From Abyssibacter profundi (GTDB lineage: Bacteria; Pseudomonadota; Gammaproteobacteria; Nevskiales; OUC007): 64,000 nt of DNA. Every line of letters begins with the position of its first letter. Position 1 is the stretch's first letter. Shown piece after piece: positions 1 to 64,000 of this stretch. The position numbers and the translations under genes were made by a program. The notes beneath the pieces are model-generated. The model was not told the origin of the DNA. It was given only the letters and a program-made list of their open reading frames with translations, and ran no database searches. The DNA is taken from the NCBI RefSeq assembly GCF_003151135.1, contig NZ_QEQK01000004.1, positions 1 to 64,000 of the forward strand, read 5' to 3'.

Positions 1-1
1 T

Positions 2-256
2 GAGATGGACCATGGTGAGATGGACCATGGTGAGATGGACCATGGTGAGATGGACCATGGTGAGATGGACCATGGTGAGATGGACCATGGTGAGATGGAC
101 CATGGTGAGATGGACCATGGTGAGATGGACCATGGCGAGATGGACCATGGCGAGATGGACCATGGCGAGATGGACCATGGCGAGATGGACCATGGCGAGA
201 TGGACCATGGCGAGATGGACCATGGCGAGATGGACCACGGCGAGATGGACCATGGA
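2..256 (+). repeat. 15-bp in-frame tandem repeat (MDHGE units)
   Basis: Sixteen complete 15-bp units, each encoding Met-Asp-His-Gly-Glu, run from 5 to 244, followed by a partial unit (MDHG then Ser) at 245-256. The Glu codon of a preceding unit lies at 2-4, so the array probably extends left of the window. Units 1-8 use GGT for Gly and units 9-16 use GGC; unit 16 also has CAC instead of CAT for His. The block-wise synonymous change suggests expansion of two slightly different units. Length changes would keep the reading frame. Confidence 0.97.
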
Positions 257-496
257 AGTGATGGTTCCGGATCTTGGACACGCGCCGAGGTGCGTAGCCT
301 GCACCGCGGTCAGCGCGCTGTGGTGCTGGCGCATGACATGATCCACTCCATCGGCATGCCACCGATGACCATGGGCTTTTCCGTGGCGCCGGCCGTCAAC
401 CTCGAGCCGATCGAGCAGGGCATGACGGTGCGTATCCAGGTCGACATGCCCTCTGACGGGGTCTACCGGGTCACGGCCATGGAGCCACTGCCATGA
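2..496 (+). CDS. Copper-binding CusF-like domain protein, 5' end outside window
   Basis: The reading frame is open to the left edge, so this is the C-terminal part of a longer protein. It has the MDHGE repeat, a short Ser/Gly linker, and a CusF-type domain at about 300-490. The domain carries the motif H-D-M-I-H-S-I-G-M-P-P-M-T-M, which aligns with CusF ligands His36, Met47 and Met49; the CusF Trp44 position is Met here. Its stop overlaps the cusA start by 4 bp (ATGA). Fusion of a CusF domain to the C-terminus of a CusB periplasmic adaptor is known, so this is probably the tail of CusB; a free-standing periplasmic CusF chaperone is the alternative. The His/Met/Asp-rich repeat would add a flexible metal-binding segment (inference). 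Confidence 0.8.
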   Translation, partial: EMDHGEMDHGEMDHGEMDHGEMDHGEMDHGEMDHGEMDHGEMDHGEMDHGEMDHGEMDHGEMDHGEMDHGEMDHGEMDHGEMDHGSDGSGSWTRAEVRSLHRGQRAVVLAHDMIHSIGMPPMTMGFSVAPAVNLEPIEQGMTVRIQVDMPSDGVYRVTAMEPLP

Positions 497-3400
497 TTGC
501 TGCGCTGATCCGGTGGTCGTTGGCCAATCGTCCACTGGTGCTGCTGGCCACGGCCTTTGTGATCGTCGCCGGTGTCATGGCCGCGCGGGCAACGCCGGTG
601 GATGCGATTCCTGACTTGTCCGACGTCCAGGTCATCATCCGCACGCCCTTTGCAGGTCAGGCGCCGGCCGTGGTCGAGCAGCAGGTCACCTATCCGTTGT
701 CGACCGCCATGCTGGCGGTGCCCCATGCCCGTACGGTCCGGGGTTTTTCCTTTTTTGGGGACTCCTACGTCTACGTCATTTTCGACGATGGCACGGATCC
801 GTACTGGGCCCGATCACGCGTACTGGAGTCCTTGTCTCAGGTTGCGGCTTCGCTGCCGCGTGAGGCCAGGCCGCAGCTCGGACCGGATGCGACCGGGGTG
901 GGTTGGGTCTACGAGTACGTGCTGGTCGACCGCAGCGGGCAGCATGATCTGGCCCAACTGACCAGCCTGCAGAACTGGTTTCTGAAGTTCGAACTGCAAA
1001 CCGTCGAAGGGGTGGCCGAGGTCGCCACCGTCGGCGGCATGGTGCGTCAGTATCAGGTCATCGTCGATCCCGTTCGGCTACAGGCGCACAGCCTGCCATT
1101 GTCCAGGGTGCAGCAGGCCATCGAGTCGGCCAACCAGGAAACCGGTGGTGCCGTGATCGAGATGGCCGAAGCCGAGTACATGGTTCGGGCAACCGGCTAT
1201 CTGGACTCGGTTGATGACCTGCGCGCCGTGCCGCTGCGCACGGCAGACGATGGTGTTGTCGTGCGGCTGGAAGATGTGGCGCAGATCCAGCTGGGCCCGC
1301 AGCTACGCCGTGGGGTCGCCGAGTTCAACGGTCAGGGCGAAGTGGTCGGTGGCATCATCGTGATGCGCCAGGGGGGCAACGCCCAGGCCACCATCGCCGC
1401 GGTCAAAAAGCGCTTGGACCAGTTGCAGGGAAGCCTGCCGGCGGGCGTTGAGGTCGTGCCGGTGTACGACCGCTCGGCCTTGATCGGGCGGGCCATCGAG
1501 ACATTGCAGCGCACCTTATTGGAGGAGCTGGCGATCGTGGCGGTCATCTGCCTGGTGTTCCTGTTCCATCTGCGCTCCGCACTGGTGGCGGTGATCAGCC
1601 TGCCGATCGGGCTTCTCGTCGCCATGCTGATCATGCGCGGGCAGGGGCTTAACGCCAACATCATGTCGCTGGGCGGCATGGCCATTGCCATCGGCGCCAT
1701 GGTCGATGGCGCCATCGTCATGATCGAAAATCTGCACCATCACCTCGCGGCCAAAGATGATCGGCGGCACTGGCAACGGGTGGCCGACGCCGCGCAGGAG
1801 GTCGGTCCGGCGCTGTTCTTCTCGCTGGCCATCATCACGCTGTCGTTCTTACCGGTGTTGACGCTGGAGGCGCAGGAAGGCCGGCTGTTCGCACCGCTGG
1901 CCTATACCAAAACCTGGGCCATGGCTGCGGCCGCCGGGCTGGCCGTGACGCTGGTTCCTGTGCTGATGGGCTACGTCGTGCGCGGGTCGGTGCGGCCCGA
2001 GCAGGACAATCCGCTCAGCCGTGTTCTGGCGGCACTGTACCGGCCGCTGATTGCATGGGTGACCCGTCATCCCTGGGTTGCGGTCCTGCTGTCGGCGGCC
2101 TTGGCGTTGACTGCCATCTGGCCGGCGGCACAGCTCGGCAGCGAGTTCATGCCACCGCTGGACGAGGGCGACTGGATGTACATGCCGACCACCCGGCCGG
2201 GTCTGTCCATCGGCAAGGCGCGGGAGCTGTTGCAACAAACCGACAAGCTGATTAAATCCGTGCCCGAGGTCGACACGGTGTTCGGCAAGATCGGGCGTGC
2301 CGAAACGGCCACGGACCCGGCGCCGCTGACCATGATCGAGACCACGATCACCTTCAAGCCGGAAAGCGAGTGGCGACCCGGCATGACGCTGGAGGCGATC
2401 CGCGACGAAATCCGCCAACGCGTGAATCTTCCGGGGGTGACCAATGCCTGGGTCATGCCGATCAAGACCCGCATTGACATGTTGGCCACGGGCATCAAGA
2501 CCCCGGTGGGGATTAAGATCAGCGGTGCGGATCTGGGCACCATCCAGGCGATTGGGCGGGAGCTGGAGACCTTGCTGGGGGAGGTGCCCGGCACCTTGAG
2601 CGTCTATGCCGAGCGGGTTGCAGGGGGGCGCTACATCACCATTGATATCGACCGTCGGGCGGCGGGGCGACTGGGTCTCAACATCGCGGATGTGCAGGCC
2701 GTTGTCCGCACGGCTGTTGGGGGGATGGCCGTGACCGAGACGGTTGAGGGCCTGGAGCGGTATCCCGTGAGCCTCCGGTATCCGCAGCACTGGCGCGAGT
2801 CACCGGAGGCCTTGAGCAGGCTGCCCATCGTGACCGCAGCAGGCAGGCAGGTTCAGTTGGGCGATGTGGCCGACATCCGGGTCGAGGAGGGTGCGGCGGT
2901 GATCAAAAGTGAAAACGCCCGCCGCGCGGGCTGGGTCTACATCGATCTGGACCAACGGGACATCGGTTCCTATGTGGCGGAGGCGCAGCGGCGAATTGCC
3001 GAATCGCTGGATCTGCCTGCCGGTTATTCCCTGCAGTGGTCGGGTCAGTACGAATATATGGAGCGCGCCAAGCAGCGCCTGCAATGGGTTGTTCCGGCCA
3101 CGCTCGCGGTGATCGCCTTGCTGCTGTATCTGGCGTTTCGCTCGGTCACCCAGGCGCTGATCATTCTGGTGACCGTCCCGCTGGCCTTGTCGGGCAGCGT
3201 CTGGATGCTGTACTGGCTGAATTACGACCTGTCCGTGGCGGTGGCGGTGGGCCTGATCGCGCTTGCCGGGGTTGCGGTGGAAATTGGCGTGGTGATGTTG
3301 ACCTACCTGAATCAGGCACGTGCTGCGCATCGGGCTTCGGGCGAGCGCGGACCGCGGGCCCTGGTCGCAGCGGTTCGCGACGGTGCGCAGCGACGCCTGC

Positions 3401-3597
3401 GGCCGGTGGTCATGACCGCAACCGCCACCATTGCCGGGCTGATCCCGATCATGCTCAGTGACGGCACCGGCTCCGAAGTCATGCGCCGAATTGCCGCGCC
3501 TATGGTGGGTGGGCTGGTCAGTACCCTGGTGCTGGCGCTGGTGGTGCTGCCGGCCGTGTATGTCCTGGTGTATCGCAGAGAATCGAGAGGCGGATGA
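493..3597 (+). CDS. cusA: Heavy-metal RND efflux pump, CusA type
   Basis: The protein has 1034 residues, the usual length for heavy-metal RND inner-membrane pumps that export Cu(I)/Ag(I) from periplasm and cytoplasm through a CusCBA-type tripartite complex using proton motive force. The N-terminal helix (residues 1-30), the TM4 motif with Asp and Glu (GAMVDGAIVMIEN) and the hallmark MPPLDEGDW segment are present. Three Met residues at 564, 614 and 663, in YMPTTRPG, DPAPLTMIE and RIDMLATGIK, match the position and spacing of the copper-binding Met triad of E. coli CusA (573, 623, 672), which favours Cu/Ag over Zn/Co/Cd. The start overlaps the previous stop and the stop overlaps the next start, so the three genes are translationally coupled. 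Confidence 0.95.
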   Translation: MIAALIRWSLANRPLVLLATAFVIVAGVMAARATPVDAIPDLSDVQVIIRTPFAGQAPAVVEQQVTYPLSTAMLAVPHARTVRGFSFFGDSYVYVIFDDGTDPYWARSRVLESLSQVAASLPREARPQLGPDATGVGWVYEYVLVDRSGQHDLAQLTSLQNWFLKFELQTVEGVAEVATVGGMVRQYQVIVDPVRLQAHSLPLSRVQQAIESANQETGGAVIEMAEAEYMVRATGYLDSVDDLRAVPLRTADDGVVVRLEDVAQIQLGPQLRRGVAEFNGQGEVVGGIIVMRQGGNAQATIAAVKKRLDQLQGSLPAGVEVVPVYDRSALIGRAIETLQRTLLEELAIVAVICLVFLFHLRSALVAVISLPIGLLVAMLIMRGQGLNANIMSLGGMAIAIGAMVDGAIVMIENLHHHLAAKDDRRHWQRVADAAQEVGPALFFSLAIITLSFLPVLTLEAQEGRLFAPLAYTKTWAMAAAAGLAVTLVPVLMGYVVRGSVRPEQDNPLSRVLAALYRPLIAWVTRHPWVAVLLSAALALTAIWPAAQLGSEFMPPLDEGDWMYMPTTRPGLSIGKARELLQQTDKLIKSVPEVDTVFGKIGRAETATDPAPLTMIETTITFKPESEWRPGMTLEAIRDEIRQRVNLPGVTNAWVMPIKTRIDMLATGIKTPVGIKISGADLGTIQAIGRELETLLGEVPGTLSVYAERVAGGRYITIDIDRRAAGRLGLNIADVQAVVRTAVGGMAVTETVEGLERYPVSLRYPQHWRESPEALSRLPIVTAAGRQVQLGDVADIRVEEGAAVIKSENARRAGWVYIDLDQRDIGSYVAEAQRRIAESLDLPAGYSLQWSGQYEYMERAKQRLQWVVPATLAVIALLLYLAFRSVTQALIILVTVPLALSGSVWMLYWLNYDLSVAVAVGLIALAGVAVEIGVVMLTYLNQARAAHRASGERGPRALVAAVRDGAQRRLRPVVMTATATIAGLIPIMLSDGTGSEVMRRIAAPMVGGLVSTLVLALVVLPAVYVLVYRRESRGG

Positions 3598-4340
3598 ATC
3601 GAACCCGAATAACGCGCTGGACCCGAAAATTGCATCGCGGGTTGGGGCTGTTGGTCGCGATCCAGGTCGTCCTCTGGATCGCCGGCGGCCTGATCATGGC
3701 CAGCCTTGACCTGCAGCGGGTTCGCGGTCTGCATTACGCCGCCGAGCAGCCGGTGGAGTCGCTGGAGCTCAAGGCGGTCACCGTCTCTCCGGCCCAGGTG
3801 CTTGAGGGGCTGGATCTGGGGGCGTCAGCGGTCGCGGAACTCAGACTGGTGCAGTGGCAGGGTCAACCCGTTTACCGCGTGCGGCCGCTTGCAGACACCG
3901 CCCGACCGCAGTTGGTCTCGGCGCATGATGGAGTCCGTTTGTCACCGCTGGATGAACCGACTGCACGGCGTATTGCCCAGGCCGATTACGCCGGCCCCGG
4001 GCGACTCGTCGATGCCCAATGGCTCGAAACCGTACCGTCGGAGGCCCGTGGCCGCCGGGGCCCGCTCTGGCGCATCCAGTTTGATGACGCCATCGACACC
4101 GCGCTCTATGTGTCGGCCGACACGGGGCAGGTTGTGGCGCGAAGAAACAACTGGTGGCGCCTGTTCGATGTCGTGTGGATGCTGCACATCATGGACTACG
4201 ACACGCGCGATGATTTCAATCACCCCGTGCTGGTTCTAGCCGCTGCCAGCGCCTTGCTGTTTGCCCTGAGCGGCGTACTGCTGCTGGGGCTCGCCTGGTG
4301 GCCACGTGGGTCACGCCCAGCGGCGGGCACAGGCCGCTAG
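3594..4340 (+). CDS. PepSY-domain membrane protein
   Basis: A 248-residue protein overlapping the cusA stop by 4 bp. There is one TM segment near residues 16-37, a periplasmic region with PepSY-like segments (for example around residues 85-180), and a second TM segment near 212-238. PepSY/PepSY-TM proteins often accompany metal uptake or efflux genes; some are thought to act in reduction or handling of metals, but the role is not settled. The coupling to cusA points to copper handling (inference). No catalytic motif is visible. Confidence 0.75.
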   Translation: MNRTRITRWTRKLHRGLGLLVAIQVVLWIAGGLIMASLDLQRVRGLHYAAEQPVESLELKAVTVSPAQVLEGLDLGASAVAELRLVQWQGQPVYRVRPLADTARPQLVSAHDGVRLSPLDEPTARRIAQADYAGPGRLVDAQWLETVPSEARGRRGPLWRIQFDDAIDTALYVSADTGQVVARRNNWWRLFDVVWMLHIMDYDTRDDFNHPVLVLAAASALLFALSGVLLLGLAWWPRGSRPAAGTGR

Positions 4341-4359
4341 GAAGACGCTGATCCAAGCG

Positions 4360-5622
4360 CTAGTAGCGCGCGATGTCGGCGGCGGCCACGGCCGAGGCGT
4401 CATGTCCCCAGGCGCCCCGGATATAGCTGATCACCGCGGCGATCTCCTCGTCACTGAGCTGGTGGCTGAACGGCGGCATGCCATGCGGGCGCGGGTGCGC
4501 GGCGGTGCTGGGCGCGAACCCGCCATCTAAGACGATGCGAATGGCGTTATTCGCCGATGGTGCCAACACCAGCGGATTGTTGGCCAGGGCGGGGTAGGTG
4601 AAGGGCTGACCCTCGCCGTCACGGCCGTGACAGTCCGCGCAATGGTTCGCGTAGACCACGGACCCCTGTTTGATCAATTCGCTGCGCCGCACGCCATCCA
4701 CGCGGGTGGTGACCCTGGGGGCTGGGGAGTCCGTGACGGGCAGGCTGGCGATGTAGGTGATCATCGCATCGAGATCGCTGTCGTCGAGATATTGCGTGCT
4801 GTTGAACACGACCTCGGCCATGGGGCCGCTGACCGCGTTATCGCGTGAGGTGCCTGCCTTTAGGAGTGCATGCATCTCGCGTCGGTCGACATCGTTCATG
4901 CGCCGGTTGAGATTGAGCGGCAGCGCATCCCATTCCATGCCGGCGATCGGGCCGCCGGCATAGGCGTGGGCCTGGCTTTCCTCGCCGAGTGGGCCACGGA
5001 TGGTGTGGCAGGCGCTGCAATGTCCGAGGCCCTCAACCAGATAGGCGCCACGATTCCAGGCCGCACTGGCCTTGGGATCCGGCTCGAACGTAGACGGTTT
5101 GAAGAACAGGCGCTGCCAGCCGAGTCGTGCGAGCTGGGTATCAAACGGAAATCGCATGTCGCTGGGTGGCCGCACGCGTTCGACGGGTGCGAGCGACTGC
5201 AGAAACACGTAGAGCGCATCGGAGTCCTCGCGGGTGATCCGGGTGTAGCTTGTGAACGGAAAGGCCGGGAGCAGAAAGCCACCATTCTTGCTGCGCCCGA
5301 GGTGCATGGCCCGGTAGAAGTCGGCCGCACTCCACTGTCCGAGTCCGGTGGCGTCGTCCGGCGTCAGGTTGGTGGTGTAGAGACTCCCGAAGGGGGTGGG
5401 GACTCGTCGGCCGCCCGCGTAGGGCGGCCCGCTCTTGGCCGTATGACAGCCAATACAATTGCCGGCTCGGGCCAGGTAGGCGCCTCGTTCGATGCGCTCC
5501 GGTGTCATGGCTGGCTGGGTGTCGGCGACGGGCGTTGGAAACAGCACCGGCCAGATGAGCCAAAGCCCGGCAATGAGTCCGACCCCCAGGATGCTGGCCG
5601 TCGCGAGCTTCAGCCAGTTCAT
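4360..5622 (-). CDS. Triheme cytochrome c, alcohol-dehydrogenase cytochrome subunit type
   Basis: The 420-residue protein has an N-terminal signal/anchor (MNWLKLATASILGVGLIAGLW) and three CxxCH heme sites: CIGCH, CSACH and CADCH, each in its own cytochrome c domain, as in the AdhB/gluconate dehydrogenase cytochrome subunit. Each domain has a likely Met axial ligand, for example HGMPPF in the last. The start at 5622 is chosen because it lies after the hydrophobic segment's basic flank and forms an ATGA overlap with the upstream cytochrome. No dehydrogenase catalytic subunit is adjacent, so the electron donor is unknown. It probably passes electrons from a periplasmic dehydrogenase to the respiratory chain (family knowledge). 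Confidence 0.85.
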   Translation of the reverse strand: MNWLKLATASILGVGLIAGLWLIWPVLFPTPVADTQPAMTPERIERGAYLARAGNCIGCHTAKSGPPYAGGRRVPTPFGSLYTTNLTPDDATGLGQWSAADFYRAMHLGRSKNGGFLLPAFPFTSYTRITREDSDALYVFLQSLAPVERVRPPSDMRFPFDTQLARLGWQRLFFKPSTFEPDPKASAAWNRGAYLVEGLGHCSACHTIRGPLGEESQAHAYAGGPIAGMEWDALPLNLNRRMNDVDRREMHALLKAGTSRDNAVSGPMAEVVFNSTQYLDDSDLDAMITYIASLPVTDSPAPRVTTRVDGVRRSELIKQGSVVYANHCADCHGRDGEGQPFTYPALANNPLVLAPSANNAIRIVLDGGFAPSTAAHPRPHGMPPFSHQLSDEEIAAVISYIRGAWGHDASAVAAADIARY

Positions 5623-6317
5623 CGGCTTGCCCCGCAGGGTAGCGGCAAGGGCGCGGGCAGCTGTGGCAGGGGCTTGGCGTTTCTCGGATAGGGTTGGCTG
5701 GCCAGCCATCGAGATACACGGTCAATCTCCGCCGGGCTCAGGCGGATGGCCACCGTATGCATGCAGTCAGGCGCGGCGGCACGGCGGGTGCCTTCACGCC
5801 AGGCGCCCAGTTGGGCCGCCAGATATTCCGAGCGTAAACCCAACAGGCCCGGGATCGTCGGCTTAGCGCCGATCAGGTCATCACCATGACAGGCCGTACA
5901 GGCCGGCAGGTTGCGGGTGGCGTCCCCGTGCCGGATCAGCATTTCGATCTCACCGGCGTCGGGCTCCGACAGGCGGGTCGGGGAGTGAAGCTTGGGTGTC
6001 TGCGCCGCGTAGTAGACGGCGATCTCGTTGAGATAGCCCTCCGACAAGACCGCAAACATGGCCTGCATAATGTCGTGCTGTCGCCGGCCATGGCGAAAAT
6101 TGATCATCTGCTCGTACAGATACCCGGCGGGTTTGCCGGCAATTGAAGGAAAGTAGTCTTCGTCGGCCGCAACCCGACCGGACTCGCCATGGCAGGCAGC
6201 GCAGGGCTGAACACGCGCGTCCATGTTGTCGGGCGGTGACGGTTGGGCCCAGGCGATTGAAGTCGCGAGCAGCCACACGCTGTGGCGCAGCATGCGGCGG
6301 AGTCGTCGCAGGGTCAT
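5619..6317 (-). CDS. Diheme cytochrome c (c4-like)
   Basis: A 232-residue protein with a signal peptide (MTLRRLRRMLRHSVWLL...AWAQ) and two CxxCH sites, CAACH and CTACH, each followed by class I cytochrome c features (IAGKPAGYLYEQ...FRHGRR in the first half). This resembles periplasmic diheme cytochrome c4. An upstream ATG at 6344 is possible, but the 6317 start gives a cleaner signal peptide. It is the first gene of a two-gene operon with the triheme cytochrome and is divergent from the sensor kinase gene. Probably an electron carrier between the triheme protein and a terminal oxidase (inference). Confidence 0.82.
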   Translation of the reverse strand: MTLRRLRRMLRHSVWLLATSIAWAQPSPPDNMDARVQPCAACHGESGRVAADEDYFPSIAGKPAGYLYEQMINFRHGRRQHDIMQAMFAVLSEGYLNEIAVYYAAQTPKLHSPTRLSEPDAGEIEMLIRHGDATRNLPACTACHGDDLIGAKPTIPGLLGLRSEYLAAQLGAWREGTRRAAAPDCMHTVAIRLSPAEIDRVSRWLASQPYPRNAKPLPQLPAPLPLPCGASR

Positions 6318-6520
6318 CAGCGCCGGGATGATCGGTCGATCCATAAAACAGTCCACGGTTGGGGCTTTGGCGTGCTTTCGGTGTGTCCGACCCCCCTCAC
6401 GTCGACCGTGGAGCACGGCCCAAGTTTACCGGAGACGACCGCGCTCACGAAAACTGCCCGAGCGAATCGCGCCTTCGATACCATGGGCGCAGGCACCCAG
6501 GCGGAGCGTCAGCACGACGA

Positions 6521-8410
6521 GTGCGATTGCGTCTATCGACTAAAATCATTGCAGTGATGTCGGCGTTGGTCATCGTCACCGCAGCCAGTTCAGCGGGCCT
6601 GATTCTCAGCCGCCTGACCGACCAGCTGATTGAATCCCGGCTCGGCGAGTTGGATCGTGCCACGGCATTGCAGGCTTCGATGTTCCGGGCACGCATTAAC
6701 GAGCTACAGCGCGACGTCACGCTGCTGGCCGGCACCCCGCCCATCGAAGGGATTGCGCGGGCCCAGGCCCATGACGGCGCGGACCCCGAGGATGGGTCGA
6801 CCGTGGCCCAGTGGCAGCGTCGACTCAGCGTCATCTTTGAGCAGACCCTGTTGAGTAAACCAGCCTACCTGCAGGTGCGCTACATCGGCATGGCGGACGA
6901 TGCCCGGGAACTGGTTCGTGTGCAGCGCCGCCGACCGGGCGAGCCGGTGGAGGTCGTTGCGGACGGGGGGCTGCAGTCCAAGGCCGATCGGAACTATGTC
7001 CGGCAGGCCCGCCGCCGGGCGCCGGGGCAGCTCTACCTATCGGCGATTAATCTCAATCGTGAGCTCGGTCAGATCGAGTCACCGGATCTGCCTGTAATCC
7101 GCGCGGCCGTGCCGGTGCATATTGATGGCGAGCTGTTCGGTCTGGTGGTCATCAATCTGGCGATCCAACCCACACTGGTCGAGATTGTGGCGGCGACACA
7201 GACGCCCCAGGCGGTCTACCTGACCAATGATCAGGGGCAGTTTCTCTGGCATCCGGAACCGGGGCGGGCATTCGCCTTTGAACGCGGTGATCCGGTGACC
7301 GTCGACAGCGTCTTCCCCCGTCTGGCCGCTGTATTGACCAACCCGCAGGCGAACGAACGATTGTTACGCGCCGAGGCAGATCGGGTCATGGCGGCACGGT
7401 CGGTGGCCTATGGTCCGCCTGACCTGGGTCGTCGCCTCGGCATCTTCATGGTCACGAGCAAGGCCGACGCCACCCTCCCGGCCCGGCAGCTGGCCCGTCA
7501 GGCCGCTTTGCTGCTGTTGGCACTGGTCGCCGTGACCATTTTGATCGGCGTCTGGCTGTCTCGGCTGGCGGTCCGCCCGATCGCACGCCTGGCGCAGGCT
7601 GTCGAGCATGTGGGCGAGCAGCATCCTACGTTGACGCTGCCGGAGGAGCTCAGCGGCGAAGCCCGTCATCTGGGCAAGGCCTTGAGCGATGCGTTGGGTT
7701 CGCTGCGACAGCGGAACCTGGAGCTGCAGGCAGGCAATCGTGAACTCAAACAGTTTGCCTACATCGCCTCACACGATCTGCAGGAGCCGGTGCGCACGAT
7801 ACTGAGCTTCAGCTCCTTGCTGGACAATCAGTACCGGGATCAGCTGGACGCGCGAGGGCAGACGAGTCTGCGATTCATCATCGAGTCCTGTACCCGCATG
7901 CAGGCCTTGATTTTCGGTCTGCTTGAATACAGCCGGCTGGGCATTGAGGCCGTCCCGACCCGGGCCGATCTTGGCCTGTTGGCCGCGGGCGTCTGCGATG
8001 ATCTGTCCGAGGCGATCAAGGCTGCGCGTGCTGAGGTCACCGTCGGCGAGTTGCCGGTTCTCAACGTCTTTGGGGTGGAGATTCGCCTGCTGTTCCAGAA
8101 CCTGATTGCCAATGCGATCAAGTTTCGTCGTCCGGATGTCGCGCCGGTGATCGAGTTACAGGCCAAGCCCTACGAAGACGGCTGGCTGGTCACCGTGGAC
8201 GACAATGGGATCGGGATCGAGCCAGCCCATCGCGAGAAGGTGTTTATGATCTTTCAACGCCTTCATAATCGGACTGAATACAGCGGTACCGGCATTGGTC
8301 TGGCGCATTGCCGCAAGATCGTCGACATGCACCACGGCAGAATCTGGGTGGAAGACAGCCCGCTGGGCGGCAGCCGGTTCTGCGTTTATCTGAAAGAGAT
8401 CCGAACATGA
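6521..8410 (+). CDS. Membrane sensor histidine kinase with HAMP and phytochrome-type HisKA
   Basis: The protein has about 629 residues. The GTG start at 6521 gives the N-terminus M-R-L-R-L-S-T-K-I-I-A-V, directly before a TM helix; TTG at 6527 and ATG at 6557 are alternatives. Order: TM1 (about residues 8-30), a roughly 280-residue extracytoplasmic sensor region resembling a Cache domain, TM2 (about 325-345), HAMP, HisKA with the phosphoacceptor His near residue 418 (SHDLQEPVRTI), and a HATPase domain with the N-box (NLIANAIKF), DDNGIGI and GTGIGL. This HisKA subtype occurs in bacteriophytochrome-like kinases. The downstream response regulator overlaps its stop by 4 bp. The ligand is unknown. 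Confidence 0.88.
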   Translation: MRLRLSTKIIAVMSALVIVTAASSAGLILSRLTDQLIESRLGELDRATALQASMFRARINELQRDVTLLAGTPPIEGIARAQAHDGADPEDGSTVAQWQRRLSVIFEQTLLSKPAYLQVRYIGMADDARELVRVQRRRPGEPVEVVADGGLQSKADRNYVRQARRRAPGQLYLSAINLNRELGQIESPDLPVIRAAVPVHIDGELFGLVVINLAIQPTLVEIVAATQTPQAVYLTNDQGQFLWHPEPGRAFAFERGDPVTVDSVFPRLAAVLTNPQANERLLRAEADRVMAARSVAYGPPDLGRRLGIFMVTSKADATLPARQLARQAALLLLALVAVTILIGVWLSRLAVRPIARLAQAVEHVGEQHPTLTLPEELSGEARHLGKALSDALGSLRQRNLELQAGNRELKQFAYIASHDLQEPVRTILSFSSLLDNQYRDQLDARGQTSLRFIIESCTRMQALIFGLLEYSRLGIEAVPTRADLGLLAAGVCDDLSEAIKAARAEVTVGELPVLNVFGVEIRLLFQNLIANAIKFRRPDVAPVIELQAKPYEDGWLVTVDDNGIGIEPAHREKVFMIFQRLHNRTEYSGTGIGLAHCRKIVDMHHGRIWVEDSPLGGSRFCVYLKEIRT

Positions 8411-8826
8411 ACAAGCCCTTGAATGAAGTCCTGCTCGTGGATGACAACGAGGCGGATAATTTTCTGCACCGCGCGGTGCTGGAGGACATGGGGGTTGCCG
8501 ATCGCATTGTCGAGCGGCTCAACGGCCAGGAAGCGCTGGATTACTTGCTAACGCCCGACGATCAGGGGCGGTTCCCGTCACCGGACCTCATCTGTCTGGA
8601 CATCAACATGCCGATCATGAGTGGTTGGGAGTTTCTGGATAGCTATGAACAGCTACCGCCGGAGCGCCGGCGCGGGGTTGTGGTGATGATGCTCACGACC
8701 TCCCTGAACCCGGAAGATGCGGAGCTGGCGCGCGAGCGCAGCGTGATCGGTGCGTTCTCGAACAAGCCACTGACCTCGACCAAGGTCTTGCAGCTAATCG
8801 AGGAGCATTTCCCCGGGCGGAGCTAG
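8407..8826 (+). CDS. CheY-like single-domain response regulator (Rcp1 type)
   Basis: A 139-residue receiver domain with no output domain. Acidic residues DDNEAD lie at the N-terminus, the phosphoacceptor Asp is at about residue 65 (CLDINMPIMSG), then the conserved Thr (MMLTTS) and Lys (FSNKPLT). The loop around the Asp and the long alpha4 segment resemble the Rcp1 family that pairs with phytochrome-like kinases. The start overlaps the kinase stop as ATGA, which makes it the cognate partner. It must act by protein-protein contact, as it has no DNA-binding or enzymatic domain. Confidence 0.9.
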   Translation: MNKPLNEVLLVDDNEADNFLHRAVLEDMGVADRIVERLNGQEALDYLLTPDDQGRFPSPDLICLDINMPIMSGWEFLDSYEQLPPERRRGVVVMMLTTSLNPEDAELARERSVIGAFSNKPLTSTKVLQLIEEHFPGRS

Positions 8827-8867
8827 CGCCCTAGGGCTCCTAGGGCCTCGGTTGATGCCGGATACGA

Positions 8868-8897
8868 AAACGCCGCATCCAACTGGATGCGGCGTTT
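8868..8897. terminator. Bidirectional rho-independent terminator
   Basis: A perfect 13-bp inverted repeat (AAACGCCGCATCC / GGATGCGGCGTTT) with an AACT loop lies between the convergent response regulator and malate synthase genes. A/T ends on both sides let it serve both strands. A smaller repeat (CCCTAGG-GCT-CCTAGGG) lies at 8829-8845 directly after the regulator stop. Confidence 0.85.
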
Positions 8898-8924
8898 GAC
8901 GTTCATCGACTTGAGCAGCCGGTA

Positions 8925-11105
8925 TCAGGCAGCCGCTTTCTTTTTCAGGCGATAGCGATGCAGCAGCGGTTCGGTGTAGCCGCTAGGCTGCGTGGTGCCT
9001 TCGAAGATCAGCGCTGAAGATGCGGCAAAGGCGATTCCATCGTAGCCCGGCGCCATCGGCGTGTAGCTGGGGTCGCCACCGTTCTGACGATCCACCACCT
9101 GGGCCATCCGCTTGAGCGTTTCCTCGACCTGCTCGCGCGTGCAAAGCCCGTGATGCAGCCAGTTGGCAATATGCTGGCTGGAAATCCGCAGCGTGGCTCG
9201 GTCTTCCATGAGTCCGATGTCGTTGATGTCCGGCACCTTGGAACAGCCCACACCGGCGTCGATCCAGCGCACCACGTAGCCGAGAATTCCCTGGCAGTTG
9301 TTGTCCAGCTCGTGTTGGATTTCCTCGGCTGAGGGACGGTCGTCGCCCAGCAGCGGGATCGTCAGGATGTCGTCCAGGCTCGCATGCTCACGCTTGCTCA
9401 GCTCCTCGATCCGCTCGAACACGTTCACATGGTGATAGTGGATGCTGTGCAGTGTTGCACCGGTGGGCGAGGGCACCCAGGCCGTGGTCGCGCCCGCCTT
9501 GGGGTGGCCGATCTTCTGGTCCAGCATGGCGGCCATCTCGTCCGGCATCGGCCACATGCCCTTGCCGATCTGGGCCTTGCCAGACAGGCCGCAGCGAATG
9601 CCGACATCCACGTTCCAGTCCTCGTAGGCTTTAATCCAGGGCTGGGCCTTCATTTTGGTCTTGGCGATGAAGGGGCCGGCTTCCATCGAGGTGTGGATTT
9701 CATCGCCGGTCCGGTCCAGGAAGCCGGTGTTGATGAACACGCAGCGCTCCTTCGCCTGGGCAATACAGGCAGCGAGGTTGACCGTGGTGCGGCGTTCCTC
9801 GTCCATGATGCCGATCTTCAGCGTGTGGCGATCCAGGCCCAGGGCATCTTCGATGGCGGCAAACAGGTCATTTGCATAGGCCACTTCCTCGGGACCGTGC
9901 ATCTTGGGCTTTACGATGTACACCGAGCCCGTGCGCGAATTGCCCTTGTGCTCGGGATCACGTTTGTCGGCCTTCAGGTCATGCATGGCGGCCAGCGACG
10001 TGACCATGCCGTCCATGATCCCTTCGAAAATCTCGTTGCCTTCGGCATCGAGAATCGCCGGGTTGGTCATCAGATGACCGACATTGCGCACGAATAGCAG
10101 GCTACGACCGTGCAGCCGCAGCTCGTTGCCATCGGCGCCGGTGTAAAAGCGGTCGCCGTTCAGCGTCCGGGTGATGGTCTTGCCACCCTTTTGCAGCGCG
10201 GTGGACAAGTCGCCCTTCATCAGGCCCAGCCAGTTGCCGTAAACCTCGATCTTGTCCTCTGCGTCGACAGCGGCCACCGAATCTTCGCAATCCATGATGG
10301 TGGTGACTGCGGCCTCGACCAGCAAATCCTTCACGCCGGCGGCGTCGGTCTGACCGATGGGGCTGTCGGCATCGATCTGGATTTCGACGTGCAGGCCGTT
10401 GTTCTTGAGCAGGACGGCCGCCGGGGCGTTCGGTTCCCCGTTATAGCCAACGAAACGCTCGGGATTCGCGAGGCCGACCGTTTGATCATCGGCCGTCGTG
10501 ACCTGCAGGGCGCCGTCGACGATGCGGTAAGCCTTAGAACCCACGTGGCTGCCGCTGGCCAGCGGGGCGACGGTATCCAGATGCTTGCGGGCGAACTCGA
10601 TGACCTTGTTGCCGCGCACGGGGTTGTAGGCACCACCACGCTCGGCCCCGCCTTCTTCAGAGATGGCATCCGAGCCGTACAGCGCGTCGTACAGGCTGCC
10701 CCAACGCGCATTGGCGGCGTTGAGCGCATAGCGCGCGTTCTTGACCGGCACCACCAGCTGCGGGCCGGCCTGCGCTGCAATCTCGGTGTCCACATTTTGG
10801 GTGCTGACCTTAAAGGCTTCGGGTTCTGGCAGCAGATAGCCGATCTCTTCCAGAAACGCCTTGTATGCAGCCGCGTCGTGGGACTGGCCACGACGTTGCA
10901 GGTGCCAGTCGTTGATCTTGGCCTGCAGCGCTTCGCGGGTTTCCAGCAATGCGCGATTGCGGGGCGCAAAGGTCTTGACGATGGACTCCAGCCCGCTCCA
11001 GAACTGATCGGGACTGACGCCGGTACCGGGGCAGATTTTTTCATCGATCAGGGTTTTGAGGCCGCTATCAACCTGCAGGCCACCCGCTTGCGTGTAATTG
11101 CTCAT
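8925..11105 (-). CDS. glcB: Malate synthase G
   Basis: The 726-residue protein matches malate synthase G in length and sequence throughout. The enzyme condenses glyoxylate and acetyl-CoA to malate in the glyoxylate bypass, in the cytoplasm, with Mg2+. Diagnostic segments include [15 protein letters not shown], the [13 protein letters not shown] region and the conserved [13 protein letters not shown] region. The ATG at 11105 is chosen for the clear AAGGA Shine-Dalgarno sequence just upstream and the usual N-terminus ([13 protein letters not shown]); longer in-frame starts have no support. It is monocistronic, without glc operon genes beside it. Confidence 0.96.
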
Positions 11106-11617
11106 AAAGTTCCTTGTCCTTCTGGAGAAAACCGTCGGGCAGGTCTTGTGACCTGCGCCATGCATCACTGCGATCGGAGCCAATGGCACCCGCTCATTCT
11201 GGGTCAGGGGGGCGCCGGCCATGTCTGGCGCGCCAAAACAACCCCATGACGGGCGCGGGAGTGTCCCATCGGGCTTACCTGTGAATCAAGCGAGGCCCTG
11301 CGGCCGCCCTGAACACAGCCTGCTTTCGGCGCTGTCTGGGAGTGGCTTGTCGAGTGACAGCGGCGCGCGGGCGTGCACGGTCGCCGTGAGGACGGTGGTG
11401 CGGTGACAGAGCAACAACCGGACCCGGTTGCTCCGCCGTGGTGTCAGCAGCGGGGGCCAAGCGCACAGGCCACGGTTAGCGCAGGCCAGCGACCGCGCGG
11501 TACGGCCGAGCTGCACGGCGGAGACGCCGGGCGTTCAGCGTGCGCGCGTTCTCAGTCCAGGGCCTTGATCCAGCGGACGCCTGACGCCGGCTGTCGCGTC
11601 GCGTGTAGAATAAATGG

Positions 11618-11901
11618 GATCAAAAGCCCACCGCTCGTGATGGCCAGCGTATGACTGCTGGTTTCCGCCGCCAAAAGAAAACCCGGCGCCGCTAGGCCTG
11701 CCGGGTTGTCGGAAAGAATGTCCGCTTTTGGCTGCGGAATTCGTTTAAGCAGTCTCGTGCAACTTTTTCACCGGTTCAGGCATCTACAAGATGACTGTGC
11801 CCAACCCGCCGGTCCCGACTTCCATGGAGTCTGCCTGCTCGGGGATGTCCCCACCCAGGCGACTTGTTGCCCTCGGACGTAACCGTTCGGGGGTTTTTTT
11901 T
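11618..11901 (+). ncRNA. Candidate small RNA (start approximate)
   Basis: A strong plus-strand terminator ends this stretch although no plus-strand gene precedes it. A -10-like TAGAAT lies at 11606-11611 with a weak CTGACG -35 19 bp upstream; if used, the transcript would start near 11618 and be about 280 nt. Internal folds include the AACCCGGC/GCCGGGTT stem at 11680-11707, flanked by CCGCCAAAAG and CTTTTGGCTGCGG that can also pair, and a nested hairpin at 11829-11863 (GTC-GCCTG outer, GGGGA/TCCCC inner). Several unpaired or loop GGA triplets occur, but not enough to call a CsrA/RsmA sponge. I do not recognise 6S, tmRNA, RNase P or SRP RNA. Confidence 0.3.
11870..11901 (+). terminator. Rho-independent terminator in gene-free region
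   Basis: A 10-bp stem, CCCTCGGACG paired with CGTTCGGGGG (two G-U pairs), with a TAAC loop, is followed by eight T residues at 11894-11901. It is oriented for the plus strand. Confidence 0.8.
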
Positions 11902-12001
11902 GTGCGGTCGGTCGGATTTGGCAGTGGCGAATCAGTGGCAGGACGCCTTTGACACAAGACTGCCATATTTTTTTGCACGCGTCTTCTGCCGGCCTGACCC
12001 C

Positions 12002-13762
12002 CTATGTGGCCTGTCTGGGCTGGGCTTCTGGGTACAGTGGTGGCAGGGTCGCGATGGGCGTTGCTGCGGTTGGCCGATCGGGTAATTGCCGGATCGCCTG
12101 GCACAGCGATTCGGGCGACCAAGCTCCGGTCATCTGGCCTGCGTAGAGGTGGGCGTCCAGGGCTGTCAGGGCCTGCGTCAGTTGTGGGTCGGCCTCGCGG
12201 CGCGCCCAGTCCTCCAACGTGTACACGAAATGGGGCGCATGCCGCTGTCGCGCCCAGCCCAGCAGGGCCTGCCGTGCCTCTGACGGTGTCGCCGACTGCA
12301 GTGTTTTGATCAGTTGGCGTGTGGAGGGCGCGGCGGGTTGGGTATCCGGGATTCTCCGGTCCTGGGAGCGGCGACGAGACGCAACAAACCAGGCGCCGAT
12401 GGTGAGCAGCCAGCCCAGCCCCAGAAACGCCGCCAGCCACGGCCAGATCCCGGAGTCGGCGACTGACCGCAGCGGGGGGGTATACGGGGTGGTCGTAACA
12501 TCGGGTTCACTGGTGACCGCTTGCGAAGGGGGCGGGGGCGTGGTGGCCATGGCGCCTGGCTCCACCTGGATGCGGCGCTCCGGAATCACGGTTTCCCGTG
12601 GACGGTCAGCGGTGGTGTCCCACCAGCGCAGTCTGATTTCCGGAAGGACCAGCTCGCCGGCCTGGTTGGCGATCAGTGCCCATTGCTGGGCCAAACGGGC
12701 TCGTACCCCGTTGCGGGACTCGCTGGTCTGGGTATCGGCGGGCTCGCCATAGGCCTGGACGCCGTCGGGCTGTTGTGGGGTTAGCGGATCAATCTGCGTG
12801 TGTAGCTGACCGTCGATGACCAGTTCGGTGATTCGGCTGAATGGTTCGCCTGCCACAAAGGGGCCGCTGTTGGGCACCAGGGACTGTTCGAGTTCAACAT
12901 TGGATGCAGGCAGCCACGGGCCCGTCCAGTCTGCAGGGGGCGGTTGGATGCTAAGCGTCATCGGCTCGCCTTCTGCGAATATCTGCCGGGTCTGGCCAGC
13001 AAACTGCCCCAGATTGAACATCGATGAGCGCCGACGCCCGGTCGAAATTTCGCCTGTGAACTGCGGTGCGGTGATGACCAGCTCGCCGGGCTGCTCCGCG
13101 AAGAGCACGTAGCGGCGCTCGAAGAGGTGGTAGCGCTGGCCGTCGCGAATCGCGCGGGATTCGGATTGTTCACCAATCTGTTCGATCACCGCGTTGGGAG
13201 CGCTGGGCTCACCGAGCTGGCCGGAGACCAGGTCTCCGCTGACATAAAGCCGCACGGTGAGCAGGGCCTGTTCCTGGACGTAGGCACTGTCGCGATCGAC
13301 CTCGAACTCGATAAATGCGTCACGGGGCCCATCGCCGGCCTCCGGGGCCACCACGGTGAGCGGGATCGGGTTCGTCGAAGTACTGCCCACCTGGATGGAT
13401 GGAATCTCGTAGTCCCCCGGGCGCGTGGCAACCAGCGTGACCGTCCAGTGCCGGCTTCGCGAAGCCCGTCCGTTGATCAGGCGATACTCCGATCCGCTCA
13501 CCGTGTTGAGGACCCGGAACCGGCCCTCCAGCGCAGACCAGTCCGGGTTGCCCTCACGCTCATCCGTGGAGCGCAGCGTCAGATTAAAGGTCTCGCCGAC
13601 CATGACCGGATTCCGGTCCACCGTGGCGTTGACCGCAGCGATGGCCCCGCCGGGCAGTCCGCAGAGCAGCAGGGTCACGAGCGCGAGCAGCACCGGCCAG
13701 CTGCCGGCATCCGTCACGGCGCTTGCGAGGCGGCGGGGGCGTCTTCGGATGGGCTCACTCAT
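12002..13762 (-). CDS. batD: BatD-like membrane protein
   Basis: The 586-residue protein starts at the ATG 13762, which overlaps the upstream batBC stop by 8 bp; any longer frame only reads through batBC in another frame. It has a signal peptide (residues about 20-42, LLALVTLLLCGLPGGAIAA), a long beta-rich periplasmic region typical of BatD/oxygen-tolerance family proteins (VNATVDRNPVMVGETFNLTL), a TM segment near residues 425-450 and a cytoplasmic tail. Last gene of the moxR-bat operon. Bat proteins are linked to aerotolerance and envelope stress, but the biochemical role is unresolved. Confidence 0.85.
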   Translation of the reverse strand: MSEPIRRRPRRLASAVTDAGSWPVLLALVTLLLCGLPGGAIAAVNATVDRNPVMVGETFNLTLRSTDEREGNPDWSALEGRFRVLNTVSGSEYRLINGRASRSRHWTVTLVATRPGDYEIPSIQVGSTSTNPIPLTVVAPEAGDGPRDAFIEFEVDRDSAYVQEQALLTVRLYVSGDLVSGQLGEPSAPNAVIEQIGEQSESRAIRDGQRYHLFERRYVLFAEQPGELVITAPQFTGEISTGRRRSSMFNLGQFAGQTRQIFAEGEPMTLSIQPPPADWTGPWLPASNVELEQSLVPNSGPFVAGEPFSRITELVIDGQLHTQIDPLTPQQPDGVQAYGEPADTQTSESRNGVRARLAQQWALIANQAGELVLPEIRLRWWDTTADRPRETVIPERRIQVEPGAMATTPPPPSQAVTSEPDVTTTPYTPPLRSVADSGIWPWLAAFLGLGWLLTIGAWFVASRRRSQDRRIPDTQPAAPSTRQLIKTLQSATPSEARQALLGWARQRHAPHFVYTLEDWARREADPQLTQALTALDAHLYAGQMTGAWSPESLCQAIRQLPDRPTAATPIATLPPLYPEAQPRQAT

Positions 13763-15596
13763 TGGCTTCACGTTGGCGTCTGGCCTCACGGCGCTGTTGT
13801 TCGAGCAGGAACTTGTTGCGTAATAAACCGCCTGGGTCATCCGGCACACGGCGGAGCCATTGCTGGACTGCGGCTTGTTCGGCCTCGGACGCCGGGTCAG
13901 GCAGGGCCGGGTTGCCGGCCGCTTGATCGGGCGGGCTGTCGGCATCTGCCGCCGGGTCATCCTCGGTGGACGCGGAGGGTGCGTCCGCCGACTCGGCGGG
14001 GTCGTTCTGCGTGGCATCGTCCGGGGCGGGCGACTGCGGGTCGCTGTCCTCCGCCGACGGGGTGCCCTGCGAGCGCTGATCATCACCCGGCGGGTCCGAC
14101 GGATTGCCCTCGGCATCCTCTGCGTCCGATTCGCCACCCTCCGATGGATTGGCGTTGTCCTGCCCTGATTCAGACGACTCCGATGGGTCTTGCGATGGCG
14201 ACTGCTGTGAGGCTTGCTGCTGCTGGAGTTGTTCCACCAGCGCCTTGTTAAAGGCCGCGTCTTCCAGCGTTGGATCGAGCGCCAGGGCCTGGTCATAAGC
14301 CTCGATGGCGGCATCCAGCTGCCCGGCCCGGGCCAGGGCATTGCCCAGGTTGTAGGCTTGGTCGGCCGTTGTGGGGGCTGAGAACGCATCGATGGCCGCC
14401 TCGTAGTCGCCGGCCTGGTAGGCCGCCGTGCCTTTCCAGTTCGGGTCTTTGAACGTTTGCATGGCCGCTTCGGGCTGTCCGGCCTGCAGCTGATCTTGAC
14501 CGCGCTGATCTGCGTTTCGCCACAGCCAGTCGGGGCCTAGCGCGTACACGGGGTCGGTGAGCGCAAGTGTCAGTGCCACGGTGGCCAGCCAGGGCGCGCC
14601 CCGACGGAAGCCAAGCAGCGCCAGTGGTAGCACCAGGAGCACCAGCCAGGGGCCTGCGTCTTCGCGGCGCCGGGTCTCGTTATGGTCAGCGGAGTTCGAA
14701 GAGCCCCGGGCGACGGCCTGCACGCCCAACATCTCCAGGGTCAGTGCCTGGTTTGGAAGCGGCTGATATTGACCGCCGCCAGCGGCAGCGAGTCGGCGCA
14801 GACCGGGTTCATCGAGCCGCGCGAGTGTCATGCGGCCGGATCGATCGTGGACCCAGCCCCCGCGGTCGCTGGGGATTGGGGCGCCATCCCGTGTGCCAAA
14901 ACCGACCACGCTGAGTCGGTAGCCGGCGTCCGCCAACTGCTGCGCGGCCGCTTGGGCGGCCTCGTCCGGCGCGGAGTCGGTGAGCAGGATCACGTCGCCC
15001 GACAGCGCCTGCCCCTGTTCCATGAGCGCCAGGGCTTGTCGCAGGCCGGTGGCGATGGCGCTGCCGGGCACCGGCATGAGGTCTGGGGCCAGGGTGCCGA
15101 TCAAATGCTTGGCCGTGCGGTGATCAGTGGTCAAGGGCACGACGGCATGTGCGGTGCCGGCGAATGCCACGACGGCCAGGCGCCCATCACTGGCCGAGTC
15201 GATCAAATCCATGGCTGCAAATCGTGCCCGGGCCAAGCGGCTGGGCGGCAGGTCTTGCGCATTCATGGATTGCGACAAATCCAGCACCAGCACACGCGCC
15301 GTACTCGCCTGGAACACGGGCGCTGGCTGCTCGCGCCAGCTGGGTCCGGCCAGCGCCACAATGCCCAGCAGAACCGCCAGGCGCAGTGCCCAACGCGACA
15401 GCCGATCGACCCAGTCGTGCCCGCCGGTGGCCGGGCCGGTCGCCAACGCATCGAGTAGCTCTGGTTCGATGACCTGTGACCAGCGCGGATCGCGTGTCCG
15501 GCTGAGATGGCTGTGGAGCACCCAGATCAGCCAGGGCAGTAGCGCCAGCAACCATCCCGGGCGTAGCAGCTCTAGTTGTTCAATGGCTGCGATCAT
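13755..15596 (-). CDS. BatB-BatC fusion: VWA domain plus TPR and acidic tail
   Basis: The 613-residue protein has two N-terminal TM segments (about residues 12-30 and 60-78), a von Willebrand A domain with the MIDAS motif DLSQS near residue 100, a further TM stretch near 315-340, TPR repeats (about 365-460: AYQAGDYEAAIDAF and AYNLGNALARAGQLDAAIEAYDQAL), then a Ser/Glu/Asp/Pro-rich acidic region of about 130 residues and a basic C-terminus. In several bacteria BatB and BatC are separate; here they are one polypeptide. The start at 15596 forms ATGA with the batA stop. Confidence 0.88.
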   Translation of the reverse strand: MIAAIEQLELLRPGWLLALLPWLIWVLHSHLSRTRDPRWSQVIEPELLDALATGPATGGHDWVDRLSRWALRLAVLLGIVALAGPSWREQPAPVFQASTARVLVLDLSQSMNAQDLPPSRLARARFAAMDLIDSASDGRLAVVAFAGTAHAVVPLTTDHRTAKHLIGTLAPDLMPVPGSAIATGLRQALALMEQGQALSGDVILLTDSAPDEAAQAAAQQLADAGYRLSVVGFGTRDGAPIPSDRGGWVHDRSGRMTLARLDEPGLRRLAAAGGGQYQPLPNQALTLEMLGVQAVARGSSNSADHNETRRREDAGPWLVLLVLPLALLGFRRGAPWLATVALTLALTDPVYALGPDWLWRNADQRGQDQLQAGQPEAAMQTFKDPNWKGTAAYQAGDYEAAIDAFSAPTTADQAYNLGNALARAGQLDAAIEAYDQALALDPTLEDAAFNKALVEQLQQQQASQQSPSQDPSESSESGQDNANPSEGGESDAEDAEGNPSDPPGDDQRSQGTPSAEDSDPQSPAPDDATQNDPAESADAPSASTEDDPAADADSPPDQAAGNPALPDPASEAEQAAVQQWLRRVPDDPGGLLRNKFLLEQQRREARRQREANE

Positions 15597-16579
15597 GCCC
15601 GTGCCCCGCGTTGCTCTCGCCAGCGGCGGAGCAGGAGCAAGGTCGTCGCCAGCAAACCGGCTGCCGCGAGTGGCCACAGAAACAGTTCGTCCTGCGGTCG
15701 GACACTCAGGGCATCGACCTCCACGGGTTCGATATCGTCTAGCAAACGATAAATCGCCTCCAGCTCATCGGTGTCGCGTGCGCGGAAATAACGTCCGCCC
15801 GTTTGTTCGGCGATGTGCTGGAGCTGCCGCTCGTCGATCTGCGCCTGCTGGATCTGGAAGAAGCCGCCCAGGGCGCGTGTCCCGCCTCCGAAACCGATGG
15901 TGTGAATGCGGATGCCCAGCGTGGCCGCGAGTTCGGCCGCCTTGTCCGGCTCGAGTTCACCCGCCGTGTTGACGCCATCGGTGAGCAGGACCAGCACACG
16001 TTCCTTGGCAGGGCTGTCCTGCAGCCGCTTGGCCGCCAGGCCAATGGCATCGCCGATGGCGGTTTTCTGTCCGGCCAGACCCACCAGGGCGTCGCCGAGC
16101 AGGGTGGCGACGGTTTCGCGGTCAAGGCTAAGCGGTGAGTAAACGTAAGCGCGGTCACCGAACAGAATGAGTCCGACCCGATCACCGGTCCGTCGTTGGA
16201 TGAAATCCGTGGCCACCGATTGCACGGCCCGCAGCCGGTTCACCCGCCGGCCGGCTACCTCCATGTCCGCCTCCTCCATGGAGCCAGAGACGTCCACCGC
16301 AAGCATCAGGTCCCGTCCGCTGGTGGGCAACCGGATCGGTTCGCCCAGCCACACCGGCCGGCAGGCCGCGAACACCAGCAGCGCCCAGACCAGACCGGCG
16401 GCCAGCTGACGGGCATTCAAGCGTCGCCGGCGCTGCGTATCGGCCGCCGCCGCTTGGGCCAGTTCAGCGTGGATGGGCAGGTGCACGGCCTGTCCGCTTC
16501 GTACCGGCGGTGCCCAACGCAGCATCAGCCACGGCAGGGGCAGAGCGGCCAACCACCAGGGCCAGAGCAGCTGAATCAT
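15593..16579 (-). CDS. batA: BatA-like VWA membrane protein
   Basis: The 328-residue protein has two N-terminal hydrophobic segments (about 5-22 and 56-75), a VWA domain with a complete MIDAS (DVSGS near residue 91, then the conserved Thr in LLTDGVNTAGE), and a C-terminal TM segment (about 305-322). It probably forms a membrane complex with BatB and the MoxR ATPase. It overlaps both neighbours by 4 bp. Confidence 0.9.
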   Translation of the reverse strand: MIQLLWPWWLAALPLPWLMLRWAPPVRSGQAVHLPIHAELAQAAAADTQRRRRLNARQLAAGLVWALLVFAACRPVWLGEPIRLPTSGRDLMLAVDVSGSMEEADMEVAGRRVNRLRAVQSVATDFIQRRTGDRVGLILFGDRAYVYSPLSLDRETVATLLGDALVGLAGQKTAIGDAIGLAAKRLQDSPAKERVLVLLTDGVNTAGELEPDKAAELAATLGIRIHTIGFGGGTRALGGFFQIQQAQIDERQLQHIAEQTGGRYFRARDTDELEAIYRLLDDIEPVEVDALSVRPQDELFLWPLAAAGLLATTLLLLRRWREQRGARA

Positions 16580-17046
16580 CGCAGTGCCTCGCGTGCCCAG
16601 CGGCGACTGATCTCCAGCAGCTGCCGGGCATCGGTTTGAGTGCCTGGCTGCGGCTCGTAGCGGGCTTCAAACAGGTCTCTGTGGACCGAGCTGATATCCA
16701 CCTCGGGGGCGGCCTGCTGTAGCTGCTGTTTCCAGCGATCACCTGTCAGGCCGGCCACCTGCTGACCATCACGTGCCATGGCACATCGCCGCCACCAAGC
16801 TGCGAGCTGGTCATGAAAGTCGTCGTGCTGCCGGCAGTTCTGCAGGCGCTGGAGTTCGCGCAAGGCCAGGCGCCGGGCGGTTGGGCGACGCCACCAGCGA
16901 ATCAGCCAGATCAGTCCCAGGCCGGCCAGTAGCACCAGCAATGCGAGGAGCCACCAGCCGGGTGCCAGCGGCCATGCGCTGGGGTCTGGAGGTGGGTGCA
17001 GGCCACGCAGCTGGGCCAGAGGATCTGGAGTCGTGCCGGGATTCAT
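16576..17046 (-). CDS. DUF4381 membrane protein of the bat operon
   Basis: A 156-residue protein with one TM segment near residues 28-50 (WWLLALLVLLAGLGLIWLI), preceded by the short LRGLHPPPDPSAWPLAPGWW segment typical of DUF4381, and a soluble helical domain with several Trp and Arg residues. It sits 3 bp after the DUF58 gene and overlaps batA by 4 bp. No known biochemical function. Confidence 0.85.
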   Translation of the reverse strand: MNPGTTPDPLAQLRGLHPPPDPSAWPLAPGWWLLALLVLLAGLGLIWLIRWWRRPTARRLALRELQRLQNCRQHDDFHDQLAAWWRRCAMARDGQQVAGLTGDRWKQQLQQAAPEVDISSVHRDLFEARYEPQPGTQTDARQLLEISRRWAREALR

Positions 17047-17049
17047 GGA

Positions 17050-17961
17050 CTAAGCGACCTGACGCCGGCGCCCAAGCGCGGTTGATAGCGCATCCAGTGG
17101 CTCGCCATCCGTAGACAACTCGACCCAGTGTGCGCGGCAGCTTCGCGCCGCCGATTCGGCAGCCGCCCGTCGCTGCGCGTACTGCTCGGACCACCGACGT
17201 CGATGATGCGGATCGCCGGTATCGATCCAGCGAATCTGACCGGTTTCATCGGCCAGTGGGTAGCGTCCTGCTGGAGGCAGGCGCTGCTCAATGGGATCGA
17301 CGACAAAGCCTAAAATCAGCTCCACACGTTGGCCCAGCTTGCGCAATAGCGCCGACTCCATTGGACCGAGCTGGCGGAAATCACTGAACAGGCCCACCAG
17401 CGTGCCGGGTCGTGCGGTGCGCAGCAGCCGCCGCAGGAGTTGGCTCAACGCATCCGCGCGAACCGGGCCGTGCGCCGGCGTGGAGTCAGCGAGTGTGTGC
17501 AGCCATTGCAGCAGCTGGCGTCGCCCACCAGGGCGAATTTCTGCATGCCGCTGACCATCGAAGCTCAACCCGCCCACACGATCCCTGTTGTCCAGGGCCG
17601 CCCATCCGCAAAGGGCCGCAGCCTGGGCGGCCACGACCGACTTGAAGCGACCGCGTGTGGCAAACCACATCGCCGGGCGCAGGTCCACGCAGAGCATGAC
17701 CGGACGTTCGCGCTCTTCGTGATAGAGGCGGACGTGCGGGGTGCCGGTTCGCGCAGTCACCCGCCAGTCCATCGCCCGCAGGTCATCCCCTGGCTGGTAC
17801 ACGCGGTAGTCGTCAAATTCCATGCCGCGGCCACGGAAACCAGATGCGTGCGCCCCCGCCAAGTCGGTCATCACCCGTGGTCGGGATGACAAATCCAACG
17901 CGGCGGCCTGCCGGCGCAGGCCGGTCAGTGCTTCCATGTCGATGCGCGTTCGTCCGGCCAC
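17050..17961 (-). CDS. DUF58 protein of the moxR-bat operon
   Basis: About 303 residues. The core matches DUF58: GAHASGFRGRGMEFDDYRVYQPGDD, MDWRVTARTG and LYHEERERPVML in order, followed by a degenerate VWA-like fold. I chose GTG at 17961, 4 bp after the moxR stop; ATG at 17937 is an alternative that shortens it by eight residues. DUF58 proteins are cytosolic partners of MoxR-type ATPases. Confidence 0.88.
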   Translation of the reverse strand: MAGRTRIDMEALTGLRRQAAALDLSSRPRVMTDLAGAHASGFRGRGMEFDDYRVYQPGDDLRAMDWRVTARTGTPHVRLYHEERERPVMLCVDLRPAMWFATRGRFKSVVAAQAAALCGWAALDNRDRVGGLSFDGQRHAEIRPGGRRQLLQWLHTLADSTPAHGPVRADALSQLLRRLLRTARPGTLVGLFSDFRQLGPMESALLRKLGQRVELILGFVVDPIEQRLPPAGRYPLADETGQIRWIDTGDPHHRRRWSEQYAQRRAAAESAARSCRAHWVELSTDGEPLDALSTALGRRRQVA

Positions 17962-17965
17962 GATG

Positions 17966-18952
17966 TCAGGCAACCGGCACACGCTCGAGCAAGTGATTGA
18001 CCACGGCATCGCTGTCGACGCCGTCGGCCTCCGCCTCGAAACTCAGCAGTATGCGATGGCGTAAGACATCGGCTGCAATGGCCTGGACATCGTCGGGAGA
18101 GACATAGTCTCGGTCACGTAGCCAGGCGTGGGCACGGGCGCAACGTTCCAGGCCCAGGGTTCCGCGTGGACTGACACCGAATTCGATCCAGCGGGCAAGG
18201 TCCTCGCCGTAGTGTGCCGGCGTCCGCGTGGCCTGGATGAGCTGGACAATGTAGGTCTCGACGGCGTCGTCCAGATGCAAGTCCAGGCAGGCAGCGCGCA
18301 TGGCCATAACCGACGCTTGGTCGATCCGTGTCGCCGGAGTCGGCGGCGCAGTTTTGCGATCCGTCGCCCGACTCAGTCGCAGAATTGCGCGCTCGGTCCC
18401 GGCGTCGGGGTATCCCACCTTCACGTACATCAAAAAGCGATCGAGCTGGGCTTCAGGGAGTCGATAAGTCCCTTCCTGTTCAATCGGGTTTTGTGTGGCC
18501 ATGACCAGGAACAGGTCGGGGAGGGCGTAGGTGGTCTGCCCCACGGTGACCTGTCGCTCAGCCATGGCCTCCAGCAGCGCTGACTGAACCTTTGCAGGAG
18601 CGCGGTTGATCTCGTCGGCTAATAGCAGGTTGTGGAAGATCGGGCCGTGGCGAAACTCAAAAGCCCCTTGCTCCGGTCGAAAGATTTCCGTGCCGACCAG
18701 ATCGGAGGGCAGCAGATCAGGCGTGAACTGCAGGCGGTGGAAATCCGCCTCCAGGTGATCCGACAGCGTCTTGATTGCCGTGGTCTTGGCCAGGCCCGGC
18801 GCCCCTTCTACCAGTAGATGACCGTCGGCCAGCAGTGCGATAAGAATCCGTTCCACCAGATGCGTCTGGCCGAGAATGCGTGCCTCCACGGCCTCGCGTA
18901 ACGCATTGATCACAGCGTGATGGGTCATGTTGGTCTCGTCGATGAAGTGCAT
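17966..18952 (-). CDS. MoxR-family AAA+ ATPase
   Basis: About 328 residues. Walker A is GAPGLAKT, Walker B is LLADEINRA, sensor 1 is MATQNP and the arginine-rich SPRGTLGLERCARA segment follows, all in the order of MoxR AAA+ proteins. ATG 18952 and ATG 18928 are both possible starts; neither has an ideal ribosome site. First gene of a six-gene operon (moxR, DUF58, DUF4381, batA, batBC, batD). MoxR ATPases act as chaperone-like remodelers, for example for VWA proteins. Confidence 0.92.
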   Translation of the reverse strand: MHFIDETNMTHHAVINALREAVEARILGQTHLVERILIALLADGHLLVEGAPGLAKTTAIKTLSDHLEADFHRLQFTPDLLPSDLVGTEIFRPEQGAFEFRHGPIFHNLLLADEINRAPAKVQSALLEAMAERQVTVGQTTYALPDLFLVMATQNPIEQEGTYRLPEAQLDRFLMYVKVGYPDAGTERAILRLSRATDRKTAPPTPATRIDQASVMAMRAACLDLHLDDAVETYIVQLIQATRTPAHYGEDLARWIEFGVSPRGTLGLERCARAHAWLRDRDYVSPDDVQAIAADVLRHRILLSFEAEADGVDSDAVVNHLLERVPVA

Positions 18953-19286
18953 AGCTCCGCACCAAGGCCGGTTCCGACCCTGTACAGCAGACGTGCGGTA
19001 AATCACGCGCGATGACGATCCTCTGTCAGCGCGGCAGTGGCTGGCCGAGCCAGTCATTGGTGGCTGTAGTGAGGCCCTGGCTGCGCAGATTCAAGCATGC
19101 GGCCAGGCCATCGCGCCGTGGTCCCCACAACATGGTGGAACATGTTGGCTTGAGGAACCAGCCCTTCCGAGCCGCGGTGCTGTAAGTGAGTTCTGCATCA
19201 AGAATACAAACGATTCTCATTTGTTACACTCCGCGCCGCGGCAGTCAGGGTGGCTGCCGAATCATTTTCAACAACAGGATGACGAC
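18953..19286. other. Divergent promoter region, moxR operon / iron-type operon
   Basis: No gene fits here. The right end holds a Fur-box-like sequence and a TACACT -10-like hexamer at 19225-19230, so this is where the plus-strand operon is most likely controlled. I see no clear promoter for the minus-strand moxR operon. Confidence 0.6.
19203..19221. promoter_or_regulatory. Candidate Fur box
   Basis: AATACAAACGATTCTCATT. Its minus-strand half AATGAGAAT is identical to the strong half-site of the common proteobacterial Fur palindrome AATGAGAAT-N-ATTCTCATT; the other half matches at 5 of 9 positions. It overlaps the region where RNA polymerase would bind, just before a TACACT -10-like element and 66 bp before the first gene of an operon with imelysin and TonB-receptor genes. 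Inference from motif and context. Confidence 0.6.
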
Positions 19287-20669
19287 ATGACGCGACGACA
19301 CCTTGCTCCACTGGCTGCCGGGCTGGGCAGTTTGGCGCTGCTGGCCGCCTGTAGCGACACCGACGGCACCATTGCGGTGTCGGGCGACGAGTTCATGGTT
19401 CCGACGACCTACAGCTTCGAGTCGCAGTTCGAGGCGGGCGCCTCCAGTGTCAGCTACCAGGGGCAGGTTTGCCGTCAGACGTTGATTATTGCCCTGGATA
19501 ACGCGGTGCGTGATGCCAGCGAGATCAGTAGCAGCGAGTACCGTGGAAGCTCGGTGCCGTACTTTGATGACACCATTGCCGGCGACATCGCGGCGCAGAA
19601 CACGCAGACCGTGTTGGGTACCACGCTTCCCGTGCCCGAGGCTGTCGATACGCTGGGCGAGCTATGCGGCACCAAGCACCTGAAGGAAAAGTTTGCGGGC
19701 AACGATACCGTGACCGACTGGAAAGATTGGAACACCGAGTTCCAGGGTGTGTCCGGGCAGAGCAACGCCGAAGCGTTTTTGCGTGATCTGATTACGGCGG
19801 TCTCTAATCAGGCGGAGCAGGGCACCAATGCGCCCGGCGAGCCGCATTACGTCTCGACCACGGGCATTGATTACGCCCAGTACATCCAGAAGTTCCTGTT
19901 GGGCGCCGTGGTCTTCGCACAGGGGACGGATGACTACCTGGATAATGATCCGGCCACGCCGGGCAAGGGGCTGCTGGCGTCGGCAGAGCAGGCCGGAAGC
20001 AATCCGTACTCGGCGCTGGAGCACCAGTGGGACGAGGGCTTTGGCTACTTCGGGGCGGCGCGTCGCTACGCCGACCGCAGCGATGACGTCAACCGCGATG
20101 GCGTGGTGGACGACAATAACGATGGCTTCATCGACGTGCGTTCCGAGCACAATTTCGGGGCATCGACCAATGCGGCCAAGCGCGATGTGGGTGCCGATCC
20201 ATCCAGCCCGACGGATTTCACCACGGCGGCATTCGAAGCGTTCTTGACGGGCCGTGCCGTGATCACCGCCGCCGGCGTCGGGTTCGATGACATGAGCAGC
20301 GACCAACAGGCCGCATTGCTGACAGCGCGCGACGATGCCGTGAGCACCTGGGAGCAGGCCATTGCGGCCACCATCGTGCACTACATCAATGATGTGCTGG
20401 ATGCGATGGCTGAGCGCGATACCAATGCTTCGGCGGGGCTGGCTGACCTGGCCAAGGCCTGGGCGGAAATGAAGGGCTTTGCGCTGGGGCTGCAGTTCAA
20501 TCCGGCCTCACCGATGAATGTCGGCTCGCGCTTTGCCGATCTCCACGCCCTGCTGGATGACCAGCCGGCCTTGACCAACGATCCGACGTATCGCCAGGAC
20601 CTGCTCGAAGCCCGTGCCCTCATCGGCACGACGTATGGCTTTAGCCAGGCGAATTTGGAGGCCTGGTAA
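19287..20669 (+). CDS. DUF4856-like lipoprotein
   Basis: The 460-residue protein starts at ATG 19287 (AGGA ribosome site) with a lipoprotein signal ending in LAAC; Ser at +2 predicts outer-membrane sorting. The segment TTYSF...SSVSYQGQVCRQTLI resembles the start of DUF4856 proteins, which lie beside imelysin genes in other bacteria as far as I recall. A Ca2+-loop-like stretch DVNRDGVVDDNNDGFID lies at residues 267-283 after EHQWDEGFGYFGAARRY. Function unknown; first gene of the putative Fur-controlled operon, stop overlapping the next start (TAATG). Probably a periplasm-facing partner of the imelysin and TonB receptor. Confidence 0.7.
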   Translation: MTRRHLAPLAAGLGSLALLAACSDTDGTIAVSGDEFMVPTTYSFESQFEAGASSVSYQGQVCRQTLIIALDNAVRDASEISSSEYRGSSVPYFDDTIAGDIAAQNTQTVLGTTLPVPEAVDTLGELCGTKHLKEKFAGNDTVTDWKDWNTEFQGVSGQSNAEAFLRDLITAVSNQAEQGTNAPGEPHYVSTTGIDYAQYIQKFLLGAVVFAQGTDDYLDNDPATPGKGLLASAEQAGSNPYSALEHQWDEGFGYFGAARRYADRSDDVNRDGVVDDNNDGFIDVRSEHNFGASTNAAKRDVGADPSSPTDFTTAAFEAFLTGRAVITAAGVGFDDMSSDQQAALLTARDDAVSTWEQAIAATIVHYINDVLDAMAERDTNASAGLADLAKAWAEMKGFALGLQFNPASPMNVGSRFADLHALLDDQPALTNDPTYRQDLLEARALIGTTYGFSQANLEAW

Positions 20670-21862
20670 TGCCTGGCTGGAGCAAGGGCCTGATCGCCAT
20701 CGCCACGGCCACGCTAGTGGCCTGCGGTGGAGGGGGCGATAATGGCGGCGGCGTCATGCTAGGTGATGAAGCGCGACGTGCCGTGCTCGCCGATCTCGGA
20801 ACCTCGGTGATCCTGCCGGCACTGCGGGTGTTCGCCACCGAGGCTGCGGAGCTGGAGACTGCGATGGTCGCCCATGCGGCCGATCCGGCCGACGCCGCAG
20901 CCCGTCAAGCCGCGCAGGCGGCCTGGGCTGAGGCCATCGTGCAGTTCCAACGCGTCGAAGTGGTGGCCGTCGGTCCAGCGGCGCCCTCGGATGCTCCCGG
21001 TGGGCAGGACCTGCGTGACCTCATCTACGCCTATCCCGCGTTCAACGCCTGTGCGGTGGATCGCTCTGCCTATGCCGGCGACCCGGTCACCGCGTCCACG
21101 CGGATCGATGCCATGGGTCTGGGTGCCATCGAGTATCTGCTGTACTTCGATGGTCCGAACAGCGCCTGCCCGCCTGATAGCGGGGTCGACGTTGCCCAGT
21201 CGCGTGCCGACTACGCCGCTGCAGTGGCGGCATTCATTGCCGCACGTGCCGAGGAATTGCGCGATGCCTGGGAAGCGGGTGAGGGCAATTTCATCGCACA
21301 GTGGTCGCAGGCGGGTGCCGGCAGCGATGTCTACATGACGCCGCAGGATGCTCTGGACGCCTTATCCACCTCGCTGTTTTACGTAGAGAAGGAAACCAAG
21401 GACCGGAAGATCGCCTGCCCCACGGGAATCGGCGCGACCGGGCTGGTGTGTTCGGGGAATGATGTGTCGCGGGTGGAACACCCGTATGCGCGGGCTTCGA
21501 CTCCATCGCTGCGGGCCAATGTGCAGATGTTCCGGGACGTGTTCACGGGCCAGGCCGGCGGCATGGGGATGAATGATCTGCTCGCCGGCATTGATCGCCA
21601 GGACATCGTCGACAAGCTGCTCGCCCGTCTGGACGTCACGTTGGACCAGATCGACACCCAGATCGACCCGGACTTCGAAACTGAAGTCGAGGCCATCGAC
21701 GATTCAGCGGCATGCACCAACGCATCGGCCAATGCCACGGGAGAGCCGGCCGCCTGTGCGCTGCACGGGGCGATTCAGGATGCGATGGATACCTTCCGCA
21801 CCGAGGTTGTCAGCGCCTTGTCGCTGGCCACACCGGATCGCGCTGCCGGAGATAATGACTAG
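20669..21862 (+). CDS. Imelysin-like lipoprotein
   Basis: A 397-residue lipoprotein (signal ending LVAC followed by GGGG). The helical core matches imelysin/IrpA family proteins: WAEAIVQFQRVEVVAVGP, DLRDLIYAYPAFNACAVDR, GLGAIEYLLYFDG, and later LSTSLFYVEKETKDRKIA. The family's conserved GxHxxE motif reads G-L-G-A-I-E at residues 150-155, so the His is absent while the Glu is kept. Imelysin proteins are iron-regulated periplasmic proteins. Overlaps the previous stop by 1 bp and the next start by 8 bp. Confidence 0.82.
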   Translation: MPGWSKGLIAIATATLVACGGGGDNGGGVMLGDEARRAVLADLGTSVILPALRVFATEAAELETAMVAHAADPADAAARQAAQAAWAEAIVQFQRVEVVAVGPAAPSDAPGGQDLRDLIYAYPAFNACAVDRSAYAGDPVTASTRIDAMGLGAIEYLLYFDGPNSACPPDSGVDVAQSRADYAAAVAAFIAARAEELRDAWEAGEGNFIAQWSQAGAGSDVYMTPQDALDALSTSLFYVEKETKDRKIACPTGIGATGLVCSGNDVSRVEHPYARASTPSLRANVQMFRDVFTGQAGGMGMNDLLAGIDRQDIVDKLLARLDVTLDQIDTQIDPDFETEVEAIDDSAACTNASANATGEPAACALHGAIQDAMDTFRTEVVSALSLATPDRAAGDND

Positions 21863-23315
21863 CCACCCTGCAAAAGCATCGCCGCCGCCGGATGCCTCAT
21901 CAGCCTGGCGGCGGCTGCTGGTCGCTGCCAACAAGCCCCGGGATATTGCCGCGCTGGCGGCGTTCCGGGTGCTGTTTGGCCTGCTGCTATGTGTGGGCAC
22001 GCTCCGGTTTATGGCGCTGGGGTGGGTTGATCGTCTCTACGTCGAGCCGAGCTTCCACTTTAAGTACTGGGGGTTCGCCTGGGTGGCCGTGCCGGAGCGG
22101 TGGCTGCTCTACAGCTTGTTCGGCGGTATTGCCGTCGCAGCCCTCTGCATGGCGCTGGGATTGTTCTATCGCCTTGCGGCCATCGCTTTCGTCCTGCTGT
22201 TCAGCTATGCGGAACTGATGGACGTGACCACCTACCTGAATCACCATTATCTGGTGATTTTGCTGGCGTTCATCCTGTGCTGGCTGTCGCCACACCGCGC
22301 CTGGTCTTTGGATGCTTGGCGGCGACCGTCCCTGCGTGCAGAGACCTTGCCGGCCTGGCAAACCTGGTGGCTGCGTTTCCAGGTCGGTCTGTTGTACTTC
22401 TATGCTGGTTGGGCCAAATTCGAAAGCGATTGGCTACTGCATGCCCAGCCGCTGAATATCTGGTTGCCGCCGCTGGAAGGTTTGCCGCTGATTGGCTGGT
22501 TGCTAGACGAAGTCTGGGTGCATTTCGCGTTCTCCTGGTTCGCATTCGTCTTTGACGTCACGATCATCGGATTCATGTTGTGGCGCAGGGCAAGGCCCTG
22601 GGCCTTCGCCCTGATCGTGCTGTTCCATGTGCTGACGCACCTGTTTTTCAGCATCGGCCTGTTTCCTTTCATCATGGTGCTGTCCGTGCTGGTGTTCTTC
22701 GACGCCGACTGGCCGCGCCGGCTGGTGGCCAAACTGCGTGCTGGTCAGGGCACAACCCCACTCCGCGCCGAGTCCGCGGATCAGCGGGTGTCCCCCTTGC
22801 GGCCGGCCATGGCCGTGTGTCTACTCGGGTTCTGTTTGGTGCAGTTTCTGCTGCCACTGCGGCACTGGGCCTATCCGGGCACGGTGCTCTGGCATGAGCA
22901 GGGCATGCGATTCTCTTGGCGGGTGATGCTGCGGGAAAAGTCGGGCTCGCTGGCTTATCGCGTCGTGGATCGAAGCGGGCGCACGCAGGTCGTGTCGCCC
23001 TATGACTATTTGACCGAAATGCAGTACCGCGAAATGGCCGGCCAACCCGACCTGATTCTGCAGCTGGCGCATCGCATCCGTGATGATTTCAATCAGCGCG
23101 GCGTCGGACCGGTTCAGGTGTATGCGGACTCCTGGGTTTCACTGAACGCCCGGCCAGCTCGCCGTTTGATCGATCCGGATGCCGATCTGGCACAGGTGAA
23201 CGATGGCTTGGGCGTCGCGGACTGGATTACCGCCCCCCCGAGCTCGGCGCCGAAGACCCACCCCCAGCTGCGGCTTAGCACCACAGGACGCCCCGGCGTC
23301 GACGATGATGGATAG
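21855..23315 (+). CDS. HTTM-domain membrane protein (vitamin K-dependent gamma-carboxylase-like)
   Basis: About 486 residues from ATG 21855, which has a GGAG ribosome site and overlaps the imelysin stop. Multiple TM segments (AAFRVLFGLLLCVGTLRFMALG, LLYSLFGGIAVAALCMAL, FHVLTHLFFSIGLFPFIMVL and others) and HTTM signatures such as FKYWGFAWV, YLNHHYLV and FYAGWAKFESDWL are present, followed by a soluble C-terminal part ending SWVSLNARPARRLIDPD. The HTTM family is homologous to the membrane part of vitamin K-dependent gamma-carboxylase; bacterial substrates are unknown. It overlaps the DCC oxidoreductase gene, a pairing that suggests redox coupling (inference). Confidence 0.85.
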   Translation: MTSHPAKASPPPDASSAWRRLLVAANKPRDIAALAAFRVLFGLLLCVGTLRFMALGWVDRLYVEPSFHFKYWGFAWVAVPERWLLYSLFGGIAVAALCMALGLFYRLAAIAFVLLFSYAELMDVTTYLNHHYLVILLAFILCWLSPHRAWSLDAWRRPSLRAETLPAWQTWWLRFQVGLLYFYAGWAKFESDWLLHAQPLNIWLPPLEGLPLIGWLLDEVWVHFAFSWFAFVFDVTIIGFMLWRRARPWAFALIVLFHVLTHLFFSIGLFPFIMVLSVLVFFDADWPRRLVAKLRAGQGTTPLRAESADQRVSPLRPAMAVCLLGFCLVQFLLPLRHWAYPGTVLWHEQGMRFSWRVMLREKSGSLAYRVVDRSGRTQVVSPYDYLTEMQYREMAGQPDLILQLAHRIRDDFNQRGVGPVQVYADSWVSLNARPARRLIDPDADLAQVNDGLGVADWITAPPSSAPKTHPQLRLSTTGRPGVDDDG

Positions 23316-23742
23316 ACCGGGCACACATCCCGTCATCCTCTTCGATGGCCATTGCGGCTTATGTAACGCGAGCATTCGTTTCGTGCTACGCCACGAGGCG
23401 GAACCCCTGTTTCGGTTTGCGCCGCTGCAATCGACCTGGGCCGGAACGCAGGCGCCGGACGGGCTGGACGTGCAACAGCTGTCGACGGTTTATCTGTTGG
23501 ACGCCGACGGCGTGCATGCGCGCTCAGAAGCCGCACTGCGCATCGCGCGTCACTTGCGTGCACCATGGCGCTGGATCGCGATATGCCTGATCATCCCGCG
23601 GCCGATTCGCGATGCGGTTTATCGTGTGGTCGGGCGCTTTCGCTACGCCCTGTTCGGGCGCAGCGCTTACTGTGCGGTGGCGACGCCTGCCGTGCAGCAA
23701 CGATTTCTCGCGACCGATAGGCGCGAGCAGGAACGCCGCTAA
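23305..23742 (+). CDS. DCC-family thiol-disulfide oxidoreductase (DUF393)
   Basis: A 145-residue protein with the family motif DGHCGLC near the N-terminus (D-x-x-C-x-x-C), then FRFAPLQS, a helical middle, and YRVVGRFRYALFGRSAYCA near the C-terminus. Thioredoxin-like fold is expected; it probably transfers electrons to or from disulfides. Two adjacent ATGs (23305 and 23308) are possible starts; both overlap the HTTM stop. Confidence 0.88.
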   Translation: MMDRPGTHPVILFDGHCGLCNASIRFVLRHEAEPLFRFAPLQSTWAGTQAPDGLDVQQLSTVYLLDADGVHARSEAALRIARHLRAPWRWIAICLIIPRPIRDAVYRVVGRFRYALFGRSAYCAVATPAVQQRFLATDRREQERR

Positions 23743-23770
23743 GATCACGGCGAACGACACCGGAGACTGC

Positions 23771-25954
23771 ATGAATTTGATTGCCCGTCGGCTGCTCATC
23801 GCCGCCGTTTTGCTGCCAGCTGGTGCCTGGGCCCAGGCACCGGAGACGTCGGACACGGACACCGAAACCTCCGTGGAGCTGCAGCAAATGACCATTTTCG
23901 GTACCGCGGAAGCCCTGCAGCGCGCGACCGGATCAGCGCATCTGGTGGACGAGCAGACGCTGGAAGCCTTTGATTACGCAGATATCCACCGCATTCTCAA
24001 TGTTGTGCCCGGCGTGTATGTGCGGGGTGAGGACGGCTATGGGCTGCGTCCTAACATCGGAATTCGCGGCGGCAATTCTGATCGTAGCCAGAAGGTCACG
24101 CTGATGGAGGATGGCGTGTTGTTCGGGCCCGCGCCGTACGCGGCGCCTGCGGCTTACTACTTCCCGCTCAGCCAGCGCATGACCGGTGTCGAGGTCTTCA
24201 AGGGGCCTGCGGCCATCCAGTACGGCCCCCAGACCATCGGTGGCGCGATCAACCTGCTGTCCGCACCGCTGCCCGATCGCCGTGCCGGCTTGTTGGCGCT
24301 GACGGGAGGCAGCGATGCAGACCGCAGCCTGCATGCGCGCGCGGCCACGCCGCTTGGAGACCATGCCCTGCAAGCTGAGCTGGTCTACCTGGGCAGCGAT
24401 GGGTTCAAGACCCTTGATGGCGGCGGCGATACCGGATTCGACAAAGCCGAGGGCTTGTTGAAGTACGGCCGAGAACTGGGGCAGGGGCGGCTGGTGCTGC
24501 GGGTAGGGGCGGCGACGGAGACCTCGGATGAAACCTACCTGGGCCTGACAGAAGAGGACTTCCGGTCCGACCCCACGCGGCGTTATCGCGGCAGCGCCCT
24601 GGACGAGATGACCTGGGACTGGCACGGCCTGCGGGCGGATATCGAACATCCGCTCTGGGGTGGTGACCTGCACGTCACCGCCTATGACCACCGGTTCGAC
24701 CGTGCCTGGACCAAGTTCAACAACTTTAGGGGTGCCGACATCCGGGATGTGCTGGCGAACCCGGACACCCCGCGTAACCAGCTCTTTTATCAGGGGCTGA
24801 CCGGTGAAGCGGATACCACGCCTGGGGCGGGGGACGATGACCTGCTGATCGGGACCAATGACCGATCGTTTCGATCATCCGGTCTTCAGGCCCGATATGT
24901 CCGTCATCTTGGCGGACGACTGGATCACAGCCTACGGCTTGGGCTGCGCCTGCATAGCGACCGGATTCGGCGGCTACATGATGAGCTGGCCTACGAGATG
25001 GTTGATGGTCAGCTAGAGCGCAACAACGCGCCCCGAAGCATCACCGCCAACAACACCGGGCGCGCCAATGCACTGGCCTTGTGGGTGCAGGATGAGATGG
25101 TGGTAGGTCGTTGGACCATCGTGCCGGGTCTGCGCATGGAGGCCGTGCAAACCGAGTTCGTCGATCGTCGCGCGGGTGCCAAGAACCGGAATCGCAACGT
25201 CACCCTGCTGCCTGGCATCGGTGTCAGCTTCGCCCAGACGCGGTCGCTGACCTGGATCGGTGGGGTCCACCGCGGTTACTCGCCGGCTTCACCCGGGTTG
25301 TCGGATGCCGAACCGGAGGATGCGTGGAATGCCGAGGCAGGGTTCCGGTGGCAGGGCAGCCCGGTGGCTATCGAACTAGTGGCGTTTCTGAGCGATTACA
25401 GCAATCTGACGGGCATCTGTACGTTTTCATCTGGCTGCGATGACGCCCAGCTTGGTGAACAAACCAATGCCGGCTCAGTCAGCGTCGCCGGCCTGGAAAC
25501 CACGGTTAGTCGCATGCAGCTGCTCACGGCGGGTTTGACGCTACAGCTAGAGGCCAGCCATACATGGACGAATGGCGAGTTCGATGAATCTTTCGATTCC
25601 AGCAATCCACAATTCGGTGCCGTCGAAGCGGGCTTCGAACTGCCGTATGTGCCGGAGCACCGCGCCAACCTGTTACTGGGACTGCGCGCCAATCGATGGC
25701 AGGCAGATGCCTCGGTGACCTACGTGTCGGCCATGCGTGATCAGGCGGGTCGCGGCGAGATTCCGGACGATTCCGGTAGTGATGCCTACACCGTCCTGGA
25801 TGTCGCCGGCCGATACCAAGTGACACCCCGAGTCGATATCACCGCCCGGGTCGACAATCTGTTGGACGAAGTCTACGTCGTCTCGCGGCGGCCCTTTGGC
25901 GCCCGGCCAGGCCGACCGCTGGCGGCGCGTGTTGGCGTTGAGATGCGCTGGTGA
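23771..25954 (+). CDS. TonB-dependent outer-membrane receptor, FecA-like
   Basis: The 727-residue protein starts at ATG 23771 behind GGAG, with a signal peptide ending AWA. The plug domain has a TonB-box-like stretch (VELQQMTIFGT), IHRILNVVPGVYVRGEDGYGLRPNIGIRG, the VTLMEDGVLFGPAPYAAPAAYYFP segment and FKGPAAIQYGPQTIGGAINL, as in FecA-like siderophore receptors; the barrel ends with Arg-Trp (VGVEMRW). No FecI/FecR genes adjoin, and the plug lacks an obvious N-terminal signalling domain. It would import a metal complex with TonB energy; substrate unknown. Confidence 0.9.
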   Translation: MNLIARRLLIAAVLLPAGAWAQAPETSDTDTETSVELQQMTIFGTAEALQRATGSAHLVDEQTLEAFDYADIHRILNVVPGVYVRGEDGYGLRPNIGIRGGNSDRSQKVTLMEDGVLFGPAPYAAPAAYYFPLSQRMTGVEVFKGPAAIQYGPQTIGGAINLLSAPLPDRRAGLLALTGGSDADRSLHARAATPLGDHALQAELVYLGSDGFKTLDGGGDTGFDKAEGLLKYGRELGQGRLVLRVGAATETSDETYLGLTEEDFRSDPTRRYRGSALDEMTWDWHGLRADIEHPLWGGDLHVTAYDHRFDRAWTKFNNFRGADIRDVLANPDTPRNQLFYQGLTGEADTTPGAGDDDLLIGTNDRSFRSSGLQARYVRHLGGRLDHSLRLGLRLHSDRIRRLHDELAYEMVDGQLERNNAPRSITANNTGRANALALWVQDEMVVGRWTIVPGLRMEAVQTEFVDRRAGAKNRNRNVTLLPGIGVSFAQTRSLTWIGGVHRGYSPASPGLSDAEPEDAWNAEAGFRWQGSPVAIELVAFLSDYSNLTGICTFSSGCDDAQLGEQTNAGSVSVAGLETTVSRMQLLTAGLTLQLEASHTWTNGEFDESFDSSNPQFGAVEAGFELPYVPEHRANLLLGLRANRWQADASVTYVSAMRDQAGRGEIPDDSGSDAYTVLDVAGRYQVTPRVDITARVDNLLDEVYVVSRRPFGARPGRPLAARVGVEMRW

Positions 25955-25959
25955 CGCCC

Positions 25960-26397
25960 ATGTCCGGCGCAGCGTTTCACCTGGCCATCCCGGTGACGGA
26001 CTTGGCCGCCTGCGAGCGGTTCTACGGTGAAGTCCTCGGCTGCCCGCAGGGCCGGCGTGACCGCCACTGGATCGACTTCGATTTCTTTGGCCATCAACTG
26101 GTGATTCATGAAGTCGAGTCGTCCGTAACCGATGCCGGGAGCAACGCCGTGGACGGGCATGGCGTACCTGTTCCACATTTTGGTGTCGTCCTGTCGTTGC
26201 CGCAGTGGGAGACGTTGGTCGCAGGATTGCGTGCCGCCGGGGTGGAGTTTGTGGTTGAGCCGCACCGACGCTTCCTGGGGACTGCGGGTGAACAGGCCAC
26301 CTGTTTTCTGCGAGATCCGGCCGGCAATGCGCTGGAATTCAAGGGCTTCGCAGACCCGGACGGGCAGCTATTTGCGACGGATTCTGGTGCTGATTAG
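25960..26397 (+). CDS. VOC (glyoxalase-fold) protein
   Basis: About 145 residues, one VOC domain with paired beta-alpha-beta-beta-beta modules: FHLAIPVTDLAACERFYGEVLGC, then HFGVVLSLPQWETLVAGLR and RDPAGNALEFKGF. Possible metal ligands are His in FHLAIPV, HE in LVIHEVE, His in PHFGVV and Glu in ALEFK. GTG at 25951 is an alternative start, overlapping the receptor stop as GTGA. Last gene of the operon; could act on a small molecule or metal chelate, function not assignable. Confidence 0.75.
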   Translation: MSGAAFHLAIPVTDLAACERFYGEVLGCPQGRRDRHWIDFDFFGHQLVIHEVESSVTDAGSNAVDGHGVPVPHFGVVLSLPQWETLVAGLRAAGVEFVVEPHRRFLGTAGEQATCFLRDPAGNALEFKGFADPDGQLFATDSGAD

Positions 26398-26529
26398 TCG
26401 GCGTTGATCGCGCGCTCTGCGCAGTTTGGGCGCACTCTGCGCGAACCAGCCGACACGTTCGGCGATCAGCGGCTTCGGTGACGGATTCCTCGGACGAGAT
26501 CCGGGGCTGCTGAACAAAACGGGAAATAA

Positions 26530-26550
26530 CTAATTGAAACAGTCAATTAG
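26530..26550. repeat. Perfect 7-bp inverted repeat, possible operator
   Basis: CTAATTG-AAACAGT-CAATTAG in AT-rich DNA about 90 bp upstream of the infC -35. No T-run follows, so it is more like a protein-binding site than a terminator. Confidence 0.5.
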
Positions 26551-26637
26551 GACAGTTCGATTGGTTTGATATGGGCCGGTTTTGCAGCGGTCAGCGCGGC
26601 AGTGTGCGTGAACAGAAGGTTTTGCGTTGGCTCGCTG

Positions 26638-26666
26638 TTGAGGCCGGCTCATTGGTCGCATACAAT
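26638..26666 (+). promoter_or_regulatory. Sigma-70-type promoter of the infC operon
   Basis: TTGAGG at 26638-26643, a 17-bp spacer, then TACAAT at 26661-26666. Transcription would start near 26673 and leave about 100 nt of leader before the infC start. Confidence 0.65.
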
Positions 26667-26772
26667 CCGCGCCCCTCATGCGCCGATTGACGTTGGCGCG
26701 GGTTTGCCGTTTTCCGGATAGAGATACGCCGGGAAAGGCGTTGGAAACTGGTTTTGTTCGGAGGACGAAGGT

Positions 26773-27291
26773 ATCGCCCGGGAAAGACAGGACAGGCGCA
26801 ATGATCAGATCACTGTGCCCAAGGTTCGGTTGGTGGACGCAGACGGTGAGCAGGTTGGCATCGTCGGCATCGAGGATGCACTGAGCAAGGCCGCGGATGC
26901 GGGCTTGGATCTCGTCGAGGTGGCGCCGCAGGCCGATCCACCCGTTTGCCGCATCATGGATTACGGCAAACATATCTTCGAGAAGCAGAAGTCTCAGCAG
27001 AACTCCCGGAAGAAGCAGAAGCAGATTCAGGTCAAGGAAGTGAAGTTCCGGCCTGGAACTGACGAGGGCGACTACAAGACGAAGCTTCGAAACCTCAAAC
27101 GGTTTCTGGAAGACGGTGACAAGATCAAGGTGACGTTGCGGTTCCGCGGGCGCGAGATGGCGCACCAGGAAATCGGAATGCGCCTGCTCGATCGCGTTCG
27201 AGAGGAGCTGGAAGAAATGGCCAGCGTCGAGCAGCGACCGAAGATGGAAGGACGGCAGCTGATCATGGTGATGGCGCCGCGTAAGAACTAA
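26773..27291 (+). CDS. infC: Translation initiation factor IF-3, AUC start
   Basis: IF-3 binds the 30S subunit, blocks premature 50S joining and checks the start codon. The frame is continuous from ATC 26773 with N-terminus (M)[19 protein letters not shown], matching other IF-3 proteins; the length from there is 172 residues (E. coli 180). GGAGG at 26760-26764 lies 8 nt before the ATC. The next usual start, GTG 26815, would delete the conserved RRNDQI segment and has no such ribosome site. IF-3 discriminates against AUU/AUC, so the rare start implies autoregulation as known in E. coli infC. The conserved core includes [11 protein letters not shown] and [11 protein letters not shown]. Confidence 0.93.
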
Positions 27292-27310
27292 GAATCGACA
27301 GAGAGTTGTC

Positions 27311-27508
27311 ATGCCGAAGATGAAGACCAACCGGGGCGCTGCCAAGCGTTTCAAGCGCACCGGCAGTGGTGGTTTCAAGCGGATGCAGTCCCATCACCGC
27401 CACATCCTGACCAAGAAGAACGCCAAGCGTTGCCGCCAGCTGCGCAAGGTGACGCAGGTCGCTAGCTGCGACACCAAAGCCGTAGAGCGGATGCTGCCCT
27501 ACGTTTAA
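27311..27508 (+). CDS. rpmI: 50S ribosomal protein L35
   Basis: 65 residues, with the family pattern [20 protein letters not shown] and [18 protein letters not shown]. It follows infC by 19 bp in the normal order. Confidence 0.98.
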
Positions 27509-27555
27509 TGTTTGTTTCGGCCTGACCATAGGCCGATGACCACGAGGAAATCGTC

Positions 27556-27909
27556 ATGCCACGAGTCAAGCGCGGCGTAACCGCCAAGGCACGACACAAG
27601 AAGGTTCTTAAGGCTGCGAAGGGCTATTACGGTGCCCGGAGTCGCAGCTTCCGCGTTGCCAACCAGGCCGTTACCAAGGCCGGTCAGTACGCTTACCGTG
27701 ATCGCAAGGTTCGCAAGCGCGAGTTTCGCGCGCTGTGGATCCAGCGTATTGGCGCCGCCGCCAAGGAGAACGGCCTGTCCTACAGCCGTTTCATCCACGG
27801 CCTGAAGGAAGCCGGCGTCGAGTTGGATCGCAAGGTACTGGCTGATCTGGCGGTGCATGACGCTGCGGCGTTTGGCCAGCTTGCCGAGCAAGCCAAGGCC
27901 AGCCTCTAA
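27556..27909 (+). CDS. rplT: 50S ribosomal protein L20
   Basis: 117 residues, beginning [19 protein letters not shown] with the basic N-terminal extension of L20 and the conserved [12 protein letters not shown] and [19 protein letters not shown] segments. It binds 23S rRNA and is essential for 50S assembly. It lies 47 bp after rpmI and ahead of a strong terminator. L20 represses its own operon in E. coli; I cannot see the binding structure by eye here. Confidence 0.98.
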
Positions 27910-27959
27910 CTAACGCCCCTCGCCATCCCGGCGAAGGTGGTGTAACCGCTTGAGAAGAA

Positions 27960-27988
27960 GGGGAAGGCTGTGGCCTTCCCCTTTTTTT
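27960..27988 (+). terminator. Rho-independent terminator between rplT and pheS
   Basis: A perfect 9-bp stem (GGGGAAGGC / GCCTTCCCC) with a TGTG loop is followed by seven T residues at 27982-27988. There is no phenylalanine-rich leader peptide before it, so a pheST attenuator of the E. coli kind is not supported. Confidence 0.88.
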
Positions 27989-28059
27989 GTGGCCAATGTC
28001 GTTGCGCCGACCGTGGCAGCAACGGTGCATTATTCAAAAAAGATAGCCGGATCAATAAG

Positions 28060-29061
28060 ATGTCGGAAGATCTGAAACAGTTACATGAAGATGCTGCTTC
28101 GCGCATCGAGGCCGCCTCGGACCTCTCTGCCCTGGATGACGTGCGGGTCGAGATGCTGGGGAAGAAGGGGCGGATCACGGGCTTGCTCAAGACCCTGGGT
28201 GGCATGGAGCCAGACCAGCGCCGCCAATTTGGTGCCGAGGTCAACGCCGCCAAGCAGGCCCTGATCGAACAGATCAACACGCGTCGTGCGGTGCTGGAGC
28301 GGGCCGCCATCGACGCCAAGCTGGCGGACGAGGCGATCGACGTGAGTCTGCCAGGCCGCGGAGACGGTTACGGCGGCGCCCATCCCATCCGTCGGGTGAT
28401 TGATCGCATCTCGGCCTTGTTCGGGACCATTGGCTTCGAAGTGGTCGAAGGGCCGGAAATCGAGGACGACTACCATAACTTCGAGGCGCTGAACTTTCCG
28501 CCGAATCATCCCGCGCGTGCCATGCACGATACGTTTTATGCGGGTCAGGGCAGTCGTGTGCTGCGCACGCATACCTCTTCGGTACAGATCCGGATGATGG
28601 AAGAGCGTGAACCGCCACTTCGCATCATCGCCCCGGGACGGGTGTATCGATGCGATTCGGATCGCACCCACAGCCCGATGTTCCATCAGCTGGAAGGGCT
28701 TTATGTCGCGCGCGGTGTGAGCTTTGCCGATTTACGCGCTGATTTGCAGGCGTTCCTCTCCGCGTTCTTTGAACGGGACGTCAAAACGCGGTTCCGTCCG
28801 TCGTATTTCCCCTTTACCGAGCCGTCCTGCGAGGTGGATATCCACTACCAGGACCTCAACGGCCGTGAGGGTTGGATGGAGATTTTGGGTTGCGGCATGG
28901 TGCACCCCAACGTGCTGCGTGCTGTGGGCATCGATCCGGAAATCTATACGGGCTACGCCTTCGGCATGGGGATGGAACGCATGGCCATGCTGCGATACGG
29001 CGTCGATGATCTGCGTCTTTTCTTCGAGAACGATCTGCGCTTTCTCGCGCAGTTTCAGTAG
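28060..29061 (+). CDS. pheS: Phenylalanine-tRNA ligase alpha subunit
   Basis: 333 residues from ATG 28060. The coiled-coil N-terminal arm (1-80) is followed by the class II aminoacyl-tRNA synthetase core: motif 1 around [10 protein letters not shown], motif 2 in [17 protein letters not shown] and motif 3 in [20 protein letters not shown]. Forms an alpha2beta2 enzyme with PheT, whose gene begins 12 bp later. Confidence 0.97.
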
Positions 29062-29073
29062 GGCGGACTGGCG

Positions 29074-31437
29074 ATGAAAGTAAGTACACAATGGCTTGCC
29101 GAGTGGGTGTCGGTGACGGATGCCCCGGCTGCGCTGGCTGAGCGCTTGACCCTGGCCGGTCTTGAGGTGGATTCCGTGGAGCCGGTTGCTCCGGCCTTCT
29201 CAGGGGTTGTGGTCGCCCGTGTTGACGCCGTGGAGCTACACCCGGATGCAGACCGACTGCGCGTCTGCCAGGTCGATTCCGGCGATGCGACGGTTCAGAT
29301 TGTTTGCGGCGCGCCCAATGTTCGGGCCGGCATGCTGGTGCCACTGGCCACCGTGGGCGCGGAGCTGCCGGGTGGGGTCAAGATCAAGCAGGCCAAGCTG
29401 CGTGGTGTCGCCTCTGCGGGCATGCTGTGTTCCGCACGTGAGCTGGGTCTGGGCGAGGCGGCGAGTGGCCTGATGGAGCTGCACGGTGACTATCAGCCCG
29501 GCCAGGATTTTCGGGCCGCGATTGGTGCCGATGACCAGATCATCGAGATCGAGTTAACTCCCAACCGGGGCGACTGCGCCAGCGTGCGGGGTGTCGCGCG
29601 GGATGCGGCGGTGCTCTACGAGAGCGACTGGATGCCGGTGGACTGCGCGCCCATCGCGGCGACGCACGAGCAGGGGCGCGATGTGGCGGCGGTTGATCCT
29701 GAGGATTGTCCGGTGTTCTGCGGCCGACTGATTCAGAACGTGGATGCGGCCCGGCCCACGCCGACCTGGATGCAGGAACGCCTTCGTCGGGCGGGGTTGC
29801 GACCGAAACACGCCCTGGTCGACATCACCAATTATGTGTTGCTGGAATTGGGCCAGCCCATGCATGCGTATGACGATGCGCAGCTCCAGGGCAACTTGGT
29901 GGCCCGCAGGGCGGCGAAAGGCGAGTCGCTGACACTGCTGAACGACCAGACGGTTGAACTCGATCCGGCCTGTCTGGTGATTGCGGACGACCAGGGTCCG
30001 GTCGGTTTGGCCGGAGCCATGGGCGGCGCGGGCTCCGCGGTGACTCCGGCCACTCGGGATGTTTATCTGGAGTCGGCCTGCTTTGCGCCTGATGCCGTTG
30101 CCGGCGTTGGTCGCCGGTTCAAGCTGGTTTCCGATGCCCTGTACCGTTACGAGCGTGGCGTCGATCCCGCGCTACAGGCCGCCGCGCTGGAACGGGCCAC
30201 CCAGCTGGTGCTGGCGATTTGCGGTGGGCAACCGGGTCCGGTGCGGCAGGTGGGTCAAGCGCCTGAACAAGCACCCGTCACTCTGCGGCTATCGCGGTTG
30301 GCTGCCCTGCTGGGAGGCGCCATCGAAGAGGACAAGGTCCGCAGTATTCTCGTCCGCCTGGGCTGTTCGGTCCGTCAGGATGGCGGTGACCAGTTGCAGG
30401 TCACGCCGCCCAGCCACCGTTATGACCTGCGCATCGAGGAAGACCTGGTCGAAGAAGTCGCCCGCGTGATCGGATACGACCACTTGCCTGGTGGCGCCCG
30501 AACGGTGGAAATGCGGTTTGGTGCGGTGGCGGAGGACGCGGTCGACAGGGCACGTGTTCATGATGTGCTCTGCGGGCGGGGCTATCACGAGGTCATCACC
30601 TATAGCTTTGTGGATGCTGCGGTCGATGCCGCATTGTCTGGGGGGCTGCCGACGGTGGCGGTGGACAATCCCATCGCCGAACAGATGTCCGTCATGCGTA
30701 CAACGCTTTGGAGTGGCCTGGTGGGCGTGCTGAAGCACAACCGTGCTCGCGGAGCCGATCGATTGCGTGTGTACGAGCTGGGCCTGCAGTTCCATCCTGA
30801 TGGCCAGGACGTTCGCCAGCCCCAGATGCTGGCTGGATTGGCGAGTGGTCGGCGCCATCCCGAGCATTGGGATGCGGATCAGACCCCAGTTGATTTTTAC
30901 GACATCAAAGGTGACCTGGATGTGCTGGTGCAGCAGGCCGGGCGCGCGCTGGACTGCGAAGCGCAACCCCATCAGGCGTTGCACCCCGGCCAATCCGCGC
31001 GCCTGATGGTCGACGGGCGTCCCGTTGGCTGGTTGGGGCGGTTGCATCCAGCGGTGGCGCGTCAGCTGGATCTGGGGCCTGCGCCCATCGTGTTCGAGAT
31101 CGAACTCGGGGTCCTCTTGCAGGGGCACGCGCCAGCCTACGAGCCGGTGGCGGATCAGCCGGCGGTACGTCGTGATCTGGCAGTGGTCTGTGACGAAGCG
31201 ATGCCGGTTGGAGATTTGTTGCGTGTCTGTCGCTCGGCGGGGGGTGAGAATCTTCGACAAACGGGCGTGTTCGACGTCTACCGTGGTGCTGGCTTACCTG
31301 ATTCCTCCAAAAGCGTCGCTTTGAGCTTGATTTTCCAAGATAAAACACGCACGCTAATTGATCGGGAGGTGGATGATGCAGTCGCCGGTGTGCGATCAGC
31401 GCTGTCCACTGAGTTGGGGGTTGGTTTCAGGGAATAG
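29074..31437 (+). CDS. pheT: Phenylalanine-tRNA ligase beta subunit
   Basis: 787 residues: an N-terminal tRNA-binding (EMAP-II-like) domain (about 40-150, with [13 protein letters not shown]), B3/B4 editing domain, B5 domain (RLAALLGG), catalytic-like core and C-terminal anticodon-binding (FDX-ACB) domain ending in the [14 protein letters not shown] region. Normal length and order. Confidence 0.97.
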
Positions 31438-31439
31438 GC

Positions 31440-31739
31440 GTGGCGTTGACCAAGGCAGACCTTGCGGAGACGCTGTTCGAGGAGCTAGGACTCAATAAGC
31501 GGGAAGCCAAGGAATTCGTCGAGTTGTTCTTCGAGGAAGTCCGAAGCGCACTGGAGACAGGTGATCCAGTCAAGCTATCCGGGTTCGGGAACTTCGAGCT
31601 GCGTAACAAGCGGGAGCGACCCGGGCGCAACCCGAAAACGGGGGAGGAGATTCCGATCTCAGCCCGTCGCGTCGTGACGTTCCGTCCTGGTCAAAAACTA
31701 CGCAGCCGAGTCGACGAAAGTGCCCGCAACCGCGCCTGA
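31440..31739 (+). CDS. ihfA: Integration host factor subunit alpha
   Basis: 99 residues from GTG 31440, two bases after the pheT stop, giving the usual N-terminus [17 protein letters not shown]. The DNA-binding beta arm [24 protein letters not shown] is intact. IHF bends DNA at specific sites; its partner ihfB lies near 60.3 kb. Confidence 0.97.
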
Positions 31740-32091
31740 ACGCATTCCGGTTCCCACGCTGGAACTGCCAGAAATTCCTGCAAAACGGTATTTCTCCATC
31801 GGCGAAGTCAGCGAGCTTTGCGCCGTCAAACCGCATGTGCTGCGGTACTGGGAGCAGGAGTTTACCCAGCTGCGTCCAGTCAAGCGGCGCGGCAACCGCC
31901 GCTATTACCAGCGCCGGGATGTCGAACTGGTGCGCCAGATTCGACATTTGCTCTACGACAAGGGGTTCACCATCGGGGGTGCCCGCCAGCAGCTGCAGGA
32001 GAACGTTGCGGGCGATGCGCCGAAGTCGCCTGCCCGAAAAGCGCTGGAAGAGATTCGTCTGGAGCTGGAAGCGATCATCCGGCAGTTGTAA
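31720..32091 (+). CDS. MerR-family regulator of the ihfA-linked type
   Basis: 123 residues from GTG 31720, overlapping ihfA by 20 bp. The helix-turn-helix is [25 protein letters not shown] with the wing [19 protein letters not shown], followed by a short coiled coil. No metal- or ligand-binding cysteines are seen. A MerR gene in this place is common in Gammaproteobacteria; its targets are not known. Confidence 0.93.
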
Positions 32092-32219
32092 TCCGGTGAC
32101 TCAGGGCGGCGCTGCATGCGCGCCGCAGGGGTCTGTGCCCGCAAAAATCAGGCGGTCCACAACAATCAACGTCTAACGGTGGAGTCAGTCGGATAATCCC
32201 GGTATGATCCCGCCTCCTT

Positions 32220-32296
32220 CGGGGTGTAGCGCAGCCTGGTAGCGCACCTGCATGGGGTGCAGGTGGTCGGAGGTTCAAATCCTCTCACCCCGACCA
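32220..32296 (+). tRNA. tRNA-Pro, anticodon GGG
   Basis: The cloverleaf is complete: acceptor CGGGGTG/CACCCCG, D arm GCGC-AGCCTGGTA-GCGC, anticodon stem CCTGC/GCAGG with loop ATGGGGT (anticodon GGG), T arm GGAGG-TTCAAAT-CCTCT, and an encoded CCA end. The sequence closely resembles the E. coli tRNA-Pro(GGG). A TATGAT element lies at 32203-32208, 12 nt upstream; I see no matching -35. Confidence 0.98.
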
Positions 32297-32312
32297 AATA
32301 ACCAATAAAACA

Positions 32313-32334
32313 GCCACCTACGGGTGGCTTTTTT
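32313..32334 (+). terminator. Terminator after tRNA-Pro
   Basis: GCCACC / GGTGGC stem (32313-32328) with a TACG loop, followed by T residues 32329-32334. Confidence 0.82.
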
Positions 32335-32524
32335 ATGTCCAGCAGCACAGGGCGTCTACCGCAGACAGCGCTAGCTGCTGCGAGGGTGCCGACCGATTAG
32401 GTTGCGGCCAAAGTGGCGAAGCGGCCTGGTTTGGCGTGCTGGATTCCTGAGTTCAGCCGCTCGCCCCGAGTTCCTGAGCTTTGCAAGCGCGACGCGATGC
32501 CTGACCTCAGGCATGCTTGCACTC

Positions 32525-33583
32525 ATGAGTCAGTCTACGGTGATGTCCGAGTTCCGCACCCTGCCCGAATCCGGGGAGTTAATGGAGGGGGTTAAGCTGA
32601 CGCTGCGCATTGCACGTCAGGCGGGTGCTGTGGATGTCTGCTGGTTTCAGCCGGCCAGTTCCGCGTTACCGCAGATCAGGCAGATTGCCCCACAGTGTTC
32701 AATGACGCCTGCGGATCGAAGTGACTGCGAAGAGCTGGCACTCTGGTTTCTTCGCTCCGGTCAGGCGCAGGTCATCAGCCCAAACGTGAAGGTGGATGCG
32801 GCGCTGAATCGATTACGGGCGACACGACGCGCAGGGGATGTTCGCGGTTTCTCCGCGTGGCGCATCCGCACAGATGACCAGACGGTTGGAGCGCTTTGCA
32901 TGGCTCAGTTCGGTGCGGCCGTGCTCTCTGCAGACGCCTTGCGCTGCGCACGTGACGCCACCCAACTGTTGTCGATCTGGTTTGGCGCCATGCACACGGC
33001 CTTGTTCGACGAAATGACCGGATTGCTGGAACGCGGTTACGCCGAAACAATGCTGGAGAAGGCCTTGCGTCGGTCACAGCGACGGCTGGAGCCGGTGACA
33101 TTTGCGATGTTGGATGTGGATCATTTCAAAGCCTTGAACGACGCCTTGGGCCATCCCGCTGGAGATCGCGCGCTTGCGGGTATCGCAAAACGGATGTCAG
33201 CGCATTTCGAGCGGGCCGGGGATCTAGTGGCGCGTTGGGGTGGCGAGGAGTTTCTGATTCTGCAGGCAGACTCCGGACATGACGAGGCTGTGGATCAGAT
33301 CCAAACGCTTCTTGACGCTGTCCGGGCCGCCGAAATCGTCAATCCGGATAGCGAAACCGGGGTGGTGACACTGTCCGCAGGCGTGGTTTCCTTCCAACCC
33401 GAACCCTCTGGCGGCGAGGTCATCGATCCCGGGCAACTGCTGGGAAGATTGGTCAAGTGCGCCGACGAGGCGCTCTACCAGGCGAAGCAGTCCGGCCGTG
33501 ATCGCCTGGTCGATGCGGGTGCCATCCGCTGGCGCGACGTGCAGAACCGATCGTCGCAGGGTGAGGGCGCGCGCGGGGCCTGA
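32525..33583 (+). CDS. Diguanylate cyclase (GGDEF domain, GAF-like N-terminus)
   Basis: About 352 residues from ATG 32525; ATG 32513 and 32543 are alternatives and none has a clear ribosome site. The C-terminal GGDEF domain has the active motif GGEEF at about residues 239-243 and the inhibitory I-site RxxD (RAGD, residues 230-233) exactly five residues before it, so active synthesis of cyclic di-GMP with product inhibition is expected. The N-terminal 160 residues look like a GAF-type sensor. No membrane segment. Monocistronic. Confidence 0.87.
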   Translation: MSQSTVMSEFRTLPESGELMEGVKLTLRIARQAGAVDVCWFQPASSALPQIRQIAPQCSMTPADRSDCEELALWFLRSGQAQVISPNVKVDAALNRLRATRRAGDVRGFSAWRIRTDDQTVGALCMAQFGAAVLSADALRCARDATQLLSIWFGAMHTALFDEMTGLLERGYAETMLEKALRRSQRRLEPVTFAMLDVDHFKALNDALGHPAGDRALAGIAKRMSAHFERAGDLVARWGGEEFLILQADSGHDEAVDQIQTLLDAVRAAEIVNPDSETGVVTLSAGVVSFQPEPSGGEVIDPGQLLGRLVKCADEALYQAKQSGRDRLVDAGAIRWRDVQNRSSQGEGARGA

Positions 33584-33671
33584 GGCGACAAAGCCCGGCC
33601 CAAACAAAGCGGGGCGACCACTGGCCGCCCCGTACGGATACCGAATGGCCCATGGGTCGGGCCCGACTCGG

Positions 33672-33860
33672 CTAGTCGTCGTCTTCGGCCGAGTCTTCCA
33701 GGTCTTCCTTGGTCTGCTCGTATTCCTCTTCCACTTCTTCCGTGGTCTCGTCCACCTGCTCGCCGAATTCTTCGGCCGGGCCGTCGTTGCTGTCGCAGGC
33801 CGAGAAGGCGCTAATCATCAGGGCGGCGAGGAATGCGAGAAATGCTGTGCGGGTCTTCAT
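33672..33860 (-). CDS. Small acidic lipoprotein
   Basis: 62 residues. A signal peptide of 21 residues ends with FSAC, a lipobox; Asp directly after the Cys predicts retention in the inner membrane. The mature part is almost entirely Glu/Asp/Thr-rich (EEFGEQVDETTEEVEEEYE). Function unknown. A possible GC-rich hairpin without T-run lies at 33611-33631 downstream. Confidence 0.8.
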   Translation of the reverse strand: MKTRTAFLAFLAALMISAFSACDSNDGPAEEFGEQVDETTEEVEEEYEQTKEDLEDSAEDDD

Positions 33861-33939
33861 GGTTCACTCCTTTGAATCGATAGGTCGTTGAGGAAGTGGG
33901 GCGGCCTGAGCGTCCGATCGACACCCAGGCGACCGGTGT

Positions 33940-34113
33940 CTAGACGGGCGGTCGTCCGCGAACCGCGCCTGCGAGCAGGGCCAGCACGAACAACACCAGG
34001 AAGATAAAGAACAGAATCTTCGCGATGTCGGTGGCCGCGGCCGCAACTCCACCAAAGCCGAAAATGGCGGCGATGATGGCGATTACGAAAAACGCGATGG
34101 CGAGTCTCAACAT
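33940..34113 (-). CDS. DUF1328 small membrane protein (YtjA family)
   Basis: 57 residues, very hydrophobic, with two TM helices. Recognisable by the sequence [37 protein letters not shown] and the end RGRPPV. ATG at 34113 gives the standard N-terminus. These proteins are often stress-induced in other bacteria; exact function unknown. Confidence 0.9.
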
Positions 34114-34159
34114 GGTTGGCCTCCTTGCGTGTGAATCGGTCGTAGGGGAATGTGTCGGG

Positions 34160-35731
34160 TTAGAAGCTCAGCTGGGCTTCGAAAAACAGGGTCTGACGAA
34201 TTTGCTCCAGTGCTTGCCGATCAGCCGTGTCCCGCTGGGTGGGGTGGGCTGAGGTGAGCGCGAGTTGTCCGTCGAGCAAGCGGGTCGTCAGGCTGATGCC
34301 GGCATCGGCTATGGTCTGACGCGGCGTGTCGATCCGCTGCTCGAATTGAGCCGTTCCGTACTCGTAGAACAACTTGGCATCCAGCTTGGCCAGAGTAAGG
34401 GGAATCTGCTCGTAGGCGATCTCGAAGCGGCTATAAAGACCTTCGTCGCCCTCCAGGGCGCCCGGCAGATAGGCGGCAATTCGATTCGGGCCGCCCAGGA
34501 CCCATTCCTCATTCTGTGGGAGGGGGTCAAAGGCCCATTGGTGCTCGGCCATCAGCGTGGCGGATAGCTGCTCGCTGAGGTCCACGCCCAGGCTGCCCTG
34601 GACCAGTGCTAGCGTGAAGCCGTCGTCGGCGTCTGCGCGGCCGGCGCCGGTGTCTTGCGTCTCGGCCGAGAGGGCATGCAGGCCTTCGGCGGTCAGGCCC
34701 ATGGACACCTGACGTTCCTGCCAACTGAAGTCATGCGCCACTGTGCCGCGGAGTCCGGCAACCGTGTATTGCTCGTCCAACACCATGGCTTGCGCGGTCC
34801 GGTCCATGACTTCGTCGTCGGCGTAGCGGATGGATTCAGCAACAATCCATCGGGTGCCCTCGCCGACGTACAGTAGTTGCGTGGCTTCGGCGGAAAGCTC
34901 TAGCGTCGAGCCCTCATACTGCCGCTGCTGCGCGCCCAGGTCGGGAAAAACCGGGCGGAACTCACGGCCGGTATCCACGACGTAGTCGTAGTCGGCGTAG
35001 CTTGCATCCAGCGCGATCTGGCCCAGCGGCGAAATGCGGTCATACCCCAGACCACCCTTAATCAGGTCGCCATCATCCTCCGAGGTGCCGGCGCCCTCGA
35101 AAGCCGCGTCGACGCTGGCACGGTATCGGTTGCCATCGACATCGGCATAACTGACGTCCGCCATGGCGAAGTACTCGCCGACGAACCGGTTGCCATAATT
35201 CGACAACCCAACGCTGAGTTTGTAGGGCTCGTGAAGGCTGTCGTCCACCTTGATATCCAGTGTGACGTGCTCGGGTTGACCCTCTTTTTGCGGATAGAGG
35301 GCGAAGGGCTCGTATCCGGCTTGGCGTGCGTGGGTTTGCGCAAGCACGGCAGCACGGCGGAAGCGATGTGCCTTGAGCCCGACTTCGTCCTCAAACGGGG
35401 CAAAGTAGGGATGCAGTGGGTCCGGGACGTCCAGCTCGGTGATGCGGCGTTCCTGTACATAGAGGTTCGTACCCCGGCTGGTCTCCAGCGCCCGAACGCT
35501 GACCAGGAAGTACCCCTGGTCGCGGTAGGTTTGAGCCAGCGCTTGCAGCGCATCTTCGGTGGATTCCGCGGGCTCCAGCGCGCGGCTTAGCGTCGTCTGA
35601 TCGAGCAGCGTGTTGCCATAGATCTGGAAGAACCGATCACCGTCCGACAACGCGAGCGCCTGCCCAACCTCAGCAGCAGGTTCAGCGGTGATGAGTTCAG
35701 TGGGTACGACGGGTGGCAGATCAATTGCCAT
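34160..35731 (-). CDS. ShlB/FhaC/TpsB-like outer-membrane barrel, no signal peptide seen
   Basis: 523 residues. A POTRA-like domain occurs at about residues 32-105 ([20 protein letters not shown]...[13 protein letters not shown]), followed by a long beta-barrel with the [27 protein letters not shown] segment near the ShlB consensus and a terminal Phe. Two-partner secretion transporters export TpsA proteins; none is nearby. The ATG 35731 has a good AAGGA site, yet the first 30 residues ([14 protein letters not shown]...) are not hydrophobic, and an in-frame TGA at 35750-35752 excludes an N-terminal extension. Either export differs, or the signal has been lost. Confidence 0.75.
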
Positions 35732-35802
35732 GCAGACAGTCCTTGTCGTTCAAGCCTTGATGAGTCGCTGCGAGTACCTGCAGCGAGCGAGTTGCAGGCG
35801 GC

Positions 35803-36225
35803 TTACTCCGCCATTTCCTCTTCGAACGAAGCGACCAGTGCATCGAATTCAGTCGCTGAGAGCATGCGGTCCCCGTTTTGATCTGCGCGATCGAACTGCG
35901 TCAGGACCGGCCGGCTGGACGTGGACTCACCGGCGGAGATCATGCCGTCACCGTCGCGATCAAGCTTCGCGAAGGATTTGTCAGGGGCGCTGACCACCTG
36001 ATCCTTGGAGACCGAGAGGCGGCCGCGCATGCTGGCCCGGGCAGCCTGCTGGCCACCGTCGTAGCGGAACTGCCCGCGGTTGGCCGTGCTGGCAGCAGCG
36101 CGGCTGTCTGGGCCATGGCCTGGGTCCATTTCCGTTTCTGCGCTGGTGCCGGACGTTCCGCTGGCAGCCAGTGCGGTGCTGCTAGCCATCAATGCGCTCA
36201 CAAGTAGAGAGAGTTGGGCTTTCAT
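35803..36225 (-). CDS. Secreted EF-hand protein
   Basis: 140 residues with a signal peptide ending ALA and two EF-hand loops near the C-terminus: DRDGDGMISAGE and DQNGDRMLSATE, with the acidic ligand pattern of a Ca2+ site. The start is backed by AGGAG 8 nt upstream. A periplasmic or exported Ca2+-binding protein. It is followed by the TpsB-like gene after 71 bp. Confidence 0.83.
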   Translation of the reverse strand: MKAQLSLLVSALMASSTALAASGTSGTSAETEMDPGHGPDSRAAASTANRGQFRYDGGQQAARASMRGRLSVSKDQVVSAPDKSFAKLDRDGDGMISAGESTSSRPVLTQFDRADQNGDRMLSATEFDALVASFEEEMAE

Positions 36226-36268
36226 CCTTGAAACTCCTATCGCAGATCGAGAGATTGCCCCCTGTGTC

Positions 36269-36283
36269 GCATGCGCCGTGCCA
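36269..36283 (-). promoter_or_regulatory. Candidate sigma-54 promoter
   Basis: On the minus strand TGGCACGGCGCATGC has the invariant GG-N10-GC spacing of -24/-12 promoters (consensus TGGCACG-N4-TTGC). Transcription would begin near 36257, giving a leader of about 30 nt for the EF-hand gene. Confidence 0.5.
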
Positions 36284-36324
36284 GAAAAATATTAATTAAA
36301 AACAGTGACTTATCGGGTCGCTCC

Positions 36325-36340
36325 TGTCGCATATGAGACA
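36325..36340. promoter_or_regulatory. Palindrome, candidate enhancer-binding-protein site
   Basis: TGTCGCATATGAGACA, a 16-bp palindrome with one mismatched pair, about 75 bp upstream of the expected start and separated from the sigma-54-like promoter by an AT-rich stretch (36285-36302). The half-site TGTCGCAT recurs at 36265-36272. The layout is that of an activator-dependent sigma-54 promoter. Confidence 0.45.
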
Positions 36341-36510
36341 CAGCCGGATGGGCCTAGTCGGGGGGAATAGGCGGCAAAGCCTTGACTGACAGCGTTTTTC
36401 GGGCTGTCTCCAAGACACGACAGTTGGCTGGAGTCCAGAGCGGACAGCGGTGTGCGTCAGACGGGCGGGTGCGCGATACTCCTCAACCCATTTTTAGCAG
36501 GCATGCTTGC

Positions 36511-37743
36511 ATGAGCGAGTCTTTCGACATTGTCGTATTCGGAGCCACCAGCTTCGTCGGTCAGATTCTCTGTCGCCATCTGTTCGCGCGGCACGGTGCA
36601 TCGGGTGGTGAAATCCGCTGGGCCATGGCCGGGCGTTCACGAGGAAAACTGGAACGGGTTCGTCAGGACTTGGGCGCAGGCGCCGGTGATATTCCCCTCC
36701 TGCTCGCCAATGCCGATGATGAGACCGCGCTGACCACGCTTTGCCAGCAGACGCGTGTGGTGATCTCGACGGTTGGCCCCTATGCGCTTTACGGATCCGA
36801 GCTGGTTCGGATCTGCGCCGAGTCGGGGACCGACTATTGCGACTTGACCGGCGAGGTGCAGTGGATTCGGCGAATGATCGACGCCAACGAGGCTGCTGCC
36901 AAGCGCAGTGGTGCCCGCATTGTGCATTGCTGTGGCTTTGACTCCGTGCCGTCCGATCTGGGGCTGCAGTTTTTTCAGCAGGAGGCCCGCAATCGCTTCG
37001 GCGCACCCGTGGAGCGGGTCAAGATGCGCGTCAAGGCGGCGCGCGGCGGTTTCTCGGGAGGGACGGTCGCCAGCCTGATGAATGTGGTCAAGGAGGCCAA
37101 GCAAGATCCCGGTCTGCGCAAGCAGCTGGCAAATCCGCATCTGTTGTGTCCGCCCGATGCCCAGCGCGGCGCACGCCAGCCAAATGTGACGTTTGCGGAG
37201 TATGACGAAGATGCCCGCAGCTGGGTTGCACCGTTTGTGATGGCGGCGATCAACACGCGGGTGGTTCACCGGTCCAATGCCATCGCCGGCTTTCCGTACG
37301 GCCAGTCATTTCAGTACGACGAGGCGATGATGACGGGCATCAGCTCAAAAGGGCGCTTGATGGCCATGTCCGTCTCGTTGGGATTGGCAGGGTTCATGGC
37401 GGCGTCGGTGATCCCGCCTTCGCGTTGGGTGCTGGAACGATTCGTCGTGCCGAAGCCGGGCGAGGGGCCAACGCCGAAAGAGCAGGAAGCCGGGTTCTTC
37501 GATCTTCGTTTTCTGGGTCACGGACCCGACGGCGAGTTGCTCGTCACCAAGGTCACTGGGGATCGCGACCCGGGCTATGGATCGACTGGCAAGATGCTGG
37601 GCGAGGCAGGCGCCTGTCTGGCCTTGGACCTGCCGGAGGACGCCGAGGGCGGCTTCTGGACGCCGGCCACCTTACTGGGCGATGCCTTCGTGGAGCGGCT
37701 GCAGGCGCACGCCGGCCTTAAGTTTGAGGTCGTCTCCAGCTAA
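36511..37743 (+). CDS. Saccharopine dehydrogenase-like oxidoreductase
   Basis: 410 residues from ATG 36511. The N-terminal Rossmann segment DIVVFGATSFVGQILCRHL and the VVISTVGPYALYG and HCCGFDSVPSDLGLQ segments identify the family, which includes trans-acting enoyl reductases and lipid-modifying homologs in actinobacteria. NAD(P) use is likely; the substrate is unknown and nothing in the neighbourhood points to one. Lysine synthesis is unlikely for this subtype. Confidence 0.82.
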   Translation: MSESFDIVVFGATSFVGQILCRHLFARHGASGGEIRWAMAGRSRGKLERVRQDLGAGAGDIPLLLANADDETALTTLCQQTRVVISTVGPYALYGSELVRICAESGTDYCDLTGEVQWIRRMIDANEAAAKRSGARIVHCCGFDSVPSDLGLQFFQQEARNRFGAPVERVKMRVKAARGGFSGGTVASLMNVVKEAKQDPGLRKQLANPHLLCPPDAQRGARQPNVTFAEYDEDARSWVAPFVMAAINTRVVHRSNAIAGFPYGQSFQYDEAMMTGISSKGRLMAMSVSLGLAGFMAASVIPPSRWVLERFVVPKPGEGPTPKEQEAGFFDLRFLGHGPDGELLVTKVTGDRDPGYGSTGKMLGEAGACLALDLPEDAEGGFWTPATLLGDAFVERLQAHAGLKFEVVSS

Positions 37744-37797
37744 TCGATGTGTCGGGGCTGCGGGCGTCACCGCGTCATGGCCCCATCCCTTAGCAAA

Positions 37798-37822
37798 CGC
37801 CCCGGTCGCTTCGACCGGGGCG
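37798..37822. terminator. Bidirectional terminator hairpin
   Basis: CGCCCCGGTCG / CGACCGGGGCG, a perfect 11-bp stem with a 3-nt loop between convergent genes; the T-run is weak. Confidence 0.65.
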
Positions 37823-37838
37823 GCATCTGGCATGCGGC

Positions 37839-37970
37839 TTAGTCTTCGAGCGTCCCGCGGCGGCGCTTCCGCGCTTCAATCTGCTTGAATTCCACGGCGG
37901 TCAGCACGATACCAACCAAAGTCATGGCGAATGCGGCGGCACCGATCGCCAACAAGATGTCGTCATTCAT
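37839..37970 (-). CDS. Tiny membrane protein, unknown
   Basis: 43 residues, one TM segment (LLAIGAAAFAMTLVGIVLTA) and a basic C-terminal tail (KQIEARKRRR), so the tail is expected in the cytoplasm. ATG 37970 overlaps the upstream stop by 8 bp. No family recognised. Confidence 0.65.
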   Translation of the reverse strand: MNDDILLAIGAAAFAMTLVGIVLTAVEFKQIEARKRRRGTLED

Positions 37971-38145
37971 CGAGTCGCCCCATGATGCTGCTGGCTTTGA
38001 AGTAGATGCCAAAGCAGAGAATGGAAGGCACCCACATAGCAGTGAACAAACCTTCTTCACGGTAGCCGTTGAACCACAGAAACCCCGAGACGAGGAATGA
38101 TGCGGCGACCGCGAGAAGAATGAAGAGGTCAGATAGTCGGAACAC
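37963..38145 (-). CDS. Small membrane protein, unknown
   Basis: 60 residues from GTG 38145, two TM segments (LSDLFILLAVAASFLVSGFL and MWVPSILCFGIYFKASSI). The WVPSIL-GIYFK pattern resembles short unannotated proteins of other Gammaproteobacteria, from memory. It is coupled to the 43-residue gene. Confidence 0.6.
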   Translation of the reverse strand: MFRLSDLFILLAVAASFLVSGFLWFNGYREEGLFTAMWVPSILCFGIYFKASSIMGRLDE

Positions 38146-38360
38146 GGCGATCTCCTATTGGCAGTCCCGCCAATGCGCTCTATTCGGCGGCTGGCAGGTC
38201 GGTTGAGAGGATGGAGCAACGGGTTCGAACCAACGTTTCAATCGGTTGCCCAATGAGTGGATGCAGTGAAGCATTTGCCGACCTCGTGGTGTGTACATGA
38301 AGTGCACGAAGAATGAACACACCTTGTCGCTAACCCCAATCGTGAACAGGCTAGGCCGCC

Positions 38361-38606
38361 ATGGATAGAGAATCTGTCATCGTGAGCCTGGACCGGCCCG
38401 GACCGCGGCAGCATCGCTGGATGCATCGGATCGGCGTGCTGGGCATCTTGCTGTCCGTGCCAGCACTCCTGGTGTTGCTCGGACTGATGGGGTCGGTCGC
38501 TTTCGACGCCGTGCCGCTGGATGAAGCGGCGGCGGGCATCAAATGGGCTTGCCGCATTGTCATCACGGGTTTTCTGCTGAGTGCGGTGGGCTTCTGGAAT
38601 CGATGA
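38361..38606 (+). CDS. Small membrane protein, unknown
   Basis: 81 residues, with two TM segments (about 24-45 and 61-78). Directly upstream of the flavoprotein gene (1 bp gap), so likely co-transcribed. The region before it (38146-38360) holds a 7-bp inverted repeat, GGTGTGT / ACACACC, at 38288-38323. No family recognised. Confidence 0.6.
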   Translation: MDRESVIVSLDRPGPRQHRWMHRIGVLGILLSVPALLVLLGLMGSVAFDAVPLDEAAAGIKWACRIVITGFLLSAVGFWNR

Positions 38607-38607
38607 C

Positions 38608-39570
38608 ATGAGCGATGAACCGAACGACGCGCCAGCGGAGCCCCGGCTGAACACCGATGTCGCCATCGTGGGTGGCGGGATGGCCGGCCTCGCCATTGCG
38701 CGGGAGCTGCAGGGCCGTGGCCGCCAGGTGCTGCTACTGGACAAGGGCTGGCATCCCGGCGGCCGTTTCGCATCGCGTCGACTCGCGGGTGGCGCGGCAT
38801 TCGTTGATCACGGAGTGCAGCGATTCATTTTGCCGAGTGCGCATCGCTGGTGGTCCGGGACCTCGATCCGCCGTGTGCGCGGCGTCGAAGATGGCGCCGA
38901 AGCCATGCTGGCCACGCCTGCCCGAACCTTTGTCAGCGCGCTCGCCGACGGGCTGACGATTCGCCTGCGCCATCGCGTTGATGGTCTACGAGCGCTGCCG
39001 GATGGTCAGTGGTTGCTGCGCAGCGAAGACGGCATACCTTCATGCCAGGCGCAAACGGTCGTGCTGGCCTGTCCAGGACCACAAGCGGCAGACCTGCTGG
39101 CGAGCGCCGGTCTGGAGCAGCCGGATGCTGCGGTGCTGAGGTATCGACCACGTTGGGTGATCACCGGCTCGGTCCCCCGCAGTGCACGAATCCGGATTGG
39201 TGATCTGATGCCCGCAATGGATGGCATCGACCGCGGCCCAGAGATTCCCGGCCACGGTCGCCAGTGCCTCCGCTTGCAGGCGAGCGAAGCCTGGTCGCAG
39301 CAGCGCGTCGATTGGCCGGAGGCCCAGGTGGTTGAGGCGGTGGAGCAAGCGCTGATCGAGGCGGGTGCCGAGGATTTGCAGGAGCTTCATGCCAAACGTT
39401 GGCGTTACGCCCAGGCAGCGTCGCATGGCGAATCCGTCGAACTTCGCCGGGCCCCCGGTCTTTACATCGCCGGAGATTGGACGCAGCCCGGCGATGCTGA
39501 CCGCGGCGTGGATCGTGCGCTGACGGCCGCGGCACAGGTCATCAGCCAGTTGATCGAGGGCGCCGCCTGA
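38608..39570 (+). CDS. FAD-dependent oxidoreductase, renalase-like
   Basis: 320 residues. Dinucleotide-binding motif VAIVGGGMAGLAIARELQGRG at about residues 19-39, then LLDKGWHPGGRFASRRL, typical of renalase-like amine oxidases; the end APGLYIAGDWTQPGDADRGVDRALTAA contains the second FAD-binding segment. Substrate unknown. Confidence 0.85.
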   Translation: MSDEPNDAPAEPRLNTDVAIVGGGMAGLAIARELQGRGRQVLLLDKGWHPGGRFASRRLAGGAAFVDHGVQRFILPSAHRWWSGTSIRRVRGVEDGAEAMLATPARTFVSALADGLTIRLRHRVDGLRALPDGQWLLRSEDGIPSCQAQTVVLACPGPQAADLLASAGLEQPDAAVLRYRPRWVITGSVPRSARIRIGDLMPAMDGIDRGPEIPGHGRQCLRLQASEAWSQQRVDWPEAQVVEAVEQALIEAGAEDLQELHAKRWRYAQAASHGESVELRRAPGLYIAGDWTQPGDADRGVDRALTAAAQVISQLIEGAA

Positions 39571-39571
39571 G

Positions 39572-39844
39572 ATGACTGCCTCGGACTCCAAACAGCGGTC
39601 GCGGTCAGCAGCTAGCCAGGCCGCCGATGATGACGCCACCCTGGTCCATCGCAACGAGATCAAGGAGCAGCACACCACGCACTGGGATCTCGATGTTCTG
39701 ACCAACGAAGAGCTCGATCAAGTCTATGCGCGCGAACGCGCGCAGGTCCGGCGTCGTCAGCGGCTGCGTCGACTGGCGATCTGGGCGGGGTGCGTCGGTG
39801 CCGTCATTCTTGTGGTGACCGCGATCCTCTGGTGGGTGCGTTAG
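39572..39844 (+). CDS. Single-pass membrane protein, unknown
   Basis: 90 residues: a soluble N-terminal half with acidic and helical character (LTNEELDQVYARERAQVRRRQRLRR) and one C-terminal TM segment (IWAGCVGAVILVVTAILWWV). Starts 2 bases after the flavoprotein stop. No family recognised. Confidence 0.6.
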   Translation: MTASDSKQRSRSAASQAADDDATLVHRNEIKEQHTTHWDLDVLTNEELDQVYARERAQVRRRQRLRRLAIWAGCVGAVILVVTAILWWVR

Positions 39845-39901
39845 CCCGGGCGGGGCGGGCTGCGGGTAGAATCCCGCGCCCCTGGGTTCGATCCGTTTGC
39901 C

Positions 39902-41113
39902 ATGAAACACATGAATCGCGCGATTGATCGCGCGCTGCAAGCCAACCGTGTCGCGGCCCGTGTGGCCAACAACGCATTCGACCGGATGTTCCGTCCGGGC
40001 GCGCTGATCCGTTCCAATCAGACGCCGTTCGAGGAGATCGGCGCATCAGGTCCGATGCGTGTTCGCTACTACCCGCCGCTGGCCGAGTCGAGTATCCCGC
40101 TGTCTGACGGCCAGCAGATGCCGGTGGCGCCCATCGAGCATGCGGTACCGATTGTCATCGTGCCTCCGTTGGCCGCTACGTCGCTAATCTTCGATCTCAT
40201 GCCGGAACGCAGCTTGGTGCGCTACCTGCGCGCCTGCGGGTATCGCGTGTATCTCGTCGACTGGGGGTCGCCGGAGCGCCGTCATACCCACTTCGGCATT
40301 AAACACTACGCGGAGGAGATGCTCGGCCATGCCTTGGGCTGTGTAAGGGCACATGCCAACACCCGCCCGGTGTCCTTGCTGGGATGGTGTATGGGCGGTC
40401 TTTTTGCGCTGATCTACGCAGGGCTTTCGCATGATCGCGACATTCAGAATTTGATCACCATCGCCAGTCCCATCGATTATCGCCAGGGCGGGATTGCGGC
40501 GCGGATCACGCGGGCCATGGAGCTACCTGCCTACCTGATTCGCAAGTACACCAGTTTTCGGGTGCATAACGTCGACCCAGCGTATTTGCAAGTGCCCGGC
40601 TGGGTGAATGCATTGGCGTTCAAGCTCACGAATCCCGTTGGCAGTCTCACGGCGTACTGGGATTTGTTTGCCAGATTGGCAGACCGTGAGTTTCTGGTCT
40701 CGCATACGACGACGTCACATTTCCTCGAGAACATGGAGGATTATCCCGGCGGCATCGTGCAGGACTTTATCGTCAAGGTCGGCGTCGACAACGACTTGTC
40801 GCGTGGCCGTATCGAGGTGGGCGACCGGGTCTCCCAGTTTGATCGCATTGAATGCTCGCTGCTGGTGTTCGCGGGGGAGGCCGACGCCATTGTGACCCCC
40901 CAATCGGCGCAGACTATTTTGAATCTGGTGCAATCACCCGATAAGGAGTTCGTCATCGCGCCGGGTGGCCACGCCGGTGTGGTGATGGGCAACAAGGCGC
41001 AATCGGCGGTCTGGGCGGTGCTGGCGCAATGGCTGGAAACGCGCTCGGGCTCGCAGCAGGCGGGGGTTACAACAGCAGAAACCACAGCGGCACCGTCAAC
41101 AGCGACAACGTAA
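39902..41113 (+). CDS. Polyhydroxyalkanoate synthase-like alpha/beta hydrolase
   Basis: 403 residues. The nucleophile elbow reads GWCMGG with Cys at residue 163, as in PHA synthases (GxCxGG) rather than Ser lipases; Asp 328 (GEADAIVT) and His 357 (GGHAGVV) complete the triad. N-terminal part is short, so it looks most like class III PhaC, but no PhaE, PhaA or PhaB is adjacent. It may polymerise 3-hydroxyacyl-CoA or act as a related acyl-transfer enzyme. The 3' end overlaps the convergent AEC transporter gene by 47 bp. Confidence 0.82.
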   Translation: MKHMNRAIDRALQANRVAARVANNAFDRMFRPGALIRSNQTPFEEIGASGPMRVRYYPPLAESSIPLSDGQQMPVAPIEHAVPIVIVPPLAATSLIFDLMPERSLVRYLRACGYRVYLVDWGSPERRHTHFGIKHYAEEMLGHALGCVRAHANTRPVSLLGWCMGGLFALIYAGLSHDRDIQNLITIASPIDYRQGGIAARITRAMELPAYLIRKYTSFRVHNVDPAYLQVPGWVNALAFKLTNPVGSLTAYWDLFARLADREFLVSHTTTSHFLENMEDYPGGIVQDFIVKVGVDNDLSRGRIEVGDRVSQFDRIECSLLVFAGEADAIVTPQSAQTILNLVQSPDKEFVIAPGGHAGVVMGNKAQSAVWAVLAQWLETRSGSQQAGVTTAETTAAPSTATT

Positions 41114-41963
41114 TGCCCACAGCGAGCATGGCGGTGGCCAGCGGCGGCTCCAATCGCGCGTCAGCGGCCATGATGCCGGCAGTGATCATCGGCGCCATCG
41201 CAGTTTGCGTGATGGTGACGTCTCTGAGTTCGCCGTCGATCCCCAGCGCCAGCCCGAAGCCCAGCACGCAAAGCGGTGCCAACAAGAGCTTCCAGGACAG
41301 TCCGGCGAGGATGGGTTGGCGCAGGCGCCAGGCATCGCCAAAGCGCATTTGAAATCCAACGGTGAACAGCGCGACCGGGGTGAGGGTCTCGCCCAACCGG
41401 TCCAGCACCGTTTCCAGCCAGCTTGGCCAGCCCGGTGTCAGCGCCACCAGCAGCGCCAGCACCAGGGCGCCGAATGGCGGAAACAGCAGGACTCGCTTGG
41501 TAATCGCGCCGCCGCGCACCGATTGGCCGCTAAACACCGCTGCCACGATGACGCCCACGGTCGACAGGGCCATGAAGGAACCCAGCTGGTCGGCGATGAC
41601 CGCGGTGCCGACCGCCTGGGGGCCGAACAGCGCCTGGGTCATTGGCAGTCCCATGAACGCCGTGTTGCCCAATCCGCAGGTCAGCAAGACCGCGCCGATG
41701 CGCGGCCGGTCCCAGCGCAGTAGCCGGCCAATGAGCGGAATGACGACACAGGCGCCCAGAGCCACAATCCACGGACCCAGCGCCGCGAAAGCAAGCTCGG
41801 GTGCAAAGTCGATGCGCGGAATCTGGACCAGTACCAGGGCGGGCAGGGCGATACGGATGACCCAGGCATTGAGCACGCTGGGCGCATGGGCGGGCATCCA
41901 CTGGCGGCGGGCAAACAGGTATCCCAGGAGCAGGGCTCCCAACAGCAGTGCAAAGCTGCTCAT
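41067..41963 (-). CDS. AEC-family transporter
   Basis: 298 residues, eight to ten TM segments, with the auxin-efflux-carrier arrangement of five helices, a loop (GQSVRGGAITKRVLLFPP) and five helices. Conserved patches include LGNTAFMGLPMTQALFG and TQTAMAPMITAGIMA. Substrate unknown; members export organic acids or malonate-like compounds. Confidence 0.88.
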   Translation of the reverse strand: MSSFALLLGALLLGYLFARRQWMPAHAPSVLNAWVIRIALPALVLVQIPRIDFAPELAFAALGPWIVALGACVVIPLIGRLLRWDRPRIGAVLLTCGLGNTAFMGLPMTQALFGPQAVGTAVIADQLGSFMALSTVGVIVAAVFSGQSVRGGAITKRVLLFPPFGALVLALLVALTPGWPSWLETVLDRLGETLTPVALFTVGFQMRFGDAWRLRQPILAGLSWKLLLAPLCVLGFGLALGIDGELRDVTITQTAMAPMITAGIMAADARLEPPLATAMLAVGITLSLLTVPLWFLLL

Positions 41964-42029
41964 GTGGTGGTCCGGCGGCGGTTCACGGCGCGCAGACTGA
42001 CGGATTCATGTGTGGAACACCAGTGGACT

Positions 42030-42425
42030 TTAGGCGGGGGCGTCACTGAGCTGGCGAGCGCTGATCAGCGCCTGGGTGAGTTGGGCCGTGCGCAGCGCCT
42101 GTTCGGCGGGTGTTTGGCTGCGCAGGATCGCCGTAGGGTGCCAGGTGGTTACGCAGGGTGTGGCATTGCGACCGGCCGTGGTCTGACCATAGTTGCGGTT
42201 GTCCTGTGGCTGACGTTGCTGAACCGCGGCAGCGGCGGTTTGGCCCAGGGCCACCGGGACGCGGGGCGCAGCAGGCTGACCTCGGCATCCAACCAGGGCC
42301 GACCGGAGTCGACCTCTGCAACCGATGGCCGCTGGTGCAGGCGCCGTTTGCCGCGACGAATCCACTTAAAGTGCTTGACCGCGCGTTGGTCAGATAAACC
42401 GTGTTGCGGTCCGATGCCCTGCCTG
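42030..42425 (-). pseudogene. udgX-type uracil-DNA glycosylase remnant
   Basis: Three frames of the minus strand join into the C-terminal half of UdgX. From about 42425: RNTVYLTNA in one frame; then VKHFKWIRRGKRRLHQRPS and VDSGRPWLDAEVSLLRP in a second; then PRVPVALGQTAAAAV and VTTWHPTAILR to the stop at 42030 in a third. The frame breaks are an apparent two-base gain between TNA and VKHF (near 42380) and a single-base loss near 42262. The RRLHQRPS segment, which carries the His that crosslinks uracil-DNA in UdgX, is retained. The 5' half is missing; cyclase sequence lies there instead. Decayed gene, probably not functional. Confidence 0.82.
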
Positions 42426-42455
42426 TGTCGTGTTCAGCCCCCTGAGAGCGAATGG

Positions 42456-43778
42456 TTACGGGTTGGCAGGGGCAATGGAGTAGGCCGCGACGGTTTCGTC
42501 AAAACCCTTGAGCGTCATCGGGGGCTCGGCCTCGAATTGCGCGTCTGCGGGGGGCTGGGCCACGGCGGCCCGACAGGCCGCGTCCAACAAAATCTGTCCC
42601 GGTGCGGCCGCGTCGCAGAGCCGGGCGGCGCGGTTCACGACCGATCCGACGGCGGCATATTCCAGTCGTGAGACGCTGCCGACAATGCCCACGGTGGCTT
42701 CTCCGGTGGCAACACCAATCCCCATGCCCAGGGGGAGATCGGGGACGGACCAACTGGCCAGCAACGGGGCGACCTCCCGCCGTAAATCGCAGGCCAGTGC
42801 GACGGCGGCATCGGCATGCGCCGCGCTGGCCACGGGGGCTCCCAGGAGCATGAGCACGCCGTCACCGGCGTAGTCTTTAATCGTGGCGCCGTGCCGGGCG
42901 GCAATGGTGCCAATGCGATCGTAATAGCTGCGCAGGCCCTGGATAACCTGCCGGGACGGCATGGCTTCGGCGAATCGGGTAAAGCCGCGCACGTCGCAGG
43001 CCACCACGGAAATGTCGAGCGTATCGCTCGCCATGGTGTGCTGCAGTCCCTTGCGCCGTACGAGATCGGCAACCTGCGGGGCCATGAAGCGCTTCATGAA
43101 CCCACCTTTTTGGCCCTCCAGCACGTGATATTGCACCGCGCCGACCAGCAGGCTCATCAAGCCGGTTGAGGTCGTATATGCAGCCAGCTCAGGCGGTAGG
43201 ACCAAGCCGAGCGCAATCAATGGGGATCCGACAAAAAAGCCTAGCAGCCGGATCGCTTCGGACGGCTCCGGGCGCCGGAACATGATGAGCCGGATGACCA
43301 ATGCCATCGAGAACATGGAGAGCATGACCGGGATGGCGAACAGCCAGAACGCGGGCGGAAATGCCGGCGGCCAGTGGTCCAGCGAGGTCAGGAATACCGT
43401 GGCTCTGAGCTCGGGGGCCGCCAAGGACGCCAACAGATACAGCAGTGCAAATCCCTGGGCCCAGCGAACCAGCCAGTCGCCGGCGCGGGTGTCGAGATTG
43501 CCCGCAGGAATGGTTCGGCGGATGTACAGCAGCCACTGCGCGCTGAATATGAGTGCCAGTGCATCGGCCAGGGCGCATAGCCCGGACCAGGGCGGCAGAT
43601 CGGCCGGATCCACGGGCTCGACCCAGTTCGTGTTGGCGAAGATGGATACGCTGATGCTAACCAGGGCCGCAGCCAGCATGCGGCTGCTCATCGAGCGCCG
43701 ATCCGACAGGACAAACGCCAGCGCCATGCCAACCGAAACAATGCTCAGGACATTGGGTGCCGTATTTGCAAAGTCCAT
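42456..43778 (-). CDS. Class III adenylate/guanylate cyclase with membrane sensor region
   Basis: 440 residues. The first about 220 contain six or more TM helices; the C-terminal half is a class III cyclase catalytic domain with the metal Asp motifs DVRGFTRFAEAMP and the region IKDYAGDGVLMLLGAPVAS, then YAAVGSVVNRAARL with the conserved Asn-Arg. The Lys in IKDYAGD is the position that favours adenine in adenylate cyclases. Produces a cyclic nucleotide, probably cAMP; the signal is not clear. Confidence 0.88.
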   Translation of the reverse strand: MDFANTAPNVLSIVSVGMALAFVLSDRRSMSSRMLAAALVSISVSIFANTNWVEPVDPADLPPWSGLCALADALALIFSAQWLLYIRRTIPAGNLDTRAGDWLVRWAQGFALLYLLASLAAPELRATVFLTSLDHWPPAFPPAFWLFAIPVMLSMFSMALVIRLIMFRRPEPSEAIRLLGFFVGSPLIALGLVLPPELAAYTTSTGLMSLLVGAVQYHVLEGQKGGFMKRFMAPQVADLVRRKGLQHTMASDTLDISVVACDVRGFTRFAEAMPSRQVIQGLRSYYDRIGTIAARHGATIKDYAGDGVLMLLGAPVASAAHADAAVALACDLRREVAPLLASWSVPDLPLGMGIGVATGEATVGIVGSVSRLEYAAVGSVVNRAARLCDAAAPGQILLDAACRAAVAQPPADAQFEAEPPMTLKGFDETVAAYSIAPANP

Positions 43779-43863
43779 TGCGCTCCCCTTCGCCGTGGAC
43801 GCCTGGTGCCCGACGACGTGCGACGTCGACGGTGCCTGATCCTGTCAGGACACAATGGCCAGT

Positions 43864-44775
43864 TTACGCGCGGCCGTGCTCTCGACGAGGGTCGAACGAA
43901 AAAGCTGCGGCCATGCGCTCGTAGAGTTCTCGTTGTTCGCGTGTTTCTGCGCGCGGCGTCTGGATTTGCAAGGTCACGAATTGATCGCCCGCGGGGGAGC
44001 CAGGCATGCCACGGCCGCGCAGCCGCAGGGATTGGCCGGTCCGGGCACCGGGCGGCACTTTGAGCGTGACGCTACCCGCCAGGGTCGGCACTTCCAGCTT
44101 GCTGCCCAGCGCGGCCTCCCAGGGGGCAATGGGCATCAGCACGCGAATATCGGATCCGTCCAGTTCGAAGACGTCGTGAGGTTTGATGTCGACTTCCAGC
44201 AGCAGGTCGCCGCGCTGACCGGAAGGACCCGCACGGCCCTGGCCGGAGAGCCGGATCTTCTGGCCGCTGCGTATGCCCTTCGGAATCTGCACGTCCACCT
44301 GTCGCGCGCCGTGGCTGTCATTGAGCGTCAGCCGGCGCTTGATTCCATTGAAGGCATCTTCCAACGAAATCGAGATGCGCGCCGTTTGCGGTGACGGGCG
44401 CGCAGCCCGCCCGCCAAACGGATTCTGGCCGCCGAAATCTCCGGCCTGGAAGCCCTGTCCAAACAGGGTCTCGAAAAAGTCCGAGAAGCCGGACGCACCG
44501 CCAAACCCGCCTGCGCCAGCGTCCCAGCCGGGCGGGGGACGGAATTGCTGGCCGTTTTGCCAATTCGCGCCCAGCGCGTCGTATTGCTGGCGCTTTGCAG
44601 GGTCTTTCAGCACTTCGTAGGCCTCTGATATGGCCTTGAACCGATCTTCCGCGCCGCTATCCGTGTTCCGATCGGGGTGATACTGGCGAGCAAGCTTGCG
44701 GTAGGCGGCTTTGATCTCCGCATCGCTGGCACTGCGGGAGACGCCCAGTGTTTCGTAGTAGTCCTGAAATTCCAT
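43864..44775 (-). CDS. cbpA: DnaJ-family co-chaperone, CbpA-like
   Basis: 303 residues from ATG 44775. An N-terminal J domain with the HPD motif (QYHPDRN), a Gly/Phe-rich linker (about 80-125), and DnaJ C-terminal domains with no zinc finger, as in CbpA. Works with DnaK in folding and stress protection. Downstream of a heat-shock-like promoter. Confidence 0.93.
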   Translation of the reverse strand: MEFQDYYETLGVSRSASDAEIKAAYRKLARQYHPDRNTDSGAEDRFKAISEAYEVLKDPAKRQQYDALGANWQNGQQFRPPPGWDAGAGGFGGASGFSDFFETLFGQGFQAGDFGGQNPFGGRAARPSPQTARISISLEDAFNGIKRRLTLNDSHGARQVDVQIPKGIRSGQKIRLSGQGRAGPSGQRGDLLLEVDIKPHDVFELDGSDIRVLMPIAPWEAALGSKLEVPTLAGSVTLKVPPGARTGQSLRLRGRGMPGSPAGDQFVTLQIQTPRAETREQRELYERMAAAFSFDPRREHGRA

Positions 44776-45156
44776 ACGGGTCTTGCGTGCACCGAGTAGA
44801 GGGCTGCCGCAGTCATGGTGCCAGATCAGGCGAGTTTCAATGTCAGCGTCCAGTCGTTGGCGCTTGATGTCCGCGACCAAGGGGGCGCCCATGGCCACGG
44901 GCGTGCAGGGGGGCCGGCGGTCGACACCATCGGGGTGTCAGAAAAGCTGGCGCGCGATTTGCTGTCAAATTTCTGTAAACTTACCCGGCGTTCTGGGTCA
45001 TCTTTCTTGGCGCAAGGCGTAGCCGCGATCGGTTCCGATCCTGCCGGCTGCGAGCGACTCGGACGCACTCCCACTACCGAAGCCCGGGCGTTTGGCGTCC
45101 GGGTGCGTCGCGTGTGCTTGTGCCCACGCGTGACCCTGGCATGACCCGAGGTTTGC
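44776..45156. other. Divergent region between cbpA and the subtilase gene
   Basis: 381 bases with no gene I can support. A heat-shock-like promoter for the minus strand lies at 44813-44841; an AT-richer stretch at 44959-44985 may carry the plus-strand promoter, but no good pair of hexamers is visible. Confidence 0.6.
44813..44841 (-). promoter_or_regulatory. Candidate sigma-32 promoter of cbpA
   Basis: On the minus strand ATTGAAA (consensus CTTGAAA, 6 of 7) is followed, 14 bp later, by CACCATGA (consensus CCCCATNT, 5 of 7 defined positions). The start of transcription would be near 44806, about 30 nt before the ATG. Visual match only. Confidence 0.45.
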
Positions 45157-48024
45157 ATGATCGATTGGACCCGTTTACTCACCGCGCTTTGCGTTAGCGC
45201 TTCCCTGGCCGCCTGTTCCGGCACCGAGAGCCTCAGCCCTGATGACGGCGATTCTCCGGTCGGGGATGGCCAACCTCCAGTCACCGAAGCGCCGGGGATC
45301 GGCACGACCCAGCTCTTCAATGTGGAGGGCAGCATGGAGGGCTACACGCCCCCTTCCACCAAGTCGCATGGCGAGGGGCCCAGCCTGGAGTTCGTGGCGA
45401 ATCTGCCGGCAGCCGAGCCGGGGTATCTCTATATCGACGCCGCGCTTTACTGGGACGATATCGAGGATTCACTGAGCCTGGAGGTCTTCGGCCCGGATGG
45501 CGCTGTCGTCGCCGAGGCGCTGGCCGAACCCGCGATTGATCAGACCATCCGTGTGGAAACCCCTGTCGAGGGTGCCTACCGCTTCGTCATCCATGAGCGC
45601 GAGACACGACCGGGCGAGCGTTTCAAGTTCGTCGCCTTTGTGACACGGGGAGAGGACGCCGGGGATGTGGTTGCAAACCTTTGCATGCAGGAAGGCGAAG
45701 AACAGGTAATCGCCGAATGGACGGGGACTGCGCCGAGTTCCGTGGGGGGCGTTCCGGGTACGACGGTTGATGAGGTGCTACCCATACCTGATGGCTGCGC
45801 CTACGACGAGTTGCAAGTGGATATCGCCTGGGATGTCGCCGCAGAAGATCTGGATCTGGACGTGCTGGACCCGAACGGAAGCGTCGTCGCCAGCTCCGGA
45901 AACCTGAATGCCGAGACCGGGGTGGCCGCAGAATCCGCCACGGCTGTGGCTCCACGCGCCGGTGACTATGTCGCGTCCACCAAGAGCTACAGCAACTTCG
46001 AGACGCCGTTTTCCGGTGTCGCAACCCTGCGCTGCGTCACGGTTGGTGGTTGCTACGAGTTGGTCGACGACACGGTCACCGAGTACCCGGTGCCGGTCCA
46101 GTCGACGCGAGTCATCGTGGGCGTGATGGACAGTGCGACCAACCCCTACCACGACTTCTTCTACGCCGGCAGCGAAATCTATCCGGAGCATGCGCCGACC
46201 GCTGTGACGCCCGCCGTCCTGGCCGAGCTTGGGGTCGAGCCGGAGAACCAGATCGAGTTGACGCGGACCGGTGACATCGCTGCCGACATCGAGGCCGACG
46301 CCGCCATCTGGTCGCGGGTGAAGCGTGGGGAGTTGGTCTGGTTCAAGGGCACAAACCTGCTGGCCATTTCCTTTGCCGGTACGGATGTCGAACCCCTGGT
46401 CCCGCAGCCGATCAAGTCATCTCATGGTGTGGGGACCAGTGCAGCCGTACTGAAGGCGAACCCCGAGGCCGTGGTGATCATGGTGGAGCAGGGCAACGAC
46501 ATCGGCAACGACCCCAGTCATGAATGGACCTTCCTGAATCCTTCGATTGATATCGTGTCGACCAGCTACGGCGTTTCGCTGGCCCTGGGCCTTTTGCCGG
46601 TGCCGGAGACGCGTGCTTTCCATGCCGGTTTTGACGGTGTGGTGGGGCAGGGCAAGCTGCATTTCAGCTCATCCGGTAACGGACCGGGTTTGTCACCCGC
46701 ACGTGCAGGTGCCGGGCCTTGGTGGTCCATCGGCGTGTCGGGCAGCGAGGAGGACTCCTCCGAGGGCCGGACCATCACATCGGGTCGGTTGCCCGATTTC
46801 GTGTCGGACTTCGTGCAGCAGCTGCCGTATTGCATGGACTGTCAGTCGGAGATCGACACATCGGTGGGTGGGACCAGTTTTTCGACGCCGCGCGCGGCTG
46901 GTGTGGCCTCACGCGTCCTGCTCGAGGTGCGTCGTAAGTATGGCCATCGTGGCGGAGTGATTGATGTGGATGGCGTCCCGACCATGGCAGTCGGCGGCGA
47001 GATTCCACTCACCAACTGGGTGCTGCGCCGAGCACTGGAGGAGGCCGCCTGGGTACCGGGTACGCTGGGCGACCCCATCGAGATTGCGCTGGACCTGGCG
47101 ACGCCGGTGATTCCCCAGCTGGCCTGGTTGGATTATGGCTGGGGTGATCTGTCCGCCCGCAGCGACAAACTGGTGGTTGAAGCTGCACTGACGCACCTGA
47201 GTCTGGGCGCATTGCCGCGGACCAAGCCTGTCGGTTTCTGCGAGTTCCAGACCGAGATCATGCTCGAGCGTATGACCTACTGGAACGAGATCGCCCCCTC
47301 GCTGCCCGACGTGTTTGGTGGCGACAGTGCGCAGCCGCTAGACAGCAATCCGTTCATCTTCTGTGACTCGGGCTTGCCACATCATCCGGCCAGCAATGAT
47401 CCGGGTGGCAACTATGACCCGGCCGCTGATTTCGACGGCGACGGCGTGGCCAACGGCGACGACAATTGCCCTGAAGACCCCAATGCGGATCAGGCGGATG
47501 AAGACGGCAATGGCGTGGGCGATGCCTGCGATGCCCCGCCCAGCGATATCGATGGCGATGGTGTGGTCGACAGCGAGGATAACTGTCCGAATGCGGCCAA
47601 CCCGGAGCAGACGGATACCGGTGATGACGGTGTCGGCGATGCCTGTGAGTCTGCTCCGGAGACCCCGATCGCCGAGCCGGGTCCCGGCACGGTCGAGGTG
47701 GTCAGCTATGACGGACCCACCGGGATCACGACTCCCGTGGTCTGCCTGGGGTGCGGCAGTGGCTCGGATGGCTTTGCCACGCACGAAGTTCGTTACGAGT
47801 TACCTGCGCTGGCCGCGTTGACCAGCTTGGACTTCACGCTGACCGCCGCGCCTGCTGAGCAACTGGATATGGTGATTTATAACCCGGCCGGAGAAGAAGT
47901 GACGGCGCCGGTGACCGACCCGATGCCGGGGTTGTACCTGGCGCAGATCACCGAGCTTGTCGCCTTTGAAGGGGGCTTTAACCTCAGCATCTCAACAACC
48001 TGTCCGGACACCGGCTGCAATTAA
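45157..48024 (+). CDS. Subtilisin-like (S8) peptidase lipoprotein with type-3 repeats
   Basis: 955 residues. Lipoprotein signal ending LAAC with Ser at +2. The catalytic triad is visible: Asp 325 (GVMDSATN), His 423 (SSHGVGT) and Ser 574 (GTSFSTP). The first 315 residues look like beta-rich carbohydrate-binding or pre-peptidase C-terminal-like modules. Residues about 750-840 hold thrombospondin type-3 repeats (DGDGVANGDDNCPEDPN, DGDGVVDSEDNCPN), which bind calcium, and a further beta module follows. A surface or secreted protease. The spacing Asp-His of about 98 residues is longer than in simple subtilisins. Confidence 0.88.
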   Translation: MIDWTRLLTALCVSASLAACSGTESLSPDDGDSPVGDGQPPVTEAPGIGTTQLFNVEGSMEGYTPPSTKSHGEGPSLEFVANLPAAEPGYLYIDAALYWDDIEDSLSLEVFGPDGAVVAEALAEPAIDQTIRVETPVEGAYRFVIHERETRPGERFKFVAFVTRGEDAGDVVANLCMQEGEEQVIAEWTGTAPSSVGGVPGTTVDEVLPIPDGCAYDELQVDIAWDVAAEDLDLDVLDPNGSVVASSGNLNAETGVAAESATAVAPRAGDYVASTKSYSNFETPFSGVATLRCVTVGGCYELVDDTVTEYPVPVQSTRVIVGVMDSATNPYHDFFYAGSEIYPEHAPTAVTPAVLAELGVEPENQIELTRTGDIAADIEADAAIWSRVKRGELVWFKGTNLLAISFAGTDVEPLVPQPIKSSHGVGTSAAVLKANPEAVVIMVEQGNDIGNDPSHEWTFLNPSIDIVSTSYGVSLALGLLPVPETRAFHAGFDGVVGQGKLHFSSSGNGPGLSPARAGAGPWWSIGVSGSEEDSSEGRTITSGRLPDFVSDFVQQLPYCMDCQSEIDTSVGGTSFSTPRAAGVASRVLLEVRRKYGHRGGVIDVDGVPTMAVGGEIPLTNWVLRRALEEAAWVPGTLGDPIEIALDLATPVIPQLAWLDYGWGDLSARSDKLVVEAALTHLSLGALPRTKPVGFCEFQTEIMLERMTYWNEIAPSLPDVFGGDSAQPLDSNPFIFCDSGLPHHPASNDPGGNYDPAADFDGDGVANGDDNCPEDPNADQADEDGNGVGDACDAPPSDIDGDGVVDSEDNCPNAANPEQTDTGDDGVGDACESAPETPIAEPGPGTVEVVSYDGPTGITTPVVCLGCGSGSDGFATHEVRYELPALAALTSLDFTLTAAPAEQLDMVIYNPAGEEVTAPVTDPMPGLYLAQITELVAFEGGFNLSISTTCPDTGCN

Positions 48025-48053
48025 TCGCGAGCGCGGCGCCTCGGGCGAGTGAG

Positions 48054-48086
48054 CGGCCGGCGGGTTTCCCCGTCGGCCGTTTTTTT
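48054..48086 (+). terminator. Rho-independent terminator after the subtilase gene
   Basis: An 11-bp stem beginning CGGCCGGCGGG (one G-U pair) with a short T/C loop, followed by seven T residues at 48080-48086. Confidence 0.88.
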
Positions 48087-48153
48087 GTTTCGGCGCTATG
48101 GGGGTGGCGTTCTACGGGTCAAGGCCCGTGAGCGCGAATACAGGCGCTCAGGG

Positions 48154-48162
48154 TGGTATAGT
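48154..48162 (+). promoter_or_regulatory. Extended -10 promoter of gyrA
   Basis: TGGTATAGT at 48154-48162 is an extended -10 (TGN-TATAGT). I see no good -35. The start would be near 48169, about 65 nt before gyrA. Confidence 0.5.
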
Positions 48163-48233
48163 GGCCTGAGAAATCGCGCGCATAGACGCACGACCACCCT
48201 AAAAAAATCCACAGAACCAAGTGAAGTGAGCGG

Positions 48234-50807
48234 ATGAGCGAGTTCGCAAAAGAAGTCCTGCACGTCAATCTTGAAGACGAGATGAAGCAGTCCTACCTCG
48301 ACTACGCCATGAGCGTGATCGTGGGACGGGCACTGCCGGATGTACGAGATGGCCTCAAGCCCGTACATCGACGCGTCCTCTACGCCATGCGCGAACTCGG
48401 CAACGATTACAACAAGCCTTATAAGAAGTCGGCGCGTGTCGTCGGTGATGTGATTGGTAAATACCACCCGCATGGCGACACCGCCGTGTACGACACGATC
48501 GTGCGCATGGCGCAGCCGTTCTCCATGCGCTACATGCTGGTTGACGGGCAGGGCAACTTCGGATCGGTGGATGGCGACTCGGCCGCTGCCATGCGTTACA
48601 CCGAGGTCCGCATGGCCCGCATTGCACACGAGATGCTGGCGGACATCGACAAGGACACCGTCGACTTCGTCCCCAACTACGACGAGTCCGAGTCCGAGCC
48701 GGCCGTACTGCCGACCAAGATCCCGAACCTCTTGGTCAATGGTTCGGCGGGTATCGCCGTGGGGATGGCGACCAATATCCCGCCGCATAACCTGACCGAA
48801 ATCGTGAATGCCTGTGTGGCGCTCATCGACGATCCGGAGATTACGATCGAGGGCCTGATGGCGCATGTGCCCGCGCCGGATTTCCCCACGGCCGCCCTGA
48901 TCAATGGCACAAGTGGGGTTCGTGAGGCCTACGAAACCGGCCGGGGGCGTGTCTACATGCGTGCCCGCGCCGAGATCGAAGAGCTGCCCAGCGGGCGTCA
49001 GGCCATTATCGTCACCGAGTTGCCCTATCAGGTGAACAAGGCGCGTCTTCTGGAAAAAATTGCCGAGCTGGTCAAGGAAAAGAAGATCGAGGGCATCACG
49101 GAGCTGCGCGACGAGTCCGACAAGGACGGCATGCGCATGGTGATCGAACTGCGGCGCGGCGAAGCCGGTGAGGTCGTCCTCAACAATCTTTATCGTCAGA
49201 CCCAGCTGCAAACCGTGTTCGGCATCAACATGGTCGCACTGGATGGCGGCCAGCCGCGGACGCTTAACCTCAAGCAGGTTCTGGAAGCCTTCGTGCGCCA
49301 TCGTCGTGAGGTCGTGACACGGCGGACCATGTACCTGCTGCGCAAGGCGCGTGACCGCGCCCATGTGTTGGAAGGGCTCACCGTTGCGCTGGCCAATATC
49401 GACGAGGTCATCGAACTGATCAAGGCAGCGGCCTCACCGGCGGAGGCCCGGGCTGCATTGGTCGCACGCCCCTGGGCACCTGGCCAGGTGCGCGACATGC
49501 TGGGTCGCGCCGGTGCCGAGGCATCTCGGCCGTTGGAGCTGGCCGAGGGGCTAGGCCTGACGGACGACGGCTATATGCTGTCCGAAGCCCAGGCGCAGGC
49601 GATTTTGGATTTGCGCCTGCACCGACTCACCGGCCTGGAGCAGGAGAAGCTGGTTGGCGAGTACCGCGAGATTCTCGAGCAGATCGCTGAATATCTCGAA
49701 ATTCTCGGCAGTATCGCCCGTTTGCTGGAGGTCATCCGTGAAGAACTGATCGCCGTTCGGGAAACCTATGGCGATGTCCGCCGGACCGAGATTCTCGAAG
49801 ACTTCATCGGCCTGGATCTCGAAGATCTGATCACCCCGCAGGATGTCGTGGTGACGTTGTCGCACGAGGGTTACGTCAAGAGCCAGCCGCTGGACGTTTT
49901 CCAGGCGCAGAAACGCGGTGGTCGCGGCAAGCTGGCATCCAGCTTCAAGACGGATGACTTTATCGATGCGCTGTGGGTGACCCACACCCATGACACGCTG
50001 TTGTGTTTTTCGTCGGCGGGCAAGGTTTACTGGCTTAAGGTCTATCAGATTCCACAAGGCAGTCGGGGTTCACGCGGCAAGCCCATCGTCAATCTGCTGC
50101 CGCTCGAGGGCGATGAGCGTATTTCGGCCGTGCTACCGATCAAGGATTTCGGCACGGGCGAGTCGGTGTTCTTCGTCACCCGTCAGGGCGTGGTCAAGAA
50201 GACCGAACTGGAGGCATTCTCGCGGCCCCGCGCCAGCGGCATCATCGCGTTGGCGCTGCGGGACGACGATGCCCTGGTCGGCGCGGCACTCACAGATGGC
50301 ACCCGGGACATTTTGCTGGTCGCCGACAACGGCAAAGGTATTCGCTTCCCCGAGGCCAATGTTCGCTCCATGGGACGCACGGCGGCGGGTGTGCGTGGCA
50401 TGAAGCTGGGCAAGGAACAGTCGGTCATCTCGCTGCTGATCTGCCAGGACGGCGACGTGCTCACGATGTCCGAAGCCGGCTTCGGCAAACGCACGCCGGT
50501 GGATGACTATCCACTGCGTGGGCGGGGTGGCCAGGGCGTGTTCGCGCAACGACTCACCGATAAGACCGGCAAGCTGGTCGCCGCGATTCAGGTTGGCGAA
50601 GACGACGAGATCATGCTCATCACCGAGTCAGGCAATCTCAATCGTCAGTCGGTATCAGGCATCTCCCAGCTGAGCCGCAATACGCAGGGCGTCAAACTGA
50701 TTCGTCTGGCACAAGGGGACCGTCTGGTCGGTGTCGACCGGATCGCCACCGAAGCTGAGGACGACGACGATGGTGAGGCGGGCGCCGGGGACGGAGCAGC
50801 CGAGTAG
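48234..50807 (+). CDS. gyrA: DNA gyrase subunit A
   Basis: 857 residues, the usual length. The quinolone-resistance region reads [19 protein letters not shown]: the position of E. coli Ser83 is Thr, as is natural in some genera, and Asp87 is kept as Asp. The catalytic Tyr is in [10 protein letters not shown]. The C-terminal beta-pinwheel has the GyrA box QKRGGRGK. GyrA breaks and rejoins DNA in the GyrA2GyrB2 enzyme that introduces negative supercoils. Confidence 0.98.
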
Positions 50808-50819
50808 GTTGCGCTTTTT

Positions 50820-50855
50820 CGCTCGCCCGCGGTCACTTTGTCGCCCGGGCGAGCG
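50820..50855. other. Hairpin between gyrA and serC
   Basis: A perfect 10-bp inverted repeat, CGCTCGCCCG / CGGGCGAGCG, with a 16-nt loop. No T-run follows, so termination is uncertain; a processing or pausing site is possible. Confidence 0.55.
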
Positions 50856-50948
50856 GCTGGCGTCGCACATGTTGCAGGGCGACATGAACGCCTGATCGGT
50901 GTACCCTCCCGCGCCGCAATGCCACTCGGCCAACCCATTGGGAGTCCC

Positions 50949-52031
50949 ATGACGCGCGTCTTTAATTTCTCCGCCGGCCCGGCCACGTTGCCGATTGATG
51001 TGCTTGAGCAGGTACGCAATGACCTGCTGGACTGGAACGGTTCCGGTATGTCCGTGATGGAAATGAGCCATCGCGGTAAGGAATTCGTCGCCATTGCCGA
51101 GCAGGCCACGGCCGACCTGAAATCTTTGTTGGGCGTGCCGGACAACTACAGCATTCTCTGGATGCAGGGCGGCGCGACCGGCCAGTTCTCGGCCATCCCT
51201 ATGAATCTACTCCGGGGTGGGTCGACGGCCGACTACGTTGTGACCGGTAGCTGGGGCAAGAAGGCCATTAAGGAGGCGGGTCGCTTCTGCACCGCGAATA
51301 CGGCGGCACGACCGGTGGACGACGTGTTCACCCATGTGCCCGCGCGCGAACAGTGGAATCTAGACCCCAACGCCGCTTACGTGCATTACACGCCGAACGA
51401 GACCATCGAAGGTGTGGAGTTCCCCGAGGTGCCCGACGTCGGTGACGTTCCGCTGGTTGCGGACTTTTCATCTACGTTCTTATCCCGGCCTATCGATGTC
51501 GAGCGTTTCGGACTGATCTACGCCGGCGCGCAGAAGAACCTGGGCCCGGCGGGCGTCACCATTGTGATCGTCCGTAACGATCTGCTGGGTCAGGCGCTGC
51601 CGCAAACCCCGACCGTGCTTGATTATCAGCAGATTGCAGCAGCCGATTCCATGCTCAACACACCCCCGTGTTTTGCCTGGTACGTGTGCGGGCTGGTCCT
51701 GCAGTGGATCAAGGCGCGTGGGGGGCTGCCGGCCATGGCCGAGCGCAACGCCCGTAAGGCCGGCAAGCTTTATGACTACATCGATGGCTCCGGCTACTAC
51801 CGCAATCCGGTGCGCCCCAGCGACCGCTCGTGGATGAACGTGCCGTTCACGTTGCCCGATGCCGGGCTGGATGCCGCGTTTCTCGCCGGCGCCGGCGAGA
51901 TCGGCTTGTCAACCCTGAAGGGCCACCGAAGCGTCGGGGGAATGCGGGCAAGCCTCTATAACGCCATGCCCGAAGCAGGCGTCGATGCGCTGATCGATTA
52001 CATGAAAGAATTCGCCAGAACGAACGGCTAA
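50949..52031 (+). CDS. serC: Phosphoserine aminotransferase
   Basis: 360 residues from ATG 50949 (GGAG 5 nt upstream). N-terminus RVFNFSAGPATLP is diagnostic; the PLP-binding Lys is in YAGAQKNLGPAGVT. Converts 3-phosphohydroxypyruvate to phosphoserine, and the matching step of pyridoxal phosphate synthesis. Begins the amino acid cluster; serA follows 4 bp later. Confidence 0.97.
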   Translation: MTRVFNFSAGPATLPIDVLEQVRNDLLDWNGSGMSVMEMSHRGKEFVAIAEQATADLKSLLGVPDNYSILWMQGGATGQFSAIPMNLLRGGSTADYVVTGSWGKKAIKEAGRFCTANTAARPVDDVFTHVPAREQWNLDPNAAYVHYTPNETIEGVEFPEVPDVGDVPLVADFSSTFLSRPIDVERFGLIYAGAQKNLGPAGVTIVIVRNDLLGQALPQTPTVLDYQQIAAADSMLNTPPCFAWYVCGLVLQWIKARGGLPAMAERNARKAGKLYDYIDGSGYYRNPVRPSDRSWMNVPFTLPDAGLDAAFLAGAGEIGLSTLKGHRSVGGMRASLYNAMPEAGVDALIDYMKEFARTNG

Positions 52032-52035
52032 CGCT

Positions 52036-53214
52036 TTGAATAAATACAAGATTCAGACGCTTAACAATATTTCGCCGAAGGGACTGGGCCGGTTTCCTCT
52101 GGAGCGGTACGAAGTGGCTTCGGACCTGTCGGAGCCTGACGGCCTGGTGCTTCGGTCTGCAAGCCTGCATGGCATGGCAATCCCTCCCTCACTGAAAGCC
52201 GTGGGGCGGGCCGGTGCCGGTACGAACAACATCCCCGTGGCGGAGATGAGCAGTCGGGGGGTGGCCGTCTTCAACGCGCCAGGGGCCAACGCCAACGCCG
52301 TCAAGGAACTGGTGGTCACTGGGATGCTGCTGGCGGCTCGCAACATCATTGCGGCATGGGACTTTGTTCATGGCCTGGACGGTGATGCCGACACCATGGG
52401 CCAGGCCGTCGAAGCAGGCAAGAAGCAGTTCAAGGGCTTCGAGCTGCCGGGGCGCACCCTGGGCGTGGTCGGTCTGGGCGCGATCGGCGTCAAGGTGGCC
52501 AATGTTGCGCAAGACCTGGGCATGCAGGTGATTGGCTACGACCCGGCCATTACCGTGGGCAATGCTTGGCAACTGGATGCCAGCGTCGAGCAGGCGCATA
52601 CGGTGGAGGAGTTGCTTTCGCGGTCGGATTTCGTGTCCCTGCACGTGCCGCTTATCGACGCAACCCGCGGGCTGATCAATGCCGACCGGCTCAAGCTGAT
52701 GAAGACCGGGGCGACATTGCTGAATTTCTCGCGGGCGCCCATTGTTGACGAGACGGCCGTGCTCCAAGCCCTGGAGCAGGGCGGTTTGCATCGCTATGTC
52801 TGCGATTTTCCGACGCCCGAGGCGCGGGGGCGTGCTGGGGTCATCGCGTTGCCGCATCTCGGTGCATCGACACAAGAGGCCGAGGATAACTGCGCGGTGA
52901 TGGTGGCGGATCAGCTCCGTGATTACCTGGAAACCGGCAACGTGCGCAACTCGGTCAATTTTCCCGAGGCCGTCCTGCCGATGACGGATGGTGCGGCTCG
53001 ACTGGCGGTTGCCAATCGTAATGTTCCGAACATGGTGGGGCAGATTTCCACCGTGCTGGCGCAGCGCGGTCTGAATATTGCGGATTTGCTGAATAAATCA
53101 CGTGGTGACCTGGCATACACATTGGTCGATGTCGACGGCGAGCTGCCCGATGCGGTACTCGATGAGTTGCGAGGCATTGATGGCGTGCTTTCCGTGCGCG
53201 CCATTGACCATTGA
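52036..53214 (+). CDS. serA: D-3-phosphoglycerate dehydrogenase
   Basis: 392 residues from TTG 52036, giving the normal start NKYKIQTLNNISPKGL. The NAD motif GVVGLGAIGVKVA, catalytic Arg in FSRAPIVDE and His in LPHLGAST are present, with a C-terminal ACT domain (about 320-392) as the probable serine-binding site. First step of serine synthesis. Its place between serC and pheA is not the arrangement of Pseudomonas. Confidence 0.94.
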   Translation: MNKYKIQTLNNISPKGLGRFPLERYEVASDLSEPDGLVLRSASLHGMAIPPSLKAVGRAGAGTNNIPVAEMSSRGVAVFNAPGANANAVKELVVTGMLLAARNIIAAWDFVHGLDGDADTMGQAVEAGKKQFKGFELPGRTLGVVGLGAIGVKVANVAQDLGMQVIGYDPAITVGNAWQLDASVEQAHTVEELLSRSDFVSLHVPLIDATRGLINADRLKLMKTGATLLNFSRAPIVDETAVLQALEQGGLHRYVCDFPTPEARGRAGVIALPHLGASTQEAEDNCAVMVADQLRDYLETGNVRNSVNFPEAVLPMTDGAARLAVANRNVPNMVGQISTVLAQRGLNIADLLNKSRGDLAYTLVDVDGELPDAVLDELRGIDGVLSVRAIDH

Positions 53215-53235
53215 TCCAGCACGAGACCGAGGCGG

Positions 53236-54342
53236 ATGACGGACCATCAAGACAGACTGGCGGCAGCCCGTAAGTCGATTGACGAGCTGGATCAATCGAT
53301 TCAGCGACAGATTTCCGATCGGGCGCGTCTTGCGCAGGAAATCGCGATCATTAAACAGAAATCGGGTGACGTCGGCGATATGTATCGACCGTCACGCGAG
53401 GCCGAAGTGCTGCGTCGCGTCATGGATCGCAACGAGGGGCCGCTGACCGGTGAGACGATGGCCAGGCTCATGCGCGAGATCATGTCCGCCTGTCTGTCGC
53501 TGGAGTCGCCGTTGACGGTGGCCTATCTGGGACCGGAGGGCACCTACACGCAGGGTGCTGTGCATAAGCATTTCGGCCATGCCGTCCGTTCACGGCCGAT
53601 GGTGGCGATCGACGAGATCTTCCGTGACGTTGAGGCCGGGAACTCCCATTACGGTGTCGTGCCCATCGAGAATTCCTCCGAAGGGGTGGTGAGTCATACC
53701 CTGGACTTGTTCGTGTCCAGCCCGCTGCGTATCTGCGGTGAGGTGACCTTGCCGATCCACCACCACCTGCTCAGCGATCAAGAGCTGCCAGATGGCATCA
53801 CCAAGGTGATCGCGCATCCCCAGTCGCTGGCCCAGTGCCGGACTTGGCTGCAGACACGGTTGCCCGCAGCCGAACTGGAAACGGCATCCAGCAATGGCAA
53901 GGCCGCGCGCCTGGTTTCGGACCACCCCGGGCAGGGCTGGGCAGCCATTGCAGGGCGGCCAGCCGCAGAGCTCTACAAGCTCAAGATCGCGGCTGCGAAT
54001 ATCGAGGACGAGTCGGACAACACGACCCGATTCCTTGTGATTGGGCGCCAGCAAACTGACCCGACCGGCGACGATATGACGTCCTTCGTCTGCTCGGCCC
54101 ATGGTGGCGACCAGCGCCCCGGCGCATTGTTCGAGTTGCTCAAGCCGTTCTCGGATGCCGGGGTCAACATGACGCGGATTGAGTCACGGCCATCGCGGCG
54201 GGGCAACTGGAACTACAATTTCTATATTGATGTCGCCGGCCATGCCGACGAAGCGCCCTTGAACAAGGTGTTGAAGGCGGTGGAGTCACGGTCCGACCTG
54301 TTCAAGATTCTCGGGTCGTATCCACGTGCACCCCTGGGCTAG
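53236..54342 (+). CDS. pheA: Chorismate mutase / prephenate dehydratase (P-protein)
   Basis: 368 residues. Chorismate mutase of the AroQ type (1-90, RKSIDELDQSIQRQISDRARLAQEIAIIKQ), prephenate dehydratase (about 95-275, with TRF in DNTTRFLVIG) and an ACT domain (ESRPSRRGNWNYNFYID). Makes phenylpyruvate from chorismate; the ESRP motif binds Phe for feedback control. Confidence 0.97.
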   Translation: MTDHQDRLAAARKSIDELDQSIQRQISDRARLAQEIAIIKQKSGDVGDMYRPSREAEVLRRVMDRNEGPLTGETMARLMREIMSACLSLESPLTVAYLGPEGTYTQGAVHKHFGHAVRSRPMVAIDEIFRDVEAGNSHYGVVPIENSSEGVVSHTLDLFVSSPLRICGEVTLPIHHHLLSDQELPDGITKVIAHPQSLAQCRTWLQTRLPAAELETASSNGKAARLVSDHPGQGWAAIAGRPAAELYKLKIAAANIEDESDNTTRFLVIGRQQTDPTGDDMTSFVCSAHGGDQRPGALFELLKPFSDAGVNMTRIESRPSRRGNWNYNFYIDVAGHADEAPLNKVLKAVESRSDLFKILGSYPRAPLG

Positions 54343-54379
54343 CGCGCGGCGCTCACCACGACCGACGAGTAGGTAGACC

Positions 54380-55507
54380 ATGATCGATTTCAAGCAGCTA
54401 GCAATGCCCGGGCCCGTGGCGCTCAAGCCGTACACACCCGGCAAGCCGGTGGAGGTGCTCGAGCGCGAACTCGGGATCACCGGGTCGATCAAGCTGGCCA
54501 GTAACGAAAATCCCCTGGGGTGTAGTCCGGCGGTCACCGCTGCGGTGCAGTCTGCGCTAGGGGGCGAGTTCTTCGCACGGTACCCGGACGCCGCAGGCCA
54601 CGAGCTGAAGGCGGATCTTGCGGCCTACCATGGCATTGAGGCCGAGCGCATCACGCTGGGTAACGGGTCCAACGATATTCTGGTGCTGCTGGCGCAGGCC
54701 TTGCTGGGTCCTGGACGCGCGGCCGTGTTTTCGGATTACGCGTTTGCGGTCTACCCGATTGCCACCGCTGCGGCCAGTGGGCAAGCACGAATTGCCAAGG
54801 CGTTGGGGGCTGATAGCGACATGCCCTACGGGCACGACCTGGACGCCATGGCTGCCCTGATCGATGACACAGTGCGGCTGGTTTTTGTGGCCAACCCGAA
54901 TAACCCCACCGGAACCTGGATCGAGCCAGACGCCTTCGAGGCATTCCTGCGTGGGGTGCCGCAAGACGTCGTTGTGGTGTTGGACGAGGCGTACTACGAC
55001 TATCAGCCCGAAGAATGGCGCATCGACGCCCGCCGGTTGCTGGATGCCTACCCGAATCTTGTAGTGACCCGGACCTTCTCCAAGGTCTACGGGATTGCCG
55101 CGATGCGTGTCGGCTACGGGCTGTCTCATCCAGGTCTGGCCGACATTCTCAATCGTGTGCGTCAGCCCTTTAACAACAACGCGGTTGCGCATGTCGCCGC
55201 TCGCGCCGCGCTGGCAGACAGCGATTTTGTCGATGAGTCGGTTGCACTGAATCAGACTGGGCTTGCGCGACTTCGGCAGGGTCTGGACCAGCTGGGTCTG
55301 GGGTATCTGCCCACCCATGCCAATTTCCTCACCTTCGATCTCGGCCGCGACGCGGCGCCCGTCTATGAAGCCTTGCTGCGCGAAGGCGTGATCGTCAGAC
55401 CCCTGGCTGGATACGGGATGCCGCAGCATCTGCGCGCAACGGTGGGCACGGCAGATGAGAACGAGCGATTTCTCACGGCGCTCAGCCGTGTGATCGCTGC
55501 CAGTTAA
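54380..55507 (+). CDS. hisC: Histidinol-phosphate / aromatic aminotransferase
   Basis: 375 residues, a class I PLP-dependent aminotransferase of HisC type: SNENPLGCSP, NPNNPTG, and the PLP Lys in TRTFSKVYGIAAMRVGYGLS. The place after pheA and before tyrA suggests use on phenylpyruvate and hydroxyphenylpyruvate as well as imidazole acetol phosphate. Confidence 0.93.
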   Translation: MIDFKQLAMPGPVALKPYTPGKPVEVLERELGITGSIKLASNENPLGCSPAVTAAVQSALGGEFFARYPDAAGHELKADLAAYHGIEAERITLGNGSNDILVLLAQALLGPGRAAVFSDYAFAVYPIATAAASGQARIAKALGADSDMPYGHDLDAMAALIDDTVRLVFVANPNNPTGTWIEPDAFEAFLRGVPQDVVVVLDEAYYDYQPEEWRIDARRLLDAYPNLVVTRTFSKVYGIAAMRVGYGLSHPGLADILNRVRQPFNNNAVAHVAARAALADSDFVDESVALNQTGLARLRQGLDQLGLGYLPTHANFLTFDLGRDAAPVYEALLREGVIVRPLAGYGMPQHLRATVGTADENERFLTALSRVIAAS

Positions 55508-55513
55508 GCCGGG

Positions 55514-56401
55514 ATGATTCAGGCGTCATCGGTCGCCATTTATGGCGTTGGTTTGATTGGTGGGTCGGTTGCGCTGGCGTTGCGTGCCGCCGGCTATACC
55601 GGGGAAATCATCGGCTATGGGCGGCGAGCGTCCGAATTGGCGCGGGCGGTCGACTTGGGGGTCGTGGACCGATACGGCCTGGATGCCGGCGACGTGGCCG
55701 CCCAGGCGCAGCTGCACCTGGTCTGCGTACCCGTGCTGGCCATGCGCCAAGTCTTCGATGCGATCGCAAGCCAGCTCAAACCGGGCGATGTGATCAGCGA
55801 TGTCGGTTCGACAAAGCAGTCCGTGATTGAGGCGGCGCGGGCGGCCTTTGGCGAGTTGCCGGGTGGGTTCGTGCCTGCGCACCCCATTGCGGGGACGGAG
55901 CGGACCGGGGTGTCGGCCGCATTCGATTCGCTTTATCGCAATCGGCTGGCGATTCTGACGCCGACCGAGGCCAGCACGGAAGCTGCCGCCATGGAGGTCG
56001 AGCGACTGTGGCAGGCCTGTGGTGCGCGCACGATTCGCATGGGTGCGGCGCACCATGATGACGTGCTTGCAGCCACCAGCCATCTGCCTCATATGCTGGC
56101 ATTTGCGCTGGTCGAGTTGCTGGCTACCCGTCCGGATCACGACGAAATTTTCATGTACGCCGCGGGCGGATTTCGCGATTTCACACGCATCGCCTCCAGT
56201 TCACCGGACATGTGGCGTGATATCGCACTGGCCAACCGGGGGGCGGTCGCCGCCAATCTGGATGCCCTGATTCTGCGGCTACAGGACCTACGGTCCGCCA
56301 TTGCCTGCGAAGATGCCGATCAAATCGAGTCTGTCTTCCGTCGCGCCAAGCAGGCACGCGACGCCTATGTGAATCTCACCGAGCAAACTCCGGACCCATG
56401 A
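55514..56401 (+). CDS. tyrA: Prephenate (or arogenate) dehydrogenase
   Basis: 295 residues. NAD(P) motif IYGVGLIGGSVALALRAAG at the N-terminus; DVGSTKQSVIEA and HPIAGTERTGV carry the catalytic Ser/His region. Makes 4-hydroxyphenylpyruvate or tyrosine. Overlaps aroA by 4 bp; in Pseudomonas the two are one polypeptide. Confidence 0.94.
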   Translation: MIQASSVAIYGVGLIGGSVALALRAAGYTGEIIGYGRRASELARAVDLGVVDRYGLDAGDVAAQAQLHLVCVPVLAMRQVFDAIASQLKPGDVISDVGSTKQSVIEAARAAFGELPGGFVPAHPIAGTERTGVSAAFDSLYRNRLAILTPTEASTEAAAMEVERLWQACGARTIRMGAAHHDDVLAATSHLPHMLAFALVELLATRPDHDEIFMYAAGGFRDFTRIASSSPDMWRDIALANRGAVAANLDALILRLQDLRSAIACEDADQIESVFRRAKQARDAYVNLTEQTPDP

Positions 56402-57714
56402 CCGAACCGTCCAGCGTCATTCGAGTAAAAGCAGGCGGGCCACTGCGCGGCATCGCGCAGGTGCCGGGCGACAAGTCCATCTCTCATCGGGCGGTCATGC
56501 TGGGCGCCCTGGCCGATGGTGTGACTTCGGTGGAAGGCTTCCTCCAGGGCGAGGACTGTCTCGCGACCCGGCGCGCTTTCGAAGCCATGGGTGTGCTCTG
56601 CGAGGACAGCTCAGCGACGGGAATGCGCATTCATGGGGTCGGCCTGCATGGCCTGTCGGCTCCGGCGCAGGCCTTGGACCTGGGGAACAGCGGTACGTCC
56701 ATGCGGCTGATGTCCGGCCTGCTATCCGGGCAGGCTTTCTCCTCCACGCTGACCGGCGATGCCTCCTTGTCGCGACGCCCCATGCGGCGCGTCAGCGAAC
56801 CGCTAGCACGCATGGGGGCTTATATTGAAGCCAGCGATGCCGGGACCGCGCCGCTGCGTATTCACGGCGGGCAGGCCCTCAAAGGTCAGCCGTTCGAGTT
56901 GGCCGTGGCCTCGGCCCAGGTGAAGAGTGCTTTGTTGCTGGCAGGCTTGTACGCCGATGGCGTGACCTGCGTCACCGAGCCGGGCATTAGTCGCGATCAC
57001 ACCGAGCGCATGCTGGCCAGCTTCGGGGTGGATGTTCGGGTCCAGGGCCGTCGATGTGAGTTGCGTGGCGGTCAGCGGCTCGCCGCCACCACCATCGATG
57101 TTCCGGCGGACCTGTCGTCGGCGACGTTTCCGCTGGTGGCTGCAGCGATTACCTCGGGTTCCGACGTCAAACTGCCCAATGTTGGCGTCAACCCCTCGCG
57201 GGCCGGGGTGCTGAAAATTCTGGAGATGATGGGCGCCCAGATTGAGCTGCAGAATGTGCGTGCCGCGGGTGCCGAACCCGTGGCGGATTTGCGGATTCTT
57301 GCGAGCACGCTGCATGGGGTCGAGGTGCCGGCTGCGCTGGTGCCGCTGGCCATTGACGAGTTTCCTGCCTTGCTGGTCGCAGCCGCCTGCGCGCAGGGTG
57401 AGACCCGGATTTCCGGTGCCGAGGAGTTGCGTGTCAAGGAATCGGACCGGATTGCTGCGATGGCCGCCGGTCTCAAGGCCGTCGGTGTGCAGGTCGAGGA
57501 GAGACCCGACGGCATTATCGTGCAGGGTGGGGCGGTCTCCGGTGGAGTCGTCGAGTCCTTTGATGACCACCGCATCGCAATGGCCTTCGCGGCATTGGGG
57601 GCGGTCGCACCAGACGGAATAGAAATTCGTGATGTGGCCAATGTGCGGACATCGTTTCCGAACTTCGTGCCACTCATGGCGCAACTTGGATTGCAGATTG
57701 AGGAGTGGGCATGA
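56398..57714 (+). CDS. aroA: 5-enolpyruvylshikimate-3-phosphate synthase
   Basis: 438 residues. Signature segments VPGDKSISHRAVMLGA, LDLGNSGTSMRLM and IDEFPALLVAAACA are in place; the PEP-binding Lys and Arg residues are retained. Joins PEP to shikimate 3-phosphate. Its Gly-Thr-Ser loop GNSGTSMR is the standard glyphosate-type site. Overlaps tyrA and cmk. Confidence 0.97.
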   Translation: MTEPSSVIRVKAGGPLRGIAQVPGDKSISHRAVMLGALADGVTSVEGFLQGEDCLATRRAFEAMGVLCEDSSATGMRIHGVGLHGLSAPAQALDLGNSGTSMRLMSGLLSGQAFSSTLTGDASLSRRPMRRVSEPLARMGAYIEASDAGTAPLRIHGGQALKGQPFELAVASAQVKSALLLAGLYADGVTCVTEPGISRDHTERMLASFGVDVRVQGRRCELRGGQRLAATTIDVPADLSSATFPLVAAAITSGSDVKLPNVGVNPSRAGVLKILEMMGAQIELQNVRAAGAEPVADLRILASTLHGVEVPAALVPLAIDEFPALLVAAACAQGETRISGAEELRVKESDRIAAMAAGLKAVGVQVEERPDGIIVQGGAVSGGVVESFDDHRIAMAFAALGAVAPDGIEIRDVANVRTSFPNFVPLMAQLGLQIEEWA

Positions 57715-58391
57715 CAGCGCAGGCGCCGGTCATCGCGATCGATGGGCCCAGTGGTGTTGGGAAAGGGACGCTGGCCCTGTCGGTTAGCCAGGCCCAGCAA
57801 TGGCACCTGCTGGACTCTGGAGCGCTTTATCGCCTGGTGGCGTTGAGTGCGCTGCGGCGTGGCACCGCGTTGGACGACGCGCGGGTGCTGGGCGAGACTG
57901 CCCGCCACCTGCCGGTCCGGTTTGAGGTTGTCCAGGATCAGGGCGTGCGTATCGATTTGGACGGCGATGACGTGACCCGGGCCATTCGTGAAGAGTCAGT
58001 GGGCGAGGCCGCATCGCGCGTGGCCACCTTGCCAACAGTGCGCGCCGGCTTGCTGGATCGGCAACGGGATTTTCAACAGGCCCCCGGCCTGGTGGCAGAT
58101 GGCCGTGACATGGGGACGGTGGTGTTTCCTGACGCCGCTCTCAAGGTCTTTTTGACGGCATCGGCGTTGGTACGCGCGCGGCGACGGGCCGCGCAGTTGA
58201 GCGTTTCCGAAGACAGTGCTATTTTTGAACGGATTTACTCTGATATTATTCAGCGTGATGAGCGTGATGCGACCCGTGCGACGGCGCCGTTAAAGCCCGC
58301 CGACGATGCCGTGATCATCGATACCTCCGAGCTTGGCATCGAGCAGGTATTCGACCGTGTCATGGCGCTGATTGCAGAACGACGCCTGTAA
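57711..58391 (+). CDS. cmk: Cytidylate kinase
   Basis: 226 residues from ATG 57711, preceded by AGGAG and overlapping the aroA stop as ATGA. The P-loop is DGPSGVGKGTL, and the segment LVADGRDMGTVVFPDA is characteristic. Phosphorylates CMP and dCMP. Confidence 0.97.
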   Translation: MTAQAPVIAIDGPSGVGKGTLALSVSQAQQWHLLDSGALYRLVALSALRRGTALDDARVLGETARHLPVRFEVVQDQGVRIDLDGDDVTRAIREESVGEAASRVATLPTVRAGLLDRQRDFQQAPGLVADGRDMGTVVFPDAALKVFLTASALVRARRRAAQLSVSEDSAIFERIYSDIIQRDERDATRATAPLKPADDAVIIDTSELGIEQVFDRVMALIAERRL

Positions 58392-58421
58392 GGCCGTCTC
58401 GCCACACTGACAGTTTAAGCC

Positions 58422-58455
58422 CGGGGCGCCAAGGATTGGCGCCCCGATTGTTTTT
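58422..58455 (+). terminator. Terminator or attenuator between cmk and rpsA
   Basis: A perfect 11-bp stem CGGGGCGCCAA / TTGGCGCCCCG with a GGA loop, followed by ATTGTTTTT. A TTGACA lies at 58454-58459 and may be a -35 for rpsA, though no good -10 is at the right distance. Confidence 0.82.
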
Positions 58456-58512
58456 GACAGCCCCGGCATTTACGGATGAACCGCCGGTACAAACCAAGTG
58501 TGTTTAATTCTT

Positions 58513-60192
58513 ATGTCTGAAAGTTTTGCTGAACTCTTCGAGCAATCCATTGCTCAACAAACCATGCAACCGGGTTCGATTGTTACGGCCCGTGTTCTGC
58601 AGGTTAAGCCGGATGTGGTCATTGTCGACGCGGGCCTGAAGTCCGAAGGCGTGATCCCGATCGAGGAGTTCTACAACGACTCCGGTGAGCTGACCATCGG
58701 CGAAGGTGACGACGTCGAAGTCGCCCTGGAGACCGTTGAAGATGGCTTTGGCGAGACCAAGCTGTCCAAGGAAAAGGCCGAGCGCATCAAGACCTGGGAC
58801 CGGCTGCAGAAGGCGTTCGACGACGAGGAAATCGTCGTGGGTCAGATCAGCGGCAAGGTCAAGGGTGGTTACACCGTCGACGTGGGCAATGTCCGCGCGT
58901 TCCTGCCGGGCTCGCTGGTGGATATCCGTCCGGTGCGCGACACCGCCTACCTGGAAGGCAAGCCGCTCGAATTCAAGGTCATCAAGCTGGATCGTGTGCG
59001 CAACAACGTCGTGGTCTCACGTCGCGAAGTGCTGGAAGCCGAATACTCGGTGGAGCGCGAGGCGCTGATCGAGAAGCTGCAGGAAGGCATCGTGCTGCAG
59101 GGCGTGGTCAAGAACCTCGTCGACTACGGCGCGTTCGTCGATCTGGGCGGCATCGATGGTCTGCTGCACATCACCGACATGTCCTGGAAGCGCGTCAAGG
59201 ATCCGTCGGAAGTTGTCGAAGCTGGCCAGGAAGTCGAAGTCAAGGTGCTCAAGTTTGATCGTGAGCGCATGCGCGTCTCCCTGGGGCTGAAGCAGCTGGG
59301 TGAAGATCCCTGGGTCGATATTGCACGTCGTTACCCCGAGTCCACCCGCCTGTTCGGCAAGGTCACGAACATTACCGATTACGGTGCGTTCGTCGAAATC
59401 GAAGAAGGTGTGGAAGGCCTGGTTCACGTGTCCGAAATGGACTGGACTAACAAGAACGTGTCTCCCGGCAAGGTCGTGCAGATCGGCGACGAAGTCGAGG
59501 TCATGGTGCTGGATATCGACGAGGAGCGTCGTCGTATTTCCCTCGGTATCAAGCAGTGCATCCCCAACCCGTGGGAAGAGTTCGCCCAGAACTTCCAGAA
59601 GGGCGACAAGGTCCGGGGCGCCATCAAGTCGATTACGGACTTCGGCATCTTCATCGGCCTGGACGGCGGCATCGATGGTCTGGTCCATCTGTCCGACCTG
59701 TCCTGGAACGAAGAAGGCGACGATCTGGTCCGCAACTTCTCCAAGGGCGAAGAGATCGAAGCCGTTGTGCTGTCCATCGATGCCGAGCGTGAGCGCATTT
59801 CGCTGGGCGTGAAGCAGATGGAACAGGATCCGTTCGCGTCCTACATGGGCCGTCATCCGAAGGGCTCCATCGTCACCGGTACCATCCGCGAGGTGGATCC
59901 GCGTGGTGCCGTCATCGATCTGGAAGAGGGCATCGACGGTTACCTGCGTGTGGCCGACATCGCCCGCGAGCGGATCGAGGACGCCCGCACGGCGCTGACG
60001 GTTGGCGAGCAGGTGGAAGCCCGCATCGTCGGTATGGACCGCAAGACCCGTTCGATTTCCCTGTCCATCAAGGCCAAGGAAATGAAGGAAGAGGCCGATG
60101 CCGTGGCCGAGTACAGCCGCAGTGCTCAGACCGGCACGACCAGCCTGGGTGATCTGCTCAAGGAGCAGATGGGTGACGGCAAGGACGCGTAA
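58513..60192 (+). CDS. rpsA: 30S ribosomal protein S1
   Basis: 559 residues from ATG 58513 ([13 protein letters not shown]), six S1 RNA-binding repeats at roughly 20-86, 105-171, 190-260, 275-345, 362-432 and 450-520 with repeated GAFV and GLVHVSE-like segments. Needed for mRNA binding by the ribosome. Confidence 0.98.
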
Positions 60193-60239
60193 GCGCATCT
60201 TGCAATCGCTGTAAGCTTAGGAAAATAAAGAGGAAAAAA

Positions 60240-60270
60240 GCCCGTGGCGTGTTGCGCGCCACGGGCTTTT
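60240..60270 (+). terminator. Terminator after rpsA
   Basis: 10-bp stem GCCCGTGGCG / CGCCACGGGC with flanking A and T runs (AAAAAA before, TTTT after). Confidence 0.85.
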
Positions 60271-60316
60271 GTTCTAGTGTGGCCGGGTGATGACCGATAG
60301 GAGCGCGACCGCGTTC

Positions 60317-60601
60317 ATGACCAAGTCTGAACTCATCGATCAATTGGCCGACCAGCAACCCCATCTCTCTCACAAGGATGTGGAGCTGGCAGTCAAGTTG
60401 CTACTGGACAAGATCACGGATTCGCTGGCCGGCGAGGACCGGATCGAGATCCGCGGATTCGGCAGTTTCTCGCTGCATCACCGGCCGCAGCGGATTGGTC
60501 GCAACCCCAAGACGGGCGATGCGGTTGTCATCCCTTCGAAAGCCGTCCCTCATTTCAAACCCGGCAAGGAGCTGCGTGAGCGTGTCAACGGAAACAGCTG
60601 A
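60317..60601 (+). CDS. ihfB: Integration host factor subunit beta
   Basis: 94 residues from ATG 60317, giving the standard [17 protein letters not shown]. The beta-arm [29 protein letters not shown] and [15 protein letters not shown] are present. A longer start at 60287 is not supported by homologs. Confidence 0.97.
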
Positions 60602-60908
60602 CCAGCAACGTAGCGCCGTCGGTCGGGTTCTCATGGTGCTGGCGCTCGTCCTGGTGTTCTGCCTCGGCGTGGCATTGGCCTTCACCAACACCGAGCACGT
60701 CACCGTCGACTTGCTGGTGGCCGAATTCTCGGGCCCGCTGATCTTCTGGATGGTGATCGAACTGCTGATTGTGGTCGTCATCATGCTGGCGGTCAGCGCG
60801 TTGCGCGTGGCCCGTCTCAAGCGCCAGATCAAGCGGCAATCCCGCCAAATCAAGGATCAGGAGGCCGAACTCAAAAACCTTCGGAACCTCCCGATCCACG
60901 ATGTTTGA
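60582..60908 (+). CDS. lapA: LapA-domain membrane protein
   Basis: About 108 residues from GTG 60582; GTG 60576 is equally possible. Two TM segments ([17 protein letters not shown] and [20 protein letters not shown]) and the LapA pattern [11 protein letters not shown]. Overlaps ihfB by 20 bp. Part of the LPS regulation set with LapB. Confidence 0.9.
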
Positions 60909-62082
60909 CGCATTCGGCCTAGCGCTGCTGCTGATGCCCATGGCCGGAGCCGTGGGCTGGTATCTGCGCAGCCGCGTCCGCCCACCGGAGGCTGCGGCCG
61001 CTCCCAACACCGATTACCTGCAAGGTGTGCAGTATCTCGTCAACGACGAGACCGACAAAGCGATGGATGTCTTTATCCGCCTACTCGAGGTCGATAACGA
61101 CACGGTGGAAACGCATCTGGCGCTCGGGTCGTTGTTCCGACGGCGCGGCGAGGTCGATCGGGCGCTACGGGTTCACCAGAATCTAGTCGCTCGGCCTAAT
61201 CTCGATCACCAATACCGCAATCGGGCCCGATTGGAACTGGCTCAGGACTACATGAAGGCAGGCGTGCTGGATCGGGCCGAAGGGCTTTATCTGGAGCTGC
61301 TGGAGCAGGGCATGTTTCTGGACGTGGCCCTGGCGTCGCTGGTGTCGATTTACGAGAAAGAACGCGATTGGGAGCGCGCCATCGAGGCCACCCGTCGTCA
61401 GGAAAAGGTGCAGGGCCGCCCGGAGCCCCGTCGCCTGGCTCAATATGCCTGTGAGCTGGCCGAGGAAGCACTGTGGCAGAAGGACACCAAGACCGCGCTG
61501 CAGTGGACCAAGAAAGCGCTGGCCGATGATCGCGACTGTGTCCGCGCCAGCCTGTTGGAAGGCAAGGCGCGTGAGGCCGCAGAAGATCCCAAGGGGGCCA
61601 TCCGTGCCTACCGACGCGTCGTCCGCCAGGACACACGCTATGTTGTTGAAACGCTGCAGCCGCTTAAACGGTGCTATGCGGCCGTTGATGATCGCGATCA
61701 GTGGTTAAGCCTATTGCACGAACTGGCGAGCGCTGAGGCGCCGCCGGCAGTGCAGATTGCGCTGGCGGACGAGATTGGTAACGGGCAGGGCGTCGAACGG
61801 CTGGCCGAGTACCTGTCGCACACGCCATCGTGGACGGCATTCAACCATCTGTTGGCGCTGAATCAGACCGAATTACCAGGGCCATTGGCGGCCCCCCTGG
61901 AGACCCTGCATACGGCGCTAAAAGCCACGCTGGCCAGCGCACCGCTCTACGCCTGCCAGCAGTGTGGTTTCTCTGGTCGGGCGATTCACTGGCAGTGTCC
62001 GAGCTGTCGCCACTGGTCTTCCATGGTGCCGGTGTCTGACGTCGCGCGTCCTGGAATGGGCTCGCGCCAGGCCGCATCGTGA
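60901..62082 (+). CDS. lapB: LPS assembly regulator LapB (YciM)
   Basis: 393 residues from ATG 60901, which overlaps the lapA stop by 8 bp. One N-terminal TM segment, several TPR repeats (about 40-330), and a C-terminal rubredoxin-type site with two Cys pairs (CQQC and CPSC). Bridges FtsH to LpxC and controls its proteolysis, so sets the LPS level. Confidence 0.95.
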   Translation: MFDAFGLALLLMPMAGAVGWYLRSRVRPPEAAAAPNTDYLQGVQYLVNDETDKAMDVFIRLLEVDNDTVETHLALGSLFRRRGEVDRALRVHQNLVARPNLDHQYRNRARLELAQDYMKAGVLDRAEGLYLELLEQGMFLDVALASLVSIYEKERDWERAIEATRRQEKVQGRPEPRRLAQYACELAEEALWQKDTKTALQWTKKALADDRDCVRASLLEGKAREAAEDPKGAIRAYRRVVRQDTRYVVETLQPLKRCYAAVDDRDQWLSLLHELASAEAPPAVQIALADEIGNGQGVERLAEYLSHTPSWTAFNHLLALNQTELPGPLAAPLETLHTALKATLASAPLYACQQCGFSGRAIHWQCPSCRHWSSMVPVSDVARPGMGSRQAAS

Positions 62083-62169
62083 TGCCGGCAGCGCGCCAGT
62101 CGTCAATTCGACCTTCGTCGAACAATTACCTATCCTGAGATGACTGGGGTGCGCGTCTAAGGAGTATCG

Positions 62170-63177
62170 ATGCCGCTGGCGTTTGTGACCGGGGCCACGG
62201 GATTCGTCGGCCTGAACTTGATCGAAGCGCTGGGGCGCGACGGTTGGGACGTCGTGGCATTGCATCGGTCTAGTTCGGATGTCTCCGAGCTCCTGCACCG
62301 GGGTGTCGAGCGCAGGGAAGGAGATATCACCGACTTGGACGCTGTGCGCTCGGCGATGCCGGAGCATGCTGACGTGGTGTTCCACGTGGCCGGGGATACC
62401 AGTTTGTGGCGACGACATCGAGCCGGTCAGACGCTGGTGAATGTCCGAGGGACCCGCAATCTCGTCAAGGCGGCGCTTGAGCGGCGTGCCGCCCGTTTTG
62501 TTCATACCTCCAGCGCAGTTGCATTCGGTTTGCATTCCGGTCGGATCAACGAGCAAACACCGGTGTCCGCAGCAAAGTCGCCGATTGATTACGTCCGGAC
62601 CAAGGCCTTGGCTGAGCGAGAGATTCGCCGGGGTATTGCCCGGGGCTTGCAGGCTGTGATCATCAATCCAGCCAATATTCTCGGGCGCTATGACTACAAC
62701 AACTGGTCCAAGCTGTTTCAGCTAATCCAGCAGCGCCGATTGCCCGGCATGCCCGATGGGGGCGGTTCTTTTTGCCATGCAGAGGCCGTAGCCAGCGCGC
62801 ATATTGCCGCCGCTCGGGACGGGCGGGTCGGTAACAATTATCTGCTGGGCGGGCAGGATGCCGCCTACCTGACGCTGGTCAAGCGGGTGGCACGTGTATT
62901 GGGGCGGACAGTCGCGCCCAGGCCGCTGCCAGTTCCGGTGCTTGCAGCGTACGCGCGGCTGGAGGAGACCGTCGCACCGGTGTTCCGACGAGCACCGGAT
63001 CTGACGCGCGAGACCGTGACGTTGCTCGCCAGCAACATCTACTGCGACACGACGCGGGCTCGCCAGGAGCTGGGCTTTGAGTGCGTTTCCATGGAGCGGA
63101 TGCTGCGTGAAACCATGGATTGGATGGTGGAGGCGGGTTTGCTTGCCTCGGTTAACCCGTCGAACCGCTCCGTCTGA
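62170..63177 (+). CDS. NAD-dependent epimerase/dehydratase family protein
   Basis: 335 residues from ATG 62170, with AGGAG 7 nt upstream. Extended SDR: TGATGFVG near the N-terminus, catalytic HTSSAV and YVRTK (Tyr-x-x-x-Lys), then INPANILGRYD. Resembles dihydroflavonol 4-reductase or HpnA-like proteins; substrate not certain. The 3' end overlaps the convergent protease gene by 26 bp. Confidence 0.88.
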   Translation: MPLAFVTGATGFVGLNLIEALGRDGWDVVALHRSSSDVSELLHRGVERREGDITDLDAVRSAMPEHADVVFHVAGDTSLWRRHRAGQTLVNVRGTRNLVKAALERRAARFVHTSSAVAFGLHSGRINEQTPVSAAKSPIDYVRTKALAEREIRRGIARGLQAVIINPANILGRYDYNNWSKLFQLIQQRRLPGMPDGGGSFCHAEAVASAHIAAARDGRVGNNYLLGGQDAAYLTLVKRVARVLGRTVAPRPLPVPVLAAYARLEETVAPVFRRAPDLTRETVTLLASNIYCDTTRARQELGFECVSMERMLRETMDWMVEAGLLASVNPSNRSV

Positions 63178-64000
63178 GTTCGGCCGGCGCGTTGCGTCGG
63201 TACTCCAGCATGCGTGACTCCAGCCGTGCACGCTCCACTTCAGACAAGTCCTGTCGCTGCAGGCCGGTGTGCAACTGATTGATGGCTGCCCGGTAATTGC
63301 CGCGGTAACGGAAGAATGCGGCCATCTGATAGTGCGCCTCCGGCTCTCGGCCGCTGTCTCGGGCCGCCAGGGCCAGCAAGCGGAATGCATCGGGTTGATG
63401 GCGCTGATAGGCCTGGCTGGCCAGCAGCACCCGTCGAGCCTGGTCTGATTCCCCGTTGCGGATGAGCGTATCGGCGTAGGCCAACGCCGTGGGCGCGTAG
63501 CCAGGGAAGCGCCGCATGGTGTCTTCGTAGCGGGCATGGGCTGCCCGGTGCTGACCCGCGATTTGCTCGGCCTGGGCGAGGGCAAGCTGCACGTTAATCT
63601 GGTCGGCGTCAGCGATTTGCTTCAGCTGCCTTAACGCCGCTTCACCATCGCCACCGAGCATATCGATGAGTGCGAGGCCGTAGCGAGCTTCGTCATCCGT
63701 CTGATCGTGCTCCAGCGAGCGCTGAAAAAATTCGCGCTCCAGCGAGGGCGGGGAGGCAGCCAGAACCCGTGCCCGGGCACGCATGTAACGGTATTCTTTC
63801 GAGCTCTCCCGTTCGACCGGCCCGTACTCTTCTGCGCGGTTTAAAGCTTCGGAAACGCGCGTGGCCGAGACCGGGTGGGTGAGGAGAATCTCGGGAAGCT
63901 GATTGCCGTAGAGGCGGGTTTGCTGGTGTAGCCGTTCAAAGAATGTGGCCATACCACGTGGATCAAACCCGGCCTGTGCGAGCGTGCGGATCCCGAGTCG
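63152..64000 (-). CDS. bepA: BepA-type M48 peptidase / TPR protein, 5' end outside window
   Basis: The frame is open to the right edge, so only the C-terminal 282 residues are seen. It begins RLGIRTLAQAGFDPRGMATFFERL and the TPR region follows (about 60-265), as in BepA/YfgC, the periplasmic metalloprotease-chaperone that assists LptD and other outer-membrane protein assembly. The zinc HExxH motif would be upstream of the window. It lies convergent to the epimerase gene. Confidence 0.85.
   Translation of the reverse strand, partial: RLGIRTLAQAGFDPRGMATFFERLHQQTRLYGNQLPEILLTHPVSATRVSEALNRAEEYGPVERESSKEYRYMRARARVLAASPPSLEREFFQRSLEHDQTDDEARYGLALIDMLGGDGEAALRQLKQIADADQINVQLALAQAEQIAGQHRAAHARYEDTMRRFPGYAPTALAYADTLIRNGESDQARRVLLASQAYQRHQPDAFRLLALAARDSGREPEAHYQMAAFFRYRGNYRAAINQLHTGLQRQDLSEVERARLESRMLEYRRNAPAELRRSGSTG

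Follow-up and report, generated by a model that had tools for sequence, protein, structure and literature searches.

A predicted CusB-type adaptor of Abyssibacter profundi with a long Met/His pentapeptide array between two CusF-like domains

Introduction

A 15-bp unit, repeated in tandem and translated into a chain of Met, Asp, His, Gly and Glu, precedes a CusF-like domain and a cusA gene in the marine bacterium Abyssibacter profundi. To which protein does this repeat belong, and what could such a chain do there? The stretch of DNA analysed, hereafter the window, has 64,000 nucleotides and corresponds to positions 1-64000 of contig C4. This contig starts with base 1 of the window, thus the window begins inside the array. 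The first part of the gene has to be looked for on another contig.

The 15-bp array and the contig break

TRF reports, for window positions 1-255, 17.0 copies of a 15-bp period, without indels and with 98% matches. From base 2 an open frame of 17 EMDHG units, then a CusF_Ec domain, runs to the stop at 496. Eight units are GAGATGGACCATGGT (GGT end) and seven are GAGATGGACCATGGC (GGC end); the two remaining ones end in CACGGC and CATGGA, respectively. DNA identity among the units is 95.6% and the Asp codon is GAC throughout. A preliminary description of this DNA had noticed at least 16 nearly unchanged copies and two blocks differing by a synonymous base (GGT vs. GGC). Both observations hold, and the near-identical units in homogeneous GGT or GGC blocks agree with its proposal that the array has grown by unit copying. 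A chance repeat is ruled out by the 98% matches over 17 units and by the total lack of matches for a reversed control pattern. Likewise ruled out is any functional open reading frame besides that of CusF, on either strand, homologues being found for the CusF frame only; the long alternative frames are generated by the 15-bp period itself.

The other part of the array lies at the end of contig C20 (L012:1-170, minus strand) and has 11 further units, two of which are MGHGE. In frame, this end reads MDHGE, MGHGE, MGHGE, then pure MDHGE. At both contig ends the terminal 134-135 bp are nothing but repeat, and the two overlap exactly over as much as 128 bp; thus the array broke the assembly and its copy number is fixed as a minimum only. 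The 11 units of C20 and the 17 units of the window overlap to an uncertain extent and are not additive. By aligning the two ends in phase (3 + at least 8 + 9) we infer at least 20 units, which is a minimum.

A degenerate pattern of two consecutive units matches, in the whole genome, the ends of C4 and C20 only (reversed control: 0). That these ends belong to one gene is well supported by sequence comparison, since in the metagenome-assembled genome (MAG) of Abyssibacter sp. SW_4_13 (L018) these genes follow each other in an identical order within a single contig. In L018 an acyl-CoA dehydrogenase gene flanks the locus, as on C20. The preliminary description had mentioned a possible assembly artefact. 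The array itself is real; its length is not to be trusted, because a short-contig assembly breaks within the repeat. In genome G221, an MDHSG array of a short exported protein (L117, minus strand, near 1282-1887) runs into N after 9 units; there, too, the assembly was interrupted by a Met/His array. Here and in L117, one meets a type of copper gene whose length is broken or misreported by short-read assemblies.

The adaptor gene and its operon

Taken together, the C20 and C4 halves are assigned to one CusB-type adaptor, with the following order: membrane anchor, HMBD, CusB body, CusF domain 1, array (20 or more pentapeptides, all MDHGE except for two MGHGE), CusF domain 2. The coordinates are collected in Table 1.

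Table 1. Features of the adaptor locus (window positions, or positions in L012 for contig C20).
Feature	Position	Strand	Basis and remarks
CusB-type adaptor gene, first 550 codons	L012:2-1651, contig C20	-	GTG start
CusF domain 1 (predicted)	L012:174-412	-	CusF_Ec (Pfam), above cut-off
MDHGE array, 3' part	1..256	+	17 units of 15 bp; TRF and unit listing; continues on contig C20
CusB-type adaptor gene, 3' end	2..496	+	164 codons visible; open frame, Pfam, synteny with L018
CusF domain 2 (predicted)	272..487	+	CusF_Ec E 1.3e-16, 60.7 bits (cut-off 27); PDB CusF match; alignment; model
cusA, RND pump	493..3597	+	TIGR00914 1208.7 bits (cut-off 701); start overlaps adaptor stop
PepSY-TM-like membrane protein	3594..4340	+	PF03929 E 1.2e-5, 25.8 bits, below the curated cut-off (28.8)

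The C20 half has a hydrophobic segment at its N-terminus and, by Pfam, a heavy-metal-binding HMBD, an HlyD_D23 body (E 4.7e-61) and CusF domain 1, followed by the array. The closest solved structure to this half is E. coli CusB (3ne5_B, E 7.3e-52), i.e., the body is a barrel-sandwich related to that of E. coli CusB, as in other adaptors of this type. Two CusF_Ec domains above cut-off on the adaptor further place it among fusions of the SilB type. The preliminary description was right to see an array fused in frame ahead of a CusF-like domain, next to cusA, but it missed the CusB body, the upstream CusF domain 1 and the uncertainty of the array length. Once the full upstream gene is examined, the array is seen to connect two CusF domains of a CusB adaptor. 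Export of the repeat protein, on which that description also depended, is probable, since the protein is of the CusB type and its N-terminus bears a hydrophobic segment.

The neighbours of the adaptor gene are an OEP outer-membrane factor gene upstream and a CusA/CzcA gene downstream, in the same order as in L018. The start of the PepSY-TM-like gene overlaps the cusA stop, and this gene is the last visible one of the operon. When aligned with E. coli CusA, the cusA product has retained Met in DEGD..YM, APL.MIETT and RIDML. The three aligned positions in E. coli CusA are those which we take to be the substrate triad. By these Met residues of the substrate site, the pump is predicted to be a Cu(I)/Ag(I)-type CusA rather than a Zn/Co pump. 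A search of plasmids gave cusA relatives at about 67% identity only, and the array was not found there. Upstream of the outer-membrane factor gene, a small exported-looking protein containing Cys and His is encoded at L012:3016-3468 (minus strand); it has no Pfam or NCBIfam match.

CusF domains and predicted structure

The putative ligands of CusF domain 2 are encoded at window positions 332-334 (His), 365-367 (Met) and 371-373 (Met), with a further Met (356-358) at the position of the usual Trp. In CusF and SilF this Trp caps the metal and has been described as strictly conserved (PMC10656224). Both CusF domains of the adaptor keep the His and the two Met ligands and both have Met in place of Trp, i.e., the combination of His-Met-Met with a Trp cap is absent. 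Among the domains surveyed, 84 have Trp and 15 have Met at this position, most of the latter in the Abyssibacter clade. CusF domain 1 taken alone retrieved no PDB chain by single-sequence search, despite its clear Pfam match. No CusF domain was found in the genome outside the adaptor gene.

In an AlphaFold2 model of the intact orthologue L018, the array has pLDDT values of 32-41, while those of the two CusF domains are mostly between 78 and 95. By structure comparison, domain 2 of this model fits CusF and SilF (Z about 12), and its body fits CusB (Z 21.3). Since the fold matches but Met replaces Trp, the domains are best classified, by sequence and model, as CusF-fold domains with a variant metal site. 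When the window's own piece is modelled, its CusF domain reaches 92-97 and the array is without secondary structure. The array is thus predicted to be disordered, in agreement with the flexible chain proposed initially.

Length of the array among orthologues

The following lengths are compared between species, with one genome per species. Orthologues with two CusF domains have 5-6 units (L018/L014), none (L019/L015) or 9 strongly diverged units (L101), vs. at least 20 here. Unit number thus varies without a break of the frame, as had been anticipated, and between species it is not fixed. The L019/L015 orthologue belongs to the same genus and lacks the array; the array is thus dispensable for the pump. 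In L020/L104, the two CusF domains are joined by a non-repetitive linker rich in Pro, Ser and Ala. The 9 units of L101 are only 62% identical at the DNA level, and Met and His are kept in 9/9. The Asp codon is GAT in the units of L014 and GAC in those of the window, which suggests a separate homogenisation of each array.

Met/His arrays in other proteins

Ninety-four distinct CusB-type proteins were surveyed, and a tree was made from 82 adaptor cores. An array between two CusF domains is found, in this survey, only in the clade formed by Abyssibacter and its sister family. Free C-terminal arrays are present in a Wenzhouxiangella MAG (18 MDHGE-type units), in a Lysobacterales MAG (L050, 10 units) and, with fewer units, in Microbulbifer (L065/L080/L081). 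The CusB-CusF protein of Neiella litorisoli (L052, 4920-6851) has 17 C-terminal copies of the 8-residue MDHSQHKN and represents an independent array with a different unit. When the character «array» is placed on the tree of 82 cores, 9 changes are needed, and at least 7 gains or losses are imposed by branches with good support; a restriction of the array to one clade is ruled out by these changes.

A pattern of three MDHxx in a row occurs in 5 of 369 genomes of the class and in 4 of 85 of the order. Other proteins matching the pattern, named by inspection of their sequences, are CopB (L114), a cupredoxin-like protein, a PCuAC-like protein and a short exported protein. In the other arrays, conservation of Met and His was counted with one anchor at a time, so that the anchor residue is not self-selected. 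The Met is present in 66 of 74 units, the His in 70 of 75. The last two positions of the unit drift, their commonest residue accounting for about half or less.

The genome of the window further carries two copA-copB loci (L153 on contig C9, L154 on contig C8), in which CopA has inserts rich in Met and His; the organism thus has several copper systems.

Possible role of the array

The reading proposed here, to which we would give a probability of roughly 0.6, is that the array may act as a tethered, SilE-like sponge for Cu(I)/Ag(I) and as a flexible relay between the two CusF domains of the pump adaptor. It is suggested by (i) the domain order, (ii) the operon, (iii) the predicted disorder, (iv) the retention of Met and His, (v) the recurrence of such arrays and (vi) the fact that the genome has no other CusF domain. 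It is also an analogy. SilE has been described as a disordered molecular sponge for Ag(I), and a C-terminal Met/His peptide of Salmonella SilB binds Ag(I) and stays unstructured (PMC8686694). The Cupriavidus SilB has a CusF-like C-terminal domain with a metal-chaperoning function (PMC4446572).

Each pentapeptide would bring one Met and one His; a disordered chain of about 100 residues would thus carry at least 20 Met and 20 His. Attached to the pump, this chain would form a built-in reservoir, with many Met/His sites of low affinity for Cu(I)/Ag(I), which could collect periplasmic metal and buffer its excess. On this tether, the distal CusF domain could travel back and forth between metal donors and the entry site of CusB/CusA, where the mobile domain would pass on its metal. 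Slippage by 15 bp or unequal recombination may lengthen or shorten the array while the frame is kept. Metal binding and transfer, the identity of the metal and a possible influence of unit number are what we infer. The abundant Asp and Glu of the array could equally bind other cations.

The array could instead be mainly a spacer, i.e., a hydrophilic and flexible tether of which the length, and not the metal content, sets the reach of the distal CusF domain. Its location between two folded domains and its predicted disorder are in favour of this, as are the non-repetitive linkers of other two-CusF orthologues (e.g., L020/L104). Nevertheless, diverged arrays selectively keep Met and His, and similar arrays are present at free C-termini, where no domains have to be bridged; a spacer role is thus rather unlikely.

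Less credit still can be given to a neutral and recent product of slippage, i.e., an expansion tolerated in a disordered linker without benefit. The array of the window, with its 95.6% identity, is too recent for its own sequence to show a selection on Met and His, so that for this array both the spacer and the neutral reading keep some probability. Its near-identical units, a length that looks unstable and the absence of the array in a same-genus orthologue speak for neutrality. Against it, arrays recur within this protein family and are present in further copper proteins, and old arrays have retained Met and His. Finally, it is highly improbable that the two contig ends come from different genes or that the array length is an assembly artefact: C4 and C20 both stop within pure repeat, so the assembler left the copy number uncertain, but they are the only repeat-bearing sites of the genome, and the single-contig L018 has the array at the same place in the same gene order.

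The sponge and relay reading can be carried further, as a speculation that we hold to be doubtful: the 15-bp array might be a frame-preserving and fast-changing dial, its unit number differing within a species and setting the storage capacity or the reach. If so, tolerance would evolve via the copying of repeats and not via point mutation; if unit number sets metal capacity, tolerance to copper or silver could be tuned by the length of the repeat.

Relation to known systems

The comparison with known systems leads to the following points. (i) Cupriavidus metallidurans CH34 SilB resembles the present adaptor, with a CusB body and then a CusF-like domain in one polypeptide of a Cu(I)/Ag(I) RND operon; one CusF-like domain is described for it (cited in PMC4446572), whereas the Abyssibacter adaptor has two, with a long Met/His array between them and Met at the Trp position. 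(ii) SilE and the C-terminus of Salmonella SilB are likewise disordered, Met/His-rich chains beside the same kind of pump (PMC8686694). SilE, however, is a separate protein without a regular pentapeptide array, and its likeness to the Abyssibacter array is an analogy and not a family membership. (iii) The C-terminal CusB arrays (Wenzhouxiangella L042/L083, Neiella L052, Lysobacterales L050, Microbulbifer L065/L080/L081) have the same component and the same kind of motif, with up to 18 units, but at a free C-terminus and with or without one CusF, whereas the Abyssibacter array is located between two. (iv) Met-rich proteins of the CopA/CopB/PcoA type (the CopA inserts of the organism itself, CopB L114) are exported copper-resistance proteins with MDHx-type motifs; they are different proteins, and their motifs are shorter and irregular.

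Among open-licence papers, the literature search found no MDHGx repeat strings, nothing useful on variable-number CopB repeats or on multi-domain CusB-CusF fusions, and no combination of CusB, two Met-capped CusF domains and a long regular Met/His repeat between them. The parts, i.e., CusB-CusF fusions and Met/His sponges, are already known separately; their combination is a novel variant. A long and regular Met/His repeat joins here two predicted chaperone domains on a pump adaptor, a place where similar arrays arose repeatedly.

Elsewhere in the window, a 955-aa protein with thrombospondin type 3 repeats is encoded at 45157-48024, just upstream of gyrA (48234-50807).
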